A stretch of DNA of 64,000 bases. Origin: Gordonibacter sp. An230 (GTDB lineage Bacteria; Actinomycetota; Coriobacteriia; Coriobacteriales; Eggerthellaceae). Location: NCBI RefSeq assembly GCF_002159915.1, contig NZ_NFJP01000018.1:1-64000 (forward strand). The letters run 5' to 3'. The position numbers were made by a program, and so were the translations under genes. The stretch's first letter is position 1. Every line of letters begins with the position of its first letter. Shown here piece by piece: positions 1-64,000 of the stretch. The notes under the pieces are model-generated. The model searched no databases. It was not told the DNA's origin and saw nothing but the letters and a program-made list of their open reading frames with translations.

Positions 1-2
1 GT

Positions 3-1295
3 GGGCTCGGAGATGTGTATACGAGAGAGGGGGTGGGGGCGTGTGGGGCATCGCTTGCGACGGCGGGGACTGCCGCAAAGACGGGCCTGATGCTGCTGAC
101 GCTCGATCCGCTTGTGCGGGAGGTTGTTCGCTTGGTGGCGTGCGCGTGCATCGGGGCGAGCATGTCGGTGCTCTTCATAGTTGCGATGGAGTGCCTCTCG
201 GGTTTGGGGATACGCAGCGTCGGCAAAGCGCTCTCCCTCACCCTTCTCGGGGTGGCGGGCCTTTCGGCGGCGTTGTCGTCGCTTCCGGTTGGGCCGTTCG
301 CTCTCGCCGCAAGCGTCTTGCCCGTTCTGATGGGCGTCGCGTTGATCGCTCGACGGGCGTTCGGGCGGAAGTCTCCCCTCGGGGCTTCCGTTCGCGAGAC
401 GCCTCCCCTTGCCCGCGAGAAGCTCGTCGTTCCCGTCAGGCCCATGATCATGATGGCGGCGGCCGAGTTCGCCGGGTGCTTCGCGACCTTCCCGTTCGCG
501 GACGAGCGCACCTCTTCGCTATCGCTGGCGTTGGGGTGCGCGTGCGTGTCGCTTGTGTTTCTGGTCGGGTGCTTCGCGCTGGCTGATCGCTTCGATGTGA
601 GGATGCTCTACCAAGTGTCGCTCCCGCTCATGGCCGGAGGGCTGCTCCTTGGCCCTTTGCTCTCGCAGCAGGCGCAGATCGTGTCGTGCGCGTTCGTGAA
701 CGCGGGCGTGCTCGGGTTTCTCCTCCTTTCCGTCATGGTTCTCAACGAGAACTGCCGCTGTCACGGGGTGCCTTCCGCATGGGCGTACGGCTTCCTCCGC
801 TGCGCGCTTTTGCCCAGCCAGCTTGTCGGGGCGTGGCTTGTCTTCGCGGTGGGGGAGGGGCTGTTCGACTGGATGAAGGTGGAGGCGCTCTATTCGATCT
901 CGATGCTATTGATCGTGGTGTCTTCTATGACCTTCCTGAACGAATACAACTTCATCCGAAGTTGGAGGCTGTCGCGCGAGGAGCCGGTCGGCGCCTGCTC
1001 GCAAGACGCGCTCAACTCGCAGGTGGCGCGCTGCGCGCTGCTCGCCCGCGCGTTCGGTTTGACGCGAAGGGAGGAGGAGGTCGTGGCGCTTGTGGCGCAG
1101 GGCAGGACGGTGCCGCAGGCGGCCGACGAGCTGTTCATATCGAGGGAGACGGCGAAAACCCATATGAAGCATGCGTACGCGAAACTCGGAATCCACACTA
1201 AGGGCGAGCTGCTGGATCGCGTTTACGGACAGGGGTCGGCGGGATCCGTCGGACACGGCGCGGAGGTCTCGGAAGACGGGGCGGGCAGCCGGTGA
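3..1295 (+). CDS. LuxR-type regulator with membrane-spanning N-terminus, 5' end outside window
   Basis: The reading frame is open to the left edge, so the gene is probably truncated; the first in-window start codon is a GTG at 15 with no good ribosome site. Residues 25-300 (counted from that GTG) are a series of hydrophobic helices resembling a 10-12 TM transporter-like sensor. The last ~65 residues form a LuxR/GerE helix-turn-helix (GLTRREEEVVALVAQG, then RETAKTHMKHAYAKLGI). This architecture is common in Eggerthellaceae, where it usually sits beside a flavoprotein reductase; here no such partner lies immediately downstream. It presumably senses a small molecule in the membrane and binds DNA in the cytoplasm. 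The ligand cannot be inferred. Confidence 0.85.
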   Translation, partial: GLGDVYTREGVGACGASLATAGTAAKTGLMLLTLDPLVREVVRLVACACIGASMSVLFIVAMECLSGLGIRSVGKALSLTLLGVAGLSAALSSLPVGPFALAASVLPVLMGVALIARRAFGRKSPLGASVRETPPLAREKLVVPVRPMIMMAAAEFAGCFATFPFADERTSSLSLALGCACVSLVFLVGCFALADRFDVRMLYQVSLPLMAGGLLLGPLLSQQAQIVSCAFVNAGVLGFLLLSVMVLNENCRCHGVPSAWAYGFLRCALLPSQLVGAWLVFAVGEGLFDWMKVEALYSISMLLIVVSSMTFLNEYNFIRSWRLSREEPVGACSQDALNSQVARCALLARAFGLTRREEEVVALVAQGRTVPQAADELFISRETAKTHMKHAYAKLGIHTKGELLDRVYGQGSAGSVGHGAEVSEDGAGSR

Positions 1296-1349
1296 CGTCG
1301 GCCGCTGTCGGGCGGGCGGCCGGTGACGCCGGGCGCTGTCGGGCGGGCT
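1288..1349 (+). repeat. 31-bp tandem direct repeat across a stop codon
   Basis: Two adjacent near-identical 31-bp units (1288-1318 and 1319-1349), both starting GCCGGTGACG and ending CTGTCGGGCGGGC, with two to three mismatches. The first unit contains the TGA stop (1293-1295) of the LuxR-type gene. It looks like a simple slippage duplication. Confidence 0.7.
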
Positions 1350-2067
1350 GCTGGTCGGGCGCGAATCGCGAGGGTCTGAGCTGCTCGCCGCTCCGGTGCG
1401 CCGGAGAAGGGGCATGCGAGGTCCGGTTGCCGCCCGGCGCGTTCGCTCGTCCCTTCCCTCGGAGTCGGAAGGGATGCGCGAAGGATTTCGCGTGAGGATG
1501 TTCCAATGTAATCCTAGGTTTTTGCTAGAATTAAAGGGGAATGGATTCCCGGGGGTCGGTCGCGTGCGGATTTCGGCGGCAGAGGCGGCGATGGCTGCGG
1601 AGGGGCGGCCTCCCGAGGCGCGTTCGGAAGGGCGTTGTCTTACGGGGCGGCGACTGTGGAGGCGGGACCCCTTGCCTCCTTCGATCACATGGCGCCGGGA
1701 AGGATAGCGCCCGCCTGCGCAGGCCCCGCCGCCTTCGGAGGGCCGAGGCTGCCGAGACATCCGGCTTCGTGCGGCCAAGGCCGTGCGAGTGAGCGTCGAT
1801 GCGGCTGCTTCGACCGAAGCGCTCGTTCGGTTTCGAGGGTGCGGGGTTCGATGGGCTGGGCTCTGGGATTCGGACGGCCTTGGCGGTCGAGGGGCTCGGG
1901 CGGCTGCGGAGCGCATGGATGTTCGCGCTGCGGGGCCGCGCGGAGGGCGCGCTGCATCTCGCCTTGCGCGGTGCGATGCGGATCGGGCGCGGAGGGCCAT
2001 GCGGGTCGGGGCGCTCGCCCGCCTGCGACCTAGTGTTGGAAACGTGCGCGAGAGAGGAATGGCGACG
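1296..2067. other. Non-coding stretch between regulators
   Basis: About 770 bp without a convincing gene. Open frames here have no plausible start with ribosome site and read as Arg/Pro/Ala-rich shadows. The only AT-rich patch is at 1505-1540, where TAGAAT (1526-1531) could be a -10 box reading right, but no gene starts near it. Confidence 0.5.
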
Positions 2068-2502
2068 ATGCTCGTGTCGACGAAAGGGCGCTATGCGCTG
2101 AGGCTCATGGTGCGGATTGCTCAGCTCGAATCGAGGGGCAGGGTGGCGTTGCGCGAGGTGTCGGAGCACGAAGGCATTTCCCTCAAGTACCTTGAACAGC
2201 TCGCCCGTCCGCTCGTGCAGGCGGGGCTTTTGCGCAGCGTGCGCGGGAAGGGGGGAGGTTACGCGCTTGTGAACGACCCCTCGACCGTGAAGGTTGGCGA
2301 TGTCTTGCGCGCTGTGGAGGGCACGACTGCGCCGGTGGCGTGTCGTGCCCTCGAGGAGGGCGCGATGTGCCCGCGGGAGAGCTCGTGCGCCACCGTCCGG
2401 TTTTGGGAGGGCTTGGGCGAGGCGATCGAGCGCTATGTGGACGGTGCGACCCTCGCCGACCTCGCTTTCCCCGGCGCTTCCGCAAGCACCTGCCTCGATT
2501 GA
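2068..2502 (+). CDS. Rrf2/IscR-family transcriptional regulator
   Basis: A 144-residue winged-helix protein of normal Rrf2 length. The ATG at 2068 is chosen over the ATG at 2059 because AGAGAGGA lies 9 bases before it and because family members start MLVSTKGRYALR. The HTH region covers residues 1-60 (LREVSEHEGISLKYLEQLARPL), followed by the KGGGYALV wing. Three cysteines in C-X8-C-X5-C spacing (CRALEEGAMCPRESSC, about residue 92-107) sit where IscR-like members bind an Fe-S cluster, so it may sense iron, oxygen or redox state. The spacing differs from the E. coli IscR pattern. Targets are not evident; the gene faces the carotenoid operon 255 bp downstream. Confidence 0.9.
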   Translation: MLVSTKGRYALRLMVRIAQLESRGRVALREVSEHEGISLKYLEQLARPLVQAGLLRSVRGKGGGYALVNDPSTVKVGDVLRAVEGTTAPVACRALEEGAMCPRESSCATVRFWEGLGEAIERYVDGATLADLAFPGASASTCLD

Positions 2503-2713
2503 CGCCCTCGCCTTGACCGGCCGGAGGCGGCTTCCCCTCTCGATTTCGCCCCTTCTTCGGCTTTCTTGCCGCGTCGCGCGCTCGGCCTTCGGGTGCTTGG
2601 CGGGCGGGCGCGAAGCGATGCGCCCTCTTTGCGATTCTGACGCGTTCGCAACGCGGGCGCTACGGCTCGTCTTATGATGCGCCCCCCGGTCGGGATGGCG
2701 CGCCTTCCGCTCC

Positions 2714-2719
2714 TACAAT
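2714..2719 (+). promoter_or_regulatory. Candidate -10 box of the carotenoid operon
   Basis: TACAAT, 38 bases before the crtI start codon. A matching -35 hexamer is not convincing. TATGAT at 2673-2678 is an alternative. Confidence 0.35.
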
Positions 2720-2757
2720 GACGGAAACGCGTATCGCGCACGCATCGAAGGAGTCGC

Positions 2758-4275
2758 ATGAAACGGGTAATCGTCATCGGGGCCGGCATCGGCGGCCTCG
2801 CGGCGGCCGTACGGTTGCAGCACGCCGGCTACGAGGTCGCCCTCTACGAAAAGGAGCCGCAGGTTGGCGGGAAGATGAGCCGTATCCGCGGGGACGGGTT
2901 CACCTTCGACGTCGGTCCCACCATCGTGATGATGCCCGCGTTGTACCGCGAGGCGTTCGAAGCGTGCGGGCGCGACGCCGACGATTACATTCCCATGGAG
3001 AAGGTCGAGCCGCTCATGGACGTCTCGTTCGGTCCGAACGAGCGGCTGCGCCTGTCGAACGACCTCTCGTCCGTCACCGAGGCGGTCGAGGCCGTGAGCG
3101 AGCGCGACGCGCAGGGCTACTTTACCTACCTCGCGCTGCTCTACAAACGCTACCTCATCGCGAAGGACAACTTCCTCGAGAGGTCGTTTCGCGGCCCGCT
3201 CGATTTCTACAATCCGAAGAGCCTCGTGGCGGGCGCTCGGCTGCACACGCTCGGGGACGCGTACTCGTCGGTGTCCAAATACGTGAAGGACGACCGGCTG
3301 CGCAAGGCGCTCGCGTTTCAGACGCTCTACATCGGCATCTCGCCCTACGAAGGGCCGTCGCTGTACATGATCATCCCGATGATCGAGCTTCTGTACGGCG
3401 TGTGGTTCATGAAGGGCGGCATGTACGCGATGGCTCAGGGCCTCGAGCGCCTGTTCCTCGAACAGGGTGGCGAGCTGCACCTTTCGACTCCGGTGGATCG
3501 CATCGCGATCGAGTTCGGCGGCGCGCGCGGCGTGGAGGCGGGCGGGAGGCTCGACCGGGCCGACTACGTGGTGTGCGACGCCGATTTCCCCTACGCGATG
3601 AAGCGCCTCGTGGGCGATGCCCGGGCGCGCGGGAAGTACACCGACGCCAAGATCGACTCGATGTCCTACTCGTGCTCGTGCTTCGTGCTCTATCTGGGCC
3701 TCGACAAGCGCTACGAGACCGATGCGGTGCATTCTATCCGCTTCGCGCCCGACTTCGAGCGCAATGTGGCCGACCTTTTCGACGACGAGCGCTTTCCCGA
3801 CGACCCCTCGTTTTACTGCTACGCGCCCTGCTCCCTCGACGCATCGCTCGCGCCTGAGGGCTGCCAGACGCTTTACGTGCTCGTTCCGGTGCCGCCGTTG
3901 TCGGCGAACGGGCCCGCCTGGGGGCCCGCCGAGGTTGCCGCTCGACGCGATCTGGTGCTCGACCTCGTGGAGCGCGAGACGGCTTACGGCGATGTGCGCG
4001 ACCATATCGTATTCGAACGCGCATTCACCCCGCTCGACTTCGCCGAGCGGTTCAACGCGTGCAACGGCGCGACGTTCGGCTTGCGTCCCACCCTGTTCCA
4101 GAGCAACTACTGGCGTCCTCACAACAAGGCGTCCGCGTGCGACAACCTGTACTTCTGCGGCAGCAGCGTGCATCCTGGCGCGGGCGTGCCCATCGTGCTT
4201 CTGAGCGCGAAGCTCGCCGTCGAGGAGCTTCTGCGCGACGACGGACGCGCGGCCGGGGCGGAGGGCGGCCGATGA
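2758..4275 (+). CDS. crtI: Phytoene desaturase family FAD oxidoreductase (CrtI/CrtN)
   Basis: A 505-residue enzyme, normal length for bacterial CrtI/CrtN. It starts with a dinucleotide-binding motif (VIGAGIGGLAAAVRL, residues 5-19) followed by the acidic residue of the FAD ribose site (LYEKE). The family C-terminal signature LYFCGSSVHPGAGVP is at about residue 463-477. It should introduce conjugated double bases into phytoene or a C30 analogue at the membrane surface. Start ATG has AAGGAG 6 bases upstream. It overlaps crtB by four bases (ATGA), so the two are translationally coupled. Whether the substrate is C40 or C30 cannot be read from sequence. Confidence 0.93.
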   Translation: MKRVIVIGAGIGGLAAAVRLQHAGYEVALYEKEPQVGGKMSRIRGDGFTFDVGPTIVMMPALYREAFEACGRDADDYIPMEKVEPLMDVSFGPNERLRLSNDLSSVTEAVEAVSERDAQGYFTYLALLYKRYLIAKDNFLERSFRGPLDFYNPKSLVAGARLHTLGDAYSSVSKYVKDDRLRKALAFQTLYIGISPYEGPSLYMIIPMIELLYGVWFMKGGMYAMAQGLERLFLEQGGELHLSTPVDRIAIEFGGARGVEAGGRLDRADYVVCDADFPYAMKRLVGDARARGKYTDAKIDSMSYSCSCFVLYLGLDKRYETDAVHSIRFAPDFERNVADLFDDERFPDDPSFYCYAPCSLDASLAPEGCQTLYVLVPVPPLSANGPAWGPAEVAARRDLVLDLVERETAYGDVRDHIVFERAFTPLDFAERFNACNGATFGLRPTLFQSNYWRPHNKASACDNLYFCGSSVHPGAGVPIVLLSAKLAVEELLRDDGRAAGAEGGR

Positions 4276-5153
4276 GCGCGGTGGTCGACGCGCTCTTTGC
4301 TGAGCGGGAGGGGGACTTCGCTTGGTGCGAGTCGGTGATCGCGCGCAATTCGAGCAGCTTCCACCGGGCGTTCTCGGGGCTTCCGAAGCAGAAGCGGCAG
4401 GGCGTGTACGCGCTCTACGCGTTTTGCCGCGTTGCCGATGACTGCGCTGACCGCGAAGCGGACGAGGCTTCTCTCGACGCTCTGCGCGGCGAGCTCGACC
4501 GATTCTGCGCGGGCGAGGTCGCCGACACGCCTTTGTGGCGCGCGATGGAGGCCGTGTTCCTGGCGTTCGACATCGACGAGGGCCCTTTCTACGACATGAT
4601 CGAGGGGCAACGGCGCGATCTGGCGTTCCGCCAGCCGGCCACCATGGAGGAGCTGGAGGAGTACGCCTATTATGTGGCGGGTTCGGTGGGGCTCATGCTG
4701 CTGCCGCTTCTGCGCGCGTCCGCGCCGACGGGCGGGCGTCTGCGCGAGAGCGGCGTGGCGCTCGGCGTGGCCATGCAGCTCACGAACGTTCTGCGCGACG
4801 TGGGCGAGGATCTCGAGCGCGGGCGCGTGTACCTGCCCGTATCGGTGCTCAAAGAGGCGGGTTGCACGCTCGACGGGTTTCGCGCGCACCGCGTCGACGA
4901 TTCGTTTCGCCGTGCGTGGGAGGTCGTCGCGCGGCGCTCCGAGGAGCTGTACCGTCCGATGGAGCGCGACGTGTTCGAGCTGGACGAGGACAGCCGCCTT
5001 CCCACGCTTTCTTCGCTCGTGCTGTACCGGGCCATCATGGACGAGGTGCGCGCCTCGGGCTACGCGTGCCTGACGAGGCGCTGCTCGGTGCCGGAGCGCT
5101 CGGCGCGCCGGCTCGTGGCGGCCGCAGCGAACGCGCTTTCCGAGGGGCGGTGA
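4272..5153 (+). CDS. crtB: Squalene/phytoene synthase family prenyltransferase
   Basis: A 293-residue protein. Both aspartate-rich Mg2+-pyrophosphate motifs are present: DDCAD (about residue 57-61) and DVGED (about 176-180). The substrate-binding helix QLTNVLRDVGED and GRVYLP are typical of CrtB/CrtM. It condenses two prenyl diphosphates head to head to give phytoene or dehydrosqualene, the substrate of the desaturase encoded just upstream. The start overlaps the crtI stop and its own 3' end overlaps the next gene (GTGAG), so the three genes form one coupled operon. C30 versus C40 specificity is unresolved. Confidence 0.93.
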   Translation: MSAVVDALFAEREGDFAWCESVIARNSSSFHRAFSGLPKQKRQGVYALYAFCRVADDCADREADEASLDALRGELDRFCAGEVADTPLWRAMEAVFLAFDIDEGPFYDMIEGQRRDLAFRQPATMEELEEYAYYVAGSVGLMLLPLLRASAPTGGRLRESGVALGVAMQLTNVLRDVGEDLERGRVYLPVSVLKEAGCTLDGFRAHRVDDSFRRAWEVVARRSEELYRPMERDVFELDEDSRLPTLSSLVLYRAIMDEVRASGYACLTRRCSVPERSARRLVAAAANALSEGR

Positions 5154-6709
5154 GCCTGGTGGGAGATGCTGTGGGGGTTGCGCTGTCGGGAGCGTACGTG
5201 CTGGTCGTGCTCGCGGCGGCGTGGCTGCTCTCGAGAGCGGGCGCATCGGCCGAGACGGCGCGCAAGGTCGTCCACATCGGGCTGGGAGGCTGGTGGGTCA
5301 TCGCGTCGCTGCTCGTCGGCTCGGCGCTGTGGGCCGCTGCGCTGCCGGCGGCGTTCGTCGTCGTGAACGGCATCGCGTACCGCACGCGGCGCCTTTCGTT
5401 CATGGCGCGAGAAGAGGGCGAGGACACGCCGGGCACCGTGTACTACGCGGCTTCCCTTGCCGTGCTCGCGTTCTGCGCGTTCGGCGTCGGCGAACCATAC
5501 GTGGGCGCGCTCGGCGTGTTCTGCATGAGCTTCGGGGACGGCCTCGCGGCCGTGGCGGGACGACGCTTCGGTCGGCGGCGGATCGCCATCGCGGGCGGCG
5601 GCAAAACCGTCGCGGGCAGCGCGGCGATGTTCGTCGCGAGCTTTCTCTCGTGCGCGTTCGTGCTGGTAGCCGCACCGCCGGTAGGGGCGGGCGCGGCGGG
5701 CGGGGGAGGAGGCGCGCTTGCGGCGCCCGAGGTCGTGGCGGCGCTCGGCGTCGCGGCCGTGCTCGCGGTCGTGGCGACGCTGCTCGAGCTGCTCTCCTCC
5801 GACGGCTTGGACAACCTGACCGTGCCGCTTGGCGTTTCGGCTGTTTACGTGGCGCTGTTTTCACCGGGCTCGCCTCTCGCGCCGGTGGCTGCGGGACTTG
5901 CGCTTTCCGGTGCCGTGGCCCTCGCATCGCTCAGATTGCGGCTGCTCACGAAGCCGGGAGCGCTCGGGGCCGCGGTGGTGGGCGCGCTGCTGTTCGGCGT
6001 CGGAGGATGGCCTTTGTGGCTTCTGCTCATGTGGTTCTTCGGCAGCTCGAACCTCGCGTCGAGGGCGATGGCGCGCCGCGTTCGGACGGCGCGTGCGCGC
6101 GCCGAGGAGGATGAGCCGCACATGCGGCAGGCGCATCGGCAAAGCGGGCCGCGGAGGCTGCGCCAGGTGCTCGCGAACAGTGCGCCGGCCCTTCTCTGCG
6201 CGCTGGCGTACGCGGCTTCGGGCGACGGGTGGCTGCTCGTCGTGTCGGCGGGGGCGCTCGCTGCCAGCACCTCCGACACCTGGGCGTCGGAGGTGGGCGT
6301 GCACAGCAAGAACCCTCCTGTGGACATCCTCACGCGGGAGCCGTTGCAGCGCGGCCTTTCGGGCGGCGTGAGCCCGCTCGGGCTGGCGGCCACGTGCGCT
6401 GGCGCCGTCTCGACGGCGCTTTTGGCGACGCTTCTGTTCCGCGCGTTCGGCTTCGCGGTTCCGACGGGCCCCGACGCATTCCTCCTCATCGCGGCGTGCG
6501 GCGTGGCGGGGTCGCTCGTGGACAGCGTGCTGGGTGCGAGCCTTCAGGCGAAGTACCGCGATCCCGAGGCGGGGCGCATCGTGGAGAGGCCGCCAGCCTC
6601 GGGCACCGCGGCGGCGCTCGTGTCCGGGCGAGCGTGGGCCACCAACGACGCGGTGAACTTCATGAGCGGCGTCGCGGCGGTGGCGCTCGGCTTGATTGCG
6701 ATCCTCTGA
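5150..6709 (+). CDS. Fused prenol kinase (dolichol/phytol kinase-like) and DUF92 kinase
   Basis: A 519-residue integral membrane protein. The N-terminal half (about 1-250) has CTP-dependent dolichol/phytol-kinase features: KVVHIGLGG, the nucleotide loop SFGDGLAAVAGRRFG, GGKTVAGS and LDNLTVP. The C-terminal half (about 265-519) is a DUF92/TMEM19 domain with STSDTWASEVG, LSGGVSPLG and DSVLGASLQ. In plants the separate homologues VTE5 and VTE6 phosphorylate phytol and phytyl phosphate in turn. By analogy this protein could turn a prenol into its diphosphate, feeding CrtB; that is inference. The GTG at 5150 overlaps the crtB stop; GTG 5159 is an alternative start. Confidence 0.85.
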   Translation: MSLVGDAVGVALSGAYVLVVLAAAWLLSRAGASAETARKVVHIGLGGWWVIASLLVGSALWAAALPAAFVVVNGIAYRTRRLSFMAREEGEDTPGTVYYAASLAVLAFCAFGVGEPYVGALGVFCMSFGDGLAAVAGRRFGRRRIAIAGGGKTVAGSAAMFVASFLSCAFVLVAAPPVGAGAAGGGGGALAAPEVVAALGVAAVLAVVATLLELLSSDGLDNLTVPLGVSAVYVALFSPGSPLAPVAAGLALSGAVALASLRLRLLTKPGALGAAVVGALLFGVGGWPLWLLLMWFFGSSNLASRAMARRVRTARARAEEDEPHMRQAHRQSGPRRLRQVLANSAPALLCALAYAASGDGWLLVVSAGALAASTSDTWASEVGVHSKNPPVDILTREPLQRGLSGGVSPLGLAATCAGAVSTALLATLLFRAFGFAVPTGPDAFLLIAACGVAGSLVDSVLGASLQAKYRDPEAGRIVERPPASGTAAALVSGRAWATNDAVNFMSGVAAVALGLIAIL

Positions 6710-6735
6710 TCCTTTGCCGTTTGGCGCTTGCGAGA

Positions 6736-6759
6736 GGCGCGCGGCTAGCGTCGCGCGCC
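6736..6759. terminator. GC-rich hairpin between convergent genes
   Basis: GGCGCGCG (6736-6743), an 8-base loop, then CGCGCGCC (6752-6759), lying in the 35-bp gap between convergent genes and overlapping the minus-strand stop. There is no T run, so termination is only possible. Confidence 0.4.
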
Positions 6760-8445
6760 GGAGGCCGGTTCGAGCCCGGCCGGGGCGTTGCGGGCGTCGG
6801 GCGCGAGCGGGCGGGTGCGCGGAGCGCGCTGCGCATCGAGTTCGACGAGCAGGGGGCGGGCTTGGGCGGGATCCTCGGCGGGGAAGTCGGCTCGGAAGTG
6901 CGCGCCGCGGCTCTCGGTGCGCACGATAGCGGCCTCGGCGAAGGCCTTTGCCAGCATGAGCTGGTTGCGCACGATAGCGGCCTCGGCGATCGCGGTCGCG
7001 TCTGATGCGGGGCGCACCTCGGCGCGCGCTCGCTCAGCGAGCTCGTCGATGGTCGCGAGCGCCCGTTCGAGCCCGTCTTCCGTGCGCACGATCATGCACG
7101 ACTCCGTCATCGTGCGGCGCAGCAAGCGCGCGATCTCGGGCGCGTTGGGCAGCGCATGCCGAGGGACGTCTGCCGACAGCGCATCGCCGCTGCGGCGCAC
7201 CTCGGCGCGCTCCTTGGACCAGGCCGCCGCAGAGCGTCCCGCGCGGCGGCCGAACACGAGGCCGTTCGCGCTCGAGAGCCCGCCGATGCGGTCGGCCCCG
7301 TGCATGCCCCCGGTCGCCTCGCCGCAGGCGAACAGGCCCGGCACGCCGCAGGATCCGTCGGCGTCGATGAGGATGCCCCCGTTGGCTGCATGGGCGTAGG
7401 GCGCGATGCGCAGCTCGTCGGTGGGCTGGATGCCCGCCGCCTCCTCGAGCCAGTCGAAGTAGGTGCGCACGAACTCGGGAAGCGCCGCGCTCTCGGCGCC
7501 GTCCTCTGCGTCCCCGATGCGGTAGCGCACTGCGAGCCCCTTCGGCCCTGCGGCGTCCATCGCGAGGTCGATCGCGCGAGATGCGAGTCGCGCGGTGAAG
7601 GGACCGTGCCCCGATCTCTCCTCGAGGAGCGCTTGAGCGTCGGACCGTCCCGCGAAGGGATCCGTGCCGTCGGGGTTGCGCAGGGCCACGTGGCGAAACG
7701 TCTTCTCGTTGAACACGATGCCGCGCTTGGGGCTCACAAGCCCCGGCATCATCTGCATGAACTCGAGGTTGACGAGCGCGCATCCATGGGCGAGCGCCAC
7801 CGCGTGCGCACTTCCCGTCACGTCGTTGGCGGTGAGCCGCCGTTCGAACAGGCCGCCGAACCCGCCCGTGGCAAGCACCGTGGCTTTGCTGTCCACCGGC
7901 TCGAAGGCTGCCTTTCCGCGTGCGGCCAGCACTGCACCTGCGACGGCGCCGTCGCGTTCGACGAGGTCGACGAGCGTTCGCCCGGGCAGGACCTCCACGC
8001 CGAGCCTTTCAAGCTCGCGCCGCACCGCCTCCTCGTAGCTCTCGCGCACGATGCCGCGCCAGAGCCGGTGCTTCCGATCGAAGCAGGGGACGAACTCCCG
8101 CTCGTCGGGGCGGTCGGGGCGCATGAGGCGCACGCCCGCCGCCTCGAGCTCGTCGATGGCGGAGGGGATGTCCCGCACGAACACCGAGACGAGCTTCGGC
8201 AGCGCCGCTCCGCATCCCACTTCGAGGATCGCGCGGACGAGGTCGTCCTCGTCGTCGGACGATTCGGGCCCCACGAGCCCCAGGCCCCATGTGCCCGGAT
8301 AGAAGCTCGAGCCCGAGAACAGCGCGCCCGCGCATGCGATGGCCGTCCGCGCTCCCGAGCGCGCCGCGTGCAGGGCGGCCGTGGTGCCGGCGATGCCGCC
8401 TCCGACCACGAGCACGTCGAATGTCCTCGTCGTTTCGAACTCCAT
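6745..8445 (-). CDS. FAD-binding fumarate reductase/L-aspartate oxidase family protein
   Basis: A 566-residue flavoprotein without signal peptide, hence cytoplasmic. The N-terminal motif VLVVGGGIAGTTAAL (residues 11-25) binds FAD; ATGGFGG and the FAD-covering motif FACGEATGGMHGADRIGG are of the succinate dehydrogenase/fumarate reductase/NadB type. The C-terminal helical domain is also of that class. It is not a clear NadB because no nadA or nadC is nearby. The substrate is unknown. Translation starts at ATG with a strong GGGAGGAG site 5-6 bases upstream. It runs convergently into the prenol kinase gene. Confidence 0.85.
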   Translation of the reverse strand: MEFETTRTFDVLVVGGGIAGTTAALHAARSGARTAIACAGALFSGSSFYPGTWGLGLVGPESSDDEDDLVRAILEVGCGAALPKLVSVFVRDIPSAIDELEAAGVRLMRPDRPDEREFVPCFDRKHRLWRGIVRESYEEAVRRELERLGVEVLPGRTLVDLVERDGAVAGAVLAARGKAAFEPVDSKATVLATGGFGGLFERRLTANDVTGSAHAVALAHGCALVNLEFMQMMPGLVSPKRGIVFNEKTFRHVALRNPDGTDPFAGRSDAQALLEERSGHGPFTARLASRAIDLAMDAAGPKGLAVRYRIGDAEDGAESAALPEFVRTYFDWLEEAAGIQPTDELRIAPYAHAANGGILIDADGSCGVPGLFACGEATGGMHGADRIGGLSSANGLVFGRRAGRSAAAWSKERAEVRRSGDALSADVPRHALPNAPEIARLLRRTMTESCMIVRTEDGLERALATIDELAERARAEVRPASDATAIAEAAIVRNQLMLAKAFAEAAIVRTESRGAHFRADFPAEDPAQARPLLVELDAQRAPRTRPLAPDARNAPAGLEPASGARR

Positions 8446-8758
8446 GCGCTTCTCCTCCCTTGATCGGTCGTATCGGAACCTATCCTATCCGGGCCTCCTC
8501 GTCAAGCGCCGTGCAGGGGGGTCGGCCGTGCGCACGTTTCGTGGTTGCCTCGCTCCGTCGGTCGTTGCGCTGCGCCGCGCAAAGGGGGTGTGCGGACGTT
8601 TCATGGTCGTGCGGTAACGCTTGGATGAACTCCGCCGTGGCTCCATATCGCTTCGGTATGGTCGGGCGAGAGCGGCGAGCCCGGGTGCGACGTCCAACTG
8701 CGCGGGCGCTCGGTCGCTGGCCGCGCGGGCGCGGCGCGAAGTGCGGGAAAGGGAGACG
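8446..8758. other. Divergent intergenic region with imperfect direct repeat
   Basis: This 313-bp region separates the flavoprotein gene (leftward) from a membrane protein gene (rightward). Two similar 20-bp boxes, 8528-8547 (core GCACGTTTCGTGGT) and 8590-8609 (core GGACGTTTCATGGT), lie 62 bp apart on the same strand with about four mismatches. They could be regulator sites. No gene is seen. Confidence 0.4.
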
Positions 8759-9664
8759 ATGGCGAAGGGCGAGCATACAGAGGATCGGCGGGGCGGTTTG
8801 TTCGATGATTTATCGTTTTCCCAGGTGGCGGCTGGTGCCCTCGCGGCGGTGACATCGATGCTGCTGGCGTCGCAGATCGGTATCTACGGATCGGCCATCG
8901 GCGTGGGCGTTGGCTCGGTGGTGTCGGCGGTGGCCTCGCAGCTGTACAAGAGGTTCCTCCAGCGGTCGGCCGACAAACTGCGCGAGCTCACGCCTGTGGA
9001 GATCGCCGGGTCGAAGGGGGCGGGAGGCGCCGCCTCTGGCGCATCGGCGCCCGCATGCTCCGATGCCGCCGATGCGGCCGGTGCGGCGCGTGTGGACGAC
9101 GCCCTTAGAACCGGCGAGTCCGCAGTGCGGCGCGCTCGTGCCGAGCGTGCGCACAAGCGCAGGGTCAAACGCGGCGTGATGATCGTGTCCGTCGCGTCCG
9201 CGCTCGTCGCCGTCGCCGTGAGCGCCGTCGTCGTCGACCTCGCGTCGTCGGGCCAGGGCGTTGGTGCGAAGACCGAGCCCCTTCTGCCCGCGCGCAGCCA
9301 GCCGGCGGCTGTCGACGGGGACAGCGCAAGCGGCCAGGCGGGCCAGGACGCGCCCTCGCCATCCGACGCGCAGCCCGGTCCTGCGGAGGGCGACGATGCG
9401 GGCGCGCAGAATTCGGGCAAGGACGCCCCGAAAGACCAGTCGGGCGCGACGGCCGACCCCGGCACGGACGCGGGCAAGGACGACGGTTCGGCCGAGCCCG
9501 TCGGTCCGAACGCGGGCTCCGGTTCGGAAGCGAATCCCGATGCGGGCAGCGGCTCCGCTTCCGGCGGGTCCTCGACGCAACCGGACTCCGGCTCGTCGGG
9601 CGATTCCTCCGCCGATGGCGGGACAGGCGACGGCCGGGGCTCGTCTTCCGCATCCTCGCAGTGA
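8759..9664 (+). CDS. Membrane protein with long Ser/Gly/Asp/Pro-rich extracytoplasmic tail
   Basis: A 301-residue protein of unrecognised family. ATG 8759 is preferred because GGGAAAGGGAG precedes it; upstream codons in the frame look non-coding. A hydrophobic, Gly/Ala-rich segment covers about residues 18-65 (VAAGALAAVTSMLL...). A second TM helix is at about 145-170 (VMIVSVASALVAVAVSAVVV), right after the basic run AHKRRVKRG, which fits a cytoplasmic loop. The last ~120 residues are low-complexity (SGQAGQDAPSPSDAQPG and similar) with no aromatic residues, resembling a flexible wall-spanning stalk. No sorting motif is seen. Function is unknown. Confidence 0.75.
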   Translation: MAKGEHTEDRRGGLFDDLSFSQVAAGALAAVTSMLLASQIGIYGSAIGVGVGSVVSAVASQLYKRFLQRSADKLRELTPVEIAGSKGAGGAASGASAPACSDAADAAGAARVDDALRTGESAVRRARAERAHKRRVKRGVMIVSVASALVAVAVSAVVVDLASSGQGVGAKTEPLLPARSQPAAVDGDSASGQAGQDAPSPSDAQPGPAEGDDAGAQNSGKDAPKDQSGATADPGTDAGKDDGSAEPVGPNAGSGSEANPDAGSGSASGGSSTQPDSGSSGDSSADGGTGDGRGSSSASSQ

Positions 9665-9718
9665 GCCGCCGTCGGCAAGTTCGGCGTCCTGGCCGGGTCG
9701 AGCGCGCTTTCGCTGCGA

Positions 9719-9755
9719 GGCCCCTCCCTGCGGCCTGCGTCGCGGGGAGGGGGCC
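9719..9755. terminator. Bidirectional terminator-like hairpin
   Basis: GGCCCCTCCC (9719-9728) pairs with GGGGAGGGGGCC (9744-9755) with one bulged G. It sits between two converging genes and touches the ABC-F stop codon. No T run follows, so factor-independent termination is uncertain. Confidence 0.55.
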
Positions 9756-11251
9756 TAGCGCCGTTCGCTGCCCGCTCGCCCGGTTCTCACCCTCCCTTCG
9801 TCGACGATCCAGCGAGTGGTTGTGCAGGCCTCGAGGAAGGCCTCGTCGTGGGATACCACCACGAGCGCTCCAGGGTAGGCGGCGAGCGCCTGCTCGAGCG
9901 CTTCGGTCGAGTGGAGATCCAGATGGTTGGTGGGTTCGTCCATCACGATGAGGGCCGGGCCGTCGAGCGCGCCCTCGGCCAGCATGAGCTTGCGCAGCTC
10001 GCCAGGGCTCACGTCGCGGCCGGCCAGGATGCGCTCGGCGCTGGAGTTGAGCAGCGTGACGAACGACAGCAGCCGGCCGCGCCGCGCTTCGTCGGCGTCG
10101 TGCAGGCGGGCGAGCACGCGGTCGGCCTCGTCCCGGCTCACTTCCTGGGGGATGACGAGCGCGGGCACGTCGGCGGGCAGCTGGCGCAGCAGGTGGCGCA
10201 CGAGAGTGGATTTGCCGCCGCCGTTCGGGCCGGATACGCCCACGTGATCAGTATGGCCGAGTGCCAGCTTCGGCAGCCGCAACTGCCCTCCTCCGCAAGG
10301 GATGCTGTGCTCCTCCATGAACAGGAGCGTCGCGCGCGGATGCGGGCGGGCGTCCATCCAGAGCGAGCCGTCGTAGCGCTTCGCGACGCGGATGGAGGCG
10401 GCTTTCTCGCTCGCCCGCGCAGCGCGGGCGTCCATGCGCGTGGCGAGCCTCCCGGCCTGTCCGTCCTTGCCGGAGAACACGGCGAGCTGTCGGCGACTCC
10501 GTCCGTCGCTATCGTGCTTGTCGAGGCGACGTGCGCTCAGGCGGCTTGCGGTGCGCGCAGCAAGGTGCGCCCGTGCGTCGGCCTCAGTCGCGAGGCGTGC
10601 AGCCTCGCGCTTGGCGGCCTCCTTGCGGGCGGAGACTTCGGCTCGTTCGCGCTCCTGCTCATTTCGGGCCTGGTCGTAGCTGCCGGGTCGCATGGTCCAG
10701 CTGCCGGCCTCGTTCATGAGGCAGCGATCGGCCAGCTGGTTGAGCAGCGCGCGGTCGTGCGAGATGAGGAGCCCTATGCCGCGGAACCTTTCGAGCGCGT
10801 GCGAGAGCGCCTCCCGGCAGCGCGCGTCCACGTGGTTCGTCGGCTCGTCGAGGGCGAGCACGGCGGGATTCTGCCAAAGCGCGCACGCAACTTGGATCTT
10901 CTTGCGTTCGCCGAAGCTCAAGGAGTCGAAGCGCCAGGGCATGTCGTCGTCGATCCCCAGGTTCTCGCGCAAACGTTGGGCCTCGCGCGAGAAGTCGCAG
11001 GAGAAGTCTTCCAGCATGTCGGGCGATGTGGAGGCGTCCTGCGGGCAGTACATGGCGGTCAGGCACGGGAACGCCGAGCCGGCATCGGGTGCGAGCAGGC
11101 CGCACGCGATGCGCGCGAGCGTGCTCTTGCCGCAGCCGTTGTCGCCGACGATGCCGCACCAGCCCTTTGCGAACGTGGCGGACACGCCGTCGAGCGCCGG
11201 TGCGGGCGAGCCGGGATAGGTGTAGCGGATGTCGTGCAAGGTGAGAACCAT
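9755..11251 (-). CDS. ABC-F family ATPase
   Basis: A 498-residue soluble protein with two ABC ATPase domains and no TM segments, as in ABC-F ribosome-protection or translation factors. The N-terminal domain has Walker A GDNGCGKST, signature LSFGERKK and Walker B VLALDEPTNHVD. A charged Ala/Arg-rich linker (about 215-300) follows. The second domain has GPNGGGKST, a degenerate signature VSPGELRK and IVMDEPTNHLD. The start ATG has AAGGAGG 5 bases upstream. A promoter, a three-codon leader ORF and a hairpin lie in the ~245-base leader, suggesting attenuation as in antibiotic-resistance ABC-F genes. Resistance versus housekeeping role is not decidable here. Confidence 0.92.
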   Translation of the reverse strand: MVLTLHDIRYTYPGSPAPALDGVSATFAKGWCGIVGDNGCGKSTLARIACGLLAPDAGSAFPCLTAMYCPQDASTSPDMLEDFSCDFSREAQRLRENLGIDDDMPWRFDSLSFGERKKIQVACALWQNPAVLALDEPTNHVDARCREALSHALERFRGIGLLISHDRALLNQLADRCLMNEAGSWTMRPGSYDQARNEQERERAEVSARKEAAKREAARLATEADARAHLAARTASRLSARRLDKHDSDGRSRRQLAVFSGKDGQAGRLATRMDARAARASEKAASIRVAKRYDGSLWMDARPHPRATLLFMEEHSIPCGGGQLRLPKLALGHTDHVGVSGPNGGGKSTLVRHLLRQLPADVPALVIPQEVSRDEADRVLARLHDADEARRGRLLSFVTLLNSSAERILAGRDVSPGELRKLMLAEGALDGPALIVMDEPTNHLDLHSTEALEQALAAYPGALVVVSHDEAFLEACTTTRWIVDEGRVRTGRAGSERR

Positions 11252-11376
11252 GGAGGCCTCCTTCGTGAAGGGGCCTGCGCGGATGTTCGCGGGCAGCGTC
11301 GCGTGCGAAGTGCGTGCATGTGCGTGTGCGGGGTGAGGGCGCCTATGAAGCTGCGATGCGGTTCCGCGCAGAGCCC

Positions 11377-11393
11377 GGCGCCGTGCGGGCGCC
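11377..11393 (-). promoter_or_regulatory. Hairpin in ABC-F leader
   Basis: GGCGCC (11377-11382) and GGCGCC (11388-11393) pair around a five-base loop. It lies between the MKF leader ORF and the ABC-F start on the transcribed minus strand. It may be part of an attenuator; alternative pairings cannot be tested by eye. Confidence 0.35.
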
Positions 11394-11420
11394 AAGGAAT
11401 ACGTCGGCTGAGGGGCATCG

Positions 11421-11432
11421 CTAGAACTTCAT
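11421..11432 (-). CDS. Three-codon leader ORF (Met-Lys-Phe-stop) upstream of ABC-F
   Basis: On the minus strand a strong ribosome site (AAGGAG at 11446-11441) is followed after 8 bases by ATG AAG TTC TAG. The minimal ORF lies ~170 bases before the ABC-F start and downstream of its promoter. Such leader ORFs control ABC-F and erm resistance genes by ribosome stalling or reinitiation. Translation of this one is inference; the ribosome site is better than chance. Confidence 0.5.
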   Translation of the reverse strand: MKF

Positions 11433-11495
11433 GTATCGCTCTCCTTGCAGAAGCGGCCGCTTGGCATTGGGGCGGTCGCGGGGCATGACGCCGTC

Positions 11496-11525
11496 AGTGT
11501 AGCACGTGCCGAGGCGCGGCGGCAA
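11496..11525 (-). promoter_or_regulatory. Promoter of ABC-F gene
   Basis: On the minus strand, TTGCCG (11525-11520), an 18-base spacer and TACACT (11501-11496). The leader ORF ribosome site begins about 50 bases downstream. Confidence 0.55.
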
Positions 11526-12263
11526 GCGTCGCGACCTCGGAAGAAGGGGGCTTGTGACCAAAAATGGCGAAAATCCGCCTTCTGCTCGTCGGTTTCCCCG
11601 GTCTCTCCTGTATTGCTCTTCGCTTTCGCAGATCAGGTGCATCTTCGAAAAGGGCATGGGCGCGCGTCGTCCAAGGGCGCGCCTGATGAAGGGGTGGGGG
11701 TCGCCGAATCTTGCAGCGCGCTCGTTTTTCGCCGTCGAGCCGCTGTTGGCGTGCCGCAGAATGGCGAGCTTCGCGTCGTCTCGAGTGGATCGGAAGCGTA
11801 AGGTCGAAGGGTTCCGCGCGATGCCGGCAGAAAGCATCGCGGACATTGCAGCGCGGGGTGTCCTTCCGCTCTTTTCGGGTTGCTGCGTTTTGGATGGCGC
11901 AAGCGCGCTATCGATCGGCCTCCGCCTCGAGGCGCGAGAGGCGCGTGCATTGTGCCGCCTTGCGAGCGACTCGAAAAGCGCAGGTGAGGCATTTAATCAT
12001 TGGTAAGGAGGCGGAATCAGCGTCCGCCTTGCGAGCGACTCGAAAAGCGCGCGCATGCCGTCTGGCGTGCCGGTCCGCGGCAGTTCGGGCTCTGATTCTG
12101 CGTCTGGCGCGAGTGCGCAGTGGGCAAAAACGCGCAGATTCTCTATTCCCTTTAGAGCATAACCGGAACGATGAGCTTGTGATCGGGTGGTTTGCACCTT
12201 GGTTCTCCGAAAGGCTTCGGCGGGCTTCGAAGAACCTCGAGAAGCTAGAGAAACCGAGAGTTT
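11526..12263. other. Non-coding stretch with direct repeat
   Basis: About 740 bp without a gene that can be supported. Open frames here lack starts with ribosome sites and change character repeatedly. It holds a perfect 26-bp direct repeat (listed separately). Confidence 0.5.
11956..12050 (+). repeat. Perfect 26-bp direct repeat, 69 bp apart
   Basis: The same 26 bp, beginning CGCCTTGCGAGCG and ending CTCGAAAAGCGC, occurs at 11956-11981 and 12025-12050 in otherwise gene-free DNA. The intervening 43 bp includes an AT-rich patch (ATTTAATCATTGG). Confidence 0.8.
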
Positions 12264-12291
12264 TTGTCCATGACCATCGCAATCATATAAT
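12264..12291 (+). promoter_or_regulatory. Strong promoter for DUF6933-like gene
   Basis: TTGTCC (12264-12269), 16-base spacer, consensus TATAAT (12286-12291). The ATG of the next gene is 20 bases downstream, so the leader would be only about 13 bases. Confidence 0.7.
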
Positions 12292-12310
12292 TTCGCTGTA
12301 TGCTGGTTGC

Positions 12311-12835
12311 ATGGAATTCGGCATCACCATACCCTTGCAGCGCCACCTGCGCTTGCCGCGGCCCGCGTACGGCGAAGTGGACGACCTCGCCTTCTGCTGG
12401 GAGGCTCATCGCGTGCTGTTCGGCGCCGCCGATGTGCTGCTGCTCGTGAACGCGAGCAGCCGGTTCGCGGCGTTCGCCCGCATGCAGCCGGGCGATTGGC
12501 GCTGCTGGCAGGATGCGGCGCTCGCCGCGTTGCGCGCCGCTCTCGCGGATGCGGGCTTTGACGCGTCGACGATCGACGCGTACCTGTTCTTCGGCGGCGC
12601 GCCTTCGGTAACGCGCACGCACGGACGTCGCCCCGTGGCATTCCTCAACGTGCTCGTGGAGAGGCTGCTGCCCCTTTCGCCCTCGCTTGACGTGCGCGAG
12701 CCGTTTCCGCTCGAGGCGTGCCGCATCGCGAACGAGCAGCTGCGCTGCAGGGCGGCTGGCTTCGAGGGGCTCGGCCTGCCGAGCGAGCGCTTCGCCGCCG
12801 ACCTCGAGCGCCTGGGAATCGGATCGTCGGCGTAG
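12311..12835 (+). CDS. DUF6933-like protein
   Basis: A 174-residue protein. The pattern of the N-terminal half (LPRPAYGEVDDLAFCWEAHR, then VLLLVNASSRF) and a later ALADAGFDASTIDAYL region match the DUF6933 family of small proteins with no assigned function (family call from memory of the pattern). ATG 12311 lies just downstream of a consensus promoter. It has no clear ribosome site, so translation may be near-leaderless. It is followed by a 20-bp inverted repeat. The gene is monocistronic. The family has been noted only as uncharacterised, so no role is proposed. Confidence 0.75.
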   Translation: MEFGITIPLQRHLRLPRPAYGEVDDLAFCWEAHRVLFGAADVLLLVNASSRFAAFARMQPGDWRCWQDAALAALRAALADAGFDASTIDAYLFFGGAPSVTRTHGRRPVAFLNVLVERLLPLSPSLDVREPFPLEACRIANEQLRCRAAGFEGLGLPSERFAADLERLGIGSSA

Positions 12836-12864
12836 GCGCGGCGGACGGCCGCGGCCGCAAATGC

Positions 12865-12920
12865 GTTGTCGCCCTAAACGGTCGTTTTTCGCGCCGAAAC
12901 CGACCGTTTCGGGCGACAAC
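12865..12920. repeat. 20-bp inverted repeat with 16-base loop
   Basis: The left arm 12865-12884 (starts GTTGTCGCCCTAAACG) and the right arm 12901-12920 (ends CGGGCGACAAC) are complementary except for one position. The hairpin lies between the DUF6933-like gene and tcdA. Without a T tail it is not a standard terminator; it could be a palindromic interspersed element. Confidence 0.8.
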
Positions 12921-13004
12921 AGGGGGGCGGGCTGTTCCGGCGAAGCGTTTCGGGCGCTGCGCCTCCACGACATGCTACCATGGTCGCCGACAGAAAGGAC
13001 GGCA

Positions 13005-13751
13005 ATGACTGCAGCGGGCGCGGGCGACACCGCCACCTCGAAACTCGAACCGATCATGGGACGCGACGGCCTCGCGCGGCTCGCGGCTTCCACCGTCATG
13101 GTGCTCGGGGTGGGCGGCGTGGGCTCGAACTGCGTGGAGGCGCTTGCGCGCGGCGGGGTGGGGCGCCTCGTCATCGTCGACCACGACGTGGTGCAGGCGA
13201 GCAACATCAACCGCCAGTCCATCGCGTTCACGAGCACCATCGGGCGCAAGAAGGTGGACGTGGCGCGCGCCATGGTGGCCGATATCAACCCCGCGGCGCA
13301 GGTGGAGGCGATCGACGAGTTCCTGCTGGCCGAGAACGTGCCGGCGTTCCTCGACGCGCACGCCGGCGGGGCGGACTACGTGGTGGACGCCATCGACACG
13401 ATATCGGCGAAGCTCGCCGTGGCGCAGTACGCCGACGAGCGCGGGCTGCGCCTGATCAGCAGCATGGGCGCGGCGAACAAGCTGCGCCCCGAGTGCTTCC
13501 GCATGGCCGACGTGTACGACACGGTGAACTGCCCGCTCTGCCGCATCATGCGCAAGGAGGGGCGCAAGCGCGGCATCCGGCATCTGCGCGTGCTGTACTC
13601 GTGCGAGCAGCCGGTGGACGTGCCCGTGCGCGAGGGCGCCGCGCGCCGCGAGCGGTCGAACCTCGGCACGGCGTCGTACGTGCCGCCCATCATGGGCCAG
13701 ATGATAGCCGGCGAGGTGATCTGCGCGCTGGCGGGGATCGAGCGCGCATGA
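13005..13751 (+). CDS. tcdA: tRNA threonylcarbamoyladenosine dehydratase (ThiF/E1-like)
   Basis: A 248-residue ThiF/MoeB/E1-fold enzyme that activates t6A37 of tRNA with ATP and cyclises it to ct6A. The nucleotide motif VLGVGGVGSNCVEALARGGVG (split at residues 29-49), the DHDVVQASNINRQ arginine motif and DAIDTISAK are typical. CPLCRIMRKEG includes the cysteines seen in many TcdA proteins. The dehydratase rather than a sulfur-carrier activating role is assigned from its length and the lack of a rhodanese domain. AAAGGA lies 7-8 bases before ATG. The following TatD gene may be coupled to it. Confidence 0.88.
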   Translation: MTAAGAGDTATSKLEPIMGRDGLARLAASTVMVLGVGGVGSNCVEALARGGVGRLVIVDHDVVQASNINRQSIAFTSTIGRKKVDVARAMVADINPAAQVEAIDEFLLAENVPAFLDAHAGGADYVVDAIDTISAKLAVAQYADERGLRLISSMGAANKLRPECFRMADVYDTVNCPLCRIMRKEGRKRGIRHLRVLYSCEQPVDVPVREGAARRERSNLGTASYVPPIMGQMIAGEVICALAGIERA

Positions 13752-13978
13752 GCGAGGTGCCCTCCAGTCGTTCCGGGCGAGAGCGCCAACCCGGCCCTCG
13801 TCGTTCTGGGCGGAGCGCGCAATGGGAAGTCGAAGGTTCCCGCGCGGCGTCGACGGGCGGCGTCTCTGTCGGTATCGAACGGAGCCCCTCGACCCCTCGA
13901 CCGCGCCATCCCGATCGCGATGGCGGAAGATGCGCGTCCGAAGCTTCTGCCCGGGATGGCGGCCTGATCGGTCTGCGG

Positions 13979-14731
13979 ATGTTCGATATGCACTGCCATC
14001 TGGACTTCGACGCCGATCCCCGTGCGCTCGCGGACGGGTTGGCGGCGTGCGGGACGGGCGCGTTCTCGACGACGGTGACGCCTGCGGGCTTCGACCGGGC
14101 CGCGCGCCTGCTCGCGCCGTGCCCCAACGTGTGCGCGGGGGCGGGGCTGCATCCCTGGTGGGTGGAAGAAGGGCCGGCGGGCGAGGCGGCCGTCGAGCGC
14201 GCCGTTGCGAACGCGGCCGCGTCGCGCTATGTGGGCGAGGTGGGGCTCGACTTCGGCCCCAAGCACGTGGCTACGCACGGGGCCCAGGTGGCGGCGTTCG
14301 ATCGTATCGTCGCAGCCTGCGCGGCGGAGGGCGGCAAGGTGCTCTCGATCCACGCCGTGCGCTCGGCGGGAACCGTGCTCGACGTCCTCGAGCGCTACGG
14401 CGTCCTCGACGGCAGCGCCTGCATCCTCCACTGGTTCTCCGGCACGTCCGACGAGCTGCAACGCGCCGCGAAGCTCGGCTGCTTCTTCTCCGTGGGCCCG
14501 CACATGCTGGCCTCGAAGCGCGGTCGCGCCTACGCGCAGGCCATCCCGCGAGACCGCCTGCTGCTGGAAACCGACGAGCCGCCCGAGGCCGGCCCGGCCG
14601 TGCCGGCGGGGGAGTTCGCTCGCCTGCTGGAAGGCGCCCTCGACGAGATCGCCCGCCTGCGCCGCGAGGATGTCGAGGTGCTCGCCGACTGCGTTGTGCG
14701 CACCAGCCGGGAACTGCTGGCGTTCACTTAA
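13979..14731 (+). CDS. TatD-family metal-dependent hydrolase
   Basis: A 250-residue TIM-barrel hydrolase. Metal ligands are visible: DMHCHLDFD near the N-terminus, GEVGLDFGPKH (about residue 84), SIHAVRS (about 123), and LLETDEPPE near the C-terminus. The family has DNA exonuclease or D-aminoacyl-tRNA deacylase activities. The start is uncertain. ATG 13979 begins the conserved domain but has no good ribosome site. An ATG at 13748 overlapping the tcdA stop would add a 77-residue Arg/Ser/Pro-rich extension that looks non-native. The domain assignment is firm, the start is not. Confidence 0.85.
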   Translation: MFDMHCHLDFDADPRALADGLAACGTGAFSTTVTPAGFDRAARLLAPCPNVCAGAGLHPWWVEEGPAGEAAVERAVANAAASRYVGEVGLDFGPKHVATHGAQVAAFDRIVAACAAEGGKVLSIHAVRSAGTVLDVLERYGVLDGSACILHWFSGTSDELQRAAKLGCFFSVGPHMLASKRGRAYAQAIPRDRLLLETDEPPEAGPAVPAGEFARLLEGALDEIARLRREDVEVLADCVVRTSRELLAFT

Positions 14732-14924
14732 TGCAGGTCGCATCGGCTTGCGGCCCTTTCGAGCGCGCACAGGCGTCGAGCTTTGCAGCCGCCGCGCATT
14801 CGCGAAGGGCCTCGATTCGTGCGCGCGGCATCTGTCCCTCGCGCTTGCCGATGCGCTCGCGCAAGTGAAAATGTTTTCGCACCATCGTGCCTGATCAGGT
14901 TGCTCGTCTGGTCCATTGGCGATT

Positions 14925-14952
14925 GGCCGGGCGCGCGGATGCGTGCCCGGCC
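14925..14952 (-). terminator. Hairpin downstream of flavoprotein reductase
   Basis: GGCCGGGC (14925-14932), 12-base loop, GCCCGGCC (14945-14952), about 20 bases beyond the minus-strand stop. There is no T run. Confidence 0.45.
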
Positions 14953-14971
14953 GGCGGAAGGAGGCAGGAGG

Positions 14972-16636
14972 TTACGCCTTCGCGATCAGCTCGCGGGCGG
15001 CGATGCGGCCGAACACCATGCACTCGGTGATGTTGCCGCTGCCCTGGTACTTCGCAGCCCAGATGGAGCCGAACTCGCCCGACGAATACAGGTTGGGGAT
15101 GGGCTCGCCGTCCACATCGAGGATCTGCGCCTTTTCGTTACGGCGCGGGCCGTCGTCGGTGTTGAGGATTTCGGGGATGCAGGGGATGGCGAAAAACGGC
15201 GGCGTGCTCACCGGTGCCATCTGGTCGGAGGGGCGGTGGAACTGCTCGTCCACGCCCTTCTCGCACGAGGCGTTCCATACGTTCACGGTGTTCACCAGCT
15301 CGTCCACCGGCACCTCCATGAGCGCGGCCAGCTCCTCGATGGTGTCGGCCGTCAGCGCGTAGCCGTCGGCAACGGCGTCGATCGTCGGGTCGATCTCGGT
15401 CTTCTCGGTCTGGTTTTGCAGCGTGTTGTTGATCACGTCCTTGCCCATGTAGGCGCCGAAGCGCTTGCCCTCGGAGTCGTACACGAACCACTGCTTGTCG
15501 GGCAAAGGCAGCATCCTCCACTCGCCGCCGAAGTTCTGGTGGCCGTGGCGGCAGCCGTAATGCAGCGACAGCGGGCCCTCCTCGCCCTTCGTGAACATGG
15601 TGGTGCCTTCCCACTCCTGATAGAAGCGGCGCCCGTTCACGCCTACCACGATGCCGAGCGCCTTCTTGAGGCTGCGGTAGGGCATGGTCTTTTCGCCATC
15701 GAGGCTGATGCCGTTCGACCAGGCGCCCGCGAAGCTGTTCATGTGCCACATGCCGGCGCCGAGCTTCGCGCAGATGCGATGGCCATCGCCGGTGTTGAGC
15801 GAGGCGCCCGCTGCGTGCATGCGTTCGAACGACAGATAGTCTTGCAGCATCTCGGGGTCGTTCTCGAAACCGCCGCAGGTCATGACCACGCCCTTGCGCG
15901 CACGCGCGTACACGCTCTTGCCCTTGTCCTCGTACACGCCGCCGAGCACGGCCTTCGTCTCGGGATCCTGCACGAGCGCGGTCAGGGGTGCGTTCGTCTT
16001 GCGCGTCACCTGCTCGGGGTACTCGTCGAGCACCGCGCTCAGAAACTTGCTGATATGCTGGCGGTTCTCGTCGGCGTTGTCGCTTTTGAACTGGCATTTG
16101 GAAAACGAATCGGAGTTCTCCAGCTCGAACCACTCGGCCTTGCCGTCGCCTTGCGGCGTGATCTTCACGTCGTCTTCGGTCATGCCCAGCCCGGTGAGCC
16201 AATCCCAGTTCTCGGCTGCGCCCCGTGCGTACGTCTCGTAGACGGAGGCGGGCGTGGCCGTCATGCCGCCGAGCATCGCCTTCATGTACACGGCGAAGGC
16301 GTCCGGGTCCTCGGTGATGTGGAACGACCCGCTGCACACCGGCGAGTTGCCGCTGCCGATGGGCGTCGCCCCTTTTTCCAGCAGAAGCGTGGTGTTGTCG
16401 CCGCCCTCGGTGGCCATCGCGACGGCTGTGGCGAGGCCTGCCGCGCCCGCGCCCACCACGACGACGTCGTACTCCTCGTCCCAGGAGATGTCGGCGACGG
16501 AGGTCGCGGCGTCGTTCGCGGCGTTCTGCGCCGGCTTCGGCCCGCATCCGGCCAATCCGAGCGCAGCGGCGCCCAACGCGGCCATGCCGCTCGTCTTGAT
16601 GAAGTTGCGGCGTGAAACCATGTCCTTCTGTTCCAT
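14972..16636 (-). CDS. Tat-exported FAD-dependent fumarate reductase-type flavoprotein
   Basis: A 554-residue secreted flavoprotein. The N-terminus has a twin-arginine motif (SRRNFIK, residues 8-14), a hydrophobic stretch and LAGCG, which also resembles a lipobox. The FAD motif VVVVGAGAAGLATAVAMATEGG follows at about residue 58 (split), and the C-terminal FAD site is LYSSGEFGSIW. It resembles flavocytochrome-c-type reductases and 3-ketosteroid dehydrogenases, a family greatly expanded in Eggerthellaceae for anaerobic respiration of diet, drug or host compounds; no heme-binding CXXCH is present. ATG has GGAGGAG upstream. It is divergent from a LuxR-type regulator that probably controls it. Substrate unknown. 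Confidence 0.9.
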   Translation of the reverse strand: MEQKDMVSRRNFIKTSGMAALGAAALGLAGCGPKPAQNAANDAATSVADISWDEEYDVVVVGAGAAGLATAVAMATEGGDNTTLLLEKGATPIGSGNSPVCSGSFHITEDPDAFAVYMKAMLGGMTATPASVYETYARGAAENWDWLTGLGMTEDDVKITPQGDGKAEWFELENSDSFSKCQFKSDNADENRQHISKFLSAVLDEYPEQVTRKTNAPLTALVQDPETKAVLGGVYEDKGKSVYARARKGVVMTCGGFENDPEMLQDYLSFERMHAAGASLNTGDGHRICAKLGAGMWHMNSFAGAWSNGISLDGEKTMPYRSLKKALGIVVGVNGRRFYQEWEGTTMFTKGEEGPLSLHYGCRHGHQNFGGEWRMLPLPDKQWFVYDSEGKRFGAYMGKDVINNTLQNQTEKTEIDPTIDAVADGYALTADTIEELAALMEVPVDELVNTVNVWNASCEKGVDEQFHRPSDQMAPVSTPPFFAIPCIPEILNTDDGPRRNEKAQILDVDGEPIPNLYSSGEFGSIWAAKYQGSGNITECMVFGRIAARELIAKA

Positions 16637-16829
16637 GTCTCCTCCTCGGTTCGTGCTTCTTCGCGAGCGCTCCTGCGCTCGCCGTCGTGCTGTTCCGCCC
16701 GTACAGCCTATGTCGGCGAGGGCGTGCGGGATGAGACCCGGAAGGGAGCAAACGCCTGATGGGCGTGTCGCCCGATTCGGGTGAACTTGCTTTCGCGCGC
16801 GCTGGGGAAAAGACGCGCGTGTTGTTTGG

Positions 16830-16838
16830 TGCGATAAT
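16830..16838 (+). promoter_or_regulatory. Extended -10 promoter element
   Basis: TGCGATAAT fits an extended -10 box 22 bases before the LuxR-type start codon. No -35 hexamer is obvious at normal spacing. Confidence 0.45.
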
Positions 16839-16860
16839 GCGGGGCGTGAAAGGGGGAGGC

Positions 16861-18270
16861 ATGGAAAGCAAACGGGACGGCGGGGGGTCGCGGGCGGGCA
16901 CCGTGGCGATGGCCGTGGGGTTTTTCGTGTGGTACACGTGCTCGAACTGGGTGAGCGCTCTCACCTACGGCGCCTCGTTCTCGTTTTGGTGGCTTAACAA
17001 GTCGGGCGCCGTCGTGATCGTCACCGTGCTCGCGTGCGTTGTCTTGTGGCGCGTACCCGTTCCCAGGCGCGTTGGGAGGGCGCTCGATTGGGCGTTCGCC
17101 GCCGTATACGCCGGTTCGTTCATCGTGCTGTCGGGCGGAGCGGGCCTGTTGGAGCCGCTCGGGGACGTGGTCGGCCTCCTGCTGTTCGCGGCGGCGCAGA
17201 CGTGGATGGTCGCGCGGTGGGGGTTGTGCTACGCGCGCTCGTCCACCGACGACGTGACGCGTGCGCTGCTGTTGGCCATCGCGTTGGTGGCTGCAGTGAA
17301 GTGCGTGACCACGTTCCTTCCGGAGGCGGCTACGATGGCGCTTATGCTAGCCCTGCCGTTCCTGTCAATGGGGATGCTCGCGCTGCGCCAGCGCAACGCG
17401 GGAGGAGAGCGTCCTGCCGAGCGGTGGTTCGCGCGTTCATCGCTGCCCTCGTTCGGTCGTATCGTGGCGGCGGTGGCGGTGTTCTTCTTCATCTGGTCCA
17501 TCCTGAACATGACGCTGAAGTACGGCACCGGCCACTACAGCTTCGGCACGGCCGCCACGCCCCTTTACACGCTGTTGTCCCAGATCATCCTCTTCGCGTT
17601 CTGCGCGTTCGTGTACGTATGGGTGTTTGCGCGCCGCCGCCATCTCGACATAACAGTGGTGTGGCGCTTCACGTACGTGCTTATGGCGCTCGCGCTGTTC
17701 ATGCTCACTGCGTTCGGCATGGCGCAGTTCATCCAGGCGTTCACGGGTGCTGCCGTGGTGGTGGCGAAGATGTTTCTGTGGCTGGGCTTGGCGAACGTGG
17801 CGCACCACGGCCCATTCAAGCCATTCATGGTATTCCTGCCCGGCATGCTGCTGTACTCGCTGCCCGATTGGCTCGGGCGCAGCGCCGCGTCGTTTCTGGG
17901 ACTGGAGTCGCTCAACCCCGCCATCGCATCGTTTTTGCTGGTGGTGGCTGTGGTGATGGTGGCGTTCTTCCTGCCGTCGCGCTCGCCCGATGTGCAGCGC
18001 TTGCTGTCCGACCTGAACGACGAGGGACGACGGGCCATCGGTGACGGCGACGGCATCGACGAGCGCTGCCGCGCGGTGGGGGAGCGCCGCGGGCTGTCGC
18101 CGCGTGAGATCGAGATCATGCAGTACCTGTGCAAGGGCCGCTCGCGCCCCTACATCGCTGAGACCTTGTACCTGTCGGAGAACACGGTGCGCACCCACTC
18201 GCGCCGCATCTACGGCAAGCTCGACGTGCACAACAAGCAGGAGCTGCTCGATCTCGTGCGCGGGGAGTGA
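16861..18270 (+). CDS. LuxR-type regulator with 12-TM sensor domain
   Basis: A 469-residue protein. Residues 10-395 carry about 12 hydrophobic helices. The C-terminal ~65 residues form a LuxR HTH (GLSPREIEIMQYLCKGRSRP, then SENTVRTHSRRIYGKLDVH). ATG 16861 is chosen because GGGGGAGG precedes it by 2-4 bases; an upstream in-frame ATG at 16759 would place a promoter-like element inside the gene. It is divergent from the Tat flavoprotein gene, the standard arrangement in this bacterial family, so it probably regulates that reductase in response to its substrate (inference). Confidence 0.9.
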   Translation: MESKRDGGGSRAGTVAMAVGFFVWYTCSNWVSALTYGASFSFWWLNKSGAVVIVTVLACVVLWRVPVPRRVGRALDWAFAAVYAGSFIVLSGGAGLLEPLGDVVGLLLFAAAQTWMVARWGLCYARSSTDDVTRALLLAIALVAAVKCVTTFLPEAATMALMLALPFLSMGMLALRQRNAGGERPAERWFARSSLPSFGRIVAAVAVFFFIWSILNMTLKYGTGHYSFGTAATPLYTLLSQIILFAFCAFVYVWVFARRRHLDITVVWRFTYVLMALALFMLTAFGMAQFIQAFTGAAVVVAKMFLWLGLANVAHHGPFKPFMVFLPGMLLYSLPDWLGRSAASFLGLESLNPAIASFLLVVAVVMVAFFLPSRSPDVQRLLSDLNDEGRRAIGDGDGIDERCRAVGERRGLSPREIEIMQYLCKGRSRPYIAETLYLSENTVRTHSRRIYGKLDVHNKQELLDLVRGE

Positions 18271-18854
18271 GGCGCGTAGGGGCGTAGTCGGCGTGGTCCG
18301 GCCCGCCCTCGCCAGAGCGCGTGTCCGGACCGCTATCGTCCACGAGATTGCTCGATGCGATGCCGCTGCGCTCGGGTTCGGCGACGGAGCAGCATGACGG
18401 AAGCGCTTCGGGGCCGGCCAGCTCCGCATCGTTCTCGTCGGGGTCGCTTGGCACGCAAGCCGTCTGCGACTCGACTCCCTGCGGCACGCCGTCGAGCGAG
18501 GTCGAACTCGCCGCAGCGCGTCCGGCTCGTCAGAGGGGCGTGGTGAAGGAGCGGGGTGCCGTCAGCGGGGTGCGGGGTGCTCGGACTCAGCTAGGGAAGC
18601 CCTCTTCGCCGTGCTGCGCAGGGCGATCAGCGGGGCATTGCGCGTTTGCTCGTGCGCATCGCGGCATGCTCGAAACAAACGAACGCTCCGCAGACGCCGT
18701 CCCAATATTGGGCATGCGGTGGATTTGCAGAGAAGGTTGCTGCTAAAGTGATGAGCGAAACGGTTGTCGAATGAATCGTATCGGCATGCGCGCGTCAAGA
18801 GCGCGCGATGTTTTCGAGTGTTTCCATGATCGGATTTCGTGAAATGGAGGGCCT
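18271..18854. other. Non-coding stretch with palindrome
   Basis: About 580 bp with no supported gene. A perfect 12-bp palindrome CCCAATATTGGG lies at 18701-18712. GCGCGC repeats flank GTCAAGA near 18788-18807. Neither has a known role. The missing 5' half of the SpoU methyltransferase seen at 23.5 kb was looked for here and not found. Confidence 0.45.
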
Positions 18855-21800
18855 ATGTCTCTGTCTTCGATGAGAGCCAAAGCCGCGCTGTTCGTCGCGT
18901 CCTTCGCGCTTGCGGCGCTGTTCTTGGGCGCGCCGGCCCGCCCTGCGCTTGCCGACGAGGCGGCAGCCGCAGGCGACGCGCCCGTTCTGGCCGAAGGCTC
19001 GCAAGACGGCCTCGTGCTGAGCGTGACGGCGGACAAGGGCTCCTATGCCGTGGGCGATGCGGCGGTCATCGGTTTTTCGGTGGAAAACGATGGGCCGCGC
19101 GCCGCATCGAACGTGAGCGTCAGCCTGAATCTGCCCGATTCCATGAAGGCGGAAGACCCCGGCTCCCTGTCTGCCTCTATAGGAACCATGGCCGTGGGAG
19201 AGCGCAGAACTTTCGAGGTGCGCGCCTCAGTCGAGGCTTTGGGATCCCAGGGCGGGGGAACGGGCGCCGATGGCCCGGTCGGTTCCATCCTCGAGCCCCT
19301 CGGCCGCCTGCTGCCGACGGGCGACCCGTTTGCGCTTTTGATGGCGGGTGCCGCCTTCTTTGCGCTCGCGGCCTTCGTCGTGCTGGCCTTCGTCTTCACC
19401 GGGAAAAGGCGCGCAGGGCGCGGGCGGTCCCCTTTGACCGTGCTTCTGGTCGTCGCGCTGGTTGCGGGTACGCTGCCTTCCTTCGAGCCTACGGCGAAAG
19501 CCCATGCCGACGAAGCGTCTGGCGCTTCGCTTTCGGCCCAGGCGAGCGTCTTCGTTGACGGCACGCCCCAGAATGTGGGGGCCGTCGTCTCCTACGATGC
19601 CCCGCCGCCGCTCGACCCTGCCGTTCCCGTGCACAGCGTCGGCTATATGCTCGGCATTTCAGACGTGTTGGTGAGCAACCGCGATGCGTTCGAACCGCGC
19701 GACATCGTCGAGGGGGAGCGTCTCGCGCGTCCGGAGGATCCGGTGTCGCCCGTCGCCGACTTCGCCGGGTGGTACGCCGATATGGCGCTCACTCAGCCCT
19801 TCGATTTCGACGCCCCTATCGTCAAGGACACCGTCCTTGTGGCGAAATGGGTCATGGACGAGACGGACTCCGACAACGACGGCCTTCCCGACGGCCAAGA
19901 GGAGTTTGTGGGCAGCGACCCCCACAGCCCCGACACCGACGGGGACGGTTTGACCGACGGCTGTGAGGTGGAGCTTGGAACGAGCCCCCTTGTGCCCGAC
20001 ACCGACGGCGATGGCGTGTCCGACTACGACGAGGACTACGACATGGATGGGCTTTCCAACGGTCGCGAGATAGAGTTGGGCACCGACCCGTTGAACCCCG
20101 ACACCGACGGCGACGACCTCTCCGATGGCCGCGAGATGGAGTTGGGCACCGACCCGTTGAACCCCGACACCGACGGCGACGGGGTGGACGACGCCTCGGA
20201 GGTGCTGATCGGCACCGATCCCCTTGTCCCCGCCGAGAGCTTTCCAAGCATGGTTTCCTCCGAGCCGGTGACCGAGGACAACCTGGTGGCCGCTTCGGTT
20301 AAGGTCGAGCTTGACGCCCCCCAGGTGGGCACGCTGGAGGTGGCGCGCGCCTCTGCGACTGACGAGCCGCTGGTGGACTCGTCCATTCCCGGCTACATGG
20401 GCGCCGCCTACTCCTTCACCGTGAACGGAGAGCCGCGTGATGCCGTCATCACCTTCTCCTACAACCAGGATGTGTTCGGGCTGCCCAACGACGGCTTCAG
20501 CCCCAGCATCTACTACGTGAACCACGAGACGGGCACGCTCGACAAGCTGGAGAACCAGACGCGCGAGGGCAACACCGTGTCCGCCCCGGTGACCCATTTC
20601 TCCACGTACGTTCTGATCAACGACGTTCCCTTCGGTAAGGCGTGGGAAGCCGATATCCTGCCTCCCATGCAGGGGAACGGGGCCATCGACATGGTCTTCG
20701 CCATCGACCGGTCGAAGAGCATGAACTACAACGATGCCGCTGATCTGCGCAAGCTGGTCTCGAAGCAGTTCGTCGACAAGCTGAAGGAAGGCGTTGATCG
20801 GGCGGGCGTCGTCACGTTCACCCGCAAAGCTCAGGTCGACAGCGATCTCTCCTTTGACAAAGAGGCGCTCAAGGCGGCTGTCGATGGGATTGTGAACGAC
20901 AGCGGTTATGGAGCGTATTCGGGAACGGACGGCAGCGCGGGGATCTCCGCCGCGCTCGAGATGCTCGCCGAATCCGACGCCCCCAACAAGTTCGTCTTGT
21001 TCCTGACAGACGGGGAGGATTCGTCGCCGCCTTCGATCCCGTATGCCGACATTGAAGCGACCGCGCAGGCGCAAGGTGTCGCCGTCTACACCGTTGGCTT
21101 AGGCTCTGATCCCGACAAGGAGCTGCTCATGCAGATCGCCGAGGCCACCGGCGGCAAGTACTACGAGGCGAAGGCGGGGCTCGATCTCGACGAGATATTC
21201 GACGAGATCGAGGGCGAGACGATCGACCTCACGCTCGATTCCAACGCCGACGGCATCCCCGACTACTACAACGAGCGCATCAAGGCGGGCACCATGCTGC
21301 TCTCGAACGGCTCGCGCCGTCTCGCGGGCATCGACTTCAACCTCGACAAAGACGGGAACCCGTCAGACGACTACGACCACGACGGCGTGAAGAACGGCGA
21401 CGAGCTGCGCATCGTGACCACGCCGGCCGGAGGCGTGTACCTCGCCATGGACTCCGATCCGCTCACCGCCCCGCCTGAGCCGTCCGACCCGTCCGAGTAC
21501 GACCCCTCCAGGGACACCGAGACGCTGCTCAACGACGCGCTGTACTGCTATCCGGCCGCGGTTGCGGAAAAGAGGGACGACTTCCTCGGCGCGCTCGATG
21601 CTGCGCTCGGGTTCGTCTTCGGGGCGAACAAGGACACGGTCACCCGCGGGATGCTCGTGGACTACATGAGCGACTACGCGGCCAGCACGAAGGCCGCCGA
21701 GGCCGCCTGCGAGCGCGACGCCATGATCGATGTCCTCGAGCAGATGCGGGCCGCGATCAGCACGGCGATCGCTGACGGCACCGCCGCGCTGGACAACGCC

Positions 21801-22649
21801 AACGGGGTGGTCAACGACATCAACTCACTGCTGGATAGGCTGCTCAAATCGGCGCCTGACGTTTCCCTGGAGATCAGGGAGAGGTTCGAGACCGTCGTGA
21901 CGACCGTGGAGGAGATATGCCCGGGCCGGGTGTACACCGTGACGACGCGCGCCCTCTCCGTCGAGGCGCGGCGGGTCGTCAACCTGACCGCGGCGGCGCA
22001 AGGCGCTGCGGATGAGATCGACCGGCTCACCAACAATGTGACTGCGACGATGACCGCCTTTGACGCGCTCTCCTCCATCACGACGTGCGGGAAGGTGGGC
22101 GCGAACAACGCGGTGTTCTCCGCGAACGCCGAGATGCTCGCCGATCTGAAGGAGAACGGATCCGACGACAATGTGCGAGGCGCGGCCGGCACGGTGCTCG
22201 ATATGCTTGCCGGCAACTACGCGAGTGCGATGTGGAGCATAGCTGGAGAGGCCGGCTTGGCCGCAGGGATGGCGGTTCTCGAGTTCTTCGTGTCCAAAAA
22301 TCCTGTCGGACTTGCCGTCGTTTCCGTCAGGGATGCCGTGGACGTGGTCTTCGGGTTGGGCGAGCACTACGAGCAGGGCTTCCAGATGCTCTGCATCGAC
22401 GAGATCACCTCGTCCGCCCGTCGTCTGCACGCCCGCTCCCAGGGCCTTGAGCGGACGCTTTCCCTGACGGATGTCGCCCAGACGCGCATCTTGGGCGAGC
22501 GCGCGTGCGCGGGCTACGAATCCGTCCACGGGATCGCGGGCGCGTTTCTGGAGTTAATCGGCCAAGGCTACGACGACTCCTGGCTCGAGGGGCGCGAGAG
22601 CATGGTGCGCGCGGCCGCCGGCAGGCTCGGGCTCGACATGGCGTGCTGA
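18855..22649 (+). CDS. Large surface protein with VWA domain and thrombospondin type 3 repeats
   Basis: A 1264-residue exported protein. Residues 1-34 are a signal peptide (ALFVASFALAALFLG, then ALADEA). A CARDB/DUF11-like beta domain spans about 50-125. A second hydrophobic helix (about 157-180) preceded by LLPTGDP and followed by GKRRAGRGR looks like a sortase-type tail in mid-protein, and a third (193-210) ends in AHADEA like another signal peptide. Then come an InlB/Flg_new-like repeat (FAGWYADMAL, ~302), acidic TSP3 calcium repeats (DTDGDGL type, ~335-455) and a VWA domain (~609-790) with MIDAS residues DRSKS and TDGED. The C-terminal ~330 residues are helical and unassigned. No terminal anchor is seen. 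Confidence 0.85.
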   Translation: MSLSSMRAKAALFVASFALAALFLGAPARPALADEAAAAGDAPVLAEGSQDGLVLSVTADKGSYAVGDAAVIGFSVENDGPRAASNVSVSLNLPDSMKAEDPGSLSASIGTMAVGERRTFEVRASVEALGSQGGGTGADGPVGSILEPLGRLLPTGDPFALLMAGAAFFALAAFVVLAFVFTGKRRAGRGRSPLTVLLVVALVAGTLPSFEPTAKAHADEASGASLSAQASVFVDGTPQNVGAVVSYDAPPPLDPAVPVHSVGYMLGISDVLVSNRDAFEPRDIVEGERLARPEDPVSPVADFAGWYADMALTQPFDFDAPIVKDTVLVAKWVMDETDSDNDGLPDGQEEFVGSDPHSPDTDGDGLTDGCEVELGTSPLVPDTDGDGVSDYDEDYDMDGLSNGREIELGTDPLNPDTDGDDLSDGREMELGTDPLNPDTDGDGVDDASEVLIGTDPLVPAESFPSMVSSEPVTEDNLVAASVKVELDAPQVGTLEVARASATDEPLVDSSIPGYMGAAYSFTVNGEPRDAVITFSYNQDVFGLPNDGFSPSIYYVNHETGTLDKLENQTREGNTVSAPVTHFSTYVLINDVPFGKAWEADILPPMQGNGAIDMVFAIDRSKSMNYNDAADLRKLVSKQFVDKLKEGVDRAGVVTFTRKAQVDSDLSFDKEALKAAVDGIVNDSGYGAYSGTDGSAGISAALEMLAESDAPNKFVLFLTDGEDSSPPSIPYADIEATAQAQGVAVYTVGLGSDPDKELLMQIAEATGGKYYEAKAGLDLDEIFDEIEGETIDLTLDSNADGIPDYYNERIKAGTMLLSNGSRRLAGIDFNLDKDGNPSDDYDHDGVKNGDELRIVTTPAGGVYLAMDSDPLTAPPEPSDPSEYDPSRDTETLLNDALYCYPAAVAEKRDDFLGALDAALGFVFGANKDTVTRGMLVDYMSDYAASTKAAEAACERDAMIDVLEQMRAAISTAIADGTAALDNANGVVNDINSLLDRLLKSAPDVSLEIRERFETVVTTVEEICPGRVYTVTTRALSVEARRVVNLTAAAQGAADEIDRLTNNVTATMTAFDALSSITTCGKVGANNAVFSANAEMLADLKENGSDDNVRGAAGTVLDMLAGNYASAMWSIAGEAGLAAGMAVLEFFVSKNPVGLAVVSVRDAVDVVFGLGEHYEQGFQMLCIDEITSSARRLHARSQGLERTLSLTDVAQTRILGERACAGYESVHGIAGAFLELIGQGYDDSWLEGRESMVRAAAGRLGLDMAC

Positions 22650-23125
22650 GCGGGGAGGAGACGACGGTTATGGATGTTTTCGAGACGAATTTTTCGATGC
22701 GGATCCTGATGCTGTTCGCGCTCGTCGACCTCGCCTGGCTCGCGAGCGTGGTCGTGCGCAAGCGCGCCTACGTGCCGGTCGAGGCGGAGTGCGTGCGCAC
22801 TTTTCCCGAGGGAGGGCTGGGCTCGAGCTCCATGTGGCGCTTCGAGTTCGAGGGGCAGACCCGCGTCGTGAACAGGAAGCTGACGGGATGCTTTGACAGA
22901 AGCGACAGGAAGGTGGGTGACCGGAGGATCGTCTACGTGAACCCCCGCAACCCCGACCGCGCGCTCACGCCGCAGACGGACGGCTGCTTCAAGGTCTTCG
23001 GCGTCATGTTCCTCGTCGTGGCGGCCATAGTGACGATGCCGCTGTGGCTCCGCTAGCCTGCGCGGCCGCCGGCAGGCTCGCGCTCGACATGGCGTGCTGA
23101 GCGGAGGACGACGATTATGGAAATT
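22609..23125 (+). repeat. Tandem duplication boundary: 3' end of VWA gene repeated
   Basis: A ~45-bp block covering the last ~14 codons of the VWA gene, its stop and the next ribosome site (22609-22653) recurs at about 23060-23104, between the two small membrane protein genes. The core GCGGCCGCCGGCAGGCTCG is identical. This marks the second gene as a ~450-bp tandem copy of the first. Confidence 0.8.
22670..23056 (+). CDS. Small DUF3592-like membrane protein, copy 1
   Basis: A 128-residue protein with one TM helix at each end (LMLFALVDLAWLASVVV, about 12-28, and VFGVMFLVVAAIVTMPLWL at the C-terminus) and a soluble middle with VPVEAECVR, RFEFEGQ and GDRRIVYVNPRNPDRAL. The layout resembles DUF3592 proteins. 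It starts 20 bp after the VWA gene with GGGGAGGAG upstream, so it is probably cotranscribed. It is a tandem paralogue of the next gene. No function is known. Confidence 0.75.
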   Translation: MDVFETNFSMRILMLFALVDLAWLASVVVRKRAYVPVEAECVRTFPEGGLGSSSMWRFEFEGQTRVVNRKLTGCFDRSDRKVGDRRIVYVNPRNPDRALTPQTDGCFKVFGVMFLVVAAIVTMPLWLR

Positions 23126-23548
23126 TTCATCGGGTACTTTCTGGCACACATCGCGGTCATGGCGTTCACGCTCATCGACCTCGCCTGGCTCGTGAGCGTG
23201 CGCACTCGCAGGCGCATCTTCGTGCCGGTCGAGGCGGAGTGTGTGCGCGTGGGCAAGGGCATCGGGGTGAGCAGGATCTACGGCACACGTTCGTGGTGGC
23301 GCTTCGAACTCGAGGGGCAAAGCTACGTTGCGCCCAGGAAGCTGAGAGGGGATCGCGACAAGCGCGACAGGAAGGTGGGCGACCGGAGGACCGTCTACGT
23401 GAATCCCGGCGATCCCGATCGCTCGCTCATGCCGAAGACCGACGGCTCCTTCAAGGTTCTCGGCACCATGCTCTTCTTCAGCGTGAGCGCTCTCATGGGG
23501 ATGCCCCTGGCTTTTCTTTGGGTGCTCCCCGTTCTGCTTTCGTCCTGA
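23117..23548 (+). CDS. Small DUF3592-like membrane protein, copy 2
   Basis: A 143-residue paralogue of the preceding gene, sharing LIDLAWLVSV, VPVEAECVR, WWRFELEGQ, KVGDRRTVYVNP and TDGSFKV. It has a TM helix at each end and a longer C-terminal helix (LPLAFLWVLPVLL-like). GAGCGGAGGA precedes ATG 23117. The intergenic DNA in front of it is a repeated fragment of the VWA gene 3' end, so it arose by tandem duplication. Divergence in the soluble part suggests the duplication is not recent. Confidence 0.75.
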   Translation: MEIFIGYFLAHIAVMAFTLIDLAWLVSVRTRRRIFVPVEAECVRVGKGIGVSRIYGTRSWWRFELEGQSYVAPRKLRGDRDKRDRKVGDRRTVYVNPGDPDRSLMPKTDGSFKVLGTMLFFSVSALMGMPLAFLWVLPVLLSS

Positions 23549-23940
23549 TTGCGAACGACGCGGTGCTCGTCACGCCGTCGTGTCACGACCCGCTCTACCG
23601 CCGCGCCGCGCGCGTGTCGATGGGTGCGGTGTTCCAGGTGCCGTGGACGCGCATCGGCAGCGTGCGCGATTGGGCTGTCGAGGGCGTGCCGCTCTTGCGC
23701 TCGCTCGGCTTCGTCACTGCTGCGCTCGCGGACGATGCGATCTATCTGCACGATCCGCGTTTGCAGAAGCACGAGCGCCTCGCGCTCGTGCTGGGCACCG
23801 AGGGCGACGGCCTTGCCGCGTCCACGATAGCCGCCTGCGACTACACCGTGAAGATCCCCATGGACCACGATGTGGACTCGCTCAACGTTGCCGCCGCCAG
23901 CGCCGTGGCCTTCTGGGAACTGCGCACGAAGTGGCGGTAA
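23546..23940 (+). pseudogene. C-terminal stump of SpoU/TrmH-type RNA methyltransferase
   Basis: About 130 codons in one frame encode the C-terminal half of a SpoU-fold 2'-O-methyltransferase: NDAVLVTPSCHDPLYRRAAR (motif 1 region), LALVLGTEGDGL (motif 2) and IPMDHDVDSLNVAAASAVAF (motif 3). The N-terminal substrate domain and the preceding NxGAIFR part are missing, and no start codon or ribosome site precedes the homology. The junction is immediately after the second small membrane protein gene, so the upstream block probably displaced the 5' half. Expression is unlikely. Confidence 0.8.
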
Positions 23941-24135
23941 AGCATAGTGTGAAACCTAGGCGGATCCCTATGAAATGAGGTGCCTGTGGTAAGCTTATGC
24001 GAGACGAGCTTGCCCGCTTGCGGGGCGGACGAGGCGAGGGGCCGTTGCCAAGCTGGCGGCGGTGATGTTTGCGGCAACAAATGCTCGGTTGCGTCGGAGG
24101 CTCGCATGTGCCCAATGCGGAAAGAGGGTTAGGCC

Positions 24136-24759
24136 ATGAGTGACGAAAAAGCGGGTTTCAAAGGAGAAGGCTGCGGTGTTCCCGAGGTCTCGGAATTCCG
24201 TGTCGAGAATCAGGGGCTTTTTCCGGGGCAACCTCGCGAAGCCGCCGCGACGGGAAGCCCGCATGCCGGCTTCCCGTCCAATCCCAATTCCTATCCCTAC
24301 TCCTATTCCAGCTCCAACCCCTATCCCTATTCCAGCCCCAACCCCTATCCCTATTCCAGCCCCTACCCTCAGTCGGCACCCCCGTATCTTTCTGCTGCTC
24401 AGCCTGCGTCGACGCATACGTGCGCGCGCTACCTGCTCATCGCCGCCGGGGTGCTGGTCGTCACTGTGATTCCCGCGATGATCATAGGCCCGCTCGTCAA
24501 GGTGGCTCTCTTCGGAGAGTCGCAGGGCATGGCCGCTCTTATCGACGGCATGGGGGCGTCGATCATAGGAGCCTTTGTCGCCGGGTTGATCGCGCTGGGC
24601 GTGGGGTTCGCCGCCATGCTCTGCAACCGCAAGAGGCTTTCAAACCCGCCTTTCCAAATGGCGCTGTATTGGGTTATCGCCCTCGCCACCCCGATAGCTC
24701 TCTGGATCATGCAGTTTGTCTCTTTGTTGCCGGGGGTGTTGTTTGCCGCTGTGCGCTAG
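24136..24759 (+). CDS. Membrane protein with Pro-Tyr-Ser repeat N-terminus
   Basis: A 207-residue protein. Residues 48-80 are repeats of the form NPYPYSSP. Three hydrophobic helices follow at about 97-117 (LLIAAGVLVVTVIPAMIIGPL), 135-160 and 175-205. The layout (disordered Pro/Tyr-rich cytoplasmic N-terminus then TM helices) resembles DUF4190-like and other Tim44/Rick-type small membrane proteins but no family is recognised. AAAGAGGG lies upstream of ATG. Confidence 0.75.
   Translation: MSDEKAGFKGEGCGVPEVSEFRVENQGLFPGQPREAAATGSPHAGFPSNPNSYPYSYSSSNPYPYSSPNPYPYSSPYPQSAPPYLSAAQPASTHTCARYLLIAAGVLVVTVIPAMIIGPLVKVALFGESQGMAALIDGMGASIIGAFVAGLIALGVGFAAMLCNRKRLSNPPFQMALYWVIALATPIALWIMQFVSLLPGVLFAAVR
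24283..24380 (+). repeat. Tandem CCTATCCCTATTCCAGC-type repeats
   Basis: Four to five imperfect units of about 24 bp (core CCCTATCCCTATTCCAGC) encode the NPYPYSSP repeats. The unit length is a multiple of three, so copy-number change would keep the frame. Confidence 0.75.
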
Positions 24760-24829
24760 GCGCGGTGAATGCGGCGATGCGGTCGGCTTCGCGTGGGCAG
24801 GGCGGCAGTGCACTTGCCGGGCAGCTCGC

Positions 24830-25786
24830 CTATCCCAGATCCAGCCCTGCCATAACCTCGCGCAGCGTCTCCGCCGACGCATGCAGCCTTGCCAGCTCGT
24901 CATCCGACAGCGGCGTGGGCACCTGGTACTCGACGCCGTCCTTGCCCACGACGGCGGGCATGGACAGCACCACGTCGAAAAGCCCGTGGACACCGCGTTG
25001 GTAGTTGGACACGGGAAGGATGGGCTTCTCGTCGCGCACGATGGCCTCGCAGATGCGCTTCACCGACATGGCGATGCCGTAGTAGGTGGCCCTCTTCTTC
25101 GCGATGATCTCGTAAGCGCACATCTTCACGTCCTCGGCGATGCGCTGCGTGGACTCATTGTGATCGAAATGCCCGCGCAGCTCGCAGAAGGTGCTCACGG
25201 GGATGCCGGAGACGTTCGCCGTGCTCCAGGCCGCGATCTCGCTGTCGCCGTGCTCTCCGATGATGCGCGCGTGCACGTTGCGCGGATCGACGCCGAGGTG
25301 CTCGCCCAGAATGTACTTGAAGCGAGCGGTGTCGAGCACGGTGCCCGAGCCGAACACGCGGTTCTCGGGCATGCCCGAGAGCTTGAGCGCCACGTGGGTG
25401 AGGATGTCCACCGGGTTCGACACGACGAGCAGGATGCCCTGGTAGTCGCGCTTTGCGATCTCGGGGATGATGGATTTGAAGATGCGCACGTTTTTGTGCA
25501 CGAGGTCGAGGCGCGTTTCGCCGGGCTGCTGGTTCGCGCCGGCCGTGACGATGATGATGGCTGCGTCGGCAGCGTCGTCGTAGTCGCCCGCGTAGATGTT
25601 CATGGGAGCGGCGAACGGCATGCCGTGCGCGATGTCGAGCGCCTCGCCCTCGGCGCGGTCGCGGTCGACGTCGATGAGCGCCATCTCGGTGAACAGCTCG
25701 CTCTGCATGAGTGCGAAGGCCGTGGCGGACCCCACGAACCCGCATCCGACGATGGCCACTTTCCGGTCGTTGACGGCAGCGCCCAT
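24830..25786 (-). CDS. ldh: L-lactate dehydrogenase
   Basis: A 318-residue NAD-dependent L-lactate dehydrogenase, typical length. The Rossmann motif VAIVGCGFVGSATAFAL is at residues 10-26, the aspartate that selects NAD is in LIDVD, the catalytic histidine is in IIGEHGDSE (about 175-183), and the substrate-binding arginine is in LDTARFKYILG. It reduces pyruvate to lactate in the cytoplasm and regenerates NAD. ATG 25786 has GAAAGGAGG upstream. Malate dehydrogenase of the LDH-like type is the main alternative, but the NQQPGETRLDLV loop favours LDH. Confidence 0.92.
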   Translation of the reverse strand: MGAAVNDRKVAIVGCGFVGSATAFALMQSELFTEMALIDVDRDRAEGEALDIAHGMPFAAPMNIYAGDYDDAADAAIIIVTAGANQQPGETRLDLVHKNVRIFKSIIPEIAKRDYQGILLVVSNPVDILTHVALKLSGMPENRVFGSGTVLDTARFKYILGEHLGVDPRNVHARIIGEHGDSEIAAWSTANVSGIPVSTFCELRGHFDHNESTQRIAEDVKMCAYEIIAKKRATYYGIAMSVKRICEAIVRDEKPILPVSNYQRGVHGLFDVVLSMPAVVGKDGVEYQVPTPLSDDELARLHASAETLREVMAGLDLG

Positions 25787-26040
25787 GCGCGCCTCCTTTC
25801 TCTTGCGAACGTGGTCGAACCTACTGCAACGCATCCGGCTCGTCAAGGGAGCGCCGCAACGGAAACGGCGCAAAACCAGATTGGGCGACGGGGCGGGCGC
25901 GGTCCTTGCGTGCGCGGGCCTTAGGGTGGACGCGCCTCTTGAGGCGTGCGCGGGCCTTGAGATGCGCCGAAAAGGCGGGCAGCGCTACGCTCCCTTCTCT
26001 GCTCTGGTTGCTGCCGCTCGGCCAGAGAGGGCGTCTTCCG

Positions 26041-26191
26041 TGGCGGGAAATGACGGAAAACCGCCTTTCGGGAGGGGCTACGGCGGGGCGCTGGCGAGGT
26101 GGCTTTCGTCTTCCCTGATCGACGCTTCGGCCTCCTTCGACTGGGCGGAGGGCGATGCGTGCCAACGCGGTTTTCCGTCGTTTCCCGCCAT
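26041..26191. repeat. 24-bp inverted repeat spanning 151 bp
   Basis: The left arm 26041-26064 (starts TGGCGGGAAATGACGG) and the right arm 26168-26191 (ends CGTTTCCCGCCA) are complementary with one mismatch. The enclosed ~103 bp has no start/ribosome-site pair. The size is like a miniature inverted-repeat element, but target-site duplications were not found by eye. Confidence 0.8.
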
Positions 26192-26344
26192 GGATCGCGC
26201 TTCTCGTGCCGAGTCGCCTGCGGCGGGCGCACGGCTGCCTCCGCGCGGATTGCCTGGGGCGGCGAAGGGCTGGGATGTCGTCGCGTTGCGGTCGCTAGGC
26301 CCGGAAGCGGCGGAAAACCAAATCGAAAGCAAACCATCCCTGCG

Positions 26345-26350
26345 TATAAT
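26345..26350 (+). promoter_or_regulatory. TATAAT -10 box for two-component operon
   Basis: Consensus TATAAT about 38 bases before the GTG start of the response regulator. No clear -35. It argues against the ATG at 26349, which overlaps this box. Confidence 0.5.
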
Positions 26351-26387
26351 GGAGGCGTTTGCGGGAATCGATGCGGAAGGGGCGCGC

Positions 26388-27113
26388 GTGGCGCGTATTC
26401 TCATTGCGGAGGACGAGGCGGATCTGCTGGATGCGCTGGTGCAGCTGCTGGAGCACGAAGGGCACGAGGTGGAGGGGGCGGCGGACGGCGTGGATGCGCT
26501 CGCACGCTTCGCGGCGCGGCCGTTCGACCTCGTGATGCTGGACGTGATGCTGCCGAAGATAGACGGATTCGCGGTGTGCGAGGCCATCAGGCGGCAGTCG
26601 GCGGTGCCCCTCGTCATCGTGACGGCGCTGTCGGACGAGGACGACCAGTTGCACGGCTTCGGGCTTTTGGCCGACGACTACGTGACCAAGCCGTTCTCTT
26701 TGAGCGTTGTGCGCGAGCGCGTGCGGGCGCTGTTGAGGCGCAGCGGGGCGCGGGCGCAGGCGCCGGGAGGGGCGGCGGCCGTCGCGGACGGGTTCGCGGG
26801 CCTTGCCGCCGAGGGGTCGCCGCAGATCCTCTCCGCGGGCGACGTGGTGCTGAACGTGGACGAGCGCACGGCTCTCCGCGCGGGCGAGCCGGTGGAGCTC
26901 ACGCGCACGGAGTTCGACATACTGGCGCTCATGATGGCGCACAAGGGGCGGGTGTTCACGCGCGAGGCGCTGGTGGAGGCCGTGTGGGGGTATTCCTACG
27001 TGGGCAACGCGCGCATGGTGAACCTGCATGTGATGAATCTGCGGCGCAAGCTGGGCGCCGAGGTGGTCGAGACGGTGCGGGGGGTGGGGTACCGCGTTGC
27101 GAAGGACGCGTGA
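26388..27113 (+). CDS. OmpR/PhoB-family response regulator
   Basis: A 241-residue regulator. The receiver domain (1-115) has the acidic pocket AEDEADLLD, the phospho-acceptor in LVMLDVMLPKIDG (about residue 51), VTALSD and the lysine in YVTKPFS. The winged-helix output domain (about 140-238) has ELTRTEFDILALM and RMVNLHVMNLRRKLG. GTG 26388 is chosen because GGAAGGGG lies 6 bases upstream and homologues start MARILIAED; an ATG at 26349 overlaps a promoter box. It overlaps the histidine kinase gene and is followed by an ABC transporter operon that it may control. Confidence 0.93.
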   Translation: MARILIAEDEADLLDALVQLLEHEGHEVEGAADGVDALARFAARPFDLVMLDVMLPKIDGFAVCEAIRRQSAVPLVIVTALSDEDDQLHGFGLLADDYVTKPFSLSVVRERVRALLRRSGARAQAPGGAAAVADGFAGLAAEGSPQILSAGDVVLNVDERTALRAGEPVELTRTEFDILALMMAHKGRVFTREALVEAVWGYSYVGNARMVNLHVMNLRRKLGAEVVETVRGVGYRVAKDA

Positions 27114-28551
27114 GGCGTTGCGGCGCGCGTGGCGCGCCTTTTCGGAAAGCCTTGCGGCGAAGGTGCTCGCAGGGCTGTTCTGCCTGCTGTTCGCGGCCGG
27201 CTTGGGGCTGTACGCCGTGGTGGCGACGGCGTTCCCCCGAAGCTACGACGAGGCTCTCGACATGCGCGCGGACGTGCGCATCGCCGAGGCGGCCTCGGAG
27301 CTTTCACGGCTTTCGCCCGAGGAGGGGGTGGGCTTTCTCTCGTCGTGGTGCGCAGAGACGGGCTCTATCGCCACGCTCTCGGTGGACGGGCGCTCATGGA
27401 CGTTCGGGGGCGCAAGCGAAGTCACTCGCGAGACGCTCGTCGTCCCCTCCGCGAAAGAGGGCGACGACCCGCTGCTCACGGCTGCGGCGGAAGTGACGTT
27501 CGCCGACGGCGCGGTCGGCATGCTGGTGCTCACTAGCCCGCCGGCTGACGAGGCTTTCCTCGGCGAGGTCTTTCAAGCGCTGCTGCCCGCGGTGCTGCTG
27601 CTCGTCGTGGCCGTGTCGGCGATGGGCGCATGGCTCACGAGCCGGTTGGTGGCGCGGCCCATCGTGGAGGTGAGCGGCATCTCGCGGCGCCTCGCCGCGC
27701 TGGACCTCACGTGGCGCTGCCCGGAGGGCCGTCGCGACGAGGTGGGCGCGCTCGGTCGGAATCTGAACGCGATGGCCGAAAACCTCGCTCGCGCGATGGA
27801 GGATCTCGAGCGGGCGAACGCTCGTCTCGTGAGCGAGATGGAGGCCGTGCGCGTGCTGGAGGGCGAGCGCAAGGCGTTTTTCGCCGCGGCAGGGCACGAG
27901 CTGAAGACGCCGCTCGCCATCATGCGCGCTCAGGTGGAGGGCATGCAGCTGGGCATCGGCGATTTCGCCGACCATGACAAGCATCTGCCGCGTGTGCTGG
28001 GGGCAATAGAGCGCATGGAGGCCCTGGTGCACGACATACTGGAGGCGTCGCGGCTGGATGCGGCGGGCGGGGGCGCAACGCTGTCTCGCGAGCCCGTCGA
28101 CGTGGTCGCCGTCGTTCGCGCTGCCGTGGCCGAGGTGGAGCCGATCGCGCGAGAACGCGGCGTGGCGATCTCGGTGCAAGGGGAGGGGGCCGCGTCGGGC
28201 GACGACGGGGAACCGCTCGCATCGCCCGTCGCATGGGCCGTGCCTGACCTGTTCGCGAAGGCGGTCGGCATCGTGGTGGGCAACGCCGCTCTGCATGCCC
28301 CTGCGACAAGCGCGGCCACGGTGCGTTTGTCTCAGGGCTCGCTTGTGGTGGAGAACCCTTGCGAGCCCCTCGCGCCGCAGGAGGCCGCGGCTCTCTGCGA
28401 CCCGTTCGTCCGCGTCGACGCCTCTCGCGCCGCCGCCACCGGCGGGACCGGCCTTGGCCTCTACCTCGCCAAAACCATCTGCTCCCTTCACGGCTTCCCT
28501 TTCTCCGTCGTCGCGGAAGGCGGCGTCTTTCGCGCGGAGATACGCTTCTGA
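27097..28551 (+). CDS. Sensor histidine kinase
   Basis: A 484-residue membrane kinase. TM helices are at about 22-45 and 165-188, bracketing a ~120-residue extracytoplasmic sensor. A HAMP region (SRLVARPIVEVSGISRRL) follows. The phospho-accepting histidine is in AAGHELKTPLAIM (about 265), and the ATP lid has GGTGLGLYLAKTI; the N box is weak (VGNAALHAP). The start is a TTG at 27097 inside the regulator 3' end; TTG 27118 is an alternative. It forms a two-component pair with the upstream regulator. With the following FtsX-type transporter it resembles antimicrobial-peptide or cell-envelope sensing systems. Confidence 0.9.
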   Translation: MRRTREALRRAWRAFSESLAAKVLAGLFCLLFAAGLGLYAVVATAFPRSYDEALDMRADVRIAEAASELSRLSPEEGVGFLSSWCAETGSIATLSVDGRSWTFGGASEVTRETLVVPSAKEGDDPLLTAAAEVTFADGAVGMLVLTSPPADEAFLGEVFQALLPAVLLLVVAVSAMGAWLTSRLVARPIVEVSGISRRLAALDLTWRCPEGRRDEVGALGRNLNAMAENLARAMEDLERANARLVSEMEAVRVLEGERKAFFAAAGHELKTPLAIMRAQVEGMQLGIGDFADHDKHLPRVLGAIERMEALVHDILEASRLDAAGGGATLSREPVDVVAVVRAAVAEVEPIARERGVAISVQGEGAASGDDGEPLASPVAWAVPDLFAKAVGIVVGNAALHAPATSAATVRLSQGSLVVENPCEPLAPQEAAALCDPFVRVDASRAAATGGTGLGLYLAKTICSLHGFPFSVVAEGGVFRAEIRF

Positions 28552-28660
28552 CCAGCCCGCCGCCCTACCCTCGTCCGTTGCTTTTGGCGTCTCTCTCCAA
28601 GCTCGCCTCATGAGCCTTCGACCCTTACCGCTTCCGTTCCAAACCGAAAGCGAACGTTGC

Positions 28661-28677
28661 GCTGACCGGAAGCTGAC
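28661..28677 (+). promoter_or_regulatory. GCTGAC direct repeats before ABC transporter operon
   Basis: GCTGAC occurs at 28661-28666 and 28672-28677, 11 bp apart (one helical turn), as is usual for OmpR-family dimers. A weak TTTACT -10 (28688-28693) lies just downstream. This is a candidate site for the adjacent response regulator. Confidence 0.45.
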
Positions 28678-28733
28678 GCGCGCGGGGTTTACTGGAGCGA
28701 GATGGCATGGGACGACGAGGAAAGGAGACGGGC

Positions 28734-30224
28734 ATGTCGTTTGCGAAGCGGGCGGTGCTGTACGTTGCGCGCAAGCGCGGCAAGACGCTCACGCTGTTCC
28801 TGATCCTGCTCGTGATCGCCACTGCGGCGCTCTCGGGCATCGCAGTGCGCGATGCGGCGGCGACGGCTCAGCTGAACGTGCGCGAGGCGCTGGGCGGCAC
28901 GTTCACCTTGCGGCAGAACATGGACGATCCCTCGAAATGGGAGAGCCGCGAGATGAACGTGGGCGGTGTGGTGGCGGGCACGCAGCAGGTGTTCACCGGC
29001 GAGCGCATCACCAACGATTTGGGCGAGCGCATCATGGGCGAGGTGGACGGCATCAAGGGGTTCGACGCGTCGTGGTCCAACGCGGGTGTGCCGCAGACTT
29101 TGGACGGCGAGTTTTTGGAGCTGGTGAGCGACGGCGAGGACGATCTGGAGGATGCGTTTCTGCAGAGCTACGGCGACTTCGGCAAGACCGTGCCGCTGAC
29201 CGCTTCCACCGACACGCGTTTCGACGCCTATTTCGCGAAGGGCTATCTTGAGCTGATCGAAGGCGAACCGGTGAGGCACGATTCAGGCGACGGCGTGCTG
29301 GTGAGCGAGAGGTTCGCGGAGCTGAACGGGCTTTCCGTGGGCGATGCGTTCACGTTGAAGCAGTCGAGCGTGTACGACAGCGACGAGCTGAAGGATACGG
29401 ACACCGTCACCGAGGTGCGCGTGCAGGGCATCTTCCGCGAGGTTGCGGAAAGCACGGCGGGCTTCAGCGGATGGTCGGCAAGCAACACGGTGTACTGCAC
29501 CTACGACACGCTCGCAAGCGTGCGTCCAACCCATAAGGATGACGGGTTCGACCAGATCACCTTCCATGTGGACGATCCTGGCGATCTGGGGCGCATCGTG
29601 GAGGACGTCGAGGCTAGCTGCAACGGATCGGGCGACTTCACGGTGAGCTTTGACAACGGAGAGGTGGAAAGCGTGACAGCGCCGCTCGAGAACATGGATC
29701 GGCTGGTTTTGTGGCTGGTCGTAGGCGTGCTTGTGTGCGGCGCGGCGGTGCTGGCGCTCGTGCTGACGGCGCGCGTGCGCGACCGCATGCACGAAAGCGG
29801 CGTGCTGCTGAGCCTGGGCGTGCCGCGCGGGCTCATCGTGGGGCAGTACCTCGTGGAGGCGGTTCTGGTGGCGGCGCTCGCGTTCGCGGCGTCCGTGCCG
29901 CTCGGTTCGGTGGCGGCTCAGGGGCTGGGCGACGGGTTGCTGGAGTACGCGAGCGAGCAGGTTGCGAACGGCGGCGAAGGGTCGGGCGGGGGCGGCTCCG
30001 TGCGTTCGGACGGCGCGACGGGCATGACGGTGGCGGACAGCTCGTCGTTCGGGCTGGACTTCGAGCCGAACGAGAGCCTCACCGACATCCAGGTGCTTGT
30101 GGACGGGCGATCGGCCGTCATCGCGTTCGGCGCGGGACTTGCGCTCGTGACGGCGGCGGTGGTGTGCTCGAGCGTGCCGCTTCTGCGCCGCTCTCCCAAA
30201 GAGATTCTCGGAACGATGAGCTAG
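28734..30224 (+). CDS. FtsX/MacB-type ABC transporter permease
   Basis: A 496-residue permease. TM1 is at about 17-38 (TLTLFLILLVIATAAL); a large extracytoplasmic MacB-like domain of ~280 residues follows; three more TM helices are at about 322-345, 375-400 and 463-485, the FtsX domain pattern, ending with RRSPKEILGTMS, the usual coupling motif of this family. ATG 28734 has GAAAGGAGAC upstream. It is cotranscribed with the ATPase 15 bp downstream. It probably exports or senses a peptide or lipid-type compound under control of the adjoining two-component system. Confidence 0.9.
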   Translation: MSFAKRAVLYVARKRGKTLTLFLILLVIATAALSGIAVRDAAATAQLNVREALGGTFTLRQNMDDPSKWESREMNVGGVVAGTQQVFTGERITNDLGERIMGEVDGIKGFDASWSNAGVPQTLDGEFLELVSDGEDDLEDAFLQSYGDFGKTVPLTASTDTRFDAYFAKGYLELIEGEPVRHDSGDGVLVSERFAELNGLSVGDAFTLKQSSVYDSDELKDTDTVTEVRVQGIFREVAESTAGFSGWSASNTVYCTYDTLASVRPTHKDDGFDQITFHVDDPGDLGRIVEDVEASCNGSGDFTVSFDNGEVESVTAPLENMDRLVLWLVVGVLVCGAAVLALVLTARVRDRMHESGVLLSLGVPRGLIVGQYLVEAVLVAALAFAASVPLGSVAAQGLGDGLLEYASEQVANGGEGSGGGGSVRSDGATGMTVADSSSFGLDFEPNESLTDIQVLVDGRSAVIAFGAGLALVTAAVVCSSVPLLRRSPKEILGTMS

Positions 30225-30239
30225 CGGAAGGGGTTCAGT

Positions 30240-31040
30240 ATGTCGAATGCGAGAAGCGAGGCGCCGATCGCGTCGGGCGGAGCGTCTTTGTCGGATGAGG
30301 CTGCGGCGCGCATTCTGCGCGCGGAGGCGGCGCGGGCTGGCACGGCCGAGGCGGTGGTGGCCGCCGCCGCGAGGACGGCCGAGGGGCTTGAAGAGCCTCC
30401 CCTCATCGAGGTGGACGATGTGCGGTACTCTTACGGCAGCAAGGAGTCGCGCACGAAGCGCAGCGTGCTGAAGGGCGCCACGGCTGCCTTTCGGCGCGGC
30501 ACGATGTACGCCGTGGTGGGCGCGTCGGGTTGCGGCAAGTCCACGTTGCTGTCGCTTCTAGGCGGGCTCGACCTGCCCAAGCAGGGGGAAGTGCGCTTTG
30601 CGGGGGAGCCGCTCGACGCGGCCGGGTTGGCCGAACACCGGCGGCGCAACGTGTCGTTCGTGTTCCAAGGCTACAACCTCATCGACTACCTCACGGCGGC
30701 GGAGAACGTGTCGCTGGCGACGAAGCTCCCTCCGCTGCCGCTGCTTGAGAAAGTGGGAATCGGCCCTGACGAGGCGCGTCGCAACGTGCTGGCCCTCTCG
30801 GGCGGCCAGCAACAGCGCGTGGCCGTGGCGCGGGCGCTCGCCAGCGAGGCGCCCGTGGTGCTGGCTGACGAGCCCACGGGCAACCTCGACGAGGTCGCGG
30901 CGGAGGGTGTCGCCGACATACTGCGCGACACCGCTCACCGCATGGGCAAGTGCGTCATCTGCGTCACCCACTCTCCAATGCTCGCCCGCAAGGCCGACCG
31001 CGTCTTCCGGCTGGCGAAGGGCAGGCTGATCAAAGCGTGA
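30240..31040 (+). CDS. ABC transporter ATP-binding protein (MacB/LolD type)
   Basis: A 266-residue ATPase. A ~55-residue Ala-rich N-terminal extension precedes the domain (IEVDDVRYSYG). Walker A GASGCGKST, Q-loop FVFQGYNLI, signature LSGGQQQRVAVARAL, Walker B VLADEPTGNLD and the H-loop VTHSP are intact. It pairs with the FtsX-type permease. ATG 30240 has AGCGGAAGGGG upstream; a later start would remove the unusual extension, but no better ribosome site is seen. Confidence 0.92.
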   Translation: MSNARSEAPIASGGASLSDEAAARILRAEAARAGTAEAVVAAAARTAEGLEEPPLIEVDDVRYSYGSKESRTKRSVLKGATAAFRRGTMYAVVGASGCGKSTLLSLLGGLDLPKQGEVRFAGEPLDAAGLAEHRRRNVSFVFQGYNLIDYLTAAENVSLATKLPPLPLLEKVGIGPDEARRNVLALSGGQQQRVAVARALASEAPVVLADEPTGNLDEVAAEGVADILRDTAHRMGKCVICVTHSPMLARKADRVFRLAKGRLIKA

Positions 31041-31198
31041 GCGCGCGATGCGCGTGGCGATAGGCCCCTCCGGTTCCGCGGGCGCGACAATGGTCGCATG
31101 AGGTGACAATGAGACGGGGCTGCTGTCGCGTGCCGCCTTTCGTTCGGCCGCCGCAGCGTGCGCGGGGCGGCGGCCTTGACGGGCGCGCGGGATGACGG

Positions 31199-31486
31199 TT
31201 GGGCCCGAGCGCGGATAGCCTGGAGTTGAGGAGCAAGCACCGCTACGAAGAGGCGACGCGCATCCAGTTCTCGCCGGGCGTCTACGAGCTCAACGACGGC
31301 GACCGGTTGCTGCGCGGCGAGCCGATGGACTTCCAGACGCACCTCTACGGCCCCGGTGAGATGGATCGCCTGCTGCAGAAAGCGGGTCTCTCGCAGGTGC
31401 GGTCGTACTCCTCCTTCGGCAAAACCCCTGCAGCCACCGAGGCTGCCCTCGAATCCGAGATCCTGCTCTCCGAATGCACGGCCTAG
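31199..31486 (+). pseudogene. C-terminal remnant of class I SAM methyltransferase
   Basis: About 90 codons (SADSLELRSKHRYEEATRIQ, then RLLRGEPMDFQTHLYGPGEM and LLQKAGLSQVRSYSSFGKTP) match the C-terminal beta-hairpin and helix of small SAM-dependent methyltransferases. The SAM-binding motif and the preceding ~150 residues are absent. Only a TTG without ribosome site is available as start. It is best read as a decayed gene stump. Confidence 0.65.
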
Positions 31487-31659
31487 CGGGGTTCGCGATG
31501 CGCTTGCGGGCCCTTGCCGTCGCGCTTCTGAAAGAGGGGGGGGTGGCGGCGTCGCTCCCCCGGTTTGAAGAGCCGCCCATGTCGTCGAGCTCCTTCGCGC
31601 CGCTTTTCTCGCGCGTTGCGGCGGGGCTTCGGCGCGCGTTTCGGCGAAGGTTCGGGGCG

Positions 31660-31712
31660 ACGAAAAACTCCCCTGGTGAACCGTGCTGCATGCTGCAGTC
31701 CGCCAGGGGAGT
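31660..31712 (-). terminator. Rho-independent terminator on minus strand
   Basis: On the minus strand, ACTCCCCTGG (31712-31703), a 26-base loop, CCAGGGGAGT (31676-31667), then TTTTTCG. The structure is a good terminator, but no minus-strand gene lies just upstream of it. Confidence 0.55.
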
Positions 31713-31948
31713 CCGCAGCCCTGTCTTCGCTTCGCGCGGTCGAGAACCGGTCCGCGGCTGCACGAAGCGTGCCGGTTGCCTGTGGCCTCTAAGCGTCGAT
31801 GCAAGCACGCTTCGCTTTCCGATCCGGTGCCGGCCGAGACGGATGGTCGCCCGTTTCAAACACGGTTCCGTTGCTTTTCATGGATCCGCTGGGCGTGTCG
31901 GATCCGCAAAAGCGAGCGCGCGGATCGGGCGCGTCCGCCGATTTCCTG

Positions 31949-31977
31949 TTCCAAAAATGAGACGGTCGCTCTATACT
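31949..31977 (+). promoter_or_regulatory. Promoter of first WYL gene
   Basis: TTCCAA (31949-31954), 17-base spacer, TATACT (31972-31977); the start codon is 38 bases downstream. Confidence 0.5.
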
Positions 31978-32015
31978 GGCCTTTGGGAAGACCGTGTACG
32001 ACGCAAGGAGGAGCC

Positions 32016-33002
32016 ATGGCTGCGAACCGTCAGAAGCTCAAGCTGCTCTACCTCATGCGCATGCTCATGGAGGAAACGGATTCCGAGCGGGGGCTGACGA
32101 TGGCGCAGATGCTCGAGCGACTGGAGGAGCTGGGCGTCTCGGCAGAGCGCAAGTCGGTCTACCGCGACATCGAGGCCCTGCGCGAGTTCGGTGTGGACGT
32201 GCGCGCCTACCGGCGTTCGCCGATGGAGTATGCCGTGGAGGAACGCGATTTCGCCTTCCCGGAGCTTGTCCTGCTCGTGGACGCGGTGCAAAGCTCGCGC
32301 TTTCTCACGCAGCGTAAAAGCGATGCGCTCGTGGAGGGGGTGAAGCGTCTCGCATCTCGGCGCCAGCGCGCGCTGCTCGACAAGCGCGTGCACGTGGAGG
32401 GCCGCATCAAGATGCAGAACGAGTCGGTGTTCTACAGCGTCGACCGCATCCAAGAGGCGCTTGCGAAACGGCGCAAGATATCGTTTCTCTATTTCAAATA
32501 CGATGCAACGAAGGAGAAAGTGGCGCAGCACGGCGGCGACCGCTATGTGGAGACGCCCGTGCAGCTCGTGTACGCCGAAGGGTACTACTATTTGGTGGCG
32601 TTCAACGAGAAGCATGATGGATTCGCAACGTACCGCGTCGACCGTATGGATCGCATCCGCGTGCTCGACGAGCCGGCGGCGCGCAACGAGCGCATCGCAA
32701 CGTTCGATGCGCAGGAGCTCGAGAGCCGCGCGTTCGGCATGTACAGCGGGAGCCCGGTCGCGGCGACGCTTCTGGTGAGCGACGAGGCCATGGGCGCGGT
32801 CATCGATCAGTTCGGTCGCGATGTGAGGTCGTCGTTGGCCAGCGAGGGTTGGGCGCATGTGCATGTGACCGTCATGAAGAGCCCCGTGTTCTTCGGTTGG
32901 CTCGCGCAGTTCGGCGACCGTGTGCGCGTGGAGAAGCCGCGAGCGCTCGTCGACGAGTACCGCGACTACCTTGGCTCCATCGTGGCCTCCTACGAAGGGT
33001 AG
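32016..33002 (+). CDS. WYL-domain transcriptional regulator, copy 1
   Basis: A 328-residue regulator. An N-terminal winged helix-turn-helix (about 1-75; LTMAQMLERLEELGVSAERK, then YRDIEALREFGVD) is followed by a WYL ligand-binding domain (about 140-225; ISFLYFKYD, QLVYAEGYYYLVAF, YRVDRMDRIRVLDEP) and a WCX C-terminal domain ending VFFGWLAQFGDRVRVEKP. WYL proteins sense nucleic acid or nucleotides and often control phage-defence or DNA-damage genes. GGAGGAGCC precedes ATG 32016. It converges with the LALW protein gene, with 23 bp between stops, and is a paralogue of the WYL gene at 58.8 kb. Confidence 0.92.
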   Translation: MAANRQKLKLLYLMRMLMEETDSERGLTMAQMLERLEELGVSAERKSVYRDIEALREFGVDVRAYRRSPMEYAVEERDFAFPELVLLVDAVQSSRFLTQRKSDALVEGVKRLASRRQRALLDKRVHVEGRIKMQNESVFYSVDRIQEALAKRRKISFLYFKYDATKEKVAQHGGDRYVETPVQLVYAEGYYYLVAFNEKHDGFATYRVDRMDRIRVLDEPAARNERIATFDAQELESRAFGMYSGSPVAATLLVSDEAMGAVIDQFGRDVRSSLASEGWAHVHVTVMKSPVFFGWLAQFGDRVRVEKPRALVDEYRDYLGSIVASYEG

Positions 33003-33025
33003 GCGACGTCGCGGGCGGCGCGCGC

Positions 33026-33496
33026 TCACACCGCGCATGGCAGCGAGCGGGCGACGCTCCCGCCGAGCGCGACGCGCCCTCCGTCGTCGAGCACGGCTTC
33101 GGCGCCGACGAGCAGCCCGTCTCCGTCCGTTTCCAACGCGATGCCGATGACGGTGCGGCCGATGGCGTACGAACAGGGCCGAAAGCTCTCCCAGCGCAGC
33201 GCGCATCCTGGCGCCGCCATGGACGGCTCGGCGTTGATGGCGCCGAAGAACAGCGCGATGTGCGGCGCGCGCATCGCGAAGGCGGTGAGGTCGTGCGTCT
33301 CGAGCCTCAGGATGGTCGGCGTGCCGGGGAGCCAGGACCGTGCGCGCTCGTCCCAGAGTGCGAGCATGTCGACCACCTGTTCGCCCACGACTGAATGCGC
33401 TTGTCGTGCGCCCTCGTCGGCGAGGGCCAACGGATCGTCGAACCACCGGTGGTAGAGCCGTGCGAACGCCGTCGCGGCGTCGATGCCGCGATTCAT
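33026..33496 (-). CDS. LALW-motif protein, copy 1 (partner of HIRAN and WYL)
   Basis: A 156-residue soluble protein of unrecognised family. It shares a clear segment with the protein at 59762-60331: here VVDMLALWDERARSW followed by LRLETHDLTAF, there LADVLALWECHEGNW followed by LRFEECDLAAS. ATG 33496 overlaps the HIRAN stop by four bases, so the two are coupled and share the promoter before the HIRAN gene. A longer frame upstream would run into the HIRAN gene. The C-terminal half is rich in beta strands (TVIGIALETDGDGLLV, then AEAVLDDGGRVAL). Function unknown. Confidence 0.8.
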   Translation of the reverse strand: MNRGIDAATAFARLYHRWFDDPLALADEGARQAHSVVGEQVVDMLALWDERARSWLPGTPTILRLETHDLTAFAMRAPHIALFFGAINAEPSMAAPGCALRWESFRPCSYAIGRTVIGIALETDGDGLLVGAEAVLDDGGRVALGGSVARSLPCAV

Positions 33497-33819
33497 CGGG
33501 CATCTTTCACGAAAAGGCCCGCACGCACCTGCCTCCACGGTGCCGCCTCGGGATCCACCTGGAGGATGCGCAGCTCGAACGCGTCGGCGTGGCCGAAGCG
33601 GCTCATGAGCGCGACGAGGGGGCTTTCGTCGGCGGGCAGGTACCCGATTTTGGTTTCGCCGAGGCGCACGGCCACCGCATCGGGGTCGTGCGGGTTGTCG
33701 GGCTCAGGCGCAAGGACGAGCTCGGTTCCGGGTTTGAGCCGGTCGAGGACGAGTGCGCCGTCCCAGTGCTGGAAGCCGGCGAGGTGGAAGGTTGCAAGGT
33801 GACGTGACGGCTCGTACAT
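33493..33819 (-). CDS. HIRAN-domain protein, copy 1
   Basis: A 108-residue single-domain HIRAN protein. Hallmarks are FHLAGFQHWDGALVLDRLKP, LVLAPEPDNPHDPDAVAV and GETKIGYLP. HIRAN domains in HLTF/Rad5-type proteins bind 3' DNA ends or damaged DNA; here the domain stands alone. ATG 33819 has AAGGAGGAG upstream. TATGAT (33858-33853) with a dyad in place of a -35 box drives it. It forms an operon with the LALW gene. A second copy at 57.2 kb is broken by a stop codon. Confidence 0.88.
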   Translation of the reverse strand: MYEPSRHLATFHLAGFQHWDGALVLDRLKPGTELVLAPEPDNPHDPDAVAVRLGETKIGYLPADESPLVALMSRFGHADAFELRILQVDPEAAPWRQVRAGLFVKDAR

Positions 33820-33852
33820 GGCGCTCCTCCTTCGTTAGTGGATTCGAGGCGC

Positions 33853-33858
33853 ATCATA
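33853..33858 (-). promoter_or_regulatory. -10 box of HIRAN/LALW operon, copy 1
   Basis: TATGAT on the minus strand, 34 bases from the HIRAN start. No -35 consensus; the position is taken by the TGTCCC dyad. Confidence 0.55.
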
Positions 33859-33878
33859 CGCGCAAAATTTTTCCCGCT

Positions 33879-33896
33879 TGTCCCATCTGCGGGACG
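33879..33896. promoter_or_regulatory. WYL-regulon candidate operator 1 (TGTCCC-N6-GGGACG)
   Basis: TGTCCC (33879-33884), ATCTGC, GGGACG (33891-33896). Twenty bases separate it from the -10 box of the HIRAN gene. The same dyad with near-identical spacing precedes the second HIRAN copy and the second LALW gene. Confidence 0.7.
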
Positions 33897-33990
33897 CACG
33901 AAAAAAAGAACATCGGTACGATAGTTGCGCAAGTTCGTGCTGACCGTGTCGGTTTGCCGAGCGCTCGGTCGAAGGGGGCAGGGCTTGCGC

Positions 33991-33996
33991 TAGAAT
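33991..33996 (+). promoter_or_regulatory. -10 box of formate dehydrogenase operon
   Basis: TAGAAT, 37 bases before the TTG start of the flavoprotein subunit. No clear -35 at 17 bases. Confidence 0.4.
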
Positions 33997-34032
33997 ACGA
34001 AGCAGGTTTTTTTGATCGGGGCGGAGGAGACG

Positions 34033-35871
34033 TTGACGAGATTATCGATCGCGCCGCGGGCGCGCGACGACGCGGCGGTGGCCGCAGTGGCTGAGCGCTT
34101 CGCCCGGCGCGTGCGTGCGGTGCCGCCGGGGACATGCCCCCTTGCGTTCGAGCTGGCGTTTCTGCAGGCGTCGGCGGCGCAGACATGCGGCAAGTGCGTG
34201 CCGTGCCGCGATGGGTTGCCGCAGCTTGCGGCGCTGCTTTCGCGCGTTGCGTCGTGCGAGGCGGACGAGGAGGACGTCGCGCGCATGCGCGCGCTCGCCG
34301 AGATGGTGCGCGACACCTCGGACTGCGCCATCGGCTACGAGGCGGCCGCAGCCCTGCTCGACGGCCTCGATGCGTTCTCGGATGAGCTTGAGAGCCATCT
34401 GCGGTTGGGTCGCTGCCGAAAGGGGGTGGGCCAAACCGTGCCATGCGAGACGCTCTGCCCTGCGCATGTGGACGTGCCGGGCTACATCGCATGCGTGGCT
34501 GCGGGCGCGCATGCCGATGCGGTGAACGTCGTGCGCAAGGACAATCCGTTTCCCACGGCTTGCGCGTTCGTGTGCGAGCATCCTTGCGAGGCGCGCTGCC
34601 GCCGCGCGCTCATCGACGCGCCCGTGAACATCCGCGGCATCAAGCGATACGCGGTGGACGCGGCTCCGGCGGACACTGTGGCTCCGCCGCCGCGCAGCGT
34701 GGACACCGCGCGCACCGTCGCCGTGATCGGTGGAGGTCCGAGTGGTTTGACCTGCGCGTACTTCTGCGCTCTCATGGGCCATCGCGTGACGGTGTTCGAA
34801 GCGCGCGAACGGCTTGGCGGCATGATGCGCTACGGCATCCCCGCGTACCGCTTCCCTCGCGAGCGCCTCGACGAGGACATCCGCGGCATCATGCAGGCTG
34901 GCACCATCACGGTGCGCTGCGGCGTCGAGGTGGACGCGGAGACGCTGCGCGACATAGCGGGAACATACCACGCCGTGTACGTGGCCGTGGGAGCGCAGGC
35001 GGGAAAAGGGCTTTCGCTGATAGGGGCGGAAACCGAGGGCGTGCTCTCGGCGGTGGAGCTTCTGGGGGCCGTCGGCGACGGCGAGCTTCCCGACTTCTCG
35101 GGCAAGCGCGTGGCTGTGGTGGGCGGCGGCAACGTGGCCATGGACTGCGCCCGCACGGCGGTGCGCGCGGGGGCGGAAGAGGTGTCGGTGGTGTATCGGC
35201 GCCGCCGCGAGGACATGACGGCGCTCGCCGCCGAGGTGGAGAGCGCCGTAGCCGAGGGCGTGGAGCTCGTCACGCTCGAGGCTCCGGAGCGCATCGAGTG
35301 CGACGAGGAGGGGCGCTGCGCGGCGCTCGTCACGCGTCCGCAGATGATCGGCCCTGTGAAGCGCGGTCGGCCCGCGCCCGTCGCGGCCGACAAGCCTGAG
35401 AGGCGCATGCCCGTTGACGTCGTCCTCATCGCGGTGGGTCAGGATGTCGTCACCGCGCCGTTCGAGGAGTTCGGCATGCGGGTTGACCGGGGGCGTCTTG
35501 TCGCCGACGAGCGTCTGCGCGCCGAGGGCTTCGAGCATGTGTTCGTGGGCGGCGACTGCCAGACGGGGCCGGCGACGGTCATCCGTGCCATCGCGGCGGG
35601 CAAGGTGGCCGCGTGCAATATCGACGAGCACCTGGGCTATCATCACAAGCTGGCCTACGAGGTGAAGGTGCCGAGTGCCCTTCCGAGCGATCGCACGCCC
35701 ATGGGGCGCGTTGAGCTGGGGGAGCGTCCGGCGCGAGAGCGCAAGAGGGATTTCACGAATGTCGAGATGGGCATGAGCGGCGAGGAGGTTGCGCAGGAAT
35801 GCGGGCGGTGCCTGCGTTGCGACCAGTTCGGCTGCGGCGTGCTCGAGGGAGGGAGGGAGCAGTATGCCTAG
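34033..35871 (+). CDS. NuoF C-terminal domain fused to GltD-like oxidoreductase, formate dehydrogenase partner
   Basis: A 612-residue flavo-iron-sulfur protein. Residues ~45-100 match only the NuoF C-terminus with the 4Fe-4S motif TCGKCVPCRDG. GltD-type 4Fe-4S motifs follow (CPAHVDVPGYI, CEHPCEARCRR), then FAD (VAVIGGGPSGLTCAY, ~229) and NAD(P)H (VAVVGGGNVAMDCA, ~359) sites, and a terminal CGRCLRCDQFGCG. The NuoF FMN domain is missing. It likely passes electrons between NAD(P)H and the formate dehydrogenase encoded next, whose start it overlaps by 8 bases. TTG 34033 is chosen because GGCGGAGGAG lies 4-6 bases upstream; TTG 34012 is an alternative. Confidence 0.85.
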   Translation: MTRLSIAPRARDDAAVAAVAERFARRVRAVPPGTCPLAFELAFLQASAAQTCGKCVPCRDGLPQLAALLSRVASCEADEEDVARMRALAEMVRDTSDCAIGYEAAAALLDGLDAFSDELESHLRLGRCRKGVGQTVPCETLCPAHVDVPGYIACVAAGAHADAVNVVRKDNPFPTACAFVCEHPCEARCRRALIDAPVNIRGIKRYAVDAAPADTVAPPPRSVDTARTVAVIGGGPSGLTCAYFCALMGHRVTVFEARERLGGMMRYGIPAYRFPRERLDEDIRGIMQAGTITVRCGVEVDAETLRDIAGTYHAVYVAVGAQAGKGLSLIGAETEGVLSAVELLGAVGDGELPDFSGKRVAVVGGGNVAMDCARTAVRAGAEEVSVVYRRRREDMTALAAEVESAVAEGVELVTLEAPERIECDEEGRCAALVTRPQMIGPVKRGRPAPVAADKPERRMPVDVVLIAVGQDVVTAPFEEFGMRVDRGRLVADERLRAEGFEHVFVGGDCQTGPATVIRAIAAGKVAACNIDEHLGYHHKLAYEVKVPSALPSDRTPMGRVELGERPARERKRDFTNVEMGMSGEEVAQECGRCLRCDQFGCGVLEGGREQYA

Positions 35872-38578
35872 CATCACCATAGACGGCGTCGCGGTGGAGG
35901 CCGCGCCGGATGCGACCATCCTCGAGGTTGCGCAGGAGGCCGGCATTCGCATTCCGACGCTGTGTCATCTGCGAGAGCGCAGCGCCATCGCCTCGTGCCG
36001 CGTGTGCGTGGTGGACGTGGAGGGCCTCGAGCATCCGGTTCCGGCGTGCTCGACGCCTGCGCGTGAGGGCATGGCGGTGACGACGTCCTCGCCGCGCGTG
36101 GAGACCTACCGCCGTATCGCGCTCGAGCTCATCGTCGCCGACCATGGGCTCGACTCCACGAGCTACTGCTTCTCGTGCAAGAAGAACGGCGCGTGCGAGC
36201 TGCAGGACCTGTGCCGCGAGTTCGGTGTTCTCGCGTCTTCCTACGAGGTGGCTCAGAAGCGCGAGCCGGTGCTCGACGCCAACCCGTTCCTTTCCTACGA
36301 CCCCAACCTGTGCATTCGCTGCCAGCGCTGCGTGGGGGCGTGCAACGAGGCTGCGCGCAACCACACGCTCGTCGCCGGGAAACGCGGTACGCGCACGACC
36401 ATCGAGGCGCCGTTCGGCGAAGGATGGCGCGCCACCGATTGCGAGTCGTGCGGAAACTGCGCGCAAGCGTGCCCGACCGGAGCGCTCGTCGAGAAGCGCC
36501 GTGCGGCCTACCGCTCTTGGGAGACGGAGCGCGTGCGCACGACGTGCCCGCACTGCGGCGTGGGCTGCCAACTCGATGTTATGGTGAAAGACGGCCGCAT
36601 CATGGACGCCGAGGCGGCCGACGGCCCGTCCAACCGCGGCCTTTTGTGCGTGAAGGGGCGCTCGGCCAGCTTCGACTTCGTGGACGCGCCCGATCGCCTC
36701 TCCACGCCGCTTGTGCGCAACCCCGTCACGGGAGAGCTCGAGCCCGCCGCTTGGGACGACGCCCTCGATCTTGTGGCGCGCCGCTTCACGGAGTTGCGCG
36801 ACGCGCACGGGGGCGAATCGCTCGCCGCGTTCGCGTGCTCACGCTCCACGAACGAGGATATCTACCTGTTCCAGAAGATGGCCCGCGCAGCGTTCCACAC
36901 GAACAACGTGGATTGCTGCGCGCGTGTTTGACACGCCCCCACGGTCGCCGGTCTGGCGACCATGCTTGGTTCGGGGGCGATGACGAACTCAATCGAAGAC
37001 GTGACGCGCAAGGCCGACATCATCATGCTCGTGGGGTCGAACCCCGAGGAGGCGCATCCGGTCGTCGGCATGCAGATCCGCGCCGCGGTCGAGCGGGGGT
37101 GCCGGCTCATCGTGGTCGACCCGCGCGACATCGGGCTGGCGGCGCAGGCCGACATCCATTTGAAGCTGAAGCCGGGCACGAACGTCGCGTTCGCGAACGG
37201 CGTTGTGAACTACCTCATCCAAAACGGCCTCTACGACGAGGACTTCGTGCGCGATCGCACCGAGGGTTTCGAGATACTTGCCGCCACCGTGCGCGACTGC
37301 ACGCCCGCATGGGTGGAGGAGGCGTGCGGCATCGATCGGCGCGATCTCGTGCAGGCGGCTCGGATGTACGCCGCTGCCGACGCCGCGGCCATCATGTACT
37401 GCCTCGGCGTGACCGAGCACTCGACAGGCACCGACGGCGTCATGGCGCTGTCGAACATCGCGATGGTCACGGGGAACCTCGGCAAACCGGGTGGCGGCGT
37501 GAACCCGCTGCGCGGTCAGAACAACGTGCAGGGCGCCTGCGACATGGGCGCGGGTCCGGACGATCTGCCCGGATATCAGAAAGTGGCCGATCCCGAGGTG
37601 GCGCGTCGCTTCGAGAAGGCGTGGGGCGTGCCGCTGCCCCGCACGCGCGGCCTCAAGGCGACCGAGTGCTTCCCGGCCATGATCGAAGGCGGCATCAAGG
37701 GGCTGTTCCTTTTCGGAGAGGATCCCGTGCGCACCGATTCCGACACGGCGCACGTCATCCGGGCGCTTGAGGCGCTCGAGTTCCTCGTGGTGGACGACCT
37801 GTTCCTCACCGAAACGGCGAAGTACGCCGACGTCGTTCTGCCCGGTCGCAGCTATGCCGAGAAGGAGGGGACGTTCACGAACACCGAGCGGCGCGTGCAG
37901 CGCGTGCGCAAGGCGGTCGAGGGGCCGGTGGGCGCGCGGTTGGACACCGAGATATTCACCGAGGTTATGAACCGCATGGGCTACGATCAGCCGCTTCTGA
38001 GCGCCGCCGAGATCATGAACGAGGTCGCCTCGCTCACGCCCTCCTACGGCGGGATGAGCCACGAGCGCCTTGACAGCGCGGCGCTTGCCGGCCGTGGTTT
38101 GCAATGGCCCTGTCCGAGCGAGGCCCATCCTGGCACGCCCATTCTGCACATGGGCGAGTTCTCCTTGGGGCTTGGCGCGTTCTCGACGCCCGAGTACCAG
38201 CCTTCGGCCGAGCTGCCCGATGCGGAGTACCCGCTTATGCTGACGACGGGGCGAGTGCTCTACCAGTACAACGCGTGCGCCATGACCGGGAGGACGGACG
38301 GTGTGAACGAGATCGTCGATCGATCGTTCATCGAGATCAACGAGCGTGACGCTGCGGCCCTCGGCATTTCCGACGGCGACCGCGTGCGCGTCTCGTCTCG
38401 TCGCGGCGCCATCCAGTCCACGGCCCGCGTGTCCGGCAAGACGAATCCCGGCCAAACCTGGATGCCCTTCCACTTCCAAGACGGCAACAGCAACTGGCTC
38501 ACGAACGCCGCTCTCGACCGCGTGTCGAAAGCGCCCGAGTACAAGGTGTGCGCCGTGAAGGTGGAGAAGATCGGCTAG
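35864..38578 (+). CDS. fdhF: Selenocysteine-containing formate dehydrogenase catalytic subunit
   Basis: A 904-residue molybdenum or tungsten enzyme read through an in-frame UGA at 36929-36931 (residue 356). Domains in order: NuoG-like 2Fe-2S (cysteines in LCHLRERSAIASCRVC), His/Cys 4Fe-4S, two ferredoxin clusters (CIRCQRCVGAC, CESCGNCAQACPTG), the bis-MGD 4Fe-4S site CPHCGVGC (~228), the catalytic loop NNVDCCARV-Sec-HAPTVAG, and the C-terminal molybdopterin domain (LMLTTGRVLYQYN). The loop matches E. coli FdhF. No Tat signal, so it is cytoplasmic. It oxidises formate or reduces CO2, with electrons through the coupled upstream flavoprotein. A standard gene finder would split it at the UGA into two ORFs. 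Confidence 0.95.
36932..36961 (+). promoter_or_regulatory. Bacterial SECIS element within fdhF
   Basis: Directly after the UGA, GGTCGCC (36943-36949) and GGCGACC (36955-36961) form a perfect 7-bp stem closing the loop GGTCT (36950-36954). In E. coli fdhF the same GGUCU apical sequence starts at the same distance, base 22 counting from the U of UGA, and is contacted by SelB. Confidence 0.9.
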
Positions 38579-39076
38579 CCGACGGGATGGACGGACGCGC
38601 TCCGTCTCGTAGAATGAGCATTGTGCCGAGCGCGCGAGTATGAGCGTTTGCTATTTTCCTGCGTGCGAAAGGCGGGCTTGGTCGGAGGGCTGGGTGCCTC
38701 CGTCCTGTTCCCTTGCGGACGGAGCGGATGCCCATGTTCGAGGTTCGCTCGATCTGCGCGTGTAATCCCTCCGTCGCTTCCGTTTGCGTTGTTCGTCTGG
38801 CGAGCGAGAGCGCTTCGCTTGCGGTTCTGGGTTTTCGGCTCCGCCTTCTGCTCGGCATCTTGTTCCGTGCGAGGAGGGCTTTGAGGCGATGCCGGGCTGA
38901 AATCGTCGTTGCCGCTTTCGACAATCTGTTTAGAGGTATTTGCTGATTGCTCCAAAATAGGTTCAGCGATAAAGCCGCTCTGTCCGAATCCTCCGATTCG
39001 GATGGGTTGAACAGGACCTCGGGATGTTCTGCCGAAACGGACCCGAATCGCATGTAGCGTCCCGTCCCTTTTTCGA

Positions 39077-39085
39077 GGGGGGGGG
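39077..39085 (+). repeat. Intergenic G9 run
   Basis: Nine consecutive G in non-coding DNA, about 280 bp before ddh. A similar G8 lies at 31536-31543 and a G9 inside a gene at 55153-55161. Confidence 0.9.
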
Positions 39086-39289
39086 TACGGTGTCGAGAAT
39101 GGTTTTCAAGGTGGACGTCGTGAGATGACGGCATGTCGACACGGGGCTCGCGGCAAACGTATGCTTAAAGCTTCTCAGGTTCGAGTTTGCCGAAACGAGC
39201 TTTTAAGCGGAAGGAGGCCGCGCAAAGGGAGCCAACGTTTCCAACTCGTTTCGTTGCGATGGGTCTTTCTTGGAGTTGACCTGCACATG

Positions 39290-39319
39290 TTGACTGAGCG
39301 GACGATGTTCGTGGATGAT
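39290..39319 (+). promoter_or_regulatory. Candidate promoter of ddh
   Basis: TTGACT (39290-39295), 18-base spacer, GATGAT (39314-39319); the start codon is 44 bases downstream. Confidence 0.4.
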
Positions 39320-39362
39320 CGTTGCGACAGACAGGCGACAAGATAGAGGCAAGGAGCAAGAT

Positions 39363-40352
39363 ATGGCGAAGACGCGCATCGGCATTCTGGGTTACGGTAA
39401 TCTTGGCAGGGGCGTGGAGCTGTCCTGCCGTCAAAACGACGACATGGAGCTCGTGGCGGTGTTCACGCGCCGCGACCCTGCCGGTGTGAAGCTGCTTACC
39501 GAGGGCGTGGCGGTGCACTCTGCCAACGATCTCGCGGCGCATGCGGGCGATCTCGATGTGCTCGTTTTGTGCGGCGGCAGCGCGAACGACCTGCCCGAGC
39601 AGACGCCTGCCTGCGCAGCATTGTTCAACGTTGTGGACTCATTCGACACACATGCGAACATCCCCGACCATTTCTCGCGCGTGGATGCAGCGGCTCGGGA
39701 GGGCGGCAAGGTGGCCCTCATCTCGGCCGGCTGGGATCCCGGCATGTTCTCGCTTGCGCGCCTTTACGCCACGAGCATCCTGCCCGACGGCTCGGATTAC
39801 ACCTTCTGGGGCCGTGGTGTCTCGCAAGGGCACAGCGACGCCATCCGGCGCATTGAGGGCGTCGCCGATGCGCGTCAGTACACCGTCCCCGTGCCCGCTG
39901 CGCTCGAAGCCGTGCGCTCGGGCGAGAATCCCCGGCTGACGACCCGTCAGAAGCATACGCGCGAGTGCTACGTCGTGGCAGAGCAGGGCGCTGACAAAGC
40001 CGCCATCGAGAAGGCCATCGTCGAGATGCCGAACTACTTCGCCGACTACGACACCACGGTGACGTTCGTCACGCAGGAGGAGCTCGATCGCGATCATGCC
40101 GGCATCCCGCACGGCGGCTCGGTCATCCGCTCCGGTTCGACCGGAGAGTCTGGCGAACATCGCCACGTGGTGGAGTACTCTCTCAAGCTCGACTCCAACC
40201 CCGAGTTCACAGGGAGCGTGCTCGTGGCCTGCGCTCGCGCCGTCCATCGCATGAGCCAAGAGGGGCAGGCGGGCTGCAAGACGCTGTTCGACGTTCCGCC
40301 CGCATACTTGTCTGCGGTCAGCGCCGAGGAATTGCGCGCCCATCTGCTGTAG
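39363..40352 (+). CDS. ddh: meso-Diaminopimelate D-dehydrogenase
   Basis: A 329-residue NADP-dependent enzyme, the normal length. It begins with RIGILGYGNLGRGVELS (residues 5-21), a nucleotide-binding motif, and carries the Ddh landmarks VDSFDTHANIPDHF, LISAGWDPGMFSLAR, FWGRGVSQGHSDAIRRI and HRHVVEYSLKLDSNPEFTGS. It aminates tetrahydrodipicolinate to meso-DAP in one step, giving lysine and peptidoglycan precursors. AAGGAG lies 7 bases before ATG. A strong hairpin follows the gene, so it is probably monocistronic. Confidence 0.95.
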   Translation: MAKTRIGILGYGNLGRGVELSCRQNDDMELVAVFTRRDPAGVKLLTEGVAVHSANDLAAHAGDLDVLVLCGGSANDLPEQTPACAALFNVVDSFDTHANIPDHFSRVDAAAREGGKVALISAGWDPGMFSLARLYATSILPDGSDYTFWGRGVSQGHSDAIRRIEGVADARQYTVPVPAALEAVRSGENPRLTTRQKHTRECYVVAEQGADKAAIEKAIVEMPNYFADYDTTVTFVTQEELDRDHAGIPHGGSVIRSGSTGESGEHRHVVEYSLKLDSNPEFTGSVLVACARAVHRMSQEGQAGCKTLFDVPPAYLSAVSAEELRAHLL

Positions 40353-40395
40353 GCGCGCATGAATCGGCTCCTTCGGAGGGGGCTCGGGCTTGATC

Positions 40396-40427
40396 GGACG
40401 GCCCCGCCGCATGCGGCGGGGCCGTCC
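40396..40427 (+). terminator. Terminator hairpin after ddh
   Basis: A perfect 13-bp stem, GGACGGCCCCGCC (40396-40408) with GGCGGGGCCGTCC (40415-40427), around GCATGC, which is itself self-complementary. It is followed by GCCGTTTCTCT. It lies between ddh and a convergent small gene. Confidence 0.75.
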
Positions 40428-40441
40428 GCCGTTTCTCTGCC

Positions 40442-40711
40442 TTATGCAAGCGCGCTGGCGAACGAGACGATGGAGAATGCGATGCCGATCATCACGGCGA
40501 AAGCGCGGTCGTCGGCGCTGAGGGGGTAGGGCGCTCCCGCCATGGTCCAAGCTGGTTGGGAGCTTCGGTTTTCGACGGGTTCGACGCGGGCGTGCCGGGG
40601 GATGCTCTGCGTATCGATGCGGCCGCCCGCAATAACGCGGATCTCGGTCGCGCAGCGTCCTCTCGGGGCATGGCGCGGCGTGTCGGCTAAGACGGGTGCT
40701 ACTGTGCTCAT
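40442..40711 (-). CDS. Small hypothetical protein with C-terminal membrane helix
   Basis: An 89-residue protein. ATG 40711 has AAGGAG 6 bases upstream, which supports it as a real gene. The first ~60 residues are polar and Arg-rich; the last ~20 (AFAVMIGIAFSIVSFASALA) form one TM helix. It converges with ddh. No family is recognised. Confidence 0.55.
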   Translation of the reverse strand: MSTVAPVLADTPRHAPRGRCATEIRVIAGGRIDTQSIPRHARVEPVENRSSQPAWTMAGAPYPLSADDRAFAVMIGIAFSIVSFASALA

Positions 40712-40803
40712 GGCGGCTCCTTGCGACGCGTTTTCGAGTACGCGTGCATCATATCGTCTCGCGCATATCTAAAAGTACCAATAATGGGACATTGACGCAG
40801 CGG

Positions 40804-40835
40804 AAAAAAGGCCTGGCGATATGTCTCGCCAGGCC
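40804..40835 (-). terminator. Rho-independent terminator of purF homologue
   Basis: Reading the minus strand, GGCCTGGCGA (40835-40826), six-base loop, TCGCCAGGCC (40819-40810), then TTTTTT. It lies 23 bases beyond the stop codon. Confidence 0.9.
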
Positions 40836-40857
40836 CGAATCGCAACTATCGAGTGAT

Positions 40858-42282
40858 TCACTCCTCGCCGGTCCAGCAGTACGTGCACACTTTCGCAGGG
40901 TCGATGCCGATGGCCTCGAGCATGCCGTCGAGCGACTGATAGCCCAGCGAGTCGAAGCCCATCCGCTCGCAGATGGTCCGCAGCATGCACTTCCCGCGCT
41001 CCGTTGATCCGTCGGCGTATTCGGCCAGGTGCTTGTGCCCTTCGTCTCCTTCGAGATCCTGCACGACGCGTCGTGCGATCAGGTCCATCTCGGACTTCGT
41101 GCTTGAGAAGCTTAAGTACTTGCAGCTGAACATGATGGGCGGGCAGGCCGAGCGCATGTGCACTTCCGAGGCGCCGCATTCGTAGAGGAAGTCCACCGTT
41201 TCGCGCAGCTGCGTGCCGCGCACGATGGAGTCGTCCACGAACAGGAGCTTCTTGCCGCGGATGAGCTCGGGGATGTGAATCTGCTTCATCTTCGCCACGC
41301 GGTTGCGCACATCCTGGTTGCTCGGCATGAACGAGCGCGCCCAGGTGGGCGTGTACTTGATGAACGGCCGTCCGAATGGGGTGCGGCATTCAGTGGAGTA
41401 GCCGATGGCGTGCGGCACGCCCGAGTCCGGCACGCCGGCTACGTAGTCCACCTGCGGCGCCTCCGCCCGCGCAATCTCGTCACGCGCCATGATCGCGCCG
41501 TTGCGGTAGCGCATGACCTCGACGTTGACGCCCTCGTAGTTCGAATTCGGATATCCGTAGTACACCCAGAGGAACGCGCAGATCTTCATCTTGTCGCCGG
41601 CGGGGGAGATGGTTCGGTAGCCGTCGGCGTCGATGAGGACGATCTCGCCGGGTCCCAGCTCGTACTCGTCGCGGTAGCCCAGCTTGTGGTATGCGAACGA
41701 CTCGAACGAGATGCAGTGTCCCGCCTCGTTTTTGCCGATGAGCACCGGCAGTCGGCCCATCTTGTCGCGCGCCGCGACAATCTTGCCCTCGTCTGTCATT
41801 ATGAGCAGCGTGAGCGAGCCTTCGATGGCGTTTTGGGCGTGCTTGATGCCCGAGACGAAGTCGTCTTTCTGGTTGATGAGCGCGGCGACGAGCTCGGTGG
41901 TGTTCACCTTTCCGGAGCTCATGGCCATGAACTGGCGTCCTCCATTGGCGAAGTTCTGCTCGACGAGCTCCTCCGCGTTGTTGATGGCGCCCACCGTGGT
42001 GATGGCGAACGTCCCGAGGTGCGAGCGCACGAGCAGGGGCTGCGGGTCGGTGTCGCTGATGCAGCCGATGCCGCTGCCGCCGTGGAAGCCGGGCAGGTCG
42101 TCCTCGAAGCGCGTGCGGAACGGCGTGTTCTCTATGGAATGGATCTCCCGTTGAAAGCCCTCGTCGGCATCGTGAAACACCATGCCCGCGCATTTCGTGC
42201 CGAGATGCGAGTGGTAGTCCACGCCGAAGAACACGTCGAGCACCACGTCGTTGTGGGACGCCGCCCCGAAGAATCCGCCCAT
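40858..42282 (-). CDS. purF: Amidophosphoribosyltransferase homologue lacking the N-terminal cysteine
   Basis: A 474-residue class II amidotransferase plus phosphoribosyltransferase protein. The PRPP loop LLFVDDSIVRGTQL, RPFIKYTPTWARSFMPSNQ and the C-terminal cysteines are as in PurF, which makes phosphoribosylamine for purines. ATG 42282 follows GAGGAAAGG by 6 bases, and the protein begins Met-Gly-Gly-Phe-Phe-Gly. PurF and its relatives need Cys directly after Met as the glutaminase nucleophile; here it is Gly. The protein may be ammonia-dependent or have another role. An in-frame ATG at 42306 does not restore Cys. Confidence 0.85.
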   Translation of the reverse strand: MGGFFGAASHNDVVLDVFFGVDYHSHLGTKCAGMVFHDADEGFQREIHSIENTPFRTRFEDDLPGFHGGSGIGCISDTDPQPLLVRSHLGTFAITTVGAINNAEELVEQNFANGGRQFMAMSSGKVNTTELVAALINQKDDFVSGIKHAQNAIEGSLTLLIMTDEGKIVAARDKMGRLPVLIGKNEAGHCISFESFAYHKLGYRDEYELGPGEIVLIDADGYRTISPAGDKMKICAFLWVYYGYPNSNYEGVNVEVMRYRNGAIMARDEIARAEAPQVDYVAGVPDSGVPHAIGYSTECRTPFGRPFIKYTPTWARSFMPSNQDVRNRVAKMKQIHIPELIRGKKLLFVDDSIVRGTQLRETVDFLYECGASEVHMRSACPPIMFSCKYLSFSSTKSEMDLIARRVVQDLEGDEGHKHLAEYADGSTERGKCMLRTICERMGFDSLGYQSLDGMLEAIGIDPAKVCTYCWTGEE

Positions 42283-42992
42283 TGCCAGCCTTTCCTCGTC
42301 ACCCATGCGCCGCGCCGCGTTTTCGCTGTCGCGTCGGCGAAAAGATCAGTATACGGCTCCGCGCGCGCGAATGGGCCGAGGCTGCTCGACGATTCGCGTT
42401 TTCTGCACGACCGCGCGCGCGAACGAGCTTGGCGCAGGCAGCGATACGGGGGAGGGCGGGGGTGAGGGCTGCACGACCGCCGCGAACGGGCTTCGACGCG
42501 TCGGCGGTTCTCAGAGGGGCTTGCGAAGGAGGAGGAGCCTCGTGCGGGTTTCGGGCGCCTTTTGGCCATGAAAGCCCGTTTTGGCACGGATTCGCTTCGT
42601 CCTGTGCGCGAAGGCGGAAGGAGAAGGCGCGAATGCCCAGGCGGTATGGGTGCAACCATGGCGCGAAGAGATGCTTTCGTGCTAGAGCGGGCTTTCATGG
42701 CCGGATTTTGCCGAGAGCGCCGCATGGAGGTCCGAAGAACTTCAGCAACCGCGGCGGGGGCGGCCATCGGAAGGGCTCCGGGGCCGGGGTCAGGCGCGCC
42801 GCGCTTCAAATCCGCTTGTCGGGCGCTCGCTCGCAGCGGCGCTTGACCGTTTGAGCGGCCGACTTCTATACTGGGGCGCTGCGCCTGCAGGGCGCGAGCG
42901 CGTGATGGCGAGTCGGTCGAGGCGAGCGGCCTCGCCGATGCGGCCCCACTTTGCGGGGCGCGTGCGATAGCGAGCAGCGAGGAGTCGTCAAC
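42283..42992. other. Divergent region between purF homologue and asparaginase
   Basis: About 700 bp. No gene is supported in the first ~550 bp. The end holds a good promoter and a ~115-base leader with several GC hairpins, for example GGCGAG/CTCGCC near 42922-42938 and GGCCCC/GGGGC near 42943-42960. Confidence 0.5.
42843..42872 (+). promoter_or_regulatory. Promoter of asparaginase gene
   Basis: TTGACC (42843-42848), 18-base spacer, TATACT (42867-42872). The start codon is ~120 bases further, leaving a long structured leader. Confidence 0.65.
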
Positions 42993-44000
42993 ATGAAGAA
43001 CATCCTGATGATAGCCACTGGTGGTACGATCGCCTCGGTCGAGGACGGAGGCGGGCTTCGTCCCGCCCTCACCGGGGAGGAGCTCGCGTGCTACGTGCCC
43101 GAGGTCGCTGGCCTATGCAATCTCGACGTTGTGCAGCCCATGAACATCGACAGCACCAACATGCGCCCCGCCGACTGGATGCGCATCCGCGACGAGATCG
43201 TGCGCGCCTACGACGCCTACGACGGCTTCGTCGTGCTCCACGGCACCGACACCATGGCCTACACGGCCGCCGCGCTGTCCTACCTCATCCAAGAAAGCCC
43301 GAAGCCCATCGTGCTCACCGGGTCGCAAAAGCCCATGGCGAACCCCTTCACCGATGCGAAGCTCAACGTGTACCAAAGCCTGCTTTACGCCGCCGACGAC
43401 CGCTCGCGCGACGTGTCGGTGGTGTTCGGCGGCGCCGTGATCGCAGGCACGCGCGCGCGAAAGCAGCGCACCATGAGCTTCAACGCGTTTTCGAGCGTGA
43501 ACTTCCCCGAGATCGCGCTCATCAGGAACGATCGCATCGTCCGCGCCGGCTCGACGACGCGGACGCGCGCCGCTTCCGACGAGAGCGCCCTCCGCGTTTA
43601 CGATCGGCTCGACGAGCGCGTGTGCGTGCTCAAGCTGATGCCGGGCATGAGCCCGGGGCTCTTCTCCCTGCTCGCGCACGACTATGATGCCCTCATCCTC
43701 GAGACGTTCGGCGTCGGCGGCGTTCCCGCCTATGGCGGCTTTCAACGCGCGCTGTTCGACTGGGTGGATGCCGGTCGCACGCTCGTGCTGACCACGCAGG
43801 TGCCTGAAGAAGGGTGTGACCTGGGAGTCTACGAAGTTGGGCGCGCCTTCGCCGAGCATCCGGGCATTCTCGACGGCGGCGATATGACCACCGAGGCGCT
43901 CGTGGCGAAAACCATGTGGGCGCGCGGGCAGGCGAGCGGTGCCGACGAGGTGCGCGCGCTGTTCGGCCGCGTGGTGAACCACGACCGCACGACGGCGTGA
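42993..44000 (+). CDS. ansA: L-asparaginase (type I-like, cytoplasmic)
   Basis: A 335-residue asparaginase. Both catalytic threonine motifs are present: IATGGTIAS (residues 7-15) and LHGTDTMAYTAAALSYL (about 83-99). The catalytic lysine region is LTGSQKPM. It hydrolyses asparagine to aspartate and ammonia; lack of a signal peptide makes it cytoplasmic. ATG 42993 has GAGGAG 8 bases upstream. It converges with the RNA phosphodiesterase gene. A glutaminyl-tRNA amidotransferase D-type role is less likely as gatE is absent. Confidence 0.93.
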   Translation: MKNILMIATGGTIASVEDGGGLRPALTGEELACYVPEVAGLCNLDVVQPMNIDSTNMRPADWMRIRDEIVRAYDAYDGFVVLHGTDTMAYTAAALSYLIQESPKPIVLTGSQKPMANPFTDAKLNVYQSLLYAADDRSRDVSVVFGGAVIAGTRARKQRTMSFNAFSSVNFPEIALIRNDRIVRAGSTTRTRAASDESALRVYDRLDERVCVLKLMPGMSPGLFSLLAHDYDALILETFGVGGVPAYGGFQRALFDWVDAGRTLVLTTQVPEEGCDLGVYEVGRAFAEHPGILDGGDMTTEALVAKTMWARGQASGADEVRALFGRVVNHDRTTA

Positions 44001-44018
44001 GGTCGTCCATTCCGGGTG

Positions 44019-44549
44019 CTACCCGCCGAGACGGACGGAGCTGAGAGGCTCGTACACGGCGCCGTCGCTGCGAAGCGCGCTTTTGAACAGCGTGGCCGTC
44101 TCGGCTTGATCGGCAAGCGGGAAGGGCAGAGGCGGCAGGCTTCTGCGGGGAACGCAAGCGCGTCGGGCAAGCGTGACGTGAGGTTTGAACGGCTTGCCGT
44201 CGAAAGAGAGCCCGCGCGCGGCAAGCTCTTGCCGCACGCGGGCGGCAAGGCGCTCGAGTTCCGAGGATCGATCGATGCCGAGCCACAGCGTCGTGTCGCT
44301 CTCATGGCCGAACGTGCCCAGGCCCGCAGTGCGAAGCGGGATGCGCGGCGAGCCTTTGCACGCAGCCTCCAGGGCTTCCGCAGCGGCCGGCACGTCGGCT
44401 TCGGGCACCTCTCCCAAAAACGCGAGCGTAAGGTGGCGGGCCTCGCGTGGTAGGAAGCGGCCCTTCACGACGGCTTCCAGCCGGTGGGCGAGCGCCGACG
44501 TGTCATCTGCGAAGCGCGTGGGCAGTTCGAGGGCGATAAACGTGCGCAT
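44019..44549 (-). CDS. thpR: RNA 2',3'-cyclic phosphodiesterase (LigT/ThpR family)
   Basis: A 176-residue 2H phosphoesterase. Both HxTx motifs are visible: HLTLAFLGEV (about 39-48) and HVTLARR (about 126-132). It opens 2',3'-cyclic phosphate ends of RNA. ATG 44549 has AAAGGAAG upstream. It converges with asparaginase, with ~18 bp between stops. Confidence 0.9.
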   Translation of the reverse strand: MRTFIALELPTRFADDTSALAHRLEAVVKGRFLPREARHLTLAFLGEVPEADVPAAAEALEAACKGSPRIPLRTAGLGTFGHESDTTLWLGIDRSSELERLAARVRQELAARGLSFDGKPFKPHVTLARRACVPRRSLPPLPFPLADQAETATLFKSALRSDGAVYEPLSSVRLGG

Positions 44550-44946
44550 GGCTGCTTCCTTTCGGAGTTCTCCAGCTGCCAGATGCCGGGCGGCTCCTTT
44601 GCCGCGGGCTCGGGAAGGGCGCGGTGCGGTCACGGTCGGCGACGGCGCTGCTGTCCGGCGCGCTTTGCGGGACGCCCTGCGTTCGGCGGCGAGCAGTGAG
44701 CCGCACGCGACATCGACCGGCGGCGTTCTGATCTTGCGGAAGCGGCGGCCGGGCGCTTCGGGGAAGCTTCATGCGGCGGCCATCCGCGCGAGGCGATTGT
44801 AACCCTTTGGGCCCTTTTCCGCTAGGGTCGCGCGCATACGGGACGGCCTCGTTTTGCGCTCGGCGAGTTCGACGGCGCTGTTATATAATCGACGACTGTA
44901 GGAGAATCGGGGGCTGCTACCCCGTGCTTGACGGAGAAGAGGGTCG
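44550..44946. other. Divergent intergenic region before helicase-nuclease
   Basis: About 400 bp without a gene. TATAAT (44884-44889) is a likely -10 for the helicase gene. CGGGG/CCCCG hairpin (44908-44924) lies in its leader, before GGAGAAGAGGG. Confidence 0.5.
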
Positions 44947-47928
44947 ATGGGAAAGAAACGCGGCAAAACGCGCAAGAGGCTTCTCGCGTATCTGGAGGAG
45001 GCTGCGCGGATTGCCGGCGAGGCCGGGCCGGAGGCGGTCCGCGGTCACGATTGCTACCGGGACGGTCAGGCGTTCTATTCCCTGCTCTGGTACTTCCGCA
45101 ATTGCATCTGCGACGATCTGGACAGGGACCAGCCAGACCGCTATTCGCCGCTTCTCGATGCGTACCTTGGCGCCGACATCCCGGACGTCTTCCATCCCCC
45201 GGCGCTCGAGCCGGAGTCGACGCGCGCCGAAGACGAGCTGCTCGAGCGCCTGTTCCCGCAAAGCAGGTATCCGCTCAACGGCAATCAGCGCATCGCCGTG
45301 CACAAGGCGCTCCATTTCCCTTTGTCCATCATCAAAGGGCCGCCGGGCACGGGCAAGACCGAGACCATCTTGCGCATCGCCGCGATGGCGGTAGCGCGCG
45401 GCGAGCGCGTCGCCGTCGTGTCGACGAATTCCGCGGCGGTGCGACATGTTGAGAAGAAGGTCGATGAAGCGCTCGAGCGTTACGGGCGCAGGAGTCCCGC
45501 CGATGCCAAAAGGCTGTTCGAAGGGGATCTCGCGTACCAGGCCGCCTGCAAGCACGTCGCCCTTGGCAGCAAGGGGAACCGGGAGGGGGCCGTCGATCCG
45601 TTGACCGGCGCGTCTTTGGCGTTCGAATCGGGAGAGCACGCGTTTCCCAACGGCGAGGTCGTCACGGGGTGGGAGCTGAACAAGGAGTTCGATTCCTTCA
45701 CGGCCAAGTTCCCGTTCGTCACGAGCACGGTGCACTCTTTGAAGAAGTGTTTCGTCGACGGCGATGCCAAACGTTACGACCTGCTGATCATGGACGAAGC
45801 GTCGCAGACCAATCTCGTTGTGGGGGTGGTCGCCATGAGCTGCGCGCGCAGGATGGTGGTCGTGGGCGACGAGGAGCAGCTTCCTCCGGTGATCAGCGAC
45901 GACTACCGAATCGCCGTGAAGGGCGTTTCCGACGACCTCAAGCCGTTCAAGAAAAAGCGCGTGTCGCCCTACGACATGGCACGCGAGGGCCATAGCTTCC
46001 TCTCATCGTGCTACGAGGTGTTCGGCGACGAGAATCCCGAACTGCGCACGATGCTCACCGAGCACTACCGGTGCCATCCCGCCATCATCGGGTTCTGCAA
46101 CGAGGAGGTGTACGGCCGCGAACTGCAGATCGAGACGCCCGTGCAAAGCGGGAGCGCCCCGTGCCCCATTAGGATATGCTGGTACGAGGGCGACTACCGC
46201 GAGGGCGTTTGGCCGCCGACGGCCCCTCCCGAGGAAGAGCCCGACAAGAAACTGCGCGCAACCTGCGTGAACCGCAAGCAGATGGCGATTCTCCGCGAGG
46301 AGGAGGGCGCGCAGCTCCTCAGCCTTGCGACCAAGGGGAAGTCCATCTGCATCCTCTCGCCGTTCAGGGGGCAGATCTACCTGCTGAGGGCGTTCGTCCG
46401 GCAGCTGCTTAAAGGCGTCGTCGCCGAAAACGAGATCGAATTGGAGACGGGCGAGGGGGAGGAGCGCGAGGCGGTCGGACTCGAGCAGGTGTACACGCTC
46501 ACCATTCATAAATCGCAGGGACAGGAGTTCGATGTGGTGTATCTCCTTCCTGTCGAGGACGGCAACTGGGAGTGGCCTTGGTCGCAGGGACGGCGGCTCG
46601 TGAACGTGGCGGCGTCCCGCGCGAAGGAGGAGCTGCGGGTGATCTTGTCCACGAAGCTCCTCGATGGAGACACCCAGGAGTGGCTCGCAGGTCGGCAGGC
46701 GTACGCCAAGAGGCCGGCGAAAAGCGAGGACGATCCCGAGAACCAGGAGATGTTCGTGCGCAAGCTCGTTGAGTACACGCGCCGGACGATCGACGGGCTT
46801 TCCGAAGGGGATGCCGAGCGCCAGCGTGCCCATCCGTCGTTCGGGTTCCATCGGTCCGTGATATCGTCGGTGTTCGACGATATCCCCTTCGAGCAGAATC
46901 CGAAGAGGGAGGGCGGGGATTACGCTCCCGAACGGTGCATCGAAAAGGCGTTGAGGGCGATGCGCCTCCCCGGATTGGCGGTCGTGAAGCAGGTGACGTT
47001 CGACCAGGTGCTGCTCGAAGGCGGACGCATCCGGTTGAGCGATTGCTGCAAAAGCGAGTACGACTGTCCGTCCGAGGCCCACTTTGACTTCGTGATTGTC
47101 GAAGTCGCGACCGGGCGGGTGGTGATGGCTCTCGAAGTCGACGGGTGCAACCACCGTTTCAAGAGGAAGAAGGGACGCATCGATTATTCCCAGATGCTTG
47201 CCGACGACGCCAAGAACGTCGTGGCGAGGGACGTCTGCCATGCGACGCTCGCGTGGTTGGGGCCCGTGCGCGACGGATCCCTGCCTTGCGGCGCCCAGGG
47301 CTTAAGGACAGCTCAGGGCGATTGGACGTGCTTTCCGAGCCGGATGAAGGCCTCGTCGTCGTTCGTGTTCCTGCGCGTTCCGTCCGACGGCAGCACGTTT
47401 TGGGAGACCGACGCGCTGCGCCGGGAGGCGCGCCGAATCGGCGCCGACAAACGCATCGCCAGCTCGTACGAACCGCCGACCATCGAGGAGTACGTGCGGG
47501 CGCAGCAGGGGATCTTCGAAGGGGGCGAGGCGGCGGAGGTGCGCGTGGCCGAGGACGTGTGGCGCGCGGTGGGGTCGGCTTCCGGCCGCTTCGCCCCTTC
47601 CGTTTCCGCTCGGGACTGCGGCTCCGTGTCCGGAAATCGTCCTATGAAGATCACGGAGTGCCTGGCGGAATGGCGAAAGGATGCGCGGCTCGCCAGCTTG
47701 CTGAAGGGCGTGAGCGCCGCCGACCTGAACGCTCGCCTGGTGCGGGCGGGCTACCAGGTGCTCGAAGGAGGGGATCTTCGCCGTCGCGTGCCCTCCGAAC
47801 AGGGAAGGAGCATTGGCATGACCTCGTATCATGGCCGGAGCGCCGACGGACCGTACGTTTGCCCGGAGTACTCCCGGGAGGCGCGAGAGCACTTGGCCGA
47901 GCGGATGGAGGATATCCTGCGGGCGTGA
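44947..47928 (+). CDS. SF1 (Upf1-like) helicase fused to DUF2726-type nuclease domain
   Basis: A 993-residue protein. After a ~105-residue N-terminal region come the Q motif LNGNQRIAV and Walker A GPPGTGKT (131-138); Walker B MDEASQ (~280), MVVVGDEEQLPP, EHYRCHP and TIHKSQGQEFDVVYL with NVAASRAKE are Upf1/AAA_12-type helicase motifs. A DUF2726-like restriction-endonuclease fold follows at about 645-770, with AHFDFVIVEVATGRVVMALE and VDGCNHRF supplying the D and ExD-type acidic residues. The C-terminus has a short winged-helix-like unit and a Tyr-rich ending. Such helicase-nuclease fusions are frequent in defence islands; the role is inferred. ATG has GGAGAAGAGGG upstream. Confidence 0.88.
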   Translation: MGKKRGKTRKRLLAYLEEAARIAGEAGPEAVRGHDCYRDGQAFYSLLWYFRNCICDDLDRDQPDRYSPLLDAYLGADIPDVFHPPALEPESTRAEDELLERLFPQSRYPLNGNQRIAVHKALHFPLSIIKGPPGTGKTETILRIAAMAVARGERVAVVSTNSAAVRHVEKKVDEALERYGRRSPADAKRLFEGDLAYQAACKHVALGSKGNREGAVDPLTGASLAFESGEHAFPNGEVVTGWELNKEFDSFTAKFPFVTSTVHSLKKCFVDGDAKRYDLLIMDEASQTNLVVGVVAMSCARRMVVVGDEEQLPPVISDDYRIAVKGVSDDLKPFKKKRVSPYDMAREGHSFLSSCYEVFGDENPELRTMLTEHYRCHPAIIGFCNEEVYGRELQIETPVQSGSAPCPIRICWYEGDYREGVWPPTAPPEEEPDKKLRATCVNRKQMAILREEEGAQLLSLATKGKSICILSPFRGQIYLLRAFVRQLLKGVVAENEIELETGEGEEREAVGLEQVYTLTIHKSQGQEFDVVYLLPVEDGNWEWPWSQGRRLVNVAASRAKEELRVILSTKLLDGDTQEWLAGRQAYAKRPAKSEDDPENQEMFVRKLVEYTRRTIDGLSEGDAERQRAHPSFGFHRSVISSVFDDIPFEQNPKREGGDYAPERCIEKALRAMRLPGLAVVKQVTFDQVLLEGGRIRLSDCCKSEYDCPSEAHFDFVIVEVATGRVVMALEVDGCNHRFKRKKGRIDYSQMLADDAKNVVARDVCHATLAWLGPVRDGSLPCGAQGLRTAQGDWTCFPSRMKASSSFVFLRVPSDGSTFWETDALRREARRIGADKRIASSYEPPTIEEYVRAQQGIFEGGEAAEVRVAEDVWRAVGSASGRFAPSVSARDCGSVSGNRPMKITECLAEWRKDARLASLLKGVSAADLNARLVRAGYQVLEGGDLRRRVPSEQGRSIGMTSYHGRSADGPYVCPEYSREAREHLAERMEDILRA

Positions 47929-47991
47929 GCGGTTTCGGACGCGCAGGCGATCAGAGGAGCCCCTCCGTCGTGCGTTCCGGCGTCCTGCCCG

Positions 47992-50160
47992 TTAGGCATC
48001 GTGCAGCAGCGGCGTCAGCTCGCCGTGCGCGAGGATGACGAGCGAGCGGGTGGCGCGGGAGAGCGTGGTGTAGAGGCGTCGCCGCGCGAGCGGGTCGCCG
48101 TCGGGGAAGATGCGGGCCGAGGCGTTGGGCACGATGACCCGGTCGAACTCGAGGCCCTTCGCCAGTTTGAGGGTGATGAGCACGATGCCGCTTTCGGGGA
48201 GCGCCGTCGTGTCGTCCGCAAGCGGGGGAGCGTCGCTTCCGAGCAGCGCCTGGAGGCGCTTCGCCTCGTGCTTCCACGGCACGACGACGGCGGCCAGCCC
48301 TTCGTCGGCGCGTGCTGCGGCCACAGCCTCGCGCAGCGCCGCGACGTAGGACGCCTCGTCGGGGCAGCGCACGATGGCCGGGGGCTCGTCGGCCCGCTGG
48401 ACGGCCGAGATGCAGGTGCGCTCGCCTTCGCCGAGCAGGCTTGCGAACAGCCTGGTGATCTCGGGGGTTGAACGGTAGCTCGTCATCAGGCGGCATTCCT
48501 CCACCTGCCCGCGCGCGGCTTCGAACACCTCCCGTACCTCGTCGAACGTTGCCGTGCCGGACGCGATGGCCTGGTTCGGGTCGCCGAGCAGCAGGAAGCG
48601 CGCGCGTCGGAAGTAGCGCGCGAGCACGGCCAGCTGGGCGGCGGTGTAGTCCTGCACCTCGTCGATCATCACGTACTTCGCATCCGGGTTTCCGAGGCCC
48701 GTGAGCGCCATCTTCAAGTAGAGCCATTCGATGGGCGCGAGGCCGTCGGTGCCGAGCAGGCGCATGCCGATGCGGTCGATGCGCAGCCAGTCGTCGTTGC
48801 CGACGGCGGCGAAAGCGTCCGCACAGCGCTCGCGCACAAGGCGCAGCGCGAGCGCCCGCTCTTCTTGCTCGTCTGCAGGGACGACAGCCTCGTGGAAGAT
48901 GCGCATCTGCTCGTCGAGGGTGAGGGCGGAAAGCTCGTCGAGGATCTCGTCGGTGCCGGACAACTGGGCGAGCCTGGCCTCCAGACGCGCTTCGAGCTCC
49001 TCGCGCATGAGCGTGACGCGGTGCGGGCCAGCAGGGGCGCGGCGCAGCTTGTCCGAAAGCTTCCGGATGGAGTCGGCCGAGATGAGGCGTCTGCCGCCTG
49101 CGCGGATGTCGCAGAAGTCGAAAGGGTCGAACTCGAAGTCTGCGAGGGCTTCGTCGATGCGCTCGAAGGATGCGAGGGGCACGTTCGCCTCGCCGATGCC
49201 TCGATCATTCGGCAAAAGGCCGTGCGCGAACTCGTCCCACGTGAGGCTTTCGGGATTGCGCTCGCCGAGATCCGGCAGCACACCTGCGATGTAGTCGCGA
49301 AACACCGGATTCGGCGTGATGAGGAAGACGTCGCGAGGATCGAGGGTGCCGCGCATCCGGTAGAACAGGTACGCGATACGCTGGAGCAGCACGGACGTCT
49401 TTCCGCTGCCCGCGATGCCGCTCACCAGGAGCACCGGCACGTCCTCGTGACGCACGACGAGGTTCTGCTCCTTCTGTATGGTGGCGGTGATGGCCTGCAT
49501 CTGCGCTGTGCGGCGCTTCGAGAGCGATGCGAGCAAAAGCGAGTCCTGTATGGCGACGGAGGTGTCGAAGTAGGCGTTCAGGCGGTCCTCGTCGATGTCG
49601 AACTGGCGTCGCAGCTTGAGGTCCGCCTCGATGGTGCGTCCGTCGGCCACGTAGGATGTTGGCCCTGTGTCTTGGTTGTAGTACACCTCAGCCACGGGCG
49701 AGCGCCAGTCCACGACAAGGCGCCGGCACGCCTCGTCCGATATCCCCGCCGTGCCGATGTAGAGCTCCTTGGGCGCCTGGCCGGGCTTGAACTGCAGGAC
49801 CACCTTCGCGAAATAAGGCTGTTTGAGCAGAAGCTCGACCTTCGCCAGCTTCTCGGCGTCGGCGTCCTGCGCCGCGTTGTACCCGTCGATCACGCGGTTC
49901 ATGGCGGCGAAGTCGGCGTACGTCTCCATCGCGTCCGCATACGTTGCGAAGTTCGGGGCCAGCTCCTCGGCCATGGATCGCTTGTCCTCGGCAGCCGCCG
50001 CGCGCGTGCGTTCCATCTTGTGCGCCAGGTCGCGTCCGATTTCCCGAATCTTGCCGTACGTGTCCGAAAGGTGATGCTGCTCGTCGCGAAAGATCGGGTC
50101 GTCAGGCTGGGTTGGTGTGTCCGTCCGCGTTTCGGACGGTTGGCTGTCCTTTTGCTGCAC
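47992..50160 (-). CDS. helD: HelD-type UvrD-like helicase (RNA polymerase recycling factor)
   Basis: A 722-residue SF1 ATPase of HelD class. An N-terminal coiled-coil arm (about 25-110), WRSPVAEVYY, Walker A VSGIAGSGKTS, the long inserted region, MIDEVQDY, LLGDPNQAI, TSYRSTPEI and ITLKLAKGLEFDRVIVPN are diagnostic. HelD removes stalled RNA polymerase from DNA and protects it from rifamycins in some actinobacteria. GTG 50160 is chosen because AAGGAG lies 6 bases upstream; the longer frame to 50397 is Arg-rich and non-native. Confidence 0.92.
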   Translation of the reverse strand: MQQKDSQPSETRTDTPTQPDDPIFRDEQHHLSDTYGKIREIGRDLAHKMERTRAAAAEDKRSMAEELAPNFATYADAMETYADFAAMNRVIDGYNAAQDADAEKLAKVELLLKQPYFAKVVLQFKPGQAPKELYIGTAGISDEACRRLVVDWRSPVAEVYYNQDTGPTSYVADGRTIEADLKLRRQFDIDEDRLNAYFDTSVAIQDSLLLASLSKRRTAQMQAITATIQKEQNLVVRHEDVPVLLVSGIAGSGKTSVLLQRIAYLFYRMRGTLDPRDVFLITPNPVFRDYIAGVLPDLGERNPESLTWDEFAHGLLPNDRGIGEANVPLASFERIDEALADFEFDPFDFCDIRAGGRRLISADSIRKLSDKLRRAPAGPHRVTLMREELEARLEARLAQLSGTDEILDELSALTLDEQMRIFHEAVVPADEQEERALALRLVRERCADAFAAVGNDDWLRIDRIGMRLLGTDGLAPIEWLYLKMALTGLGNPDAKYVMIDEVQDYTAAQLAVLARYFRRARFLLLGDPNQAIASGTATFDEVREVFEAARGQVEECRLMTSYRSTPEITRLFASLLGEGERTCISAVQRADEPPAIVRCPDEASYVAALREAVAAARADEGLAAVVVPWKHEAKRLQALLGSDAPPLADDTTALPESGIVLITLKLAKGLEFDRVIVPNASARIFPDGDPLARRRLYTTLSRATRSLVILAHGELTPLLHDA

Positions 50161-50439
50161 CGGTTCTCCTTGCAGTTCGTCTATCCCCGTTTCGAGCCTT
50201 GGCGGCGTATGCCGCCCTTGCGTCCGGCCGCCTTGTTCGGTCCGAAGCCCGCGTGGAACCGTCCTGGCGCGGGCTTCGGGGGGCGTCCCGTCGCGTTTTT
50301 GGCGCGCGACGCCTGCTTCCACTCCGCGCGCCGTGCGCAGTGCGCGTCGTCGCGAGATGCGCTCATCGATCGATCTCCTCCGCGGTTCTCCGGACACCGT
50401 CCGGACGGCCTCGCCGTGTCGGCTCCGAGCGGGCCCTCG

Positions 50440-50859
50440 CTACACCAGCTTGCCCTTGCAATGGTCGATCATGTGCTGCACGGTCTGCGCCGTCCAGCCG
50501 GAAAAATCGCGTTTGCACGGCCTGAGCTCGCCGTCCGCCAGCTCGTCGTAGGCTACTTTGATGCGATCGAAGCGCGTCACTTTCGACTCCTCGTCGCGCG
50601 TGAGGCACCCTTCGGTCGTCTTGAACGCATCGAGGCCGAGCTTGAGGACGGGATTGTACATGACGTGCGGCTGGTCGTCTTCGTCGAGGTAGGCGACGAC
50701 GCGCTTCGCCACGCCGATCTGGTTGGCCGCCAGGCACGCGGCATCCTCGAGGGAGGCAAGCGTGTCGAGCAGGTCCTGCGCCACGTCGGCGTCATCGGCG
50801 GTGGCCTCCTCGCACGGTTTAGAGAGGAGGGTTTCGTCCTTCACGAGTTCTTTGATCAT
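50440..50859 (-). CDS. Peptide deformylase-like protein with altered active site
   Basis: A 139-residue deformylase-fold protein. Motif 1 is ACLAANQIG (canonical GLAAxQ), motif 2 is EGCLT (cysteine metal ligand present), and motif 3 is QHMIDHCKGKL, where the canonical HExxH reads HMIDH. Both histidines are kept but the catalytic glutamate is Met. It may bind metal without removing formyl groups efficiently, or represent a separate branch. ATG 50859 has AAGGAG upstream. A canonical deformylase must be elsewhere if this one is inactive. Confidence 0.85.
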   Translation of the reverse strand: MIKELVKDETLLSKPCEEATADDADVAQDLLDTLASLEDAACLAANQIGVAKRVVAYLDEDDQPHVMYNPVLKLGLDAFKTTEGCLTRDEESKVTRFDRIKVAYDELADGELRPCKRDFSGWTAQTVQHMIDHCKGKLV

Positions 50860-51305
50860 GGTCGCTCCTTGTCGATGCGCGCCGCTCTCTTGCGGCCTGG
50901 GACGGTGGTATGCGATTCGAAGAATTCTATCACGAGGCCCCCGCGCGAGCGGCAATTCTTTCAAGCTTTGGCCCTTTTGCCTTCCCGCTTTTGCGAAAAC
51001 CTTCCGGGCAGGTGCCCTGCGCGATGCGAGGAGGGCGTCTTCGGGCCTCTCCCGCCACATGCGGCTTTCCGCTGCGGAGGACGCGTTCGTTTCCGAACCT
51101 CCTTCGTCGCGCCTTGCCCGCCTTTCGGGAAAGTTGACAAAAAGGAGACTTTTCGATCGGCACTGATGGAGAAAATGTCGATGGGAGGGGGTGTCCAATC
51201 GTCGGCTTGTTGCCAAATCGTGGGAGAGTGCATATCATTGCTTTCGATACTCTGACAGAATGCGAGATATTTGCGCGTCTGAGACGCGTTCAGGAGAGTT
51301 ACTGC
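50860..51305. other. Intergenic region before capsule-control operon
   Basis: About 445 bp separating two divergent genes; no gene is supported. It holds a promoter at 51210-51238 and a TTGACA hexamer (51134-51139) without a matching -10. Confidence 0.5.
51210..51238 (+). promoter_or_regulatory. Promoter of LCP-CpsCDB operon
   Basis: TTGCCA (51210-51215), 17-base spacer, TATCAT (51233-51238); the start codon is 67 bases downstream. Confidence 0.5.
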
Positions 51306-52520
51306 ATGCAGGAGCGACCCCACAACGAGTTCGGGCGTGCTGGCGAGCGGCCCGCCGGGATGAAGCACGCCGCCGATCAGGGCAGGGTTGGCGCGCACCG
51401 TGCGTTTGAGCCTGATCGGCCGCGCGGCGCCGAAGGATCCGCCTACATGCCCGTTGGCCCTGATCTCGCCAAATCCCAGGACATCATCCGCATCCGCAAG
51501 AAGCGCAAGAAGCACTCGGGCCGCAAGGCGCTGCTCATCGTTGTCGCGGTGATCGTCTGCGTGTTCGGCGTGGTCGGAGGTGCCGCCGCGCTGTATTTCA
51601 ACTCCATTAACCAGGCGCTGTCGTTCGAGGACAAAGAAACGATCGAGAGTCTGAAGTCGGTCCTCGAGCCGGTTGTGGTTGATGACGAGAAGGGCGAGCA
51701 GCCCTACTACGTGCTCGTTCTCGGCTCGGACGCGCGCGAGGGCGATACCGCGTCGCGCTCGGACGTCATCATCCTCACCCGGGTCGATCCGAGCAACGGC
51801 CTCATCACCATGGTGTCCATCCCCCGCGACACCATGGTCGAGCTCGAGGGCTATGGCCGCCAGAAGATCAACGCGGCGTACGCTTACGGGGGCGCGGCGG
51901 GCGCGGTCGAGGCGGTCTCCGCGTTTGCCGGGGTGCCCATCAGCCATTACGCCGAAATCCATTTCGAAGAGCTCGAAGAGCTCGTCGACATGCTGGGAGG
52001 CGTGTGGGTGGACGTTCCCGTCACCAACGATGAGACGGGTTCGAGCAACTCGGGCATGCATATCGAGGCCGGAGAGCAGTTGCTCAACGGCGAGCAGGCT
52101 CTCGCGTTCGCTCGCGAGCGTTACGGCTACGTCCGGGGTGACTTTCAGCGTGCAGACAATCAGCGCATCCTTGCGGAAGCCATCGTCAAGAAAGTTCTCA
52201 GCTCCTCGCCGATCGACCTTCCCGGTACTATCCAGAAGCTGGCGGGCTGCGTGAGCACGGATTACGATCTCACCGCCATCATCGATTTGGCGCGGCAGTT
52301 CCAATCCACTTCGACGACGTTCTACTCGGCGCTCGCGCCATCTTCAACGATGACGCTCGACGGCGTGAGCTACGTCGTGGTCGACCCTACCGATTGGGCG
52401 GCCATGATGGAGCGCGTCGATGCCGGGGAGGACCCCACCGCCGTTGAGGCAGACGCGCCCGTTTCAGACGAGGCTCCGGCCGAGGGGGAATCTCCCGGTG
52501 CGGAGGCGGGATCGGCGTAG
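51306..52520 (+). CDS. LytR-CpsA-Psr family glycopolymer transferase
   Basis: A 404-residue membrane-anchored enzyme. A ~75-residue cytoplasmic N-terminus ends in RIRKKRKKHSGRK, then one TM helix (about 78-100). The LCP catalytic domain (about 135-315) has LVLGSDAR, SRSDVIILTRVDP, VSIPRDTMVEL, KINAAYAYGG and ARERYGYVRGDFQRADNQR, which include the pyrophosphate-binding arginines and aspartates. It attaches wall glycopolymers to peptidoglycan outside the membrane. The C-terminus is acidic and Pro/Glu-rich. ATG 51306 has AGGAGAG upstream. It leads an operon with CpsC, CpsD and CpsB homologues. Confidence 0.93.
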   Translation: MQERPHNEFGRAGERPAGMKHAADQGRVGAHRAFEPDRPRGAEGSAYMPVGPDLAKSQDIIRIRKKRKKHSGRKALLIVVAVIVCVFGVVGGAAALYFNSINQALSFEDKETIESLKSVLEPVVVDDEKGEQPYYVLVLGSDAREGDTASRSDVIILTRVDPSNGLITMVSIPRDTMVELEGYGRQKINAAYAYGGAAGAVEAVSAFAGVPISHYAEIHFEELEELVDMLGGVWVDVPVTNDETGSSNSGMHIEAGEQLLNGEQALAFARERYGYVRGDFQRADNQRILAEAIVKKVLSSSPIDLPGTIQKLAGCVSTDYDLTAIIDLARQFQSTSTTFYSALAPSSTMTLDGVSYVVVDPTDWAAMMERVDAGEDPTAVEADAPVSDEAPAEGESPGAEAGSA

Positions 52521-52571
52521 CCGACCGGCGCTCGAACCAGATGACCGATCCGACATGCGCAAAGGACATCC

Positions 52572-53222
52572 ATGACCCTGCTCGAACTCTTCAAGCTCAT
52601 ACGCAAGCACCTGAACCTCGTCGTGGCGCTGCCCATCGTGTGCGCCTTGGCGACCGCCGCCTTCTCTTGGCTCGCGCTGCCGAACCAGTATTCGGCGAGC
52701 GTCTCGATGTACGTGCTGACCAAGGCCAGCGCCGAGGGTTCCCTCGCCAACACGGATCTTTCGGCCAGTCAGCAGCTTGCCAACGACGTGGCCACACTCA
52801 TCACCGATGAGCGCGTCGCGGAGGACACGGCGAGCGCTCTTCAGATGGATTCGCTCAAGGGGTATAAGATATCCGTGGCGAGCGAGTCTACCACGCGCAT
52901 CGTCACGCTTACCGTGACCGGAGAGTCCGCCCAGTCGGTGGCCATCATAGCCAACCAGCTGGCCGCCACCACCGACAGCGTGGCGCAGGAGGTCATGGAC
53001 GTGCAGGCCATCAACGCCATCAACGAGGCGAAAGAGCCCGCTGCGCCCTCTGGTCCGCCGCGGGCCATGTACACTGCCGTGGCGTTTCTGGCGGGCGTCT
53101 TCTTGGCGGTGGCCATCGTGGTGGTCATAGACATGGTGAACACGCGCGTGCGCAGCGCCGAGGAAGCCGAAGAGCTGCTGGGATTGCCGGTCATCGGCCG
53201 TATTCCCACCATCAAGGATTAG
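52572..53222 (+). CDS. cpsC: Polysaccharide chain-length regulator (Wzz/CpsC family)
   Basis: A 216-residue membrane protein with a TM helix at each end (VVALPIVCALATAAFSWLAL, about 17-36; TAVAFLAGVFLAVAIVVVI, about 168-186) and an external Wzz domain. RVRSAEEAEELLGLPVIGRIP at the C-terminus is the usual contact region with the tyrosine kinase. It activates CpsD and controls export and length of capsule or exopolysaccharide. AAAGGA precedes ATG. It sits 51 bp after the LCP gene and 12 bp before CpsD. Confidence 0.92.
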   Translation: MTLLELFKLIRKHLNLVVALPIVCALATAAFSWLALPNQYSASVSMYVLTKASAEGSLANTDLSASQQLANDVATLITDERVAEDTASALQMDSLKGYKISVASESTTRIVTLTVTGESAQSVAIIANQLAATTDSVAQEVMDVQAINAINEAKEPAAPSGPPRAMYTAVAFLAGVFLAVAIVVVIDMVNTRVRSAEEAEELLGLPVIGRIPTIKD

Positions 53223-53234
53223 GAGGGAAGAGCC

Positions 53235-54050
53235 GTGGCCAAGAAGAAAAAGCAGTCGTCGAACCAGCTTGAGATCCAGAATGCCGCGAAGACGCTGTTC
53301 GCGAATATCCGCTTTATGTCGGTTGACGATCCCATCAAGTCCATCGTCATCACGAGTTCGGTGCCCAACGAGGGCAAGTCCACCGTATCGGTGAATCTGG
53401 CCCAGGCTATCGCAACGTCGGGCAAGCAGGTCTTGCTCGTGGAGGCCGACATGCGTCGTCGCAGCCTGTACGCTATGCTGAATGTGCACTCCTCCGCCGG
53501 TTTGTACGCGGTGCTCACAGATGCGGCGCCGCTCAACGTTGCCGTTACCGGGACCACGACGCCTAATCTGTACTTCCTCGACACCGAGCCGAACATCCCC
53601 AACCCGGCCGACCTCATCTCCTCGAAGCGCTTCGGACGGCTCGTGCGCACGCTTGAGGAGCGCTACGACTACGTGATCTTCGATATGCCGCCTGTGGGGA
53701 CGTTCGTCGATGCGGCCATCTTGTCCACGCTTGTGGACGCGACGGTCATGGTGGTGCGCCCCAACCAGACGAAGCGCGCCGAGCTCGTCGAAGCTTACGA
53801 GCAGCTCCAAAAGGCCAATGCCAACGTCATCGGCGTATGCGCCACGTTTGTGGAGGGCTCGGGCTCCGAGTACTACTATGCGTACTACACGAACTCGGGC
53901 GAGCGCGTGAAAGCCGAAGGCTCCGCGAGCGCTCCGTCCGTTGCGACGCCTCCGAGCCCCGGTCACGGCGGGCGCTCCGGGTCGTTTGCGGCTTCGCCGC
54001 GTTCGCAGGCGCCGTACGGCGGCGCGTCCCAGCGGGGAGCGAGGCGGTAA
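53235..54050 (+). CDS. cpsD: Bacterial tyrosine kinase (CpsD/CapB family)
   Basis: A 271-residue BY-kinase. Walker A SSVPNEGKST (about 41-50), Walker A' LLVEADMRR and Walker B VIFDMPPVG are intact. The C-terminus has a Tyr cluster EYYYAYYT (about 213-220) for autophosphorylation, then a Ser/Pro/Gly/Arg tail. It works with CpsC and is reversed by CpsB. Start is GTG 53235 with GGAGGGAAGAG upstream. The next gene starts immediately after its stop. Confidence 0.93.
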   Translation: MAKKKKQSSNQLEIQNAAKTLFANIRFMSVDDPIKSIVITSSVPNEGKSTVSVNLAQAIATSGKQVLLVEADMRRRSLYAMLNVHSSAGLYAVLTDAAPLNVAVTGTTTPNLYFLDTEPNIPNPADLISSKRFGRLVRTLEERYDYVIFDMPPVGTFVDAAILSTLVDATVMVVRPNQTKRAELVEAYEQLQKANANVIGVCATFVEGSGSEYYYAYYTNSGERVKAEGSASAPSVATPPSPGHGGRSGSFAASPRSQAPYGGASQRGARR

Positions 54051-54704
54051 GTGCGCGACCTGCACTGCCATATCCTGCCCGGCGTCGACGACGGCGCTCC
54101 CGACCTCGAGGCGTCGCTCGCGATGCTCGAGGCGGCCAAGCGCGTGGGCATCACGTCCATCGTATGCACGCCGCACGTGCGCGACCCCTACTTCGACTAC
54201 GAGGCCATGCTCGGGGCGTTCGAGCTCCTGCGCGCGCATGCCGATGGGTTTCCGCTCACCATGGGGTGGGAGGTCAATCACTCCAAGCTCATGGAGCTGG
54301 GCATGGAGTGGGCCGACTGGCTGCATTTCGACGGCTCGAATGAGTTTTTGCTCGAGCTTTCAAGCCGCTGCCACAAGCACGACTTCGAGGTGTACGAGCG
54401 GACGATCTTCGAGCTGCAGGGCAAAGGGTACACGGTGATCATCGCGCATCCCGAGCGCTACCGGGCTATCCAGGAGGACATTGGGATTGCGCGCGATCTC
54501 GTGCGGATGGGCTGCAAGCTGCAGGCGTCGGCCGATTTCGTGGCCGGCGGTCGCTTGGGCAAGGAGAAGCGACCGGCGAAGCGGCTGTTCGACGAGAACC
54601 TCTACAGCTACATCGCAAGCGATGCGCACAGCGTCGAGCATTACGACCTCTTCGCCGAGGCGAAGCGCACCTACCGAACCCGCGGCGCCCACGCGCGCGT
54701 GTAG
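54051..54704 (+). CDS. cpsB: PHP-type protein-tyrosine phosphatase (CpsB/CapC family)
   Basis: A 217-residue PHP phosphatase. Metal ligands lie in DLHCHILPGVDDG (residues 3-15), CTPHVRDPYF, IIAHPERYRAIQED and ASDAHS. It dephosphorylates the tyrosine kinase encoded just upstream and so resets capsule synthesis. GTG 54051 follows the cpsD stop without a gap. No glycosyltransferase genes follow; the cluster ends abruptly at the accessory region. Confidence 0.93.
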   Translation: MRDLHCHILPGVDDGAPDLEASLAMLEAAKRVGITSIVCTPHVRDPYFDYEAMLGAFELLRAHADGFPLTMGWEVNHSKLMELGMEWADWLHFDGSNEFLLELSSRCHKHDFEVYERTIFELQGKGYTVIIAHPERYRAIQEDIGIARDLVRMGCKLQASADFVAGGRLGKEKRPAKRLFDENLYSYIASDAHSVEHYDLFAEAKRTYRTRGAHARV

Positions 54705-54978
54705 GGGTGTCGGCGCTTCGGCGGCGGTTTTGCCGACGAGCGCGCGAGGCGTCGTTGTCGCGTTTCGCTGCTGTTCGGACTGCATGCGATGGGCGGGTGT
54801 CGCGATGGGGTTTCAAGGTTGCAAGTAATTGGCTTTGCCGTACTCCTCCCATTCGCAACAGGGCTCCCTTCGATCCTCTTCGGATATGATAGGGACTTGC
54901 GCTACGGTGACATTAAGCGCCGTTTGAATGAGCGCTAACATGTTGTCTGCTGCGCAGATGGCGAAGGTGGATTTGAAT
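54705..54978. other. Capsule operon 3' flank with orphan promoter-like site
   Basis: TATGAT at 54885-54890 is followed by a 31-codon ORF (ATG 54930, stop about 55023) that runs into the 3' end of the convergent LOG gene. It may be a promoter and start of a gene cut off when the accessory stretch was acquired; this is speculative. Confidence 0.35.
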
Positions 54979-55577
54979 CTACTCAGCGTTCGGATGAAAT
55001 TCCGTTGCTGTTGCTTGGGATGAGGGTTTTCGCTCGGTTTCGGTTTCGATGAGGCGGGTCAGTTCCGCGACGTTTCCAGGAAAGTGGAATCGGTCGAGGT
55101 CGGCTTGCGCGAGGGATCCTTGCGCAAGCATGGCGTCGAGAAGCGCTTTGAAGGGGGGGGGTCGTAGAAGCCGTCGATGTTCAAGAGGAAGCATTCGGCG
55201 GGATCGAATCCCAAACGTATTCGCGCCAGGATCTCGGAGGCCTCTTCCAACGTGCCGACGCCGCCGGGCAGTGCGACGAAGGCATTCCCCAGTTCAACCA
55301 TCTTCGCTTTGCGCTCGCTCATAGTGTCCACGACGTGGAGCTCGGTGAGGTCGTGCTGCGCCACGCCGGCTTCGACGAAGAAGCCAGGTTCCACGCCATG
55401 CACCTCGCCGCCTGCATCGAGCGTGGCGCGCGACAAGGCTCCCATTAGTCCGACCGAACTTCCTCCGTATACGAGCGTATGGCCGTTTTCGGTTATCCAA
55501 GTGCCCAATTCGCTTGCCGCGTCAGCGAATCGAGGGTTGATGCCGCGGTTCGACCCGCAATAGACGGTGATGTTCAT
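54979..55577 (-). pseudogene. LOG-family nucleotide phosphoribohydrolase, frameshifted in a G9/C9 run
   Basis: The frame from ATG 55577 encodes a Rossmann-fold LOG protein: VYCGSNRGINPRF, GHTLVYGGSSVGLMGALS, the catalytic PGGVGTLEE and MSERKAKM. After DGFYDP it enters nine C on the coding strand (G9 at 55153-55161) and shifts; the expected C-terminus (FKALLDAMLAQGSL, then FHFPGNVAELTRLIE) continues in another frame to a stop at 54979. Restoring the frame needs 7 or 10 C. The family cleaves nucleoside monophosphates, as in cytokinin activation. It may be phase-variable, a true mutation, or a sequencing error. AAGGAAGAG precedes the start. Confidence 0.85.
55153..55161. repeat. G9 homopolymer causing frameshift
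   Basis: Nine G (nine C on the coding strand) within the LOG gene. Length 9 puts the downstream third of the gene out of frame; 7 or 10 would be in frame. Confidence 0.9.
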
Positions 55578-56056
55578 GTATCTCTTCCTTCGCCGGGGCG
55601 GGTTTGTCGGGGAGGGATGATCGACGTGCGGTTTCTGAGAAGCCGGGCGCATTCTGGCAGCTTTTGGTCGCCTCGTTCTCGGGTGCAACGTCTCCTGCCG
55701 ATCAAGCAGGGTTTCTCACTCGCTACGTTTGTGCTTCCCGCGCTTCAGGCTTTGGCGGCTGACGCCTCCTTTGTGCTTGGATGCCTCGTTCGGCCTCTGC
55801 CTGTTTTCGGCGTGTGATCGATCCAAAGCGTTCAAGCGGGTTTTCCTTTGAGCGAGAGGGCTTCTTCCCCTTGGGCGCGCTTCCTCTCGATAGGCGGTTT
55901 CCCCACGTTTCGCTCTCGTTCTGCCTGCGGAAAGATTCTATCATGGAGCCGCGGACGCGGTCGGCTAAAACCATGCCCGCTTTCGTTTGGCACCGAATCG
56001 TCTCAGTAGCAAGCGGGGCATGGGGCGCTGCTAGAGCGTTTTCGCTTTGGCGTTCG
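55578..56056. other. Non-coding stretch
   Basis: About 480 bp between the LOG gene and the DUF3841 gene, both leftward. No gene, clear promoter or repeat was recognised. Confidence 0.4.
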
Positions 56057-56698
56057 CTACCGGGCCGTGAATCGCTCGATCGAGAGGGCATGGCGTTTTT
56101 CGAGCGCCCAAAACGTTGCTTGGATGCTTCGCTTCTGCCAAGGAGAATGCCAGTCCTCATTGCGGGGTGCATAGACGTCGAGGACGTAATCCCAGCTGTT
56201 CACTATCGTTCGCCTCAATCTGCGCAAAGCGGGGGAGTCGAGGTCGAAGTTTCCAAGATCGAGGAAGGAAACGCCGCTGCTTTCGCATTCCAAGTCGAAG
56301 GCGACTGATTCCTCCTCGGTTTTTGAACAATGCCAGTAATTGAGGACGAAATGCCAGTCGTTGAAGTCAGACAAGAGGACAAGGTTGTCGGGGACGTCGA
56401 GCTTCATCCGGACGAGGGGTTCTCCGGGTTTGGCGTGGCCGGATCGTCGCATGTCGGGCTTGCCGTCGGTGCGTCCCTGCTGCTTGTACCAAGCCCAAAT
56501 GGGATACTCGGCTCCTTTGGGCGGCGGTCCGATCCGGGCTTCCATTTTGGAGATGAGCCACTGGTAGGCGGCATGCAGGTGAACGGTGGCGCTGTCCTGC
56601 TCGGGTGGAAACACTATGTTCTTCGGTTCGACGAGATAGCGCCCGTTCGTTTCGAGGGCGTCTAGAACAGCGGGGTGCTGGAGGGTCCAGAGGATCAT
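56057..56698 (-). CDS. DUF3841 protein
   Basis: A 213-residue protein. The N-terminus MILWTLQ, a central YQWLISKMEARIG, YPIWAWYKQQGRTDGKPDMR and VRMKLDVPDNLVLLSDFNDW are the DUF3841 landmarks (family recalled from pattern). Function is unknown. ATG 56698 follows GGGAG on the minus strand. It is the last gene of a possible minus-strand operon behind a short coiled-coil protein and a HIRAN copy, so it may belong to the WYL/HIRAN module. Confidence 0.8.
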   Translation of the reverse strand: MILWTLQHPAVLDALETNGRYLVEPKNIVFPPEQDSATVHLHAAYQWLISKMEARIGPPPKGAEYPIWAWYKQQGRTDGKPDMRRSGHAKPGEPLVRMKLDVPDNLVLLSDFNDWHFVLNYWHCSKTEEESVAFDLECESSGVSFLDLGNFDLDSPALRRLRRTIVNSWDYVLDVYAPRNEDWHSPWQKRSIQATFWALEKRHALSIERFTAR

Positions 56699-56795
56699 GG
56701 ATCTATCTCCCTTTTCGAAGAGGAGTTTCGGCGGCTGTTGCTTTCTTTGCGTTTGCACGTTTTGATTGAACCCGCGTTCGGCGAGACCCGGAGGG

Positions 56796-57107
56796 CTATA
56801 CTTTTTGGATCTGTATGCCAAAAGGCCCGCATTCGAAGGAGAGCACGGTCTTTCTTCCTTCGTCGTTTTCTTGACGGTAACCGCATGCTTTATCGGACAT
56901 GCGTTTTGCGATGTCCGATAAGCGTTCGAGATCCGATGCGAGTTGAGCGCCGGGGTTGGTTGCCGCGCGCCATTCGTCATCATTTGATCCCTCGATGAAC
57001 TCCTCGATCTCCCGGATACGGTCGATGAGCGAATCGCGCTCTTGGAGCATATCCGCATAGCTGCGGTTCTCGATGGGGGGTTGGTGCGGTTCGGGAGATT
57101 CTGACAT
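56796..57107 (-). CDS. Small acidic coiled-coil protein
   Basis: A 103-residue protein with no recognised family. Residues 15-40 (SYADMLQERDSLIDRIREIE) and 55-80 have heptad-like patterns. ATG 57107 has GAGG at moderate distance. It lies between the HIRAN copy (64 bp upstream) and DUF3841 (97 bp downstream) on the same strand. The longer frame upstream overlaps the HIRAN copy out of phase. Confidence 0.55.
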   Translation of the reverse strand: MSESPEPHQPPIENRSYADMLQERDSLIDRIREIEEFIEGSNDDEWRAATNPGAQLASDLERLSDIAKRMSDKACGYRQENDEGRKTVLSFECGPFGIQIQKV

Positions 57108-57171
57108 GGTTTCGTACCTCGGCTCTCGATGGCTTGCTGGATGCATTCGCTGACTGGGGCAGTTCTCCTTG

Positions 57172-57507
57172 CTATGCTTTCTTTCTGGCATCGGCCATGT
57201 AGAGGCCGATGCGCACCTGCTTCCAAGGGTCGGCTTCGGGGTTTGCCTGCAGGATACGGGCTTCCAGCGCGTCGGCATGCCCGAAATGCAGCAGGGCGAA
57301 CGCCATATCGTTTTTCTCGGTTGGCAGATAACCGAGCTTCATGCCATTCGTGCGCAGGGCGACAGCGGAAGGGTCGTACGGGTTGTCCGGTTCCGGTTCC
57401 AGGACAAGGGTTGCTCCCGGCGCAAGTTCGCTGATGGCGGCTGGGCCGTCCCAATATTGGAATCCTGCAATGAAGCAGGTGGCGAGATGCCTCGATCATT
57501 CGTACAC
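57172..57507 (-). pseudogene. HIRAN-domain protein, copy 2, stop at codon 4
   Basis: Reading from GTG 57507 (GGAGG five bases upstream) the protein is VYE, a TGA stop (57498-57496), then SRHLATCFIAGFQYWDG, TLVLEPEPDNPYDPSAVAL, GYLPTEKND and a normal end at 57172. It aligns throughout with the HIRAN protein at 33.5 kb, where codon 4 is Pro. A CGA-to-TGA change would explain the stop. No later start exists before the domain. The rest of the frame is undamaged, so the lesion is recent or an error. Confidence 0.85.
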
Positions 57508-57537
57508 GGTTTCCTCCGTTCGTCTTCTCCTAGGGTG

Positions 57538-57543
57538 ATGATA
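57538..57543 (-). promoter_or_regulatory. -10 box of HIRAN copy 2
   Basis: TATCAT on the minus strand, 30 bases from the GTG. As in copy 1, a TGTCCC dyad stands 20 bases upstream instead of a -35 box. Confidence 0.55.
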
Positions 57544-57560
57544 CGGCATCGGCTCGCTCG

Positions 57561-57584
57561 ACCTGTCCCTTTCATGGGACAGGT
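57561..57584. promoter_or_regulatory. WYL-regulon candidate operator 2 (TGTCCC-N6-GGGACA)
   Basis: A perfect dyad, ACCTGTCCC (57561-57569) and GGGACAGGT (57576-57584) around TTTCAT. Core spacing and distance to the -10 box are identical to operator 1. It lies between the HIRAN copy (leftward) and the NERD gene (rightward). Confidence 0.75.
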
Positions 57585-57708
57585 CTGTTTGCATTCCATC
57601 CTGCCCTCCATTTATGCGGGGCATTGCGGAGGCGGGTGGGGCTTGTTGGGGGTTCTGCTCGTTCTGCGAGGATCGTCTCACCGAGTTGCAAGGAGGCGAT
57701 TTAGCCTT

Positions 57709-59055
57709 ATGTTCAAAAAAGCAAGGAAGGGCGGTCCGTCTTGCAAAAGGGAGGTTCCCAACTCGATCCTTCCGGACTTTTCGACGGCACAGATGGCGAC
57801 GGCGGTTTGCCCGCATTGCGAAGATCGATTCGGCATAGTGGCCATCGTCGGCAGATGGCTCGACCGCTATTGCCCTCTGTGCGGAGGGGTTTTGCGGGGT
57901 TCTTGCTACGACGGGGTGGCGCTTCGGCTTTTGCGAGAGATGAAGGGGGTCGAAATCGATCTGGCTGAGAAACGGCGAAAGAGCGATGAGGCGCGGCGTC
58001 GCGTCGATTCCCGTCGACGATGGTGGCGGATGCCCTACCGACGGTATTGGGGCCGTATGCGAGCGAAGGCCGATAGCGAGAGGGAATTGGCGAACGAGGC
58101 TCTCCGAGAGGCGCGGACCTGCTATGACGATGCCCGCTATGCGTGGTTCCGTGCAAGCGAATGGTATCCATGCACACGCGCTCCTGTCGCGAGAAGGCTT
58201 GCCGAAGGCGATTCCTACCGCCTGATTCTGGCGTATGACAAGAGTGGGCGCTTCTTTCTTAGAGGGGTCGGCCCGGCTCTTGCGGGAGGGTTGGCGGCGG
58301 AGTTCGAGGCGTTCGAGTCTTTTCAAAGGTGCGCGGAAGACCCGTCCTCTCCGTTGCATGGTGCGCGGCTCCTGCCGAACTTATGCATGCCGCGCAAGTC
58401 GAGCGGGAGACAGCCCGGACGTTTGTGGGATCAGATGGATTTGGTGGTGGCTACGGAGTCCTGCGCGTTCGCCATCGAGATCAAGAGAAGGAACGCATCG
58501 GTGCGGGTGGACGCCCCTTTCGATACGGTGCTGGTGGGAAGCGGGGAAGGCGATGATCGTCCGCTTGAAGATGCCGACTGGATGCTCGACCAGAATGCAA
58601 CGCATGCGATGGCGTTCAGCGATGCGGTGGAAGAGTATCCTTACGAAAGCATCTACGAGGTGCTGCTTTTCGTTCGTCCTCGTTCGTTCGAATCGGATGC
58701 TTCGAAGGTTTTCGCTGCCGGGGCGAAGAGGCTTGGGCCGGCCCTGCTAGAATGTCGGTTGGAGGCATTTCCCGGATGCGCGGCAAGGCGGTGTGACTTA
58801 TGGCGTATAACAGCAAGGCGAAGCTCAAGCCGTTTTATCTGCTTAAAATCCTGCAGGAGGAAACCGATGCCGAGCATGGTCTTTCCATGTCGCAGATCAT
58901 CGAGCGCCTGGGGCAATATGGCATCAGCGCCGAGCGCAAGAGCATCTACGCCGATATTGAAGTGCTGCGCGAGTTCGACGTCGATATCCGCACTTACCAA
59001 CGGAATCCCGTGGAGTACGCTATCGAGCGGCGGGACTTCTCGCTTGGCGAGCTGA
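57709..59055 (+). CDS. NERD (nuclease-related) domain protein with zinc ribbon, 3' end overlapping WYL gene
   Basis: A 448-codon frame. A zinc ribbon (CPHC and CPLC, about 37-60) and a basic coiled region (about 80-130) precede a NERD domain (about 215-330; LLPNLCMPR, GRLWDQMDLVV, AFAIEIKRRN), a restriction-fold relative. AGGAGG lies 12 bases before ATG. From about residue 360 the frame runs inside the WYL gene, and the last ~85 residues are Ser/Arg-rich shadow, so the natural end was probably near 58800; a frameshift close to the 3' end is likely. It is cooriented with WYL copy 2 and probably part of the same module. Confidence 0.7.
   Translation: MFKKARKGGPSCKREVPNSILPDFSTAQMATAVCPHCEDRFGIVAIVGRWLDRYCPLCGGVLRGSCYDGVALRLLREMKGVEIDLAEKRRKSDEARRRVDSRRRWWRMPYRRYWGRMRAKADSERELANEALREARTCYDDARYAWFRASEWYPCTRAPVARRLAEGDSYRLILAYDKSGRFFLRGVGPALAGGLAAEFEAFESFQRCAEDPSSPLHGARLLPNLCMPRKSSGRQPGRLWDQMDLVVATESCAFAIEIKRRNASVRVDAPFDTVLVGSGEGDDRPLEDADWMLDQNATHAMAFSDAVEEYPYESIYEVLLFVRPRSFESDASKVFAAGAKRLGPALLECRLEAFPGCAARRCDLWRITARRSSSRFICLKSCRRKPMPSMVFPCRRSSSAWGNMASAPSARASTPILKCCASSTSISALTNGIPWSTLSSGGTSRLAS
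58748..58753 (+). promoter_or_regulatory. Possible -10 box of WYL copy 2
   Basis: TAGAAT inside the NERD gene, 46 bases before the WYL start; the same hexamer precedes the formate dehydrogenase operon. The -35 is not clear. Confidence 0.3.
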
Positions 59056-59792
59056 TGCTCATGGTGGATGCCATCCAATCGTGCCGCGCCATCACCGAGC
59101 ATCAGGCGAGGATGCTCGTGACCAACATCAAAACGCTTGCCAACAATCACGAGCAGGAGAAGCTTGATAGGCGCATCCATGTGGCGGGGCGCATCAAATC
59201 GAAAAGTGAGAGCGTTTTCGGCAATGTCGATGCCATCCACGAGGCTCTGCGTCTGCGTCGTAAGATATCCTTTGTCTACTATCGGCGCGGCCTCGATGGG
59301 GAACGGCATGCTACGCGGGGAGGTAAGGAGCATGAGGTCACTCCGGTGGGCGTTGCCTATGCCGACGGTTTCTACTACCTTGCCGCATGGGACGACGGAC
59401 ATGCCGATATGGTTGAGTACCGCATCGACCGCATGGGCAAGGTTCGCATCCTCGACGAGCCCGCAACGCGCAATGATGAAATCGCCCGGCGCCGCTACGA
59501 GGGCGGCGATTATGAATCTTTTGGCCGCTTTGGCGGCGAGGAGGTTTCGGCGACTCTGACCGTCAAGGCTGACAAGGTGGAGATCGTGCTTGATCGCTTT
59601 GGCGATGCGGCCATTCTTTCGAAGATGGATGACAGCACCGCCAAAGCGTGCGTGAAAGTTCGGGTGAGCGAGCAGTTCTTCGGCTGGATTGCCGGCATGG
59701 GCAAAGCCGTGCAGATAGCCGCCCCGAGGTCCCTTGTCGGCAAATACCGGAATTACCTGCGCTATCTCTTAGAAGAGGATGGGGTCGGCTGA
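58800..59792 (+). CDS. WYL-domain transcriptional regulator, copy 2
   Basis: A 330-residue paralogue of the WYL protein at 32.0 kb. It shares the HTH (LSMSQIIERL, SAERKSIYADIEVLREFDVD), the WYL domain (ISFVYYRRG, GVAYADGFYYLAAW, YRIDRMGKVRILDEPATRN) and the C-terminal QFFGWIAGMGKAVQIAAP. ATG 58800 lies within the end of the NERD frame. Its 3' end overlaps the convergent LALW gene by 31 bp. It is a candidate to bind the TGTCCC dyads upstream of the HIRAN and LALW genes (inference). Confidence 0.92.
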   Translation: MAYNSKAKLKPFYLLKILQEETDAEHGLSMSQIIERLGQYGISAERKSIYADIEVLREFDVDIRTYQRNPVEYAIERRDFSLGELMLMVDAIQSCRAITEHQARMLVTNIKTLANNHEQEKLDRRIHVAGRIKSKSESVFGNVDAIHEALRLRRKISFVYYRRGLDGERHATRGGKEHEVTPVGVAYADGFYYLAAWDDGHADMVEYRIDRMGKVRILDEPATRNDEIARRRYEGGDYESFGRFGGEEVSATLTVKADKVEIVLDRFGDAAILSKMDDSTAKACVKVRVSEQFFGWIAGMGKAVQIAAPRSLVGKYRNYLRYLLEEDGVG

Positions 59793-60331
59793 CTTTCGAG
59801 CGATAGGGGAGCCGAACCCCATCGAGCTTCGATGAGGATGCGGGTTTCTTCCAAGTCGACGATAAGGCGTGCGTTGCGCTCCAAGCGGATCGACGACGCC
59901 TCCTGTCCGATGGCTTCCGATAACGTTGAGACCGTCATCCATGCGAGGCAGAGTCGGTCGTTTTGCTCTTCGGCTTCGGGAGAGCTGCTCGCAACCGCAT
60001 TTACCTTGAGCGATGTGTCCACGGCTCCTTTCCAAAGGATCAACCTCCCGTCCGGCTCGGTTGAGGCCGCGAGGTCGCACTCTTCGAATCGCAGCAGGAG
60101 GGGAGAATCGCGCGCCCAGTTGCCTTCATGGCATTCCCATAGTGCAAGGACATCTGCAAGATGCAGCGTCTCGATGTTGGCGAGGACGTCGGCGGGCGAT
60201 ACTTTGAAGGAGTCTGCGAGGACCAGGCATCCTTTCGCGTCGAATGCCGGACCGGGGTGCGAGGAGGCATCGGGAACGGATGAAGAGTCGTTTGTGCTAC
60301 CGTAGAGCGAATGCATGCCGTTCTCGGCCAT
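59762..60331 (-). CDS. LALW-motif protein, copy 2
   Basis: A 189-residue soluble protein, homologous to the protein at 33026-33496 over LADVLALWECHEGNW, SPLLLRFEECDLAAS and a C-terminal beta region (ARLIVDLEETRILIEARWG). ATG 60331 has AGGAGG upstream. It is convergent with and overlaps the WYL gene, mirroring locus 1. It has its own promoter with dyad 3. No family is recognised. Confidence 0.8.
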   Translation of the reverse strand: MAENGMHSLYGSTNDSSSVPDASSHPGPAFDAKGCLVLADSFKVSPADVLANIETLHLADVLALWECHEGNWARDSPLLLRFEECDLAASTEPDGRLILWKGAVDTSLKVNAVASSSPEAEEQNDRLCLAWMTVSTLSEAIGQEASSIRLERNARLIVDLEETRILIEARWGSAPLSLESQPTPSSSKR

Positions 60332-60366
60332 CCGTGCGCCTCCTATCGTTTCTCGGTTTCGAGGGT

Positions 60367-60372
60367 ATTTTA
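60367..60372 (-). promoter_or_regulatory. -10 box of LALW copy 2
   Basis: TAAAAT on the minus strand, 35 bases from the start codon, with dyad 3 beginning 21 bases upstream. Confidence 0.5.
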
Positions 60373-60390
60373 CGCAATGGGAACAAATGT

Positions 60391-60414
60391 GCCTGTCCTT
60401 GAAGCGGGACAGGC
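60391..60414. promoter_or_regulatory. WYL-regulon candidate operator 3 (TGTCCT-N6-GGGACA)
   Basis: GCCTGTCC and GGGACAGGC arms; core TGTCCT (60394-60399), TGAAGC, GGGACA (60406-60411). It is the third copy of the dyad seen before both HIRAN genes. Confidence 0.7.
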
Positions 60415-60717
60415 TTACGGGGCAGGCGTCATTGGCATTCATGTTGGATTAAATCTTGGATTGCTTAATGCTATCGCATGATGGTGTCTTGCATGGGCTG
60501 GTGCGCTTGTCTAAGGTGGTGTCTGCGGCAGTGGGCAGTCAAGGGGCGAACGTCAGACTGGGCGACTGGCCCAGTTTCGGATTCCACCCACTTGGCAACT
60601 CCTCGCTGAGCGAGGGGACGATATCGAGCGGCGGCGATGGCAACGAGCATCGCGCCATCGCCGCCAAGCCCCGCGACGCCGAGGTGCAGCGTCTGCCGCT
60701 CCGGAAGGAGCAGGCGC

Positions 60718-60948
60718 ATGGCAGTCGAATCGACGGGATGTCTGTACGTCAAGGTTCTCGTGCCGATACAGGACACGTACTCAGTGGCGGAGATAGCGAT
60801 ACTCCTGCGCGTGAGCAGGAGCGCGATCTACGAATGGAGCCTCCTCGAGGACGACCTTCTGCCGCTGAGGAGGTTGATGGGCAGGAAGAGGGGGCGCTTC
60901 GCGTTCAGGGACGAGCTCTTCAAGTGGAGCAAGCGGCACGCGAAGTGA
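60718..60948 (+). CDS. Excisionase-like helix-turn-helix protein
   Basis: A 76-residue protein with a MerR/excisionase-type HTH: TYSVAEIAILLRVSRSAIYE, then RRLMGRKRGRFAFRDELFKW, the usual HTH_17 form. ATG 60718 has GGAAGGAG 7 bases upstream. Such small proteins accompany integrases of mobile elements or regulate them. No integrase is seen nearby, so it may be a leftover of an integrative element. Confidence 0.75.
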   Translation: MAVESTGCLYVKVLVPIQDTYSVAEIAILLRVSRSAIYEWSLLEDDLLPLRRLMGRKRGRFAFRDELFKWSKRHAK

Positions 60949-61086
60949 GCTTCGATGCCTCAAATCTCCAATCGGAGCTGAAAGCACTCTTCTCGTTTCG
61001 TGGTCGGGCTCTAACGTTGATTCCTGGACTGCAACAGCATGCGATCATGTTTCTCCGAAACGTCTCCGTAGTTGCGCCTAGTTTAG

Positions 61087-61479
61087 TTTGGCTTAGCCTG
61101 CTTTTCCTCCGATTCTGACCGTTGCGGAATCGATCTCGATGAGAAGCCCGGAGTCGAGTTAGATGCACTCACGGTTGTTGAGCGTATACCGCCTGCATGG
61201 CTCGTGGTGGAATGCTTCGAAAGTGACCATCCGATAGTTCTCACAATATGTCGCCGTTTGAACGTGGATGGCATTGAGTGGATCCCCTGCTTATTTCCGG
61301 AGGGTGCATCTTGCCGAAATTTCGCTCTTCGGATTGCTTCGATCTCGGATCATACTCGCTGCAAAAGAAGAATGGCAGCCGAGACTTCTGCTGGCCTTGA
61401 TGGCTCCATTGCCCTAGTGCAAGCACGCATCGTGAGCGAGCTGAGTACTCTGACGCTGGTCTGCGCTATCTATCTTTAG
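61087..61479 (+). pseudogene. Possible decayed coding remnant
   Basis: A 130-codon open frame without a usable start reads like protein in its first part (SDRCGIDLDEKPGVELDALT, then VVECFESDHPIVLTICRRLN) and shows balanced codon use, unlike GC-rich shadow frames. No family is recognised. It lies beside the HTH gene at a drop in GC content. Confidence 0.35.
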
Positions 61480-61617
61480 AAGAACGGTAGCATCGGACGC
61501 GGGCTTGCCCGGGGTTTGTCAGAAAGTGATTAAAGTCGTCGTTGATGCCAAATGAGGGAAGCCGCCCGGGACTGCGAACTCAAAGCTTGGTGTAGCCGTC
61601 ATGGCTCTACCGTTCTT
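61480..61617. repeat. 11-bp inverted repeat enclosing 116 bp
   Basis: AAGAACGGTAG (61480-61490) and CTACCGTTCTT (61607-61617). The enclosed DNA has no gene. The arms could be ends of a small element or chance. Confidence 0.5.
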
Positions 61618-61753
61618 TTCTTGATTCATCGAAATTCAACGACGCCGAGATTGTGTTTAGCTTGTCCATCGCATTGTCTGTCCGGGAATCGAACGGGAGT
61701 CGGACCCGCCGCGAACATAGGACTTTCGGCTTTGCGTCTCGCTGTGGTCGATA
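61480..61753. other. Non-coding stretch left of TrlF pair
   Basis: About 270 bp with no gene. Besides the inverted repeat it contains GGAATCGAAC (61685-61694), the complement of a tRNA T-loop sequence, but the surrounding bases do not fold as a tRNA arm. Confidence 0.4.
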
Positions 61754-62068
61754 TTAACAGCCGACTTCCTCACTGCTTTTATCGCTGCTGGCCATCTCTT
61801 CTGATTTCTGCTCTTCCAGAAGCTTGTTTATGCCATCCCTGATTCCCTCTAGCAAGGATACGAATTCGTCAAAGACCTTTTGCTTTACCTTGCCAGCATC
61901 CTGGACATCAATTTCATATTTGTTTCTAGGTTCGAAATCGAGAAGTTCGAACAGCGTCTTTGCATTGGTCGAATTGTCCTTAATGACAACCTGCTTTCCC
62001 TCGCTATTGCTAAGAACGATCTCCTCCTGCTGGTTGCCTTCTACAGTGATTTTAATTTCGCGCGCCAT
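61754..62068 (-). CDS. Small acidic partner of TrlF-like ATPase
   Basis: A 104-residue protein. The N-terminal half is a beta-rich segment (REIKITVEGNQQEEIVLSNS), the second half a helical acidic stretch (VFDEFVSLLEGIRDGINKLL, then SSDKSSEEVGC). ATG 62068 has AAGGAGG 10 bases upstream and overlaps the ATPase stop by 17 bases, so the two are coupled. No family is recognised. Low GC matches its neighbour. Confidence 0.75.
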   Translation of the reverse strand: MAREIKITVEGNQQEEIVLSNSEGKQVVIKDNSTNAKTLFELLDFEPRNKYEIDVQDAGKVKQKVFDEFVSLLEGIRDGINKLLEEQKSEEMASSDKSSEEVGC

Positions 62069-64000
62069 ACGCTTTCAACCTCCTTGCCAGAGCCTGCCGT
62101 CCGCCGTCCATGTTTTCCGCGATCCATTCAAGAGCTTCGCAGCCTTCGTCCTCGAGGCATCCAGACTTAAGCGAAAGCGAAAAGCGTCTTTTGTCGTCGC
62201 GCGAACCGGATGCGATGATCACGTTGTCTGCGTCTAGGTTGACGACGAGAAGAGGATTGTGGGTGACGAGTATAACTTGCGCCTTGTCCCTCAGTCCCTG
62301 GATTGCTGCAGATAGCTCTTTGGAAATCTTTAGGTTAGAGATGTTGTCTTCGGGCTGGTCGATAAGTAGCACATCTGCCTGGGTCACATTTTGATCGAGC
62401 AAGACTTCGTAATATATTAGCGCCTTTTCGCCGAAAGTGTTGCCGATAACTCGTTCTGAGGTGCTCTGGCGTTTAACCTCCTGCTCCGTTTTGCAAAGAG
62501 AATCCAGAAAAGACTCGAGGTTCTTCTTGACTGCTTCGTCGATCTTGTCGACCTGCCTAGTTCCCCTGACGGCGTTGCACAAGGATTCCTCCGCATCGAT
62601 TTTTTCGATAGCGGCTTTGTCGAATCCGTCGTTGAACAGGGACTTGTAGAATTCCTCTTCAATCTCTTCGGCTGTTTTGGTCACGTATGGAGCGTAAGAC
62701 CTGAAGACATATCCGCCAGCACGTTTATCCACGTAGCCGATACCCTGGTCGTAGTATTTCGACAGAGAAGGGAAGGAAGGGTACTCCTTTTTGATGTCCA
62801 GAGACGCCTGCGCTTGCTGAATGACCTTCAAGATGACCGCTTGCTTCAGCGTGCTATAGCTTTCGGCTTGTCGATCGAGATTCGTTGAGGTTCTATTCGT
62901 GCTAGCCTTGTACTGCGTAATCGAGGTGAGGATGACGTTCTCGACGGAGCTGAACAGTCTTTCGGAGGCCAGTCTTTTCTCGACAGAAGACAAGGCATCA
63001 TTTAACGAAGCCAGTGCCTCATTCAGGCTCTTCAATTCGTCAGGGGCGTATATGAGTTCGTTGTCTTCGATTTCGGTTTTTAGCTGCGTGATAATTGACC
63101 TCAATGCCGCAAAGCGATTTTCGAGCTGCGAGCAGTCTCTTGCCGCGAAGCCTTCGGTTGACACGGATACAAAGAACGTCTTGCGTAGGTATTCCTCCTT
63201 CACGGTCAAGGCGCTGCTTGCGGCTTCGTCAAGCGTTTTCTTTGCTCCTGTGCGCCTGCGCACCCACTCCATTACTCGATTTGTGAACGTTGTGATTTGC
63301 AATCTGAAGTCCTGGCAGTTAACTTCGGAAAAAAGAGAGCGCCCGTCAGGGTACAGGTCTTTATTGTTGTTGTAGTCGTTAAATAGCTCACCTTGGAATA
63401 CCGCCTTGCTCCTACTTGGCAGGGCGGGTATCTCGATTCGGTTATTCCTTTTTGCTGCTTTAACATGGCTCTCCGAATCGTTTCCTGAAATAAGCTTAAG
63501 AAGTGTTGATTTGCCCGATCCGTTTTCTCCAATGATGACGTTCACCCCGGGGCTAAGTTGCATATCAACGCCATTTACGCTTACTTTTTCCAAGAATGGA
63601 TAAGAGACACTGTCGATTCTTCCAAATCTGGTTTCGGGCGAAGTGATTGCGAGCAGCAAACCCCTAAACGAGGGAAGGGCTCTGATGGTGGTGAAGACTG
63701 GGGCGCCTTGTCTGACGTTCTTGGAGTCGTGGTTGGGATATGCGGCCCATTCGTGACAGTCGATGCCGATAAGCAAGCCGATGGAATTGCAGAACTCGCT
63801 CATGTCGACCAGATTGTTTTTTACAATGCCTTCCACATTAGGGCTCTGAATCTCAATTGCGCTAATGTAGCCAATTTCCAAGTAGTCCAAAAAATCCGAG
63901 CAGGCATCGCTGAAAGAATTGGCGCCGCCCTTTTGCTCGGGATCAAGGCTCTTCCTTTGATATGCAACCAAAATGACAGGAAGTTTAATTTCCTTAAGAA
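62052..64000 (-). CDS. TrlF-like PHP/AAA ATPase, N-terminus beyond window
   Basis: The frame is open to the right edge, so the 5' end is missing. The visible ~649 residues start with the end of a PHP-like domain (LLIGIDCHEWAAYPNHDSKN, RALPSFRGLLLAI). An SMC/ABC-type ATPase follows: Walker A VIIGENGSGKSTLLKLI (about 160), a long coiled region (300-480) and Walker B VLLIDQPEDNISN with ILVTHNPLLVV (about 560-610). This order fits TrlF-family ATPases, linked to defence or DNA-end processing in other bacteria. GC is near 47%, far below the rest, pointing to horizontal transfer. Confidence 0.8.
   Translation of the reverse strand, partial: LKEIKLPVILVAYQRKSLDPEQKGGANSFSDACSDFLDYLEIGYISAIEIQSPNVEGIVKNNLVDMSEFCNSIGLLIGIDCHEWAAYPNHDSKNVRQGAPVFTTIRALPSFRGLLLAITSPETRFGRIDSVSYPFLEKVSVNGVDMQLSPGVNVIIGENGSGKSTLLKLISGNDSESHVKAAKRNNRIEIPALPSRSKAVFQGELFNDYNNNKDLYPDGRSLFSEVNCQDFRLQITTFTNRVMEWVRRRTGAKKTLDEAASSALTVKEEYLRKTFFVSVSTEGFAARDCSQLENRFAALRSIITQLKTEIEDNELIYAPDELKSLNEALASLNDALSSVEKRLASERLFSSVENVILTSITQYKASTNRTSTNLDRQAESYSTLKQAVILKVIQQAQASLDIKKEYPSFPSLSKYYDQGIGYVDKRAGGYVFRSYAPYVTKTAEEIEEEFYKSLFNDGFDKAAIEKIDAEESLCNAVRGTRQVDKIDEAVKKNLESFLDSLCKTEQEVKRQSTSERVIGNTFGEKALIYYEVLLDQNVTQADVLLIDQPEDNISNLKISKELSAAIQGLRDKAQVILVTHNPLLVVNLDADNVIIASGSRDDKRRFSLSLKSGCLEDEGCEALEWIAENMDGGRQALARRLKAYGARN

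Follow-up and report, generated by a model that had tools for sequence, protein, structure and literature searches.

PafBC and SiwR, WYL-domain proteins with which the present locus may be compared, are activators of the DNA-damage response that act at position -26, as described in the available excerpts of two reports (PMC11804915, PMC10693628), and the first of these excerpts adds that PafBC is activated by single-stranded DNA (ssDNA) bound to its WYL domain (PMC11804915). DriD is presented in part of a further study as another WYL activator of the DNA-damage response (PMC12340889). As for the protein families that accompany a WYL regulator here, prokaryotic HIRAN domains are called uncharacterized in the available portion of one paper (PMC11090510) and the NFACT-N domain is related to Fpg/MutM according to an excerpt of another (PMC6514570).

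We have analyzed a stretch of 64,000 nucleotides from Gordonibacter sp. An230 (the window), in which two clusters had been predicted, each with a WYL regulator, a small protein bearing an LALW motif and a protein of the DNA-end-binding HIRAN type. So far as the excerpts on PafBC, SiwR and DriD go, the resemblance lies in a WYL regulator associated with DNA-metabolism genes and in promoters that lack a -35 element and have a motif or palindrome near the core promoter. Unlike the -26 sites of PafBC and SiwR, the HIRAN and LALW operators are at -41.5/-42.5, the 18-bp palindrome is a different one and the effectors, LALW and HIRAN, are new. Like BrxR/CapW, as portrayed in part of PMC9122601, WYL proteins of this type head restriction operons (in five loci) and co-localize with restriction, and a candidate inverted-repeat operator precedes some of their genes; unlike them, most loci that we looked at contain no recognizable defense operon, the regulator is convergent with LALW and the operator position suggests activation. 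Because the same DNA switch sequence precedes their genes, the two clusters look like parts of one undescribed DNA-stress/defense circuit that related gut bacteria share, and on balance we lean slightly toward WYL, LALW and HIRAN being parts of a single Eggerthellaceae stress regulon, apparently LexA-independent, that the WYL protein would bind and activate. A limited search of the open-access literature returned neither the module nor its operator, and the available part of the CoCoNuTs paper is without them.

Two Clusters in the Window

The genes of both clusters are found where they had been placed by the original prediction, with Pfam matches to WYL, WCX and HIRAN. Copy 1 comprises the following features.

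31947..31964, + strand, weak operator before WYL1, TGTTCCAAAAATGAGACG, 9/12 match
32016..33002, + strand, WYL1, WYL + WCX transcription regulator of 328 aa
33026..33496, - strand, LALW1, 156 aa, predicted NFACT-N/Fpg-like fold
33493..33819, - strand, HIRAN1, stand-alone HIRAN protein of 108 aa
33853..33858, - strand, -10 hexamer TATGAT, 20 bp after operator O1
33879..33896, no strand, operator O1 of HIRAN1-LALW1, 11/12 match

WYL1 (WYL and WCX at E 2.6e-14 and 1.8e-11; N-terminal helix-turn-helix HTH_11 at E 0.0063, below cut-off) is the sole gene on its strand, heads no defense operon and is convergent with LALW1, the stops separated by 23 bp. The proposed translational coupling of LALW1 to HIRAN1 is seen in the overlap of the LALW1 ATG with the HIRAN1 TGA ('ATGA'), with the correction that LALW1 starts at 33496 rather than 33538. 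HIRAN1 scores 43.7 bits against PF08797 (cut-off 24.7), and in PADLOC its match is to family PDC-M03B, in the C-terminal part of the latter. On the + side of O1 a TACGAT at an equal 20-bp spacing faces an oxidoreductase gene at 34012, and copy 1, which adjoins an oxidoreductase cluster, is syntenic with Gordonibacter/Eggerthella. The weak WYL1 operator is followed after 7 bp by TATACT (31972-31977), and stronger sites before some sister WYL genes are arranged alike.

Copy 2 and its local neighbors are listed below together with a further operator-preceded gene of the window.

40442..40711, - strand, small protein of 89 aa, R-V-I-A-G-G and a hydrophobic C-terminus
40774..40791, no strand, operator O4, 10/12 match, 20 bp before TATGAT (40753-40748)
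56057..56698, - strand, DUF3841 protein, 213 aa, Pfam E 3e-34, local neighbor
56796..57107, - strand, coiled-coil-like protein, 103 aa, local neighbor
57172..57507, - strand, HIRAN2 frame, GTG start at 57507, interrupted copy
57564..57581, no strand, operator O2, perfect TGTCCC-N6-GGGACA
57709..58799, + strand, NERD-like protein, PF08378 E 0.065, below cut-off
58800..59792, + strand, WYL2, WYL + WCX, 330 aa
59762..60331, - strand, LALW2, 189 aa from its likely start
60367..60372, - strand, -10 hexamer TAAAAT, 21 bp after operator O3
60394..60411, no strand, operator O3 of LALW2, 11/12 match

A HIRAN frame does lie at 57.2-57.5 kb, as had been predicted, and scores 52.5 bits against PF08797 (same cut-off), but it is interrupted by an in-frame TGA at codon 4 (57496-57498) and reads V-Y-E-stop-SRHLATCF, where most homologues start MYEPSR. 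No HIRAN match at E <= 0.001 other than HIRAN1 and HIRAN2 occurs in the assembly (3.88 Mb, 96.7% complete), in which O2 is the only perfect operator; TATCAT (57543-57538) is found 20 bp from O2, toward HIRAN2. The true end of the NERD-like gene is unsure because its frame extends past 58799 into WYL2, to 59055, out of frame with the latter. WYL2, which follows this gene and heads no defense operon, matches WYL and WCX at E 1.7e-12 and 2.4e-6, and no N-terminal helix-turn-helix was matched in Pfam. Its 3' end overlaps that of LALW2 by 31 bp, exactly as predicted, and judged against homologues the start of LALW2 is most likely 60331 (MAENGMH...). A split integrase (PF00589) and an HTH_3 regulator lie beside copy 2, just beyond the window. 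The description 'two-copy module' has to be qualified, WYL1 and WYL2 falling in different tree groups and copy 2 having an interrupted HIRAN and a split integrase nearby. The 89-aa small protein gene is likely a further target of the operator, and in L177-L179 perfect operators are found before a similar gene.

Pairing of WYL with LALW

The test set in advance, whether the neighbors of LALW are enriched for WYL, gave a strongly positive answer, with a WYL gene on the 3' side of LALW in 49 of 61 loci and convergent in 48. LALW and WYL are tail-to-tail in 39/61 (gap -147 to +71 bp), in nine a convergent WYL lies 0.5-10.6 kb downstream of LALW and in one it is on the same strand; the remaining 12 have no WYL within the stretch examined, some of them at contig ends (L094, L146). 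By way of background, 40 sampled genomes contain 0-3 WYL genes each, with 34/40 having any. Enrichment for HIRAN was likewise found, in 23/61 loci and on the LALW strand every time; these proteins are stand-alone, of about 108-120 aa, with no helicase fusion, and are located either ahead of LALW on the LALW strand or in divergent orientation to WYL (that of L036 is internally deleted and those of L088 and L091 are truncated by contig ends). Since HIRAN2 is interrupted and HIRAN is absent from 38/61 LALW loci, within the stretches examined, it is not essential.

The NERD association that had been suggested is weak, with homologues adjoining LALW in two further loci (L029, L091) and the sub-threshold match in the window. 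The coiled-coil and DUF3841 proteins, also put forward as module parts, are absent from all other loci searched and therefore look like local neighbors. Because neighboring genes differ between loci, it is the WYL-LALW pair itself that persists. In a tree of the WYL proteins (the rows of L079 and L080 are identical) WYL1 falls among tail-to-tail copies from genomes of the Gordonibacter/Eggerthella type; the nearest row to WYL2 is the WYL that heads the type I restriction operon of L157, and the WYL2 clade of 17 rows holds all 6 restriction-cargo rows, but also 8 tail-to-tail rows.

The LALW Family and Its Predicted Fold

LALW1 and LALW2 had been taken to be homologous on the strength of shared motifs, and both indeed belong to one converged profile of 54 members (E 8.7e-60 and 7.5e-55), although LALW1, used directly as query against its own genome, did not retrieve LALW2 at E 0.001. 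The 61 members collected are nearly confined to Eggerthellaceae within the one order that the collection covers; two order-level matches, G185 and G318 (E 8.8e-4, with stops), were left out, and one wider pattern scan with LALW1 as query gave 4 loci. The alignments contain 53/54 members (A1, omitting L079, which is near-identical to L080), 27/54 (A2) and 43/54 (A3). In the family an R, a D and a W residue are near-invariant. Pfam, PHROGs, NCBIfam and PADLOC have no match to LALW at E <= 0.1, and LALW2 has none among 72,556 plasmid and 50,697 phage records. LALW2 has one chance Pfam match, at E 0.25.

Structure prediction, which had been proposed as a check, yields models of both proteins that resemble NFACT-N. 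For LALW2 the 9 top rows are all of RqcH/Tae2/NEMF/FbpA type (NFACT-N) with Z 7.6-9.2, the next, unrelated, being at 4.6; for LALW1 the top 11 rows are NFACT-N-type with Z 4.7-7.7, its best Z being middling. The models align to NFACT-N over 105-117 residues at 7-15% sequence identity and, unlike RqcH/Tae2/NEMF, LALW is stand-alone, without the other NFACT parts. Foldseek gave no match at E <= 0.001 for the LALW1 model, and at the same threshold LALW2 had no match in the viral structure library. Mannose lectins, the top Foldseek rows for LALW1 (E 0.05), do not appear in the 50 entries listed by the finer alignment. A search of the sequences of solved structures gave a best E of 0.25, with no NFACT/Fpg chain among 8 rows. 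To judge from the models, then, LALW is small, stands alone and probably folds like NFACT-N/Fpg. The glycosylase activity of Fpg/MutM requires an N-terminal proline-glutamate, and this Pro-Glu is absent, LALW1 beginning MNRG and LALW2 MAEN at their inferred starts.

A Palindromic Operator at Fixed Spacing

What is new relative to the original prediction is an 18-bp palindrome, TGTCCC-N6-GGGACA, concentrated before WYL, HIRAN and LALW genes and with a fixed spacing to the -10 element before HIRAN and LALW. Among 4096 half-sites x 13 spacers this candidate operator comes first, having 22 promoter-zone matches vs 0.31 expected, and 23 of the 31 sites matching at >= 11/12 fall in promoter zones, which account for 4.6% of the sequence in 75 loci, with none for the reversed control. 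The concentration spans genera and reaches another family (L145); WYL-HIRAN loci that lack LALW share it. The own genome has 5 sites with at most one mismatch, 3 of which are the HIRAN1, HIRAN2 and LALW2 promoters; with two mismatches there is no excess (92 vs 121 for the reversed control).

A TANNNT hexamer is found 20 or 21 bp from 27/29 LALW-upstream and 18/20 HIRAN-upstream sites (>= 10/12), that is for 41 of 44 distinct sites, 5 being in both lists and some of the loci being nearly identical; in 500 shuffles no single spacing was counted more than 4 times. The window has four operators with the -10 layout, as compared with a mean of 0.05 in 20 shuffled windows. The HIRAN and LALW operators are centered at about -41.5/-42.5, in place of a -35 element and not at the -26 of PafBC-type motifs, a position that suggests a class II activator. 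WYL-upstream sites are weaker and more varied (27 at >= 10/12, no dominant spacing, 4 at 7 bp), and only some WYL promoters place the operator near -26 to -28.

Promoters in Relatives and lexA

The full promoter pattern has 88 matches in 138 genomes vs 7 for the reversed pattern, and 30 of the 88 lie upstream of LALW or HIRAN by hand count. Its presence does not clearly track that of WYL, with matches in 16/34 WYL-positive and 1/6 WYL-negative genomes. Target genes, read for those of the 88 matches in retrieved loci, include in some relatives DnaB, SbcD, dGTPase, C5 methylase and ADP-ribosylglycohydrolase genes, as well as genes for small membrane proteins. Taken by itself, a perfect palindrome does not single out the module: there are 36 sites in 29/138 genomes vs 14 for the reversed sequence, and 6 of the 36 are at LALW or HIRAN (hand count); in 6 of 20 stretches opened the site is inside a called ORF. 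We rejected the idea that the operator is a LexA box on the evidence of one genome, that of the window, whose lexA promoter carries the GAAC-N4-GTTC box twice and lacks TGTCCC-N6-GGGACA.

Restriction Cargo and Mobile Elements

In five loci a restriction operon, headed in every case by a WYL gene of this type, lies between LALW and WYL: type I in L157, IIG/ISP with GmrSD-like in L158 and L171, type III with GmrSD in L167 and a methylase with GmrSD in L169. Control of this cargo by the operator is unsupported, since an operator of >= 10/12 precedes LALW in L157 only and none precedes WYL in the five loci. Short LALW genes lie after an xis-integrase-RHH(-integrase) module downstream of guaA, and L157, L158 and L167 each have an integrase as well as a relaxase, the latter at the opposite side; the stretch of L169 examined showed no integrase.

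Proposed Circuit and Alternatives

We propose that WYL is a ligand-sensing transcription factor that would bind TGTCCC-N6-GGGACA and, since the operator replaces the -35 element at HIRAN and LALW promoters, would recruit RNA polymerase once bound. The operator 5-7 bp from the -10 element at its own promoter, in one lineage, leads us to propose that WYL also controls itself. By analogy with PafBC, DriD and CapW/BrxR the signal would probably be single-stranded or damaged DNA. HIRAN and LALW products may act on nucleic acid, HIRAN probably by binding DNA; in other species the same promoter would drive dnaB, sbcD, dGTPase, a C5 methylase and a small tail-anchored membrane protein, and in mobile elements a restriction operon that starts with WYL and ends facing LALW might place defense genes under WYL control. 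This scheme builds on what was computed: WYL and LALW are paired in a conserved orientation, the operator keeps a fixed distance from the -10 element before HIRAN and LALW, the models resemble NFACT-N domains, some loci have restriction cargo and the own lexA promoter is free of the operator. The DNA-damage or defense role originally suggested fits the operator and regulon evidence and remains, as then, inferential. In its most ambitious form, which is tentative and as a whole somewhat doubtful, the proposal would be of a second Eggerthellaceae DNA-stress network, independent of LexA, in which a WYL protein activates from TGTCCC-N6-GGGACA and LALW, an NFACT-N/Fpg-like domain on its own, represents a nucleic-acid effector of a new class; the tail-to-tail WYL-LALW junction would serve mobile elements as a docking slot for restriction operons, bringing these under a host stress switch.

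The five restriction operons headed by WYL could instead indicate a BrxR/CapW-type repressor of HIRAN, LALW and cargo that is released by ssDNA, with LALW and HIRAN as accessory anti-phage proteins of a defense module. BrxR homologues co-localize with defense in 48% and BrxR binds inverted repeats, according to part of PMC9122601, CapW/BrxR respond to ssDNA according to an excerpt of PMC13373217, and the PDC-M03B match of HIRAN1 points the same way. An operator fixed at -41.5/-42.5 without a -35 element is, however, in the position of an activator and not the usual one of a repressor, and the promoter also precedes dnaB and sbcD in some relatives. Moreover, 16 tail-to-tail loci viewed by eye have defense-type neighbors only in L091 (methylase, GmrSD-like), plus a TIR-like protein in L085, a view that unannotated ORFs weaken. 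We regard such a repressor as rather unlikely.

The link from WYL to the site is itself inferred, and it is conceivable, if improbable, that another factor binds the palindrome and that WYL and LALW are adjacent for a different reason, such as binding of WYL by LALW in a toxin-antitoxin or anti-regulator pair. Regulators and their targets are seldom arranged tail-to-tail, the operators preceding WYL are weak and some perfect palindromes lie outside the module; arguing the other way are the concentration of the operator at WYL, HIRAN and LALW promoters across genera and in another family, even without LALW, and its absence from the own lexA promoter. Very unlikely in our estimation is that LALW-WYL belongs mainly to integrative elements, as bookends around restriction cargo that can be exchanged, the other copies being relics. 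The position of short LALW genes near guaA, the relaxases, the cargo of the five loci and the integrase remnant adjoining copy 2 would all be accounted for, but the 39 of 61 pairs with nothing between them would not, nor would the synteny of copy 1 by its oxidoreductase cluster, the L169 stretch with no integrase seen or the lack of LALW2 matches in the plasmid and phage records.

Eggerthella, Gordonibacter and their relatives are drug- and steroid-metabolizing gut bacteria. Under the activator reading that we favor, they would have a concrete stress/defense circuit whose operator and promoters are defined and which includes a new protein family, and in it one regulator may link DNA-damage control with restriction systems, and the operator/promoter offers a simple DNA signature with which to find further members.

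Identification and Predicted Fold of the LALW Family

The WYL, LALW and HIRAN genes that had been claimed are present in the window, where they lie with four copies of an 18-bp palindrome, TGTCCC-N6-GGGACA, referred to here as the operator (O1-O4):

32016-33002 (+), WYL1, regulator with WYL and WCX domains
33026-33496 (-), LALW1, small protein of the unnamed LALW family
33493-33819 (-), HIRAN1
33879-33896, O1
40774-40791, O4
57172-57507 (-), HIRAN2 frame
57564-57581, O2
58800-59792 (+), WYL2, regulator with WYL and WCX domains
59762-60331 (-), LALW2
60394-60411, O3

LALW1 starts at 33496 in an ATGA overlap with the HIRAN1 stop. Codon 4 of the HIRAN2 frame is a TGA that breaks this copy, in the frame where most homologues start with MYEPSR; HIRAN1 and HIRAN2 are the only HIRAN matches (E ≤ 0.001) in the 3.88-Mb assembly.

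Pfam, PHROGs, NCBIfam and PADLOC gave no match for LALW1 or LALW2 except one chance Pfam match (E 0.25). Searches with LALW1 and LALW2 found homologues in 21 and 44, respectively, of 138 Eggerthellaceae genomes, and the profile built from both sets of matches converges on 54 members that include both window proteins, which establishes the two as one family, as had been proposed. An order-wide search (297 Coriobacteriales genomes) gave matches in 44, comprising 37 in the family, 5 credible ones in other families and 2 marginal ones that were left out, so that the set used below contains 61 proteins (the 54 plus seven from the order search, five of the seven from outside the family). One Arg, one Asp and one Trp are near-invariant.

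Predicted models (pLDDT 90.6 for LALW1 and 87.6 for LALW2) were aligned to candidates from Foldseek. Nine proteins of the RqcH/Tae2/NEMF/FbpA type head the LALW2 list, aligned over their NFACT-N part (Z 9.2-7.6, 105-113 residues, rmsd 3.4-4.3); the next unrelated row has Z 4.6 and one MutM row Z 4.2. Eleven rows of the same type head the LALW1 list (Z 7.7-4.7); MutM/Fpg entries make up 35 of the other 39 (Z 2.0-3.3). The predicted LALW fold thus resembles NFACT-N; because Foldseek itself gave no match with E ≤ 0.001 for the LALW1 model and most rows are common to both models, this resemblance does not prove kinship or function. NFACT-N is reported to be related to Fpg/MutM/Nei (PMC6514570).

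Pairing of LALW with WYL and HIRAN

WYL and HIRAN were scored within the sequence stretch at each of the 61 LALW loci; the resulting counts are of rows that share descent and are not independent events. The predicted enrichment of both partners is borne out, with WYL on the LALW 3' side in 49 loci (convergent in 48) and HIRAN in 23, on the LALW strand every time, either upstream of LALW as in window copy 1 or beyond WYL as in copy 2. The convergent WYL is tail-to-tail with LALW in 39 loci (gap -147 to +71 bp) and lies 0.5-10.6 kb downstream in nine more, separated by restriction operons in five (L157, L158, L167, L169, L171, the cargo loci), metabolic-type genes in L112 and a short insert or gap in L174, L175 and L176. 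WYL is on the same strand in one locus (L148), and in 12 none was seen within the stretch examined. WYL genes are rare, 34 of 40 sampled genomes having any (1-3 each), and the genes flanking LALW-WYL differ between loci. In genomes with no LALW match, WYL and HIRAN are divergent in L151, L153, L154 and L155, on one strand in L152 and apart in L156.

NERD-like homologues of a window protein adjoin LALW in two other genomes (L029:8595-10853, L091:6422-7717), and small Nif11-leader-like peptides cluster near LALW-WYL in L085, L089, L099 and L101.

An Operator at Fixed Promoter Positions

The palindrome was first seen by reading upstream sequences. When every 6-base half-site was scanned at spacers of 0-12, TGTCCC with spacer 6 ranked first (22 matches in promoter zones against 0.31 expected, in 19 loci, and 9 outside). 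Over 75 loci, where promoter zones make up 54,574 of 1,175,667 bp, 23 of 31 sites with 11/12 letters and 60 of 118 with 10/12 fall in zones, against 0/0 and 2/31 for a reversed-motif control; at least one zone site occurs in 47 loci. The Gordonibacter genome has a single perfect operator (57564-57581) and five sites with at most one mismatch, three of them at the HIRAN1, HIRAN2 and LALW2 promoters; two-mismatch sites there show no general excess (92 vs 121 in the control). This genome's lexA box was considered and ruled out, as the lexA promoter has two GAAC-N4-GTTC boxes and no such operator.

A TANNNT hexamer lies exactly 20 or 21 bp past the operator in 27/29 LALW-upstream and 18/20 HIRAN-upstream sites. 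With 5 sites common to both lists, this makes 41 of 44 distinct ones; in 500 shuffles no spacing exceeded a count of 4. Placing the hexamer at -12 to -7 puts the operator centre at -41.5 or -42.5, where class II activators bind. All of O1-O4 have this layout (five matches, O1 reading both ways); pair-shuffled windows, 20 in number, averaged 0.05 such matches and never had more than 1. WYL promoters have TATACT 5-7 bp past the operator in seven loci, mostly of Gordonibacter/Eggerthella type, and elsewhere the layout varies.

On the + side of O1, TACGAT lies 20 bp off (33879-33922), towards an oxidoreductase gene at 34012, and O1 could drive transcription in both directions.

A Proposed Wider Regulon

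Among the 138 family genomes there are 36 perfect palindromes in 29 genomes (reversed pattern, 14), only 6 of them at LALW or HIRAN (hand count), so that on its own the palindrome does not single out the module; in 6 of 20 stretches inspected it lies within a called ORF. The full promoter pattern, TGTCC-N8-GGACA-N20/21-TANNNT, gives 88 matches in 47 of the genomes and 7 when written backwards (sums by hand), 30 of the 88 just upstream of LALW or HIRAN (hand count). For the rest, the downstream gene was read in a subset of loci; the products include DnaB, dGTPase, C5 methylase, ADP-ribosylglycohydrolase, SbcD (a DUF2779 protein being encoded divergently) and a small hydrophobic-tailed protein that contains R-V-I-P-G-G. 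Other matches among the loci read have no clear downstream gene, and part of the remainder will be chance. A congener with no LALW match (G002) has the R-V-I-P-G-G gene with a perfect operator, convergent with WYL; in L166 an operator lies between WYL and a divergent Y-family polymerase gene, and WYL-HIRAN adjoins SbcC-SbcD in L154 and Cas12a and Cas1 genes in L153.

In L153 (1330-8782), divergent from WYL, HIRAN is followed by genes for a 335-aa protein, Cas12a, Cas4-like, Cas1 and Cas2-like proteins (Pfam matches support Cas12a and Cas1; the remaining Cas names were assigned by eye). Proteins of 313-334 aa, alike by eye, follow HIRAN or the same promoter in L202:1573-2574 (no Pfam match there), L180:4699-5688 and L154:10131-11072, and are a possible further regulon member.

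Mobile Cargo

In L157, L158, L167 and L171, LALW is the last gene of a xis-integrase-RHH(-integrase) module and is faced by a WYL-first operon, with relaxase genes beyond (Pfam matches in L157, L158 and L167). Modules of the xis-integrase-RHH-LALW type have guaA upstream in L045, L102, L105, L107 and L109 (integrase and guaA Pfam-confirmed in L102, by similarity elsewhere). No integrase was seen within the stretch examined in L169, and in L168 a McrBC component faces LALW without WYL.

Restriction operons between LALW and WYL
L157: type I restriction
L158, L171: GmrSD-like + IIG/ISP
L167: GmrSD + type III
L169: methylase + GmrSD

In the WYL tree the nearest row to WYL2 is the WYL of L157; both belong to a 10-row set (support 99/97) within a 17-row clade (98/95) of all 6 cargo-locus rows, 8 tail-to-tail, 2 LALW-less and 1 other, and WYL1 groups with Gordonibacter/Eggerthella-type tail-to-tail rows. 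Before WYL, an operator of at least 10/12 letters is absent from all five cargo loci, so use of TGTCCC-N6-GGGACA by the cargo is unsupported.

Window 61754-64000 and L110:1755-4410, between LALW2 and an integrase remnant, encode a TrlF-family-like AAA ATPase and a small 104-aa partner, possibly further defence cargo; the ATPase matches NCBIfam TrlF at E 3e-39, below the cut-off of that family, and by eye has a PHP-like start. Just past the window end are the integrase, a small HTH-like protein and an HTH_3 regulator; since the integrase (L110:4729-6063) is split over two frames, the window's element is probably immobile.

Relation to Known WYL Systems

PafBC activates DNA-damage genes once ssDNA binds its WYL domains (PMC11804915), SiwR has a 19-bp palindrome (PMC10693628) and BrxR/CapW control defence operons (PMC9122601, PMC13373217). 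The WYL-LALW-HIRAN system has features of both the PafBC/SiwR and BrxR/CapW groups but differs from both in operator position, gene content and arrangement. A broader reading, a second DNA-stress network apart from LexA with LALW as a new effector class and the WYL-LALW junction as a docking slot for restriction systems, strikes us as rather unlikely, and even the best reading is held with restraint, given that perfect palindromes by themselves show only modest family-wide enrichment and that no operator precedes WYL in the cargo loci. In that best and simplest account, towards which we lean slightly, WYL runs a stress regulon, apparently LexA-independent, as the putative binder of the operator and putative activator, with LALW and HIRAN as putative effectors driven from operator promoters.
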